Source: a virus
IMG/VR virus record: IMGVR_UViG_3300009285_006381
Location: 1-20,367 of that record
Length of the DNA stretch: 20,367 nucleotides
Strand: one strand, 5' to 3'
Positions 1 through 20,367 of this stretch are shown here, one piece after another. Below the pieces are notes generated by a model. It made no database searches and was not told the origin of the DNA. It worked only from the letters and a program-made list of their open reading frames with translations. The position numbers and the translations under genes are program-made. The number at the start of each line of letters is the position of its first letter. Position 1 is the stretch's first letter.

Positions 1-504
1 GGCAGGATAAAGCTTGGCATATTCCCATATGAGGCTTTGGATTTTGCATTGAAAGCTTTAAATTCTTCACGATCGCAGATTACTTTCGAGTTTGGATTTA
101 TGGTTAAGAAAGCCAATGAATATTGCAAAAGGCTTAATATAAAGGTAAAATGGAGTGAGTATTTTAGATTGAGAAGTTTTTATAAGATTCCTCAGGATGA
201 CGAAGTCTTTTGTAGCCAAGCACAAGCATGGGAAGAAGATTCCCCTAAGGTAGTTTCTGCAGTTGAAAGATTTGGTTTAACTTACTTGCAGAAGGTAAAA
301 CTTAAAGCTTTCAAGGATAGTGCTATTGATTGGGCTTTGAAGGTTCTCAATGGGACTCCTGGGGTTATTAACAAGTTTGCATTTTTGATATGGGCAGCGA
401 ATGAGTATTGTAAGCAATATGGAATTAAGCCATTTTGGCGTAAGTCTTATGTTTTAAGAGAAGAGTATTTGCGCAAAGGTATGACAAATGACATATCCTG
501 TTAA
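1..504 (+). CDS. Unknown protein with a tandem domain repeat, 5' end outside window
   Basis: The frame is open from base 1, so the gene starts upstream of the window; the first possible internal start (TTG at 37) is probably not the real one. The visible 167 residues contain the same unit of about 57 residues twice. Each copy runs from a (R/K)(I/V)KL..F stretch through A.D.ALK.LN and ANEYCK to an IK..W segment and a final LR..Y. The copies lie roughly at visible residues 2-65 and 98-160, joined by an acidic linker. There is no signal peptide or membrane segment. I do not recognise the family. The overlap with the next gene (17 bp) suggests one operon. More copies may lie upstream. Confidence 0.75.
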   Translation, partial: GRIKLGIFPYEALDFALKALNSSRSQITFEFGFMVKKANEYCKRLNIKVKWSEYFRLRSFYKIPQDDEVFCSQAQAWEEDSPKVVSAVERFGLTYLQKVKLKAFKDSAIDWALKVLNGTPGVINKFAFLIWAANEYCKQYGIKPFWRKSYVLREEYLRKGMTNDISC

Positions 505-796
505 AAGTAGCGAGCCAAAAAGGCCATATATTTCTACTATGGAAAAAATTAGATTAGAGCAACAAAAGTTATCTTGGATAGATTCAGAGCCAGAAAAAGA
601 TCCATACAGTGAGATAAAAAAAGGCATTAAGTGGATAGAGAGTCCAGAAGGACAAAGATTCATTCATTTATTTGGGTATCAAATATCACCAGAGTTTAAG
701 TGGGCATTAGAACAAGAAGACGTATCTGATGAAGTAAGAGATATAGTGTTCAAAAAATACCCATTTTTAAGGGTGCATTTCAAGGAAGATGAATGA
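488..796 (+). CDS. Hypothetical protein, 102 aa
   Basis: This is a small charged soluble protein that I do not recognise. The start at 488 has an AAAGG site 8 bases upstream and overlaps the end of the preceding gene by 17 bases. A later ATG at 542 is a possible alternative. The N-terminal third is rich in Lys and Glu and looks helical. The C-terminal part (FGYQISPEF, then KKYPFLRVHF) looks like a small folded domain. Its last bases form an ATGA overlap with the next gene, so the two are likely translationally coupled. Confidence 0.65.
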   Translation: MTYPVKSSEPKRPYISTMEKIRLEQQKLSWIDSEPEKDPYSEIKKGIKWIESPEGQRFIHLFGYQISPEFKWALEQEDVSDEVRDIVFKKYPFLRVHFKEDE

Positions 797-1341
797 AAAC
801 GGAAGAATTCGAAAAAGAAATTATTTTTAAAGCTGTTAAATTTATTGATCATAGATGCGCGCAAGCTTTTGTGATTTTGGACATTTGCAGTTCAAATAAA
901 ATTTTTAAAGAAAATGATATAAATTTCGCAAGAGCATTAATAGCAAATGTTAAAAATTTACTTAATATAGAAGTTTTTAATTTAAAAGACTCAGAAAAAA
1001 CAATTCATCTTTATTGTTGCTTGCATGGAGCAATAGAAGAAATAGCAAATAGAAGCTGGACCCCTAATTTAACTAAAATTGTAATGCCCTTCAATTTAAT
1101 ATTTTTGCTTTCATTTATTTTAAACGGAGAAATCTATTTGCCTTTAAATATTCTTTCTTGGGAGCCTTTAAATATTAAAAAGATTTTAAATGCAAAATTT
1201 TCTTCGGAAGAATTAACAGAATTAATAGTAACAATTAAAAAAATATCCCATTCTCCTTTAAACAGAGATGAATTTTTATTTATAAAAGAAACTTATAATG
1301 CGCTAGTTGAAATATCTAGCGATCCTCATCCTATTTTTTAG
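793..1341 (+). CDS. Hypothetical protein, 182 aa
   Basis: The gene starts in an ATGA overlap with the gene before it, with GGAAG a few bases upstream. The protein is rich in Ile, Leu, Lys and Asn and looks all-helical. A hydrophobic stretch near residues 97-112 (VMPFNLIFLLSFIL) could be a buried helix or a single membrane segment. No motif is recognisable. Base composition is even more AT-rich than its neighbours. It is the last gene of the left cluster, because the next gene begins only after an 80-bp leader. Confidence 0.65.
   Translation: MKTEEFEKEIIFKAVKFIDHRCAQAFVILDICSSNKIFKENDINFARALIANVKNLLNIEVFNLKDSEKTIHLYCCLHGAIEEIANRSWTPNLTKIVMPFNLIFLLSFILNGEIYLPLNILSWEPLNIKKILNAKFSSEELTELIVTIKKISHSPLNRDEFLFIKETYNALVEISSDPHPIF
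1301..1340 (+). terminator. Possible terminator at the end of the left gene cluster
   Basis: CGCTAG (1301-1306) and CTAGCG (1316-1321) form a perfect 6-bp stem with a 9-base loop inside the end of the preceding gene. A T-rich run (CTATTTTTTA) follows, but only after 9 further bases, which is far for a rho-independent terminator. Weak call. Confidence 0.3.
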
Positions 1342-1361
1342 ATGACAGACTTTTAATAAAG

Positions 1362-1419
1362 ATTTACTCTGTTAACGTAAATTTCATAACACTTGGAGGT
1401 TTTAACTTCAGGAGTAAAT
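1362..1419 (+). promoter_or_regulatory. Structured leader of rusA with shared 19-bp motif
   Basis: ATTTACTC (1362-1369) can pair perfectly with GAGTAAAT (1412-1419). The right arm contains the GAGT of the ribosome binding site and ends one base before the rusA ATG, so a folded leader would hide the site. The enclosed part holds TTAACGTAAATTTCATAAC (1372-1390) and a small hairpin GAGGT/ACTTC with a 4-base loop. The 19-bp motif recurs with 17 of 19 matches at 1843-1861, ahead of the next gene. It could also be a promoter or operator; the sequence does not decide this. Confidence 0.45.
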
Positions 1420-1420
1420 A

Positions 1421-1822
1421 ATGAAAACTTTACGTTCTAAGACTTATATACTTAAAGGTCAACCCGTACCGCTAGCCAGGGTTGGCCAAAACAAATTCCA
1501 GCGATATGATACCCAGAAGAACCTAAAACTCATAGCCTCTATAACTTTACAATCCCAACACAATAACGAGCCCCTTTTTGAATCCGTCCCATTAGAACTC
1601 ACCGTTACATTCTATTTAGAGGTTCCCAAGACCCGCGCCAACAAGGTTGCCGAAGAACAATGGCATCACTACCGCGCCGATCTCGACAATCTCGTTAAGT
1701 TCATCTGTGACTGTGCCAATAGAATTATTTTTCGTGACGATTCACTCATTTGTAGTATAATTGCTAAGAAGGTTTACTCTAGCAGACCACGCACTGAGTT
1801 CACCATTAGAGAATTGAAGTAA
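1421..1822 (+). CDS. rusA: RusA-family Holliday junction resolvase
   Basis: RusA enzymes are dimeric, metal-dependent endonucleases that cut four-way DNA junctions. In phages they resolve recombination intermediates and branched concatemers before packaging. At 133 residues the length fits the family. The signature is the acidic cluster ADLDN (D87, D89) followed by D97 and the FRDDS motif (D106, D107), then a lysine pair (K116-K117) and a C-terminal strand with SRPRTEF, matching the usual D.DN...D...DD...K pattern. The start at 1421 has a CAGGAG site 6 bases upstream. It lies between two similar structured leaders and just before the packaging genes. Confidence 0.88.
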   Translation: MKTLRSKTYILKGQPVPLARVGQNKFQRYDTQKNLKLIASITLQSQHNNEPLFESVPLELTVTFYLEVPKTRANKVAEEQWHHYRADLDNLVKFICDCANRIIFRDDSLICSIIAKKVYSSRPRTEFTIRELK

Positions 1823-1828
1823 TAACTT

Positions 1829-1921
1829 ATCCCGCATTGTGATTAACGTAAATTGTATAACCGCTCCACAGGAGTACGCGACCACAATCATTACTAACTT
1901 AATCAGTACTCTTTGCGGGAT
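1829..1921 (+). promoter_or_regulatory. Structured leader upstream of putative terS, second copy of 19-bp motif
   Basis: This gene-free stretch of 116 bp (1823-1938) holds ATCCCGCA (1829-1836) and its perfect complement TGCGGGAT (1914-1921), a GC-rich arm in AT-rich DNA. Inside lie GAGTAC (1872-1877) and GTACTC (1906-1911), which can also pair. The motif TTAACGTAAATTGTATAAC is at 1843-1861. The arrangement outer arm, motif, inner helix, outer arm, gene start is the same as before rusA, while the arm sequences differ. Possible roles are an mRNA leader, an operator or promoter, or a packaging signal near terS. Confidence 0.45.
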
Positions 1922-1938
1922 CCAAATCTGGAGAAAAT

Positions 1939-2472
1939 GTGGCTAAAATTACTAAAACTAACAAGAAAAATTCCAACAGTACAGAAATAGGCGATCGCGC
2001 AACTACTGAAATACACGATCAATTCGTCAATTACAAGACAAATACCACCATTTTTACTACTAGAGCTTGGGCTACTAAAACCGGTAAAGATTTATTAGCT
2101 TATTGCCAAAGGGAAAGCTCTCTAAGAATAGAACCATTTCACTACGCTTTAGGAATAACCACTAAAGTTTGGGAAAAGCTTTGGAAGACTTATCCAGAAT
2201 TAGAGATATATCTTGCTGAGGCTAAAGATATTCTTGGGAGCAAACGACTTCAACGCGGCCTTGAGAAGAAATATGATGCTGGCATGGCCTCATTCGCATT
2301 ACACCAATACCACCCTGACTGGCAAGCTGCTGAGAGTTACCACGATGCCCGTAAGACAAAGATCGCCGCTGACTCTGCTGGCAACCCTGGCAATACAGAG
2401 ATACATGTTCATATGGACCAAATACCAAACTCAGGCATAGTTCCTGACAAGAAGAAGGATAATAATGAGTAA
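1939..2472 (+). CDS. Putative terminase small subunit
   Basis: The protein has 177 residues. A low-complexity Thr/Asn/Lys-rich N-terminus is followed by a helical core with a possible helix-turn-helix (about residues 52-80). A segment with LGSKRLQRGLEKKYD and MASFALHQYHPDW resembles the middle part of phage terminase small subunits. The C-terminus is polar and probably disordered. Small subunits recognise phage DNA and hand it to the large subunit at the portal. The position upstream of terL fits, although five small genes lie between them. The GTG start at 1939 has GGAG 5 bases upstream; the ATG at 1937 is in another frame with a short reading frame. The call rests on weak similarity and position. 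Confidence 0.55.
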   Translation: MAKITKTNKKNSNSTEIGDRATTEIHDQFVNYKTNTTIFTTRAWATKTGKDLLAYCQRESSLRIEPFHYALGITTKVWEKLWKTYPELEIYLAEAKDILGSKRLQRGLEKKYDAGMASFALHQYHPDWQAAESYHDARKTKIAADSAGNPGNTEIHVHMDQIPNSGIVPDKKKDNNE

Positions 2473-2812
2473 AAGATACACAGTAATGCAACTTAAAGAC
2501 ATTATAAGAGAGATGCTTAATCTTGGATACACCAACTTAGACTCTTTAAGTAAAGAACTTTTAAAGCTTAAGATAACTGAAGAAGAAGCAAAATCTAATG
2601 ATGAGACTAACGCTAGATTAAACCAAGCCAAGACGATAATTTCCATCATGGCGATTATTAACGATATAACACATCCAGGTCACGCTATATCTCTTCAATT
2701 ATTCCCTAAAGAGAATCATAACTTTATAGCTACGGTTATGAAGCAGTACGAGACAAATAAAGAAAGAGGACTAACATCTAAAAATTGCTCATGCTGCAGA
2801 GAAGTAAAATGA
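2465..2812 (+). CDS. Hypothetical protein, 115 aa
   Basis: The gene overlaps the putative terS by 8 bases and has AAGAAGGA a few bases before its ATG. The protein is helical and charged; the N-terminal half (residues 1-45) could form amphipathic helices. It ends in a Cys-rich tail (NCSCCREVK), which may bind metal together with other residues. No family is recognised. It ends in an ATGA overlap with the next gene, so these small genes form one translationally coupled chain. Confidence 0.65.
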   Translation: MSKRYTVMQLKDIIREMLNLGYTNLDSLSKELLKLKITEEEAKSNDETNARLNQAKTIISIMAIINDITHPGHAISLQLFPKENHNFIATVMKQYETNKERGLTSKNCSCCREVK

Positions 2813-3024
2813 TACAGTTTCTTATCGCGTTAACTTTAATCTTCTCTTGTAGCCAATTTTTGATGCAAGAAACGTATACTCAGACAATAAGTGAGACGGT
2901 CATAAATGGTAAGTTTATTGTCTGCTGTAAGTGCGGTAGTCGTGAAACGTGCTCTGTTTCGATAAGTGGCAAGAAGGTAATTGCGTATTGTGCTAGGTGT
3001 TTTGCTTTGCAGGGGAAGAAATGA
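2809..3024 (+). CDS. Small protein with hydrophobic N-terminus and zinc-ribbon-like cysteines
   Basis: Starting at the ATG of the ATGA overlap (2809) gives 71 residues; an upstream TTG (2785) in the same frame is less likely. Residues 2-13 form a hydrophobic helix ending in IFSC, which looks like a lipoprotein signal with its lipid-bearing cysteine, although the N-terminus lacks the usual Lys or Arg. The rest has a CC.CG pair and, about 25 residues later, CARC, the spacing of a small zinc ribbon. A zinc ribbon behind a membrane anchor is unusual. Function unknown; it may be a membrane-attached phage protein, or the hydrophobic part may simply be a buried helix. Confidence 0.6.
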   Translation: MIQFLIALTLIFSCSQFLMQETYTQTISETVINGKFIVCCKCGSRETCSVSISGKKVIAYCARCFALQGKK

Positions 3025-3437
3025 CAAACGAAGAAAGAGAAGAAGAATTAATAAAGATGGGGGCTCTTAAAAGAGTAGTTGAAGTAACTCAAGACCAAAG
3101 ACTTACTGATTATATGATTTGGGGGCTTGAGCATAGAGCGATAGATAGGCTCATGGATGCTTTTAAATTGTTTACAGAGGAGTTTCCAGGCTATTGTTTT
3201 GCAGTTGAAATGGATGGGGGTGGATATATTACTGAGGACACTGCTTACAAAAGAATAGAAATAAATATATTCGATCATGCTAATCATAATGATTACTCTA
3301 AAGGCATAGCTATTTCAAAATTATTGAATGATGATCGTTTTAGAGCAAGACTTAAAGAGTTGGGCGGTGAAAGTTTTGTAAACGAGTCGCTATTACCACA
3401 TGTTAATGCTGGACCGGACACTATTGTAAAGGAGTAG
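3021..3437 (+). CDS. Hypothetical protein, 138 aa
   Basis: The ATG at 3021 forms an ATGA overlap with the gene before it and has a GGGGAAG site upstream, so it is preferred over an earlier in-frame GTG at 2997. The N-terminus is a run of Glu and Arg residues (residues 2-10). The middle has mixed helices and strands (FPGYCFAVEMDGGGY). There is no signal peptide or recognisable catalytic motif. It belongs to the coupled chain of small genes between putative terS and terL. Confidence 0.65.
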   Translation: MTNEEREEELIKMGALKRVVEVTQDQRLTDYMIWGLEHRAIDRLMDAFKLFTEEFPGYCFAVEMDGGGYITEDTAYKRIEINIFDHANHNDYSKGIAISKLLNDDRFRARLKELGGESFVNESLLPHVNAGPDTIVKE

Positions 3438-3439
3438 TG

Positions 3440-3553
3440 GTGGAACATATTATTTGTGGCGGAGAATTGAGACAAGGAAGATCTACTAGATGTTTAACTT
3501 GCAAGAATATTGCACATAGGGGATGGGGTGCCAGAAGAAAAAACAACCTTTAA
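3440..3553 (+). CDS. Very small Cys/Arg-rich protein, 37 aa, overlapping terL start
   Basis: A GTG at 3440 sits 5 bases after a strong AAAGGAG site (3428-3434), and the frame runs 37 codons to TAA. The product begins MEHIICGGEL and contains CLTC and a following His, followed by a basic tail (GARRKNNL). C6, C18, C21 and H26 could hold one zinc ion. The strong ribosome site is otherwise unexplained, because the next gene starts about 90 bases further on. Its last 26 bases overlap the start of terL in another frame. Small single-zinc proteins are frequent in phages, but no specific role can be given. Confidence 0.55.
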   Translation: MEHIICGGELRQGRSTRCLTCKNIAHRGWGARRKNNL

Positions 3554-4934
3554 AGGTATAAACGTAGAAACTATTATCAAATTGAATAAATTTGTTCCAA
3601 GGTCGTACCAGCTTCCGTTACTTGATGCCCTTGAGAACAAAGGCTACAAGCGGGTTATTGGGGTTTTGCCTAGAAGAGCAGGTAAAGACATCTGTGCTTT
3701 TAATTTTTGCATACGTCAGTGCTTGAAAAAGGTCTGTATTATCTACTACTTGCTGCCAAAGTTAACACAGGCTCGTAAAGTTATCTGGGATGGCATCATG
3801 ATTGATGGTACATCTATTTTAAGCTTTATACCTCCAGAAGTTATAGCTAATAAGAACTCTCAGGAAATGAAGATACGATTTGTTAACGGGTCAATCCTTC
3901 AAATGGGTGGATCAGACTCATACGACAGACTGCTGGGTACTAATCCATATGGAATTGTGTATAGTGAGTTCAGCACGAGTGATCCAAAGAGCTACCAGTA
4001 CTTAAGGCCGATCCTTAGCGTCTCTGACGGGTGGGCACTGTTCATTAGTACGCCACGAGGTCGTAACCATTTCTACAATCTATACAATTTCGCTCTAGAA
4101 TCACCTGATTGGTTTGCGTATAAGTTAACTATTGAAGATACAAAGCATATAACGGTAGAGCAAGTTAAAAAAGAAGCAAGAGAAGATGCTGCTATCGATG
4201 GGATAGAGGGTGAAATCTCTGATGAAATGATACTTCAGGAGTATTATTGTGATTTTAATAGAGGCATAGAGGGATCTATATACTGTAAATATATAGATAA
4301 GATGAACTTGAATGGGCAGATAACTCATGTGCCTTATCAGTCTGGATTTCCTGTTAATGTCGCTATTGATATTGGAGTATCTGACGCCACTTGTATAATA
4401 TGGTTTCAGTGTATTGGTACGCTTGTCCATATAATAGATTGTTACTCTAATACAGGACAAGGCCTAGAGCATTACGCTAAGGTGATACAATCTAAAGACT
4501 ATGTGTATGGGCATTATTTTGCTCCATTTGATATCTCTGTTAAAGAGTGGGGATCTGGGCAAACACGTATTGAGAAAGCCAAAGAGCTTGGCATTCGCTT
4601 TAAGATAGCTACTAGGGTTTCGATAGAAGATGGTATTGAGTCTGTTCGTTCTGCTTTTAGTAAGATATGGATTGATGAGGTTAAATGCAAGCCTCTTTTA
4701 AAGTCACTTGAAGCATATCGATACGAATTTGATGAGAAGAATAAACGCTACAGGGACAATCCGTGCCACGACTGGTCATCTCATTACTGCGATGCAATGC
4801 GCTATTTGGCGGTTTCTATACATAGATGTAGAGACGGTGCTTCTCCAGAAGATTTGGATAAGAGGTATAATGAGGTGATGTATGGGTCTGGTAAGTTGGG
4901 TGGTTTTTTTAGTGATGGGCCTACAAACTATTGA
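3528..4934 (+). CDS. terL: Terminase large subunit (ATPase and nuclease)
   Basis: This is the motor that cuts concatemeric phage DNA and pumps it through the portal. From a GTG at 3528, with AGGGG 5 bases upstream, it has 468 residues, a usual length. An earlier TTG at 3510 is possible. The ATPase half has a Walker A loop of the terminase type, PRRAGKD (about residues 48-54). The Walker B strand is GIVYSEF, with Ser before the catalytic Glu as in many phage terminases, and the coupling motif is FISTPRG. The RNase H-like nuclease half begins with VAIDIGVSD and ends with DWSSHYCDAMRY, supplying the metal-binding acidic residues. Both halves look intact. Confidence 0.93.
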   Translation: MPEEKTTFKGINVETIIKLNKFVPRSYQLPLLDALENKGYKRVIGVLPRRAGKDICAFNFCIRQCLKKVCIIYYLLPKLTQARKVIWDGIMIDGTSILSFIPPEVIANKNSQEMKIRFVNGSILQMGGSDSYDRLLGTNPYGIVYSEFSTSDPKSYQYLRPILSVSDGWALFISTPRGRNHFYNLYNFALESPDWFAYKLTIEDTKHITVEQVKKEAREDAAIDGIEGEISDEMILQEYYCDFNRGIEGSIYCKYIDKMNLNGQITHVPYQSGFPVNVAIDIGVSDATCIIWFQCIGTLVHIIDCYSNTGQGLEHYAKVIQSKDYVYGHYFAPFDISVKEWGSGQTRIEKAKELGIRFKIATRVSIEDGIESVRSAFSKIWIDEVKCKPLLKSLEAYRYEFDEKNKRYRDNPCHDWSSHYCDAMRYLAVSIHRCRDGASPEDLDKRYNEVMYGSGKLGGFFSDGPTNY

Positions 4935-4942
4935 GTAAAAGA

Positions 4943-5140
4943 ATGACTGAAGAAAGAGAGATAGAGTTAAAAAGGTATTTTGATGCAAGGTTAGGGGTAG
5001 AAGACTCATTTTACAGGTCGTTTGATTCGATGGTGGATGATTTTAATAATGCTCTTAGCGGTAAGTGTTGTGTTAGAGTTAATAATATTGAAATTGAAAT
5101 CGTAAATGGTAGAAAGCCAATAGAAGAGGATGATGAATGA
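4943..5140 (+). CDS. Hypothetical acidic protein, 65 aa
   Basis: A small acidic protein that starts right after terL. The frame also has a TTG at 4931 that overlaps the terL stop (TTGA). I prefer the ATG at 4943, which has a weak GAG 7 bases upstream; both starts imply coupling to terL. It contains a helical, charged N-terminus and a short VRVNNIEIEIVNGR segment that looks like beta strands, then an EEDDE tail. No family is recognised. It ends in an ATGA overlap with the next gene. Confidence 0.55.
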   Translation: MTEEREIELKRYFDARLGVEDSFYRSFDSMVDDFNNALSGKCCVRVNNIEIEIVNGRKPIEEDDE

Positions 5141-5685
5141 AAAAAGTTAAACATTTAACTGCCAAGCGTCTTGGAGTTAAATTTGGATTAGCTGTTGATC
5201 AGCGCAATTTCAATATTTGTTTTCAGCATATTGATGATATATTAAAGGCGCTGGTTAATGATCTTGATGAGCAGCTTAGTGAGGAGCACATGAATTATGA
5301 TGTCGTTTGGGATAATGAGACGACTATGTGTTTCAACTCTGAGACTAAGAAGGAAGAGCGTGAGTTGTTTATAGAGTTGCTTTTATCTGAGGCTTTAAGT
5401 TCTAGTATGAAGAAGGCAATGGGCGACGTCGATGTAGATCCTTGGTCTATAATTAAAGGTGTCATGGCTTTAAGGGTCTCAAAAAAAGCTGTTCAATCGC
5501 CTATAAGTGCGCAAGAGTATGAAGAGATTAAAGTTGCAGCTAAAAAGTCGGTGCCATTGGATATGGATTCTGTTTATGTTAATAATGAAATGCCTGGTTG
5601 GACGGAAGAGAAGCAAATAGAGTTGTTGTTGAGAAAGGAAAAAAATGAATCTTCTGAAATGGTTGCAAAGCAAGACAAGATCTAA
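5137..5685 (+). CDS. Hypothetical protein, 182 aa
   Basis: This charged, mostly helical soluble protein starts in an ATGA overlap with AGAGGA just upstream. It contains LLLSEALSSSMKKAMGDVDVD near the middle and a Lys/Glu-rich C-terminus. No catalytic motif, signal or membrane segment is visible. The gene overlaps the next one by 41 bases. Position between terL and portal suggests a head-related or packaging-accessory role, but nothing in the sequence proves it. Confidence 0.65.
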   Translation: MKKVKHLTAKRLGVKFGLAVDQRNFNICFQHIDDILKALVNDLDEQLSEEHMNYDVVWDNETTMCFNSETKKEERELFIELLLSEALSSSMKKAMGDVDVDPWSIIKGVMALRVSKKAVQSPISAQEYEEIKVAAKKSVPLDMDSVYVNNEMPGWTEEKQIELLLRKEKNESSEMVAKQDKI

Positions 5686-5983
5686 AGTAATACACTCAGA
5701 TTTTATAACAACTAGCACTCAGGAGGATCCTAGAACTTTAGAGTCTATAAAGCAAGCTCGAAAGTCTTTTGACGAGCAACAACAACAAATGCAAATGAGG
5801 GCGTTAAAGGCTCATTCTGCTGATTGTAAGGATCCCTGGACCTGTACTAAGTCTCCTTGCTTTGTTCGTATGCCAGATAAGATAGTTGGTGAGCCTATTA
5901 TTGTTCCAAGCAAAAGAGCAGTTAGATTAAAAAGGGGAAGAGAAAATCTACTAGGTGATCTGAACAATAAACTTGATATATAA
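5645..5983 (+). CDS. Hypothetical protein, 112 aa
   Basis: The start at 5645 has GAAAGGA 6 bases upstream, inside the end of the gene before it. A polar, Gln-rich middle (DEQQQQMQMRA) is followed by a Cys cluster CKDPWTCTKSPC, which could bind zinc, and a basic C-terminal part (KRAVRLKRGR). Small proteins with this layout often sit just before a phage portal gene, but I cannot name a family. Confidence 0.6.
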   Translation: MNLLKWLQSKTRSKVIHSDFITTSTQEDPRTLESIKQARKSFDEQQQQMQMRALKAHSADCKDPWTCTKSPCFVRMPDKIVGEPIIVPSKRAVRLKRGRENLLGDLNNKLDI

Positions 5984-5985
5984 TA

Positions 5986-6025
5986 TTGCCAATTCTAGAA
6001 TTATATAAAAAGCGTTATTGCTTTT
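5986..6025 (+). other. Small palindromes upstream of the portal gene
   Basis: The 66-bp gap before the portal gene holds AATTCTAGAATT (5991-6002), a perfect 12-bp palindrome, followed at once by AAAAGC (6008-6013) and GCTTTT (6020-6025), which form a hairpin with a 6-base loop. This may be a weak terminator or a protein site. The evidence is only the symmetry. Confidence 0.3.
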
Positions 6026-6049
6026 AGTAATTTTAGAAAGGGATGTGGA

Positions 6050-8161
6050 ATGTTATTTCCGAATCTTCAACCTGAGTACTATGACGAGGGTGACAGAGAA
6101 ATTTTACAGAAGATGCAGAATTTCTATGACTCTGCAATCACGATAAACCAAGCATTTTGGTATGAGGCTTCGATAGACTGTAAGTTTGAGGCTGGCGATC
6201 AAACTCTTTGGAATGATCTTTATGGAAATAGCTTTATTAACAGGCATAAAACTTTTAATTTCAACAGAATAAAACGCGTTGTTAATATGGTTTCTGGTCA
6301 TCAGAGGCGTAATCGTAAGTCTACAGTGGTAACGCCAGTAGAGAACGGAGACTCTGAGACTGCTGATCAATTTACAAAAGTATTGATGTGGGTTAATCAG
6401 CAAGAGGGTGTTCTGGAGACAATATCTGAGTCTTTTCAGGGTGCATTAGTTACAGGAATGAATCTTTTACAAGTTTGGGTGGATTTCCGCAATGATCCGG
6501 TTAATGGAAACATTAGAGTTGATAATTGTTCGTATAATAGCTTCCTTGTTGATCCTTATTTCCGCAAGGCAGATTTGTCTGATTGCAATGCGCTTTGGAA
6601 GCGATCATTTCTCACTAGAAGAGAGTGCATATCGCTTATGCCTGGAAAAAAAGAAGAGATCCTTGCGCTCAGTGGAGCAGATTCAGGGACGGGCAGAGAT
6701 GGGAAATTTCAATTTATGCCCGAGAGCCTTAATTATGGTTATAAAAACCTACTCACGTACGATGAATTCTATTATAAAGACTATAGAACGCAAAAGTTGC
6801 TTGTTGATACGGAGACTGGTGAGACTCAAGAATGGACAAAAGATGATCCGGACAGGCTCAAAGAGTTTCTAAGAGAATATCCTACGATCTCACTTGTTGA
6901 AAGTGAAGTTCCAACTGTTAAATTGGCGATAGTTATACAAGGAAAGGTGATGTATGATGGGCCAAATCCTCTTGGTATCGATAATTACCCTTTTGTGCCT
7001 GTTTTGGGGTATTATAACCCTCAAATTAGTGAATTTTCTTATAGAATACAGGGAATAATCCGTGGACTTAGGGACGCACAATACTTATATAATAGACGCA
7101 GGGTTATAGAGTTAGACATACTTGAGAGTCAAATCAATTCTGGATGGATATATAAGGAAAATGCGCTTGTTAATCCAAAAGACGTTTTCATGTATGGTCA
7201 AGGTAGAGGATTAGCGCTTAAAGAAGAAGCACAGATGACGGATGTTCAGCAGATAGTTGCTCCGCAGATACCACCTTCGATGATACAGTTATCTGAATTG
7301 CTTGCTAGAGAAGTTATGGAGATATCTGGAGTTAATGAGGAGCTTTTAGGTTCCAGCAACGAAGATGTTGCAGGTGTTCTTTCTGCTTTAAGGCAAGGCG
7401 CTGGGCTTACTACTCTTCAAGTACTATTTGATCAATTGGATAGATCCCAAAAGCTTCTTGGTAAAATTATGGTAGATATCATTCAAGCAAACTTTACTCC
7501 TGGAAAAATTAAAAGAATTATAGAAGAAGAACCTGCCGACCAGTTCTACAATAAATCTTTTGGTCGGTATGATGCTGCTGTTGAAGAGGGATTGAATACA
7601 ACGACTCAAAGACAAATGCAGTTTGCTCAATTATTGCAGCTTAGAGAAGCTGGAGTTCCTATATCTACGCAAGATCTACTTGATGCTTCAACAATGCAGG
7701 GTAAGAAGAAGATTATTGAAAATGCTCAAGCTCAAGAGCAGCAAAATGCGCAAGTAGAGCAAATGAAAGCTCAATATGAAATGCAGCAATTGCAGGCTCA
7801 AACTGAGTTATTACAGGCTAGAGCAAAAGCAGATACAGGTCTTGGCTTGGAGCGTATATCTAGAATACAAGAGAATCAGGCCTTAGCTACTGAACGAGAA
7901 TCGGCAGCACATAAAGACGAAGAAGCCGCACTGCTCAACTTAGTTAGGGCCATAAAAGAAATGGAAGGCTTGGATTTAATGCATCTTGAGAAATTAGTGG
8001 CTTTATCTCAGATGGTTAAAGAAAATAGCATCCAAAAGAAGGGTGAAGACACTTTGCAACAAGCTGCAATACAACAAGGAGCAAAGATGGAAATGCCTGG
8101 AGTGCAGCAAGAGATGCAACAGCAACAAACTAATATAGCTCAGAATTTATCTGGGCTTTAG
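6050..8161 (+). CDS. Portal protein, P22-type
   Basis: The portal forms the dodecameric ring at one capsid vertex through which DNA enters and leaves. At 703 residues this is close to P22 gp1 (725). The N-terminal part has NRIKRVVNMVSGHQRRNR, typical of this portal family. It is followed by the wing and stem regions with a DNCSYNSFLVDP segment and a C-terminal Gln/Ala-rich coiled coil (about residues 555-640) that would form the barrel. The start has AGAAAGGGAT upstream. Its place after terL and before the scaffold and capsid genes is the normal order. Confidence 0.88.
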   Translation: MLFPNLQPEYYDEGDREILQKMQNFYDSAITINQAFWYEASIDCKFEAGDQTLWNDLYGNSFINRHKTFNFNRIKRVVNMVSGHQRRNRKSTVVTPVENGDSETADQFTKVLMWVNQQEGVLETISESFQGALVTGMNLLQVWVDFRNDPVNGNIRVDNCSYNSFLVDPYFRKADLSDCNALWKRSFLTRRECISLMPGKKEEILALSGADSGTGRDGKFQFMPESLNYGYKNLLTYDEFYYKDYRTQKLLVDTETGETQEWTKDDPDRLKEFLREYPTISLVESEVPTVKLAIVIQGKVMYDGPNPLGIDNYPFVPVLGYYNPQISEFSYRIQGIIRGLRDAQYLYNRRRVIELDILESQINSGWIYKENALVNPKDVFMYGQGRGLALKEEAQMTDVQQIVAPQIPPSMIQLSELLAREVMEISGVNEELLGSSNEDVAGVLSALRQGAGLTTLQVLFDQLDRSQKLLGKIMVDIIQANFTPGKIKRIIEEEPADQFYNKSFGRYDAAVEEGLNTTTQRQMQFAQLLQLREAGVPISTQDLLDASTMQGKKKIIENAQAQEQQNAQVEQMKAQYEMQQLQAQTELLQARAKADTGLGLERISRIQENQALATERESAAHKDEEAALLNLVRAIKEMEGLDLMHLEKLVALSQMVKENSIQKKGEDTLQQAAIQQGAKMEMPGVQQEMQQQQTNIAQNLSGL

Positions 8162-8227
8162 TGGATAGAGGAATTTTATTAACCTTGCAGCACTTATGTG
8201 GTCTGCAGTTTCTACGAAAGGCCTACA

Positions 8228-8458
8228 ATGGCAAAACGTTATTACGAAGAAGAGTCAAATAAAGGTGGAATGCTCAGTGCGGATACATCAGCAGTAGCTA
8301 ATATGCCACAAACAGCCAAGTACCATGCTTGGTCATCAGCTGATAAATATATTGGCCAAGCTTCTCCTGAGCTTAACGATAGTATTACAGGTATCAATGC
8401 ACAAACAGGTGCAGATGTTTCTCAAGCAAGAAAACATCGCTCAAAAAGCAAGTATTAA
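8228..8458 (+). CDS. Small hypothetical protein, 76 aa
   Basis: The ATG at 8228 has AAAGG 6 bases upstream, so it is preferred over a TTG or GTG further up the frame. The product is polar, with a basic start (MAKRYYEEE) and a basic end (ARKHRSKSKY) and no hydrophobic core to speak of, so it is probably flexible. It sits directly after the portal in a group of four short genes. Such proteins often occur next to portals and may be minor virion components; that is inference only. Confidence 0.6.
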   Translation: MAKRYYEEESNKGGMLSADTSAVANMPQTAKYHAWSSADKYIGQASPELNDSITGINAQTGADVSQARKHRSKSKY

Positions 8459-8461
8459 GCC

Positions 8462-8611
8462 ATGCCTGCCATGGTAAGAATGCCAGGCAAAGGTAAGAAG
8501 ATTGCTTGGGGCATATTAGGAAAACCTGCTAATATGCAAAATAGCAAAGACATTTCTGGTAACAAAGAAAACAAAAAGTCTAGCTATTGGGACTCTATTA
8601 GATCGAGATAA
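8462..8611 (+). CDS. Very small basic protein, 49 aa
   Basis: The ATG lies 3 bases after the preceding stop, so translation is probably by re-initiation; no clear ribosome site is present. The product is Lys-, Gly- and Asn-rich (VRMPGKGKKIAWGILGKP) with three in-frame Met codons at its start. It ends just before the GC palindrome at 8620. Unrecognised. The tight spacing and codon pattern make it likely but not certain. Confidence 0.45.
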   Translation: MPAMVRMPGKGKKIAWGILGKPANMQNSKDISGNKENKKSSYWDSIRSR

Positions 8612-8619
8612 GCAATATA

Positions 8620-8641
8620 TCTGGGCCCGCGCGGGCCCAGA
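8620..8641. repeat. Perfect 22-bp GC-rich palindrome
   Basis: The core CTGGGCCCGCGCGGGCCCAG is a perfect 20-bp palindrome, extended to 22 bp by a flanking T and A. It is entirely G and C in its core within DNA that is strongly AT-rich. It lies between two short genes, 7 bases before the ribosome site of the next gene. There is no T run, so a simple terminator is unlikely. It could be an RNA stem, a processing site or a protein-binding site. Confidence 0.7.
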
Positions 8642-8656
8642 GCTTTAAGGAGATAT

Positions 8657-8857
8657 ATGAAGAAGATTGATATTATGCTTGTAGGGGGAAGCTTCTGCGA
8701 GAAAGTTGATCCAGTAAGAAGACAGGAGCAAATAGATAGTAGAAAAGTAAAGATGGACTATACTGCTATTGCTAACTTGTCTCAAGAGCCTGTGTATAAA
8801 GTGTTTCCAATAGGATCTCAGGTAGAGCACTTGAGAAACTATAATGATGAGGTTTAA
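8657..8857 (+). CDS. Small hypothetical protein, 66 aa
   Basis: A strong AAGGAG site lies just upstream of the ATG at 8657, immediately after the GC palindrome. The product starts with a short hydrophobic segment (IDIMLVGGSF) and continues with charged residues (VRRQEQIDSRKVKMD). No family is recognised. The next gene starts one base after the stop codon, so the two are likely coupled. Confidence 0.6.
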   Translation: MKKIDIMLVGGSFCEKVDPVRRQEQIDSRKVKMDYTAIANLSQEPVYKVFPIGSQVEHLRNYNDEV

Positions 8858-8858
8858 T

Positions 8859-9002
8859 ATGGCAAAGAAAATGAAAAAGAAAGTTGTTAAGCATCTTAAA
8901 GAAGATATAAAAACTTTCGAAAGAGAAGCGGTTGAAGATAAGAAGCTTATAAAGGAAATTAAGGCTAGCAAGCTCAAAAAGCCCAAAAAGAAGAAAAAAT
9001 AA
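8859..9002 (+). CDS. Very small lysine-rich protein, 47 aa
   Basis: The ATG is one base after the preceding stop. About 20 of the 47 residues are lysine, with basic runs at both ends (MAKKMKKK and KKPKKKKK) and a charged helix between them. Such a protein would bind nucleic acid or acidic surfaces without strong specificity; it could be packaged with DNA or be an assembly helper. It is the last gene before the terminator at 9029, which supports it as the end of the portal transcript. Confidence 0.5.
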   Translation: MAKKMKKKVVKHLKEDIKTFEREAVEDKKLIKEIKASKLKKPKKKKK

Positions 9003-9028
9003 GCTGCTGTAAAACAGATATTGACTAT

Positions 9029-9079
9029 GGCGTTACAACTATCCCCAATGGATGCTCCTCAAGTTGTAGCGCCTTTTTT
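9029..9079 (+). terminator. Rho-independent terminator after the portal gene group
   Basis: A 12-base arm (GGCGTTACAACT, 9029-9040) pairs with AGTTGTAGCGCC (9062-9073) with a single G-U pair, and six T residues follow directly. The loop is about 21 bases. It closes the transcript that carries portal and the small genes. Confidence 0.85.
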
Positions 9080-9134
9080 ATTTCCTTTTTTAGAAATCTA
9101 TAGCATATTAATAAATAGTTCATCACAATGCGCA

Positions 9135-9206
9135 GTGGGAATAGTTCAATTGGTAGAAGGTCTCCACTTAGGGGGGCAGATTTGGGTTCGATTCCCAATT
9201 CCCACT
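9135..9206 (+). tRNA. tRNA-like gene with irregular anticodon arm
   Basis: A 72-base cloverleaf can be drawn. The acceptor stem is GTGGGAA/TTCCCAC (7 perfect pairs, extendable to 9 with the flanking CA and TG). The D arm is GTTC/GAAG with one mismatch and GG in its loop. The T arm is TTGGG/CCCAA with loop TTCGATT. CCA is not encoded. The anticodon arm is ambiguous: TCTCC/GGGGG gives a 6-base loop ACTTAG, TCTCC/GGGGC gives a 7-base loop ACTTAGG (formal anticodon TTA, C instead of U33), and GTCTC/GGGGC gives an 8-base loop. No choice puts U33 in its normal place. It may be a degenerate or divergent tRNA; no amino acid is assigned. Confidence 0.6.
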
Positions 9207-9227
9207 GGCACCTAAAAAAGGAAATAT

Positions 9228-9710
9228 ATGAAAAAGAAGACCGTTGGTGCAATTGCCAGTGAGTTACAACAAAAAGCTCCAGAGACTAGAGATCCTGTAG
9301 AGATTCAGAGAGAAATTCATAAAGATTACATAGATAACCTTTCGATAGCGGTTGATCGTGGCTTAAAAAGCATGAAGCATGACTTTTTTGTGGTTGTTAT
9401 ACTTAAAAAAGAGAAACTTCTAGAGAATGTTCTGCGTAATTATTTTGCAGAACGATCTACATGCCCAACGCCAGACTACGATCAGTCTGTATATAAATAT
9501 CACTATGATTCTGGAAACTTAGAGTATATTTGGACTATTCCAGATCGTGAGACATGTCATGTGTTTTTAAATAATGCACATCTTGTAGTTCCAGAAGAGA
9601 GATTATTATTGGAATTTGTAATAGCTTTTTCTAATGGAGAGTTAATGAGATTATGTAGAAAACTTAACGGTGAAAACATTGAAACAGGAATTATATTGGA
9701 AGGAAAATAA
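9228..9710 (+). CDS. Conserved-looking hypothetical protein, 160 aa
   Basis: A site AAGGA precedes the ATG at 9228. The protein has a charged helical N-terminus, then FFVVVILKKEKLL, a PTPDYDQSVYKYHY segment, IWTIPDRETC, and a final part ELMRLCRKLNGE. To my recollection proteins of this look accompany N4-gp56-type capsid genes, but I cannot name a function. Its stop overlaps the start of the next gene (TAATG), so it is coupled to the putative scaffold and is likely a head gene. Confidence 0.65.
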   Translation: MKKKTVGAIASELQQKAPETRDPVEIQREIHKDYIDNLSIAVDRGLKSMKHDFFVVVILKKEKLLENVLRNYFAERSTCPTPDYDQSVYKYHYDSGNLEYIWTIPDRETCHVFLNNAHLVVPEERLLLEFVIAFSNGELMRLCRKLNGENIETGIILEGK

Positions 9711-10669
9711 TGGCAATAGGTAAACCTTTAAATAGAAGTTATTACACTCAAGAAGGCCAGCAAACTGAGATTGCAGTGCCACCTCTTAATCAAGAAACTC
9801 CAATAGCAGCGGCGCCATCTACTTTGGAATTACAACCATCCAATGGAGATAGCGCCATTGCGCCTGTACCTGAAGAAGTTTCTCAAGATTTTTTCAACAG
9901 TACACAAAATGTTCACGATTCAAATGCCGACAATTTGTCGACAGTTGAAGATTCAGATCGTGACGACTTGTCACAGACTGATCAAGATGATGATGTTGAA
10001 GAAGTTGTTCCTCAACAAAAGAGAAACCAAGAGTCTCCATCATCAAAAAGAATACGTGAATTGCGCGAAGCTCAAAAGAAGGCTGAAAGAGAAAGAGACG
10101 AGCTTATGCGCATAATGCAAATGCAGCAAATGCAAAGTCAGATGCCAAAGCAGCAGTCTCCAATAGAACCAGAAGATGATGATATAAATATAGAAGATGA
10201 TGCTCTTATAGAGGGTAAGCAGTTTAGGCAGATGTATAAAGAGATGAAGCAGTTAAAAAAGCAGCTTCATAGCTATCAATCACAGTCTTCTGAGTCTATA
10301 ACTGAAGCTAGAATCAAGTCCGCATATCCTGACTTTGATAGAGTTGTATCGCAAGAAAATATAGCAATGCTTAGAGATCAATATCCTGAGATTGCAAATA
10401 CATTGAATGCATCAACTGATCTTTATAGCAAGGCAGTTTCCGCATACACAATGATTAAACAGTTTGGCATACATCAAGATCCAGTGTTGCAAAATGATCG
10501 CTTGAGGGTTGCAAGAAATACCGTTAAGCCAAGACCATTAGCATCCGTTAGTCCGCAGCAAAGTGAATCGCCATTAACAAAGGCAAATGCTTTCGCTAAC
10601 GGTGAATTTACTGAGTCTGACAGGAAAAGATTGTGGAATGAGATGAATGAAGCAAGAAAAAGAATGTAA
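9710..10669 (+). CDS. Putative capsid scaffolding protein
   Basis: The 319 residues have the usual scaffold make-up. There is a long disordered, acidic N-terminal half (DSDRDDLSQTDQDDDVEEV near residues 80-100), a Lys/Glu/Gln coiled coil (about residues 105-145), a second acidic patch, and a helical C-terminal half ending in a basic tail (MNEARKRM) that could dock to the coat protein. There is no catalytic motif. It lies between portal and major capsid, the normal place for a scaffold, and starts in a TAATG overlap. Scaffolds diverge quickly, so the call rests on composition and position. Confidence 0.65.
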   Translation: MAIGKPLNRSYYTQEGQQTEIAVPPLNQETPIAAAPSTLELQPSNGDSAIAPVPEEVSQDFFNSTQNVHDSNADNLSTVEDSDRDDLSQTDQDDDVEEVVPQQKRNQESPSSKRIRELREAQKKAERERDELMRIMQMQQMQSQMPKQQSPIEPEDDDINIEDDALIEGKQFRQMYKEMKQLKKQLHSYQSQSSESITEARIKSAYPDFDRVVSQENIAMLRDQYPEIANTLNASTDLYSKAVSAYTMIKQFGIHQDPVLQNDRLRVARNTVKPRPLASVSPQQSESPLTKANAFANGEFTESDRKRLWNEMNEARKRM

Positions 10670-10681
10670 AGGTAGTTGGAA

Positions 10682-11023
10682 ATGAAGAAATTATCTGAAA
10701 AACAGGCAGTATTCGCTCGCAATGTAGCTAAACTTATAGAATTTATCTTTACTCAAGGATATTCATGCTCTTTAGGGGAAACTTATAGAACCCAAGCACA
10801 AGCACTTGCATACTCCAAAGAAGGTAAAGGAATTGTAAATAGCTTGCATTGTAAACGTCTTGCTATAGATATAAACTTATTCTCTCCTGAAGGAAGTTAT
10901 TTCCCTGATACAAAAGATTACGAGCCATTTGGTAAATATTGGGAAGCTTTGGATCCAGCAAACCGCTGGGGTGGAAATTTTAAATCAAGATCGGACGGGA
11001 ACCACTTTCAAATGAATGAGTAG
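10682..11023 (+). CDS. Endolysin, M15-type peptidoglycan peptidase
   Basis: The ATG at 10682 (AAAGG 9 bases upstream) gives 113 residues; the TTG at 10676 is less likely. The zinc-site pattern is that of M15 D-Ala-D-Ala carboxypeptidases and L-Ala-D-Glu endopeptidases: SLHCKRLAID (H56, D63) and GNHFQ (H108), with YRT near residue 35 and RWGGNF before the last ligand. These enzymes cut the peptide part of peptidoglycan; phages use them for lysis. There is no signal peptide, so a holin would be needed; none is seen nearby. The protein ends 5 residues after the last zinc ligand, exactly where a mobile HNH gene abuts. Confidence 0.85.
   Translation: MKKLSEKQAVFARNVAKLIEFIFTQGYSCSLGETYRTQAQALAYSKEGKGIVNSLHCKRLAIDINLFSPEGSYFPDTKDYEPFGKYWEALDPANRWGGNFKSRSDGNHFQMNE
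11003..11019 (+). repeat. Left copy of duplicated endolysin end
   Basis: CACTTTCAAATGAATGA encodes the terminal HFQMNE of the endolysin. A near copy (16 of 18 aligned positions) lies at 11497-11514, so the two frame the minus-strand HNH gene. Confidence 0.6.
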
Positions 11024-11037
11024 GTCGATGTTTTCAG

Positions 11038-11460
11038 TTATTCGTCTTTGAATGTTATCTCTGAGTGATGCTTTTTGCAAAACCATATTACTTTTAGCCA
11101 GTCTTCTGGCTCATATGAAGTGTGGTGAGCTTCAGATTTTAGCTTTCCGCATTTACAGCATGGAAGTTTAGTTAATCTTTTATCTCTAAGGGCATTGCTA
11201 ACAGCTGTATGGGCAGATCGCTTAATAGCGTTTAACTCTCGCCATTTTGTGATAGCGTTATGTCGGACTTTTTTGCCCTTTAAGCTAGTTACCCATTTTC
11301 TATATGTTTGTTTTCCAGCTTTGCTTTTTCTGTATTTCTTGCATTGTGCATTATAACACAATTTACAGATAGATTTTGGGATATTGTTTATTTTATCCCA
11401 ATGAAAGAGAGAAAATGATTTTATTATTTTGCAGTTATTGCAAATTCTTGTGTTTTCCAT
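11038..11460 (-). CDS. HNH homing-type endonuclease
   Basis: The product has 140 residues from the ATG at 11460; the frame also opens at a GTG at 11499, but the conserved part begins at MENTRICNNC. Two zinc-binding modules are visible: C7, C10, C32, C35 at the N-terminus, and C101, C104, C128, H131 around the nuclease core. The core reads AHHTSYEPEDWLKVIWFC and then HH, the usual phage HNH arrangement. HNH enzymes nick or cut DNA and drive their own gene into related genomes. It is on the strand opposite to its neighbours, sits between endolysin and capsid gene, and is flanked by a short duplication of the endolysin end, all signs of insertion. Confidence 0.8.
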   Translation of the reverse strand: MENTRICNNCKIIKSFSLFHWDKINNIPKSICKLCYNAQCKKYRKSKAGKQTYRKWVTSLKGKKVRHNAITKWRELNAIKRSAHTAVSNALRDKRLTKLPCCKCGKLKSEAHHTSYEPEDWLKVIWFCKKHHSEITFKDE

Positions 11461-11496
11461 GGGTATATTGTATATCACTTCTAAATAAATAGCAAT

Positions 11497-11514
11497 CACT
11501 TTCCAGATGAATGA
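11497..11514 (+). repeat. Right copy of duplicated endolysin end
   Basis: CACTTTCCAGATGAATGA matches the end of the endolysin gene with one extra base and one change. Read in frame it gives HFPDE and a stop. It may be the original gene end displaced by the HNH insertion. Confidence 0.55.
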
Positions 11515-11547
11515 TATATAAACTTAGTTGCTTCTTTTTATTTCTAT

Positions 11548-11609
11548 ATGAAGTATTTGCGCTTCATCTTTCTAATAGCCATAGGTTGTCTTCTTTATCC
11601 TATGGCTAT
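11548..11609 (+). other. Two hairpins in the gap before the capsid gene
   Basis: The gap of about 400 bp between the HNH gene and the capsid gene holds no credible gene. Its first part has ATGAAG/CTTCAT (11548-11553 and 11562-11567) and a longer perfect 11-bp arm, ATAGCCATAGG/CCTATGGCTAT (11575-11585 and 11599-11609) with a 13-base loop. No T run follows, so these look like RNA structures rather than terminators. Confidence 0.5.
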
Positions 11610-11634
11610 ATAATTATAGGTGATTATTACGGTT

Positions 11635-11676
11635 GCTCCTGGTTTGGCCCTACCTTATCCAGGGGCTTCTTTTTTG
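11635..11676 (+). terminator. Rho-independent terminator upstream of the capsid transcript
   Basis: GCTCCTGG (11635-11642) pairs with CCAGGGGC (11659-11666), one G-U pair included, and a T-rich run (TTCTTTTTTG) follows directly. It would stop transcription coming from the scaffold and endolysin side. Confidence 0.7.
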
Positions 11677-11701
11677 TAGTTGCTTGTAAGTTTTTGGATT
11701 T

Positions 11702-11710
11702 TGGTATTAT
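11702..11710 (+). promoter_or_regulatory. Candidate extended -10 promoter for the capsid gene
   Basis: TGGTATTAT is a TGn extended -10 element (TATTAT) of the housekeeping sigma type. The upstream -35 is poor (TTGCTT at 19 bases or TTGTAA at 15 bases). It lies between a terminator and the tandem hairpins; the predicted start, near 11717, would place those hairpins at the very 5' end of the mRNA. Confidence 0.4.
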
Positions 11711-11720
11711 ACTTATTGTG

Positions 11721-11801
11721 ACGTACGGAGATTCGTCAACTCCTTCAACGTACCGAGAGTCGTTACCTCGTCGGACTTACGGAGATTAGTCCCCTCCTTT
11801 C
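11721..11801 (+). repeat. Three tandem 27-bp hairpin repeats
   Basis: Units at 11721-11747, 11748-11774 and 11775-11801 begin AC(G/T)TAC and each contains a 4-bp inverted arm around a 9-base loop. The arms are GGAG/CTCC in units 1 and 3 and CGAG/CTCG in unit 2, so both sides change together and pairing is kept. They lie about 100 bases upstream of the capsid start codon. The period also equals 9 codons, but no convincing gene runs through them. Confidence 0.65.
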
Positions 11802-11813
11802 GGATGTAAAATC

Positions 11814-11831
11814 AAGACTTCATCCAGTCTT
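11814..11831 (+). other. Hairpin in the capsid gene leader
   Basis: AAGACT and AGTCTT form a perfect 6-bp stem with a 6-base loop, 70 bases before the capsid start codon. No T run follows. The remaining bases up to 11901 are AT-rich, with AAGGGA as the ribosome site. Confidence 0.4.
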
Positions 11832-11901
11832 AAGGTAATAAATCTTTCAAATTAGCAACATTAGTTGTGACTTTGATTAATTATTTAACTTAAGGGAAAA
11901 C

Positions 11902-12251
11902 ATGGCTATAACTACTACAGCCCTTTTACCTGCTCCAGTACAGCAAAGTTTCAGTTTGAAATTGCTAGCGGTACCGGTTCCAAATATGATTCATAAAATT
12001 CCAGCCCTACTTAAAACTATGCCTAGGAATGGTGGAACAACTCTTCGTATGAGAAGATATTCACCTTTGGGCGCAGCAATGGTGGCACTAGGAGATACGG
12101 GCGCAACTCCTCCGGCCCAAACTCTAACTGCTGTTGACATAGATGCTACAATTCAATTTTATGGAACATACTTAATCTTGAATGAGCAATGTACATTACA
12201 AAACCAAGACCCTGTTCTTAACGAAGCAACAGTGAGATTGGGAGTGTCCCT
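11902..12251 (+). CDS. Major capsid protein, N4-gp56 family, exon 1
   Basis: Exon 1 encodes residues 1-116 and two bases of codon 117. AAGGGA lies 5 bases before the ATG. The N-terminus (LPAPVQQSFSLKLLAVPVP), the KTMPRNGGTTLRMRRYSPL segment and the QFYGTYLILNEQ strand match the layout of N4-gp56-type capsid proteins (HK97 fold), which build the icosahedral shell. Without splicing the frame continues into the intron and stops at 12282, giving a 126-residue fragment that lacks most of the fold. Joining base 12251 to 12960 gives 951 bases, 316 residues, in frame. Confidence 0.88.
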
Positions 12252-12959
12252 AAATGGCTTGGGGACTTTAAACTTTGCCTAAATACCTGGAAACTCTGAC
12301 CGCGTAATGGCGAAGACAATCAGATGCAAGCATCTAAATTGTTAACGGAGAACGATGATTACATTGAGAAATTTTTTCCTTACATTCACTTCGAAATTTA
12401 AGAATATCGCAAGATATCTTCTTATTATTTCCTGGTTTACTTATAAAAGACTCTCTAAGTTTAATCATCAATTCAGCTTGTTCTTTTTTACAGGTAAGAT
12501 GTGGGATAAGGCCTTTGCATATTGGAATAATATCGGCTTTAGAAAGAACCCATTCGTATTTCATTTTCCAATGCGGATGCTTTTTGTCGGTTCTTTTATA
12601 AACAAGGCCTCCAAAATTATTCAACAACCATCTAATCATTCTCTCATCAGTATTTACTACCATAATACGATGTCTGAAATGAGGAGCTGGACTAATATAG
12701 AAAGTTCCCTCTCCATCTACAATACCTGCAAGATAAATAAACTGTTTTTCTGTAAACATATTAAATCCTTTGTTAAAAAGTTTAGTCTTAGACTATACAA
12801 GTATAACATAGATTTAAAAAGAGTGCAGCAGCAGAGACTAAACGGTGAAGACGCAATAAAATGCGTATGCTATAGTCCAAACACCATAGAAATATGGTGA
12901 GAGGGGATTAACAAGACCCTCCGCCTAAAGTGAATTTAGGTCATAAAAGTAATAGATTG
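12252..12959 (+). mobile_element. Group I intron in the major capsid gene
   Basis: The intron has 708 bases. P1: exon GTCCCT (12246-12251) pairs with GGGGAC (12261-12266), with the required U-G pair at the cut. P10: CTT just before that guide pairs with AAG at the start of exon 2. P3: ACCG (12299-12302) with CGGT (12843-12846). P4: GACAAT with ATTGTT; P5: AGATG/CATCT. P7: GACTA (12836-12840) with TAGTC (12873-12877) inside classic R and S elements. P8: ACGCA/TGCGT. P9: CACCATA/TATGGTG with a GAAA loop, then two more hairpins (GAGGG/CCCTC, CCTAAA/TTTAGG). The last base is G (12959). It carries a LAGLIDADG gene on the opposite strand. Confidence 0.92.
12334..12759 (-). CDS. LAGLIDADG homing endonuclease, antisense within the intron
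   Basis: The 141 residues have one LAGLIDADG helix, LAGIVDGEGTF at residues 10-20, with E17 as the likely catalytic acid. One motif implies a homodimer that cuts a near-palindromic site. The following parts (HFRHRIMVVNTDERMIRWLL, FGGLVYKRTDKKHPHWK, the EW.L pattern) fit the family fold, and the length is normal for a single-motif enzyme. AAAGGA lies 6 bases before the ATG, so it has its own ribosome site on the minus strand. It is transcribed against the capsid mRNA. Its last codons and TAG stop overlap the P4-P5 strand of the ribozyme. Confidence 0.88.
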   Translation of the reverse strand: MFTEKQFIYLAGIVDGEGTFYISPAPHFRHRIMVVNTDERMIRWLLNNFGGLVYKRTDKKHPHWKMKYEWVLSKADIIPICKGLIPHLTCKKEQAELMIKLRESFISKPGNNKKISCDILKFRSECKEKISQCNHRSPLTI

Positions 12960-13560
12960 AAGACAAACAGAGGATCAACTAACAAGAGATATGTTGGCTG
13001 GTACAGCGGCGTTTGTAAACTGCGTTGGCGGAGTGAACGGTGACAACCCTACAGAATTAACAGAAACTGACGTTGATGATATAACACGTTCTTTATTGGG
13101 AAGTGACGCTTATACCGTGCTTGACAATATTGAGGGTGCAGACAAGATGGGAACAGCACCTGTAAAAGATGCCTACTTTGCTCTTTGTCATACAGATTTG
13201 ACAAAAGATATGAACAGAGTGAATAGCTTCCAACACAAGAATCAATATCCATCTCCTACAGCAGCATTACGTTCTGAGTGGGGAGCAATTGGTAACTTGA
13301 GATTCTTAGTTTCATCTATTGGATCTTCAGTTGCGAATGCATCTGCTTTGGGCGCTAGAGTGTATAATATCTTCTGTGTTGGCATGGAAGCATATGCATG
13401 TATAGAGCAAGACGGATATAGCGCATCTTTCATATATAGACCACCTCTATATGATGGACCACTCGCATTAAACGCAAGTGTTGGCTACAAGTTCGCTGAA
13501 GTACCGCGTATATTGAACGATTTATGGATACTAAACCTACGTTGCACATTGGCAAACTAA
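12960..13560 (+). CDS. Major capsid protein, N4-gp56 family, exon 2
   Basis: Exon 2 completes the Leu-117 codon (CT plus A) and continues RQTEDQLTRDMLAGTAAF, a typical continuation of this family after the GVSL that ends exon 1. It encodes residues 117-316. Visible features are the long helix TEDQLTRDMLAG, then ALRSEWGAIGNLRFLVSS, a usual hallmark region of these capsid proteins, and a C-terminal DGPLALNASVGYKF strand pair. An ATG at 12991 lies inside the exon, but starting there would remove part of the helix. The next gene starts 9 bases after the stop, with GGAG overlapping the gap. Confidence 0.88.
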
Positions 13561-13569
13561 GGAGAAAAT

Positions 13570-14571
13570 ATGGATAACACAATAATACAACAAGGTCGTT
13601 TTACTTCTAATGGTATAAACTTAAGCTTGGCTATTAGATCTGACGTAGATTGGATTGAAGTTTATAACTATACACAAGCTTTAGCCGTTCAAGTTGGCGC
13701 TGTTGGTGTAAAGTTTAAATGGTTTAGAGGTATGCCTGCTGATTCTGCATTCGAAACCACAAAAGGCGCCTTAGGAGCTGCTGGTGAATTCGTTGTAGTT
13801 GCAGGTGGATTTACATTAGTTGATACGGATCTTGCTCCACTTGGAACTTTACATACTGATGTAACAGCTATATCCAATGCTGCAATTCCTGTAGTAACAG
13901 AAACAGCAGTTAACGGTTTAACTGCTGGCGATGTCATTAGATTGACAAATATTGCTGGTGGTGTCCAATTAAGCGGTATGGACTTTACTGTTGGTTACAG
14001 CACATTAACTGCTGGTACATTCTCATTAGAATATATGCCACAAATAGTTGCTGCTACAACAGGTAACTGGCAAAAAGTAAACTTAGGATCTTTTGGATCT
14101 CCTTTCTATCCAACAAGACGATATATAACAGCAGTATCTAATGCAGCTCAAGCTGTTATTAGATTGAGTGTGACACATAGATTCTCAGTTGGTCAAAAAG
14201 TAAGAATTAGTATTCCGTCTCAATACACAATGACATTAGCTCCAACAATCGCAACAATTGTAGCTGTAAATACAGCAACAGCAGCTGCGGGAAATACAAT
14301 AACAGTTGATCTTGATACAAGAGGATTAGGTATATTTGCATTCCCAACAACAGCAGTTGCAGCAGCTGGATTTACACCAGCAATGGTTGTGCCAGTTGGC
14401 GAAGATACAGCAGCAGCATTGGCAGCTGGAACTAATATTCTTGCTGACGCTACAAGAAATCAAAATTACATTGGTATTAGATTGGCAGCTGGTGTTGATA
14501 GCCCTGCTGGTCAAGCTAATGATGTTATTTACTGGAGAGCTGGTAAATCGTTTAGCGTAAACAACGAGTAA
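13570..14571 (+). CDS. Putative virion protein with two small beta domains
   Basis: The 333 residues are rich in Ala, Thr, Val and Gly and look almost entirely beta, as in capsid decoration or fibre proteins. Two regions look alike: about residues 98-160 (GLTAGDVIRLTNI..G) and about 185-260 (HRFSVGQKVRISIP, later GLGIFAFP). Both have the (T/S)(A/V)G(D/Q)(V/K)(I/V)R(L/I) core of a small beta domain seen in several phage virion proteins, and the gene at 15101 carries one copy. GGAG stands 5 bases before the ATG. Expression with the capsid gene fits a structural role. A terminator follows directly. Confidence 0.65.
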   Translation: MDNTIIQQGRFTSNGINLSLAIRSDVDWIEVYNYTQALAVQVGAVGVKFKWFRGMPADSAFETTKGALGAAGEFVVVAGGFTLVDTDLAPLGTLHTDVTAISNAAIPVVTETAVNGLTAGDVIRLTNIAGGVQLSGMDFTVGYSTLTAGTFSLEYMPQIVAATTGNWQKVNLGSFGSPFYPTRRYITAVSNAAQAVIRLSVTHRFSVGQKVRISIPSQYTMTLAPTIATIVAVNTATAAAGNTITVDLDTRGLGIFAFPTTAVAAAGFTPAMVVPVGEDTAAALAAGTNILADATRNQNYIGIRLAAGVDSPAGQANDVIYWRAGKSFSVNNE

Positions 14572-14575
14572 TAAA

Positions 14576-14609
14576 AAAAGACAGGGGTAAAAAGGGAACC
14601 CTGTCTTTT
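14576..14609. terminator. Terminator after the capsid gene pair
   Basis: AAAAGACAGGG (14576-14586) pairs perfectly with CCCTGTCTTTT (14599-14609). A and T runs on the two sides make it fit termination in both directions. It would end the transcript of the abundant capsid proteins. The 72 bases that follow hold a small CATCTA/TAGATG hairpin and a GAAAGGG ribosome site. Confidence 0.85.
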
Positions 14610-14681
14610 ATGAAACAAACACATCTAAGTGAGTGACTAGATGCAAAAAGAATATAGCAAAAAAATTTAGAAAGGGAAACA

Positions 14682-15068
14682 ATGGCTTCGCCTGTTAAGA
14701 ATCAAGAAGTAAAATCAGTAAGTGAAGATTTAGAGTTTAAAAGAAATAAAGATCGTACGCTCGTAAAGGGTAAATTTATATATCACGAAGTTCCAAAGGG
14801 AAAGTTTGAATTTGTTCATAGAGTGTATAAGGGTGATCCTATAGAAAAATACTCTATGCGAGATGGCGAGATTGTAAGTATACCTTTGGGAGTAGCTAAA
14901 CATTTAAATACAAATTGTTGGTATCCAGCATATCAACATAAGACAGACGAAGCTGGAAGGCCATCATGCCAAGTTGTTTCAAAAGTAAGACGATGCAGCT
15001 TCCAGAGTTTAGAATTTATTGATATTGAGGGTGTTGATCCTATTGGTTCTGCTATAAGTGGAATGTAA
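14682..15068 (+). CDS. Conserved-looking hypothetical protein, 128 aa
   Basis: GAAAGGG precedes the ATG. The protein has a polar N-terminus and a beta-rich core: FEFVHRVYKGDPIEKYSMRDG, then IPLGVAKHLNTNCWYP and KVRRCSFQSLEFI. From memory, proteins with a DGE..SIPLGVA.HLN stretch recur beside N4-gp56-type capsid genes, without known function. It is probably a head-completion or minor virion protein. No motif for an enzyme is seen. Confidence 0.6.
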   Translation: MASPVKNQEVKSVSEDLEFKRNKDRTLVKGKFIYHEVPKGKFEFVHRVYKGDPIEKYSMRDGEIVSIPLGVAKHLNTNCWYPAYQHKTDEAGRPSCQVVSKVRRCSFQSLEFIDIEGVDPIGSAISGM

Positions 15069-15100
15069 AATTTGTAATATTTTAAAATAAGGAGAGTGTA

Positions 15101-15466
15101 ATGCCTATCTTAGCTCAAACATCGCCTGTCTTCCAGCCTGCAATGCGTCCAATAAACTTTATTAATTCAAGTGCTCATGGCTTAACTAGAATAGTAACTA
15201 CTCTACCTCATCAATATCAAGTTGGTATGATTGTTCGTATTAATATGCCGTTGGGCTTTGAACCTCAGCTATTAAATAAAAAGGTTGGTGAAATAGTTGA
15301 GATAATCGACGCCACTTCTTTTAGAATTAATATTGATTCTAGCTTGTTTGGAGACTTTTCTGTTCCTACTAAGTTTCCTAGAGATAAACAATATGCGCAG
15401 GTTACTCCAGTTGGTGAAATAAATTCATTATTAAAATACGCGACAAGAAATGTTCTTCCATATTAA
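15101..15466 (+). CDS. Putative virion protein with one small beta domain, 121 aa
   Basis: A strong AAGGAGAG site precedes the ATG. Residues 20-85 (HGLTRIVTT, HQYQVGMIVRINMP, VGEIVEIIDATSFRINID, GDFSVP) follow the same pattern as the second beta domain of the protein at 13570: a short strand, H.(F/Y).VG..VRI..P, a central strand pair, then D....G.F..P. It thus seems to be a single-domain relative. A structural role in the head or tail is likely. The stop codon lies inside the loop of a terminator-like hairpin. Confidence 0.6.
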   Translation: MPILAQTSPVFQPAMRPINFINSSAHGLTRIVTTLPHQYQVGMIVRINMPLGFEPQLLNKKVGEIVEIIDATSFRINIDSSLFGDFSVPTKFPRDKQYAQVTPVGEINSLLKYATRNVLPY

Positions 15467-15482
15467 TTTGGAAGATATTTTT
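15454..15482 (+). terminator. Terminator overlapping a stop codon
   Basis: TCTTCCA (15454-15460) pairs perfectly with TGGAAGA (15469-15475), followed by TATTTTT. The 8-base loop contains the TAA stop of the preceding gene. The next gene starts 60 bases later after an AGGAG site. Confidence 0.6.
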
Positions 15483-15541
15483 GCTATTGGTACTATTAAA
15501 TAAACAATAACGACAGAAGCTTAGCCTTGTAGGAGTTAATT

Positions 15542-16567
15542 ATGGCAGATTCTTCACTAGCTGCGATACGTACCAAAGTTCGCAGACTGACTCGTAGCTT
15601 GTCTCCGGCACAATTAACCGATGCCCAGATAGATGAGTATATAAATACATTTGTTTTGTATGATTTCCCAGAACATTTAAGACTATCTAATTTAAGAAAA
15701 TCATTTCAGTTTTTTACTGAGCCGTATGTGGATGTTTACGATCCTGATTCTTATGGTGTCAATACACCCTTATATCAATTTAATCAAAAGAATATAACAG
15801 TTCATCCACCTTTTTATGTGGCTGGATATCAGGCTACATTCTTAGAATCTAGAGAGATTCTTTATGGAATGTATCCAAAGGTATCTACTATATTTCAAAT
15901 TGGTTCAGGATCTAATCCTCCTGTGTTGCAATATACTGGCGTGTTGCCAAACTTAAATCCAGGTACTTGTATTATTAGGGGCAATGTTGCTTTCAGTTCC
16001 ATTGACGTTAATGGTGATGGCTTAGTTATGGCAGATTTTCCATTTAATGCAGAATTTGGTCAACTTGGTGTTCCTGGTCAACCAGTTGTTGGACCTTTAG
16101 ATCCAAACAACTATATAAATTATGTTACTGGCGACTATACAGTTACTTTCGCAACAGCTCCAGAGCAAGGTGCGGCTGTAAATTGTCAGTATGTGCCAGT
16201 ACAAACATCTAGACCTACAACTGTATGTTTCTTTGATGGAAGTTTTATAGTAAGACCAGTGCCAGATCAATCATATCCAATCAATATGGAAGTATATGTT
16301 AGGCCTACAGAGTTGTTAGTTGCCGGTGGATCTCCAGAGCTTGAAGAGTGGTGGCAGTATATAGCGATCGGCAGCTCGCTGAAAGTTTTCCAAGACCGTA
16401 TGGATATGGAAAGTGTTGCTCTATTAATGCCAGAGTTCAAAAAGCAAGAATGTTTGATTAACCGAAGAACTATAGTACAATATGCAAGCCAGCGTACTGC
16501 CACCATATATACTGAGAACAATAATCAAACTATTCCATTTGGACCTAACAGTAATGGTGGTTTTTAA
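15542..16567 (+). CDS. Putative head-tail adaptor or tail protein, 341 aa
   Basis: AGGAG precedes the ATG. The N-terminus is helical (SSLAAIRTKVRRLTRSLS, then LTDAQIDEYINTFVLYDFPEHL), as in head-to-tail adaptors, and the rest is beta-rich with YINYVTGDYTVTFATAP and a VCFFDGSFIVRPVPDQSYP strand region. The last third has a helical PELEEWWQYIAIGSSLKVFQDR segment. The gene lies between the capsid and tail-hub genes where adaptor (P22 gp4-like) and nozzle proteins are expected. No firm family match is claimed. An HNH gene follows directly. Confidence 0.6.
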   Translation: MADSSLAAIRTKVRRLTRSLSPAQLTDAQIDEYINTFVLYDFPEHLRLSNLRKSFQFFTEPYVDVYDPDSYGVNTPLYQFNQKNITVHPPFYVAGYQATFLESREILYGMYPKVSTIFQIGSGSNPPVLQYTGVLPNLNPGTCIIRGNVAFSSIDVNGDGLVMADFPFNAEFGQLGVPGQPVVGPLDPNNYINYVTGDYTVTFATAPEQGAAVNCQYVPVQTSRPTTVCFFDGSFIVRPVPDQSYPINMEVYVRPTELLVAGGSPELEEWWQYIAIGSSLKVFQDRMDMESVALLMPEFKKQECLINRRTIVQYASQRTATIYTENNNQTIPFGPNSNGGF

Positions 16568-16589
16568 TAATAAAAACTATAGGGATTAC

Positions 16590-17282
16590 ATGAAAAAAAT
16601 TTGTCGCATATGCAATGTTATCTTGGATTCGAGTAATTATATTATTGTTAAAAAGAAATATGTTAGATCTATCTGCAGAAAATGCAAAAGCAGGATGGCG
16701 GTAGAAAATGCTAGAAAACTAGGTAGTCTTAGAAGAAAATATGCAAATGAGTATGCGAGACGAGTTGGAAGAGTAAGAGAATATCCATGCGAACAATGTG
16801 GAAAACTTTGTTATAAAAAGTGCTCTAAAGCTTTTTGTTCTGATCAATGTAGATTTTTATCTTATGTTAATGTTGCAGATTCTTGTTGGATTTGGACTGG
16901 TGGAATAAATAGACGTGGATATGGTAAATTTTCTCTTTTCCCTATAAAATCTATTTCTGCTCATAGAGCTTCTTATATTTTATTTAATGGAGAGATTCCT
17001 GAAGGAAAGTGTGTTTGCCATCAATGTGACAATCCTAGGTGCGTTAAACCTGCGCACTTATGGATTGGAACTACGCAAGAAAATACGCAGGATATGATTA
17101 ATAAGGGAAGAAGTTTGCACGGTGAAAATCATTTAAAAGCAAAAATAACAAAAGAAGATGTATTAAAGATACGAGAACTAGGATCTAAAGGCATGGCTCA
17201 GTGGAAAATTGGGGAAATGTTTAATTTAACTGCTGGTCATGTTAATAATATAATTAAAAAAAGAGCGTGGCAGCACGTTTAA
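16590..17282 (+). CDS. HNH endonuclease with zinc fingers and C-terminal DNA-binding region
   Basis: The ATG at 16590 has TAGGGAT upstream; the frame is open further up only inside the preceding gene. Order of parts: zinc site C5, C8, C29, C32; a second Cys cluster with C67, C70, C83, C87; the HNH core with AHRASY (H125) and CHQCDNPRCVKPAHLWIGT (H144, N148, H156), of the HNH_3 type; then a helix-turn-helix-like tail at about 186-225 (ITKEDVLKIRELGSKGMAQW). This is a freestanding homing-type enzyme placed between two tail genes on the same strand. Its own stop overlaps the ribosome site of the next gene, a neat insertion. Confidence 0.87.
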   Translation: MKKICRICNVILDSSNYIIVKKKYVRSICRKCKSRMAVENARKLGSLRRKYANEYARRVGRVREYPCEQCGKLCYKKCSKAFCSDQCRFLSYVNVADSCWIWTGGINRRGYGKFSLFPIKSISAHRASYILFNGEIPEGKCVCHQCDNPRCVKPAHLWIGTTQENTQDMINKGRSLHGENHLKAKITKEDVLKIRELGSKGMAQWKIGEMFNLTAGHVNNIIKKRAWQHV

Positions 17283-17291
17283 GGAGATAAA

Positions 17292-17867
17292 ATGGCATAT
17301 AATCCAAATATACCTCAAGGCGGTGACAGGCCGAAAGATTCACAACCTCAAATATTGGCGAACTTTACAGGAATAAAAACTTTAGTAGATATAGATCACG
17401 TTACATTCGACCTTGCTAACCAGGGTATGCATAATAAAGTTACGCTTCCAGTTCAGGCAGCGGCTCCAGCATTGGCTGCAAATAATGGTTTTTATAATTT
17501 TTTGAATCCAGCAACAGCTAAGAATCAAACTTATATACACAATCAAACATTTGCTGGAACTTCAGATATTCCTATGTCTGCTTCTATTTTAAGTTCTGCT
17601 GCTCCTGTTTTAGGAATGAATGGTTGGACATACTTACCTTCTGGTGTAATTATGCGATGGGATACTTCTGCAGTTGTAGCTGGTGCTCAAACAATAACTT
17701 TACCTGCATTGCCTGGGCTTGTAGCTTTAACAACAATTTTTAGTGTTAATATAACTCCGGCAACAGCAGGACTTTCGGTGCAATTAACAGGAATAACAAA
17801 TAACACACAATTTACTGTGAGTTCTTCAGGCGCTGGATCTATAAGAATCCTAACTATAGGAAACTAA
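17292..17867 (+). CDS. Putative tail or fibre protein, 191 aa
   Basis: GGAG stands 6 bases before the ATG. The N-terminus (YNPNIPQGGDRPKDSQPQIL) and the DHVTFDLANQGMHNKVTLP segment look like a virion-attachment part. The C-terminal half resembles the small beta domain at the end of phage tail fibres: a LPSGVIMRWDTS strand, TITLPALPGL, and a final strand ending in IGN where such domains usually end in IG. That domain type helps fibres trimerise or bind receptors. The call is by pattern, not by search. Confidence 0.6.
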   Translation: MAYNPNIPQGGDRPKDSQPQILANFTGIKTLVDIDHVTFDLANQGMHNKVTLPVQAAAPALAANNGFYNFLNPATAKNQTYIHNQTFAGTSDIPMSASILSSAAPVLGMNGWTYLPSGVIMRWDTSAVVAGAQTITLPALPGLVALTTIFSVNITPATAGLSVQLTGITNNTQFTVSSSGAGSIRILTIGN

Positions 17868-17868
17868 T

Positions 17869-20094
17869 ATGGCAAAAATTGATCGTTTTATGATAGCTCC
17901 ATTTGATGGTGAGCAGCATGACACCAGACCTTGGATGCTGCAGGAACAAGCGTTCAGTGATCTAATCAATGCTTATATATTTAGAGGTCGCGTTCGTAAA
18001 AGATTTGGCTCTAGAGTTATGAATGCATTCCCTGATGCAGGGTTGCAATCTTTGCATACTAGATTAAGAATAAATATAGGAACAACTGATGCTTGGGGGG
18101 ATTTCCAGGGAATAATTGGCGGTGTTTTGCCGCTCGTTCATCCTATGCCAGGAACTATATTTAAAATTGGCCAAATGTTTTCGGTTGGTGATAAAATATT
18201 CACAGCATATCAGTTGAATGGTGATATGAAGACAACTTCAACTGTTGCTACTGCTACTTTTAATGCTGATCCAGTTGATCCGTCATATAGTTTTATAGAT
18301 ATAACTGGAAACAACGAGAATCCAAATACCGCCGTTTATTTTTACCCATCTGAACCTGTGATGGGAATAGTTCAATATAATGCATTGGCTATAAATGATG
18401 AGCCTACAGTCGCTTTTGACACTCAATTTGCGTATCAGTATGATGGCAACGCCTGGGAAAGAATAGGTGATGCTGTTTGGACTGGAAATGATCATCAGTT
18501 CTTTTGGGCGTCTAATTGGCGCGGTGTTGATGCTCAAGATTATATTCTATATGCAGTAAATGGTAATCCTGCTGATTTTATCAAATATTGGAATGGTATA
18601 GCATGGACAAACCTAAATCCAACTGTTAATACTGGCGGAACTACATTAAAGTCTTCTAGAATTATAGTTTCATTTAAGGGTAGATTAGTCTGCCTTAATA
18701 CTTTTGAAGGCATTGGAGCTGCAACAGAGCAATTCACAAACAGATGTAGATTCTCGCAAAACGGAACGCCTTTGGTGTCAGCTGATGTTAACGCTTGGCG
18801 TGAAGATATTCCTGGCAAGGGTGGATTTATTGATGCTCCTGTTAAAGAAGCTATTATAAGTTGCGCGTTTATAAAAGACAGACTTATTGTTTATTTTGAA
18901 CGCTCTACATGGGAGCTTTCTTATACTCAAAACCAAGTCTTGCCTTTTGTGTGGCAAAGAATTAACTCTGAATTAGGGGCTGAATCAATAAAGTCTGCTG
19001 TTTCATTTGATAAAGTAGTTATGGGGATTGGCCAGACAGGCATTCATGCTTGTAACGGCGCTAACGTAGAGCGTATAGACCAAAAGATACCAGATTCAGT
19101 GTTTGATATATCTAATGATGACAGTGGAGTAGAGCGTGTTTGCGGAATAAGAGATTACTTTACACAAATGGTTTATTGGGCATATCCATATAGATTAACA
19201 ACAGCAAAGTATCCAAACAGAATATTGGTATATAATTATTTATCAGGTTCATGGTCTATATTTAAAGATTCAATCACTGCTTTTGGATATTACCAACCAG
19301 GAAATGGCCTAACATGGGATACGTGGAAAAGTACCTGGGATCAGAGTGTAGCCCCATGGGGTAGTGGGCAAGACGAAGCTAAGTTTCTGAATGTGGTTGC
19401 TGGAAATCAGCAAGGTTTTGTGTTCTTAATGCATCCAGATTATAACGGTAATGCCAGTGTTTTGCAGATAACTAATGCAACCGATGCGGGAAACGGGTGG
19501 GTTTCTATTATTATTTATGATCATAATATGTTGAGTGATTCATTTGTATATATTGACAATTGCCAGGGTATAGCTGGTATTAATAATAAGATATATAAAG
19601 TAAATTGGATTTCTGAAGATGAAATATGGATTCAAGAGCCTGCTTTTGCTGGAGTTTACACAGGAGCTGGAACTGCGGCTATAGTTTCTAACATAGATAT
19701 TAAGACTAAGCAGTATAACTTTTATATTGATCAAGGAAGAAATGCTTATATATCTAAAGTAGATTTCTACGTTGATAAAACTGATAATGGGCAAGTTACT
19801 GTTAATTGCTTTATGGGTGATTCTGAATTTAATGTAACGCAAAGTGGGCAAGCAACTGGCGCGTTACTTGGACAAAATGGAATATTGGAGACATCTCCAT
19901 ATGCCTTAGTGCCATTTGAAGCTCAGATGGATCAATTATGGCATCCAATCTATCCTCAAATGGATGGACAAACAATACAGTTGCAAATAACTATGAGCGA
20001 AGAACAGATAACTAATGTAGATATAGCATTTGATGACTTTCAGATGCATGCGATGACGTTTTACGCAACGCCAACTACTTCAAGATTGCAATAA
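17869..20094 (+). CDS. Putative tail hub/stabilisation protein (P22 gp10-like), 741 aa
   Basis: The long beta-rich protein starts one base after the preceding stop, with AGGA 7 bases upstream. Its N-terminus (MIAPFDGEQHDTRPWMLQEQAFSDL) and repeated strands with FKGRLVCLNTF, FIKDRLIVYFERSTWELSY, VSFDKVVMGIGQTGIHACNG and YLSGSWSIFKDS look like a beta-propeller of the kind found in P22 gp10 and T7 gp12 tail nozzles. Those proteins close the portal channel and carry the fibres. It is longer than P22 gp10 (472 residues), the extra part being C-terminal. It is the last plus-strand gene; a hairpin follows. Confidence 0.65.
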   Translation: MAKIDRFMIAPFDGEQHDTRPWMLQEQAFSDLINAYIFRGRVRKRFGSRVMNAFPDAGLQSLHTRLRINIGTTDAWGDFQGIIGGVLPLVHPMPGTIFKIGQMFSVGDKIFTAYQLNGDMKTTSTVATATFNADPVDPSYSFIDITGNNENPNTAVYFYPSEPVMGIVQYNALAINDEPTVAFDTQFAYQYDGNAWERIGDAVWTGNDHQFFWASNWRGVDAQDYILYAVNGNPADFIKYWNGIAWTNLNPTVNTGGTTLKSSRIIVSFKGRLVCLNTFEGIGAATEQFTNRCRFSQNGTPLVSADVNAWREDIPGKGGFIDAPVKEAIISCAFIKDRLIVYFERSTWELSYTQNQVLPFVWQRINSELGAESIKSAVSFDKVVMGIGQTGIHACNGANVERIDQKIPDSVFDISNDDSGVERVCGIRDYFTQMVYWAYPYRLTTAKYPNRILVYNYLSGSWSIFKDSITAFGYYQPGNGLTWDTWKSTWDQSVAPWGSGQDEAKFLNVVAGNQQGFVFLMHPDYNGNASVLQITNATDAGNGWVSIIIYDHNMLSDSFVYIDNCQGIAGINNKIYKVNWISEDEIWIQEPAFAGVYTGAGTAAIVSNIDIKTKQYNFYIDQGRNAYISKVDFYVDKTDNGQVTVNCFMGDSEFNVTQSGQATGALLGQNGILETSPYALVPFEAQMDQLWHPIYPQMDGQTIQLQITMSEEQITNVDIAFDDFQMHAMTFYATPTTSRLQ

Positions 20095-20121
20095 AAAAGA
20101 CCGGTCTGCTAAGTCCCGGTC
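20093..20121 (-). terminator. Terminator for a convergent minus-strand transcript
   Basis: GACCGG (20099-20104) pairs with CCGGTC (20116-20121). On the minus strand the stem is followed by a run of six T residues, so it would terminate transcription entering from the right. On the plus strand no T run follows. Confidence 0.65.
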
Positions 20122-20163
20122 CTAAAGGAGTTCCATATGAGTAGAACTATCTTCAATATAGTA

Positions 20164-20367
20164 TCAAAATTTCAGAAACTCAAGCACGCAGTAAACAGTA
20201 GTATAAGCAGTCATGTTTATAGTCGTAGTTATATTTACATTTGTAGCGTCTACAGTAATACTTACACCATTGCCTGGTATAGAAAAATACACTAATCCAA
20301 CTGGATCTGAAGCTGTCGCATATATTCTAGTAAACGACCATGTATTTGTAATAGTTAGTCCATGAGC
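20164..20367 (-). CDS. C-terminal end of a minus-strand gene, start outside window
   Basis: The minus strand is open from the window edge to a TGA at 20166-20164, 67 residues, with no start codon near the edge. The peptide is beta-like, with alternating hydrophobic and Thr/Asn residues (GLVYFSIPGNGVSITVD, then TTTINMTAYTTVY) and ends VLEFLKF. This composition is typical of phage virion or adhesion domains, and the properly placed terminator at 20093-20121 supports a convergent gene. The plus strand over the same bases has only a short Ser/Tyr/Ile-rich frame that looks like its shadow. Function unknown. Confidence 0.6.
   Translation of the reverse strand, partial: AHGLTITNTWSFTRIYATASDPVGLVYFSIPGNGVSITVDATNVNITTTINMTAYTTVYCVLEFLKF

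What the first reader, a model, noticed from the sequence alone, without database searches (positions are those of the whole stretch)
11721..11801. Three tandem 27-bp hairpin units with a compensatory change upstream of the capsid gene
The three units have the same period, and each has a 4-bp arm around a 9-base loop. In the middle unit the outer pair flips from G-C to C-G on both sides, which argues that the pairing, not the sequence, is kept. A candidate extended -10 (11702-11710) would start the mRNA just before them, so they may form a 5'-terminal array that protects the capsid mRNA or binds a protein. I know of no described element of this kind.
Basis: partly seen in the sequence, partly recalled or inferred. 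Interest (0 to 1): 0.7.

Follow-up and report, generated by a model that had tools for sequence, protein, structure and literature searches.

The report
Tandem pseudoknots leading phage capsid genes
The three repeats are not simple hairpins but the first of a row of small knotted RNA folds at the start of a phage capsid messenger, a feature found in many uncultured phages that looks like a new kind of switch or docking site controlling how much capsid protein is made.

Summary
Each 27-nt unit forms two interleaved 4-bp helices, an H-type pseudoknot (4-3-4-3-4-2-4). The three units are the only exact pseudoknots of this geometry on the + strand of the window. There are three compensatory changes, not one. 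A larger fourth pseudoknot follows (11802-11831). Its 3' arm overlaps a hairpin that pairs with the Shine-Dalgarno (SD) region of the major capsid protein (MCP) gene. Capsid relatives in IMG/VR carry the same array: at strict settings 71 of 105 non-redundant leaders have at least 2 pseudoknots, against 2.7% of shuffles. Units chosen without regard to pairing show strong covariation in both helices. Blind motif scans lead back to the capsid gene in 70 of 79 loci, and also to a phage group with an unrelated capsid. No Rfam family matches. I found no description in eight paper searches. Most likely the array acts in cis on capsid translation or mRNA fate. Which mechanism applies (30S/S1 docking, protein operator, 5' protection) is not settled.

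The parts
11635..11675 (+). terminator-like hairpin plus T tract ending the upstream unit
   Evidence: read from sequence, located; not listed by the scan, which allows loops of 3-8 only
11684..11689 (+). -35-like TTGTAA, 18 nt before the -10
   Evidence: near chance on its own
11708..11713 (+). -10-like TATACT; predicted start near 11720
   Evidence: spacing conserved in relatives
11720..11743 (+). pseudoknot 1: S1 11720-11723/11734-11737, S2 11727-11730/11740-11743
11747..11770 (+). pseudoknot 2: S1 11747-11750/11761-11764 (outer G-C to A-U), S2 11754-11757/11767-11770 (outer G-C to C-G)
11774..11797 (+). pseudoknot 3: S1 11774-11777/11788-11791 (inner G-C to U-A), S2 11781-11784/11794-11797
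11802..11831 (+). pseudoknot 4 (last unit): S1 GGATG 11802-11806/CATCC 11821-11825, S2 AAGACT 11814-11819/AGTCTT 11826-11831
11829..11894 (+). SD-region hairpin: CTTAAG 11829-11834 pairs with CTTAAG 11889-11894; shares 11829-11831 with S2 of pseudoknot 4, so the two exclude each other in part
   Evidence: inverted repeat I1
11892..11897 (+). Shine-Dalgarno AAGGGA before ATG 11902
   Evidence: sequence
11902..12282 (+). major capsid protein, first exon (phrog_1357)
12991..13560 (+). major capsid protein, remainder (phrog_1357 positions 176-338)

Best explanation
The leader of the capsid mRNA is a cis-acting RNA control element made of 2 to 8 small H-type pseudoknots in a row. SHOWN by comparison: the pseudoknot units, their tandem arrangement, their tie to the capsid gene, and (in a large minority) a helix that pairs the SD region with the 3' arm of the last pseudoknot. 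INFERRED: the array sets capsid translation. The last pseudoknot and the SD hairpin compete for the same nucleotides: pseudoknot formed, SD free; pseudoknot open, SD masked. The upstream pseudoknots act as docking sites that hold a 30S subunit/S1 or a regulatory protein next to this switch, with copy number tuning the strength. I think a positive, standby-type role (as in tisB mRNA, with a 5' pseudoknot and a masked SD) is somewhat more likely than repression by a phage protein. The stated confidence is for cis control of capsid mRNA translation by tandem pseudoknots, not for S1 itself.
For: (1) Structure: anchor-only selection gives S1 outer pairs 115/133 and 105/133 Watson-Crick (shuffles 58.8 and 59.7) and S2 82% in register against 22-40% off it. 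This was repeated in 40 further leaders: 40/46, 38/46, 75%. 46 distinct 24-mers: 58 two-sided changes against 20.8, covariation 0.439 against 0.194, 0/500 shuffles. (2) Tie to the gene: 70 of 79 motif-only loci precede the capsid gene. Arrays of 3 or more occur only there in the window and 7 further records (two of the seven had their array below threshold). None occurs in 6 comparison phage records. (3) SD link: helix from the last unit's 3' arm to the SD region averages 4.80 bp against 3.91 (sd 0.12) with tails swapped; 24 of 61 leaders have 6 bp or more; CTT is in the last unit's S2 arm in 34 of 61 against 20 of 108 other units. The second phage group has the same link with other letters (CCGTTGAG/CTCAACGG, read). 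(4) Genes that follow the scaffold gene directly lack the array: 14 of 16. (5) Precedent: tisB 5' pseudoknot needed for 30S/S1 binding before a masked SD (PMC7708055, abstract and discussion read).
Against: No experiment. The SD helix is clear in only 24 of 61 leaders. Capsid genes without an array exist, so translation does not need it. Each helix alone is weak (-0.8 to -3.8 kcal/mol in units 1-3 of the window), and pseudoknot stability was not computed. S1 binding is analogy only. Conserved CGUA...UCG letters may point to a specific protein ligand instead.
Confidence: 0.6

Rival explanations
1. The array is an autogenous or phage-protein operator: a phage protein (capsid, scaffold or a small regulator) binds the repeated pseudoknots cooperatively and represses or times capsid synthesis, as gp32 does at a leader pseudoknot in T-even phages.
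For: Strongly constrained letters CG-UA...U-CG across units and across two phage groups; repetition suits cooperative binding; gp32 precedent (PMC3014915 passages).
Against: The same unit serves two capsids with no detectable sequence similarity, so the capsid itself is an unlikely common ligand; the anchors drift in some leaders (CGCA, CGAA, ACCCA...GGT forms).
Confidence: 0.22
2. The array is a 5'-terminal cap of structure that protects a very abundant mRNA from decay (RNase E/5' end sensing or 5' exonuclease).
For: First pseudoknot starts 5-7 nt after a -10-like box in 25 of 44 leaders; a terminator-like element precedes it in the window; copy number can rise to 8 (L163).
Against: In the second group the array follows the scaffold-like ORF within a few nt to tens of nt; the last unit is tied to the SD, which protection alone does not need; a -10-like box is present almost as often in shuffles (44 against 37.1 of 63), only its spacing is special.
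Confidence: 0.2
3. The nascent array acts on RNA polymerase (antitermination, put-like), letting it read through the long late operon.
For: Sits at the start of the structural-gene transcript on the sense strand in the records examined.
Against: Found once per genome, before the capsid gene only; absent when the capsid gene follows the scaffold gene; does not explain the SD link.
Confidence: 0.06
4. The two helices of a unit are alternative hairpins (a bistable element) rather than one pseudoknot.
For: Both helices are conserved, and comparative data cannot show that they coexist.
Against: They use different nucleotides, so nothing forces a choice, and loop lengths (3, 3, 2) recur.
Confidence: 0.1
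5. Chance or a DNA-level repeat (operator sites) with no RNA fold.
For: Short arms.
Against: strand-specific and 3' of the promoter-like box; interleaved pairing is not a dsDNA operator feature.
Confidence: 0.02

Closest known systems
STAXI RNA motif (RF01728)
   Different: Near DNA-handling genes rather than a capsid leader; its covariance model gives no match at E<=10 in 9 of 9 array-bearing records, but I could not raise a positive control (0 of 369 genomes plus controls).
tisB mRNA 5' pseudoknot / standby site (E. coli)
   Same: H-type pseudoknot upstream of a masked SD (PMC7708055, abstract and discussion).
   Different: One larger pseudoknot (S1 9, S2 5), toxin mRNA, about 100 nt from the RBS; no array and no overlap of the last pseudoknot with an SD arm stated in the sections read.
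T2/T4 gene 32 translational operator pseudoknot
   Same: Phage mRNA leader pseudoknot in translational control (PMC3014915 passages).
   Different: Single pseudoknot, autogenous repression by a ssDNA-binding protein.
tmRNA pseudoknot string; plant-virus 3' UTR pseudoknot domains
   Same: Consecutive pseudoknots (tmRNA: PMC1168896, start of abstract in the search listing; plant viruses recalled).
   Different: Not mRNA leaders; not repeated copies of one unit with variable number.

Membership tests
STAXI (RF01728) | tandem pseudoknot repeats | tested here: met
STAXI (RF01728) | match to the Rfam covariance model | tested here: not met
   0 of 9 records at E<=10; none among 4227 families; no positive control obtained
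STAXI (RF01728) | location near ssb, topoisomerase, antirestriction or integrase genes | tested here: not met
   capsid gene downstream in 70 of 79 motif loci
STAXI (RF01728) | UUCG tetraloops inside repeats | tested here: not met
   TTCG letters occur in many units but span L2 and S1, not a tetraloop
Standby-site pseudoknot (tisB type) | 5' H-type pseudoknot upstream of a masked SD | tested here: inconclusive
   pseudoknots yes; SD helix of 6 bp or more in 24 of 61 leaders
Standby-site pseudoknot (tisB type) | binds 30S and ribosomal protein S1 | not testable with these tools
   needs binding assays
Gene 32-type autogenous operator | bound by the protein encoded by the downstream gene | not testable with these tools
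   needs binding assays; two dissimilar capsids share the unit
Gene 32-type autogenous operator | single leader pseudoknot before an A+U-rich RBS | tested here: not met
   arrays of 2-8 units

The most novel reading that the evidence does not exclude
A new RNA class: a modular array of minimal pseudoknots, copied 2 to 8 times, that works as a tunable translation device for the most abundant virion protein. The last module is an anti-anti-SD switch whose S2 5' strand mimics the SD. It is shared by uncultured tailed-phage lineages with unrelated capsids, so the RNA module has moved or persisted independently of the gene it controls.
Probability: 0.35. Interest if true: 0.87.

Novelty: new variant of a known kind. 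Interest (0 to 1): 0.76.

Why it matters
Phages must make hundreds of capsid subunits against few of the other parts, and how stoichiometry is set is open for most of them. This is a widespread, compact RNA element fixed before that gene, with a natural series of 2 to 8 copies, so a dose-response can be tested directly in reporters. It also gives a large set of minimal H-type pseudoknots with strong covariation for RNA folding work, and possibly a portable translation part.

Tried and rejected
Considered and dropped: (a) hairpin-only reading, because the second helix covaries as strongly. (b) DNA operator repeats, for the same reason. (c) Known Rfam family: none in the window at gathering score except a tRNA; weak hits only with E-value thresholds. 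(d) Part of a group I intron: the weak RF00028 hit is at 12737-12899, inside the split capsid gene and far from the array. (e) STAXI membership: no model match; attempts to fetch a STAXI example for side-by-side anatomy failed.

Led nowhere or limited: the loosest motif scan gave 13 stretches: 3 new capsid leaders (L194, L198, L201), L085 again, and 9 single matches without an array, mostly in what looks like coding DNA (L204 is a single unit before a scaffold-like ORF). Of the 9 motif loci without a capsid hit, L100 and L109 visibly run into a capsid start at the contig end; L123, L138 and L144 end within 60-287 nt and were not inspected further; L120, L132 and L142 show a single unit without tandem partners; L085 has a different capsid. 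A first intergenic-distance proxy was too noisy and was replaced by a scaffold-profile test. One search timed out; its question was rerun with a faster script. The permissive scanners have a high background (shuffled mean about 1 per leader), so the claims rest. In one search the arrays of G009 and G014 fell below the threshold.

Rows dropped before counts: 80 loci plus the window gave 78 leaders of at least 130 nt, 65 after removing near-identical ones; 80 loci gave 40 not near-identical to those or each other. One of ten second-group 25-mers was left out of alignment A1 because it is an overlapping false anchor. In one search L169 was read over 330 nt instead of 200 because its start is uncertain, and L176 (26% identity) was left out.

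Full report
WHAT IS THERE. The window is a 20,367-base IMG/VR virus record, a tailed phage with a P22-type portal, terminase and MCP of phrog_1357. The MCP gene starts at 11902 and is split after 12282; the rest starts near 12991. The three 27-nt copies start at 11720, 11747 and 11774. A second arm interleaves with it: GACG/CGTC, AACG/CGTT, GACT/AGTC. Read together each unit is an H-type pseudoknot with lengths S1 4, L1 3, S2 4, L2 3, S1' 4, L3 2, S2' 4. All 24 pairs in the three units are Watson-Crick. Three pairs change on both sides between units: S1 outer G-C to A-U (unit 2), S1 inner G-C to U-A (unit 3), S2 outer G-C to C-G (unit 2). In the whole window this exact geometry occurs three times on the + strand, at these three places, and once on the - strand (14585). 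Of 20,000 shuffles of 11600-11901, 98 held one and none held two.

THE ELEMENT IS LARGER. Directly downstream, 11802-11831 forms a fourth, bigger pseudoknot: GGATG/CATCC with AAGACT/AGTCTT. The last three bases of its 3' arm (CTT, 11829-11831) are also the start of CTTAAG, which pairs with CTTAAG at 11889-11894 just before and within the SD AAGGGA. So the last pseudoknot and the SD hairpin compete. Upstream lie a terminator-like hairpin (11635-11675) and a -10-like TATACT (11708-11713), which places the predicted start at the first base of pseudoknot 1.

RELATIVES. The MCP first exon found 80 loci in viral contigs, the best kept of at least 591. With the window, 78 had at least 130 nt upstream, and 65 remained after removing near-identical ones. 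A second, more distant retrieval gave 80 loci, 40 of them new and non-redundant. With a strict scanner (Watson-Crick only, no preferred letters) 71 of the 105 leaders have two or more pseudoknots; shuffled leaders do so in 2.7%. The 21 leaders without a strict hit were printed and read. Fourteen have the scaffold gene ending 10-56 nt before the MCP start and no room for an array; over all leaders, 14 of 16 with the scaffold stop within 60 nt have none. By eye six others (L020, L031, L063, L074, L276, L285) carry arrays with mismatches, bulges, longer loops or other anchor letters; L247 is unclear. Unit number reaches 5 in L024 and 8 in L163, seven of which are near-identical 24-mers, a recent expansion.

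COVARIATION WITHOUT FITTING. I selected 133 units by the letters CG[TC]A...TCG alone. S1 outer pairs were Watson-Crick in 115 and 105 of 133 (shuffle means 58.8 and 59.7; maxima 76 and 74). S2 positions at the predicted offsets were Watson-Crick in 82%, against 22-40% out of register. The independent 40 leaders gave 40/46, 38/46 and 75%. On 46 distinct 24-mers chosen by anchor spacing (37 from the first group, 9 of 10 from the second), the pseudoknot structure pairs 84.8% of cells (shuffles 71.0, sd 1.2), with 58 two-sided changes (20.8) and a covariation score of 0.439 (0.194; 0.08-0.15 when slid); 0 of 500 shuffles reach these. These shuffles do not remove relatedness, but the slid controls do keep it. 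The number of pairs with any two-sided change (6 against 5.6) does not separate from shuffles.

BLIND SCANS. Three patterns with no protein information gave 79 loci. In 70 the MCP profile lies downstream on the same strand, in some cases after a split in the gene. One hit, L085, is a GC-rich phage with three units before a 449-aa MCP of another PHROG (phrog_14242) that has no significant similarity to the first MCP (best E 0.40). Of 12 loci with that MCP examined (one is L085's own record, and L173 and L174 have the same leader), 9 have two or more units under a strict threshold (shuffles 1.0%; a few of the called units, such as two in L164 and one in L167, are not in the array's own register). 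There too the last arm can pair with the SD region, with different letters (CCGTTGAG with CTCAACGG in L164, L165 and L172, read). In that group the array follows the scaffold-like ORF within a few to tens of nt, so a promoter directly before it is not visible. Whole-record scans of the window and seven further phage records found clusters of three or more only at the MCP leader (plus the mirror of the same array on the other strand; the arrays of G009 and G014 fell below threshold). Six comparison phage records, related by terminase or capsid (Acetobacter phiAX1, Pelagibacter HTVC010P, two Manatee Spring records, Stenotrophomonas BUCT708, Arthrobacter Jasmine), show no such cluster in the stretches read. 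No record of the 50,697-phage collection has a close MCP (two hits below 30% identity).

POSITION AND THE SD. In 63 leaders with a callable first unit, 44 have a -10-like box within 16 nt, little more than the 37.1 in shuffles. The spacing is concentrated at 5-7 nt before the first pseudoknot (25 cases against about 6 expected), which puts the start site at its first bases. The helix between the last unit's 3' arm and the SD region averages 4.80 bp, against 3.91 (sd 0.12) when tails are swapped; 24 of 61 reach 6 bp or more. CTT occurs in the last unit's S2 arm in 34 of 61, against 20 of 108 in other units. Examples with matching changes are CTTAAG/CTTAAG, CTTAAAG/CTTTAAG, CTTGAAA/TTTCAAG and CTTAGA/TCTAAG. 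This supports, for a large minority, an RNA in which the last pseudoknot and SD masking are alternatives.

HOW IT MOST LIKELY WORKS. Shown: tandem pseudoknots, their conservation, gene association, and the SD overlap in part of the set. Inferred: cis control of capsid translation. Nascent RNA folds the last pseudoknot first and keeps its arm away from the SD (open state); if that pseudoknot is undone the arm can mask the SD. The upstream copies could dock 30S/S1, as the tisB 5' pseudoknot does (PMC7708055, abstract and discussion), or a regulatory protein, as in gene 32 (PMC3014915, passages). The sharing of the unit by two dissimilar capsids argues against the capsid protein as the common ligand. 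Protection of the 5' end fits the first group, but fits the second group less well and does not explain the SD link. The lack of arrays where the MCP gene directly follows the scaffold gene shows that the element is not needed for MCP translation as such; it goes with capsid genes that have a leader of their own.

NOVELTY. Rfam 15 has no match. STAXI is the nearest described architecture (PMC2864571, section 26) but its model does not match (no positive control) and its gene context differs. Paper searches found no description of pseudoknot arrays in phage capsid leaders: (open-access PMC only). I call it a new variant of a known kind (structured leader RNAs, tandem pseudoknots).

HOST. Three relatives lie in genome-collection contigs titled as metagenome bins: Parachlamydiaceae (L082, two strict units; a third is read by eye), Simkaniaceae (L083, MCP directly behind the preceding gene, no array) and Methylococcaceae (L084, two anchored strict units and a split gene). 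Binning errors are common for phage contigs, so this is only a lead towards environmental chlamydiae.

Noticed in passing
window 12283-12990: The capsid gene is interrupted; a sub-threshold group I intron hit (RF00028, 23.2 bits, 12737-12899) and an antisense ORF 12334-12759 (phrog_5046, endonuclease) lie inside. In several relatives the capsid frame starts 600-2500 nt after the array, so capsid genes of this group may be an intron hotspot.
   Followed up: partly
window 9134-9207 +: tRNA gene (RF00005, 42.8 bits) for which ARAGORN cannot assign an amino acid and reads a four-base anticodon 'ctta'; if real it could read UAAG or be an altered tRNA.
   Followed up: no
window 11038-11499 -: Endonuclease-like ORF (phrog_2340) on the opposite strand between the late genes and the capsid leader.
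   Followed up: no
window 16482-17282 +: HNH_3 homing-endonuclease-like ORF overlapping the end of the 15542-16567 ORF.
   Followed up: no
L163:4589-4780: Seven near-identical 24-nt pseudoknot units plus a last divergent one, a recent tandem expansion.
   Followed up: partly
L204:4949-4971: Single perfect unit just upstream of a scaffold-like ORF; may be chance or a related element at another gene.
   Followed up: no
L011, L012, L014, L051, L276 (capsid leaders): Variant arrays with ACC...GGT-type first stems instead of CG...CG, same pseudoknot layout; read by eye.
   Followed up: partly
L082, L083: Relatives of the capsid in contigs of Chlamydiota metagenome bins: possible tailed phages of environmental chlamydiae.
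   Followed up: no

What the first reader, a model, noticed from the sequence alone, without database searches (positions are those of the whole stretch)
12252..12959. Group I intron splits the major capsid gene and carries its LAGLIDADG endonuclease on the antisense strand
Splice sites can be set to the base: P1 (GTCCCT with GGGGAC), P10, terminal G, and a restored frame GVSL-RQTEDQLTRD in the middle of a conserved helix region. R/S elements, P3, P7, P8 and a GAAA-capped P9 are visible. The endonuclease has its own ribosome site on the minus strand. Antisense endonuclease genes are known mainly from nuclear rDNA introns; in a phage capsid gene this is unusual. It means the enzyme can be made independently of the capsid transcript, and its mRNA would be complementary to the unspliced pre-mRNA.
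Basis: partly seen in the sequence, partly recalled or inferred. Interest (0 to 1): 0.8.

Follow-up and report, generated by a model that had tools for sequence, protein, structure and literature searches.

The report
Capsid-gene intron with reversed endonuclease gene
The major capsid gene of this uncultured phage is interrupted by a self-splicing-type group I intron whose DNA-cutting homing enzyme is encoded on the opposite strand; relatives show that this reversed layout is the usual one in an environmental phage family whose capsid gene is a hotspot for such introns.

Summary
Removing 12252-12959 restores a 316-aa major head protein; the best 80 viral relatives read continuously across the same join. 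Rfam's Intron_gpI scores only 23 bits (cut-off 50), but 23 distinct introns at this same codon share P1, P3, P6, P7, P8, P9 and P9.1 with strong covariation (96% of cells paired, 32 of 41 pairs changed on both sides, 0/500 shuffles as good). P1 covaries across the exon-intron border. ORF 12334-12759 (minus) is a single-motif LAGLIDADG endonuclease with an I-CreI-like fold, in the P6 loop, with its own Shine-Dalgarno.

'Unusual in a phage capsid gene' needs two corrections. Mycobacteriophage LittleE is a published precedent (spliced capsid intron, bottom-strand LAGLIDADG). In this phage family antisense is the rule: 52 of 58 LAGLIDADG genes inside capsid introns, and all at this codon, under purifying selection in relatives. 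The capsid gene carries introns at many positions, up to four per gene. Two phages with identical exon 1 and ribozyme core carry different endonuclease/P6 cassettes, so the endonuclease moves independently of the ribozyme. No minus-strand promoter was identified. Splicing, expression and cleavage are inferred.

The parts
11902..12251 (+). Major capsid gene, exon 1 (residues 1-116 and two bases of Leu117)
   Evidence: PHROG 1357 major head protein; contiguous relatives
12252..12959 (+). Group I intron, 708 nt, ending in the terminal G
   Evidence: Restored frame, empty sites in relatives, covarying core in 23 introns at the same codon, weak Rfam hit
12960..13560 (+). Major capsid gene, exon 2 (last base of Leu117 to stop)
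12334..12759 (-). LAGLIDADG homing endonuclease gene, 141 aa, single motif LAGIVDGEG, in the P6 loop
   Evidence: PHROG 5046 E 2.7e-20, family profile hits I-MsoI 5e-26, AlphaFold2 pLDDT 91.7, I-CreI best solved match
12766..12771 (-). Shine-Dalgarno AAAGGA, 6 nt before the endonuclease ATG
   Evidence: sequence
12246..12266 (+). P1: exon GTCCCT (12246-12251) with guide GGGGAC (12261-12266), U.G at the splice site
   Evidence: covaries across the exon-intron border in relatives
12273..12279 (+). P3 5' strand CTTTGCC, pairs with 12844-12850
   Evidence: 6 of 7 pairs change on both sides
12325..12333 (+). P6 5' strand TGC..GCAT, pairs with 12823-12830; the endonuclease gene lies in its loop
   Evidence: 7 of 7 pairs change on both sides
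12823..12830 (+). P6 3' strand
12836..12840 (+). P7 5' strand GACTA, pairs with TAGTC 12873-12877
   Evidence: 3 of 5 pairs change on both sides
12844..12850 (+). P3 3' strand GGTGAAG
12851..12866 (+). P8 hairpin (12851-12855 with 12862-12866)
   Evidence: 5 of 5 pairs change on both sides
12873..12877 (+). P7 3' strand TAGTC
12882..12899 (+). P9 hairpin CACCATA-GAAA-TATGGTG
   Evidence: 5 of 6 counted pairs change on both sides; strong local fold
12901..12921 (+). P9.1 hairpin (12901-12905 with 12917-12921)
   Evidence: 4 of 5 pairs change on both sides
12924..12940 (+). P9.2 hairpin (12924-12929 with 12935-12940); pairs in the window, variable in relatives

Best explanation
A mobile group I intron sits in the major capsid gene. 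In the capsid pre-mRNA it folds through P1-P10, excises itself and joins Leu117 to Arg118. The endonuclease is read from a separate minus-strand transcript, acts as an I-CreI-like homodimer, and cuts intron-less capsid genes of co-infecting relatives at or near the Leu117/Arg118 junction; repair then copies the intron in. The antisense endonuclease with its P6 stem is a cassette that can be exchanged between ribozyme cores. Shown by sequence: anatomy, join, RNA covariation, protein fold, purifying selection on relatives, conserved site and orientation, cassette exchange. Inferred: splicing, minus-strand expression, cleavage, homing.
For: Exact join and empty sites; 40 viral stretches interrupted at the same codon, found by a pattern blind to intron sequence; covariation incl. 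P1 across the exon border; LAGLIDADG fold and profile; dN/dS about 0.1-0.2 in most close pairs of antisense relatives; 52 antisense to 6 sense inside capsid genes; same exon 1 and core but different endonuclease/P6 in L096 and L116; synonymous exon footprint in intron-bearing alleles.
Against: No promoter above chance on the minus strand. Rfam score below its cut-off. P4/P5 not formally counted. The window's endonuclease is only 37-39% identical to its nearest relatives, so selection on this very copy is not measured. No RNA or enzyme data.
Confidence: 0.87

Rival explanations
1. The intron splices, but this endonuclease copy is no longer functional: the 141-aa single-motif gene is a decaying remnant of the 310-320-aa two-domain form seen in relatives.
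For: The family holds all stages: two-domain genes in introns near 1200 nt, an 86-aa remnant (L101), and ORF-less introns of 213-253 nt.
Against: The window gene groups with single-motif genes of L096/L123, not with either half of the two-domain genes; full I-CreI-like fold at high confidence with the motif intact; it has a ribosome site. Single-motif LAGLIDADG enzymes work as homodimers (established for I-CreI).
Confidence: 0.12
2. The antisense orientation is a frozen accident: the ancestral endonuclease entered P6 loops backwards once and spread by homing between sites, with no advantage of the orientation itself.
For: Only about 4 orientation changes are needed on the domain tree and 2 are forced; many copies are near-identical.
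Against: Antisense genes occupy several capsid positions and several endonuclease lineages, and unrelated ribozymes share the layout (LittleE; a hidden antisense LAGLIDADG in the minor capsid gene of Gordonia phage Barsten).
Confidence: 0.45
3. The insertion is not an intron but an assembly artefact or an element that disrupts the capsid gene.
For: Rfam score is sub-threshold; in-frame hidden endonuclease insertions that are not introns are published for a phage methylase (PMC11855218).
Against: The capsid frame stops inside the insertion (ORF ends 12282); covariation spans the exon-intron border; the same insertion type occurs in 40 other stretches from many samples.
Confidence: 0.02

Closest known systems
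Mycobacteriophage LittleE major-capsid intron (Pope et al. 2013, PMC3706429; JF937101)
   Same: Group I-type intron in a phage major capsid gene, with a LAGLIDADG gene on the opposite strand; its endonuclease is found by the family profile (E 1.8e-9). Splicing there was shown by RT-PCR and protein sequencing (PMC3706429).
   Different: Unrelated capsid gene in our search (no capsid match) and no significant core match; single case, 819 bp.
I-CreI / I-MsoI single-motif LAGLIDADG homing endonucleases
   Same: Same fold, same motif, I-MsoI is the best profile match.
   Different: From algal organelle rDNA introns (general knowledge); motif carries E (LAGIVDGEG) where I-CreI has D; sequence identity about 20%.
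Antisense endonucleases of nuclear rDNA group I introns (Didymium L2066, S956; PMC9548176)
   Same: Endonuclease gene on the strand opposite to ribozyme and host gene.
   Different: His-Cys box enzymes in P9, eukaryotic nucleus, separate RNA polymerase; here LAGLIDADG in P6 of a phage protein gene.
Stenotrophomonas phage StenR_269 endonuclease next to its capsid gene (OR838459)
   Same: Closest endonuclease in isolated phages (36.6%), directly upstream of a related capsid gene.
   Different: Annotated as a free-standing sense gene with an uninterrupted capsid gene.
Rfam Intron_gpI (RF00028)
   Same: R/S, P7 and P9 elements matched.
   Different: Score 23.2, below the cut-off of 50; 17 related loci incl. 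LittleE also missed.

Membership tests
Group I intron | 5' splice site in P1 with U.G pair to an internal guide | tested here: met
   GTCCCT/GGGGAC; invariant U.G in 23 of 23, other P1 positions covary
Group I intron | P3-P8 domain with P7 holding the guanosine-binding pair, and P6 | tested here: met
   P3, P6, P7, P8 covary; G12836-C12877 pair present
Group I intron | P4 and P5 helices | not tested
   Pairings can be drawn by eye but the alignment is shifted there; left out of the count
Group I intron | Last intron base G | tested here: met
   12959 G; the G-anchored pattern found 40 interrupted relatives
Group I intron | Guanosine-dependent splicing | not testable with these tools
   Needs in vitro splicing or RT-PCR
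Rfam Intron_gpI detection | Score at or above the curated cut-off (a detection limit, not a defining feature of the class) | tested here: not met
   23.2 of 50 bits; the published LittleE intron is missed too
LAGLIDADG homing endonuclease | LAGLIDADG motif with acidic active-site residue | tested here: met
   LAGIVDGEG; G12, D15, G18 conserved or nearly so
LAGLIDADG homing endonuclease | Alpha-beta-beta-alpha-beta-beta-alpha fold | tested here: met
   AlphaFold2 model and Foldseek to I-CreI, prob 1.00, TM 0.73-0.78
LAGLIDADG homing endonuclease | Pfam LAGLIDADG cut-off | tested here: not met
   16.9 of 23.1 bits for the window copy; relatives pass (54.5 and 27.7 bits)
LAGLIDADG homing endonuclease | Cuts the intron-less target | not testable with these tools
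   Needs purified protein
PHROG 1357 major head protein | Both exons match in order with a continuous join | tested here: met

The most novel reading that the evidence does not exclude
The major capsid gene of a widespread uncultured phage family is a standing battleground for group I introns that current RNA models miss. Antisense placement of the LAGLIDADG gene is actively favoured there, for instance because it uncouples enzyme production from the strong late capsid transcript, and antisense endonuclease/P6 cassettes shuttle between ribozyme cores and insertion sites.
Probability: 0.35. Interest if true: 0.75.

Novelty: new member of a known kind. Interest (0 to 1): 0.55.

Why it matters
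Phage intron endonucleases are mostly studied as sense genes governed by the host transcript. Here is a large set where the antisense layout is the rule, at one fixed codon of an essential structural gene, with natural empty sites, ORF-less introns, one- and two-domain genes and a natural cassette swap. That makes two old questions testable: how an endonuclease comes to occupy an intron, and how an antisense endonuclease is expressed without spoiling splicing. It also shows that routine Rfam annotation misses these introns, so capsid genes of this family will be called as broken or double genes.

Tried and rejected
Rfam at gathering threshold found no intron here or in 17 related loci; a permissive search gave the partial hit. 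Nucleotide search of isolated phages with the whole capsid region: nothing. A protein-pattern scan with the endonuclease alone found no relative; what worked was a capsid exon-2 pattern preceded by G. Promoter/terminator scan: no more than in shuffles. Host: relatives in bacterial genome bins are short contigs from four unrelated bins, so no host is assigned. An exon-2-like copy beside the endonuclease in the P6 loop is clear in the two-domain lineage (up to 14/15) but not in the window (9/15, shuffle p 0.52), so it is not used for the window. Treating 52 to 6 as independent events was rejected: many copies are related. Two early scripts returned empty tables because of an invalid BLAST option (in part, 52); redone.

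Full report
WHAT IS THERE. The window is a 20,367-base viral contig with a P22-like portal, terminase and tail genes, nearly all on the plus strand. Exon 1 (11902-12251) and exon 2 (12960-13560) join to a 316-aa protein. Each exon hits PHROG 1357 major head protein, in order. A scan of IMG/VR with the joined protein gave 594 relatives; the best 80 (75-84% identity) are uninterrupted and read through Leu117-Arg118 in frame. The join is therefore set by homologous empty sites.

GROUP I IDENTITY. Rfam Intron_gpI matches only weakly (23.2 bits, E 0.0015, cut-off 50). To test structure independently I searched IMG/VR for the exon-2 codons preceded by G, where an uninterrupted gene has T. This gave 40 stretches; all encode this capsid protein from residue 118 on, interrupted at this codon (in some the contig ends before exon 1). 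Thirty-four complete introns, the window included, are 25 distinct sequences of 213 to 1207 nt. With the P6 loop removed, 23 align over the whole core. A named structure of P1, P3, P6, P7, P8, P9 and P9.1 has 96.1% of cells paired (at most 47% when slid), 32 of 41 pairs with changes on both sides, and 210 such cells against 58.8 in shuffles, 0/500. The structure was drawn by me on these sequences, so the percentage paired is somewhat favoured; the both-side changes are the stronger evidence. P3 in the window is CTTTGCC/GGTGAAG; relatives have CCGAACC/GGTTTGG, CTTGACC/GGTCGAG or TCTTCTC/GAGAAGA. P1 covaries across the exon border: exon GTCCCT, TTCCCT, ATCCCT or GTCGCT goes with the matching guide. 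The core profile also hits an isolate, Roseobacter phage CRP-118, between two ribonucleotide reductase fragments.

EXON FOOTPRINT. Intron-bearing alleles end exon 1 in .TC[CG]CT in 34 of 34 cases, intron-less junctions in 26 of 148. Arg118 is AGA in 40 of 41 against 30 of 148. The changes are synonymous. Pairing needs of P1 and P10, co-conversion during homing, or both would give this; the data do not separate them.

THE ENDONUCLEASE. The minus-strand ORF 12334-12759 hits phrog_5046 (E 2.7e-20; its label 'HNH endonuclease' does not fit the fold). It has LAGIVDGEG, an AAAGGA ribosome site 6 nt from ATG, a confident AlphaFold2 model (pLDDT 91.7) and I-CreI as best solved match. A family profile hits I-MsoI at 5e-26. 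The 152-codon open run is above all 1000 shuffles of the intron. Among related antisense genes dN/dS is about 0.1-0.2 for most close pairs, so the antisense frame is the selected one. The window's own copy has relatives only at 37-39% identity, so for it this is indirect.

ORIENTATION. With the family profile, LAGLIDADG genes inside the capsid gene are antisense in 52 cases and sense in 6 (a few are identical copies from different contigs). At codon 117 all are antisense. The sense cases lie in introns near codons 89-106 (L109, L121, L154, L170) and near codon 14 (L185, L223). Copies upstream of the gene are sense, except L090 and L115, which are codon-117 introns cut by a contig end. On a tree of the domains the fewest orientation changes is 4, with 2 forced by well-supported branches. 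So antisense is old and persistent rather than 52 separate events, but it spans several endonuclease lineages and several capsid positions.

CASSETTE EXCHANGE. L096 and L116 have 100% identical exon 1, 5' core and 3' core and 98% identical exon 2, but different P6 stems and different endonucleases: a 690-nt intron with a single motif against a 1201-nt intron with two domains. The window pairs an L117/L111-like 5' core (90-92%) with an L096-type single-motif gene and P6 stem. The endonuclease with its P6 stem thus moves between ribozyme cores. The 5' core being more alike than exon 1 (92% against 68% for window and L117) fits horizontal transfer.

HOTSPOT. The 3' core profile finds similar introns at many other capsid positions, on the capsid strand. 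The sample is not random, so the fraction is only indicative.

KNOWN WORK. Pope et al. 2013 (PMC3706429) describe LittleE, a spliced capsid intron with a bottom-strand LAGLIDADG frame: a direct precedent, which makes the window a new member of a known kind. Antisense endonucleases in nuclear rDNA introns are described in PMC9548176. A survey of this phage family or its orientation bias did not turn up in the held library, which is incomplete.

MECHANISM AND LIMITS. Most likely the intron self-splices, the enzyme is made from a minus-strand RNA, cuts empty capsid alleles and drives homing. Shown by sequence: anatomy, conservation, covariation, fold, selection on relatives, cassette exchange. 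Not shown: splicing, transcription of the minus strand (no promoter above chance), cleavage, homing, or any regulatory effect of antisense pairing.

Noticed in passing
L158 (codons 51, 79, 170), L156, L093 (codons 117 and 274), L084: Some capsid introns carry a small sense-strand ORF instead of an endonuclease; its C-terminus (QPERSKRED...MRCSEHCGNTVR) is translated from the ribozyme core itself. One (L158 codon 79) hits Pfam DUF551, E 1.7e-8: possible non-endonuclease cargo.
   Followed up: partly
L246:2001-2417 (Gordonia phage Barsten, NC_055856, about 9586-10002): An unannotated LAGLIDADG frame runs antisense inside the annotated minor capsid/head morphogenesis gene; the relative BobBob matches the gene at 95% in two pieces over a span about 800 bp shorter, as if lacking an insertion.
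   Followed up: partly
11024-11530: A second endonuclease gene (HNH, phrog_2340, 11038-11499) also lies on the minus strand, between an M15 peptidase gene and the capsid gene. The close relative L005 has about 500 bp less there and also lacks the capsid intron.
   Followed up: partly
11704-11839: A 137-nt stretch upstream of the capsid gene is 87% identical in L005 and lies in a region that folds better than all shuffles (z -4.6); a possible structured 5' leader. No Rfam family fits.
   Followed up: partly
9134-9207: tRNA gene with an odd anticodon loop (ARAGORN: four-base anticodon ctta, no amino acid assigned). L005 has a tRNA in a similar upstream place, called Leu.
   Followed up: partly
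P6 loop of two-domain introns (L085, L086, L087, L110 and others): Next to the endonuclease start lies a copy resembling the first 15 bases of capsid exon 2 (up to 14/15, shuffle p below 0.001); the intron core itself also resembles it (L114 13/15). It may mark how the endonuclease entered the intron.
   Followed up: partly
L083 (Roseobacter phage CRP-118, OR420741, about 35068-35185): An unannotated group I core of the same type, apparently without ORF, lies between two ribonucleotide reductase fragments.
   Followed up: partly
16482-17282: A sense-strand HNH endonuclease gene (HNH_3, E 2e-9) overlaps the end of a tail gene; relatives in about 15 other fetched loci.
   Followed up: no
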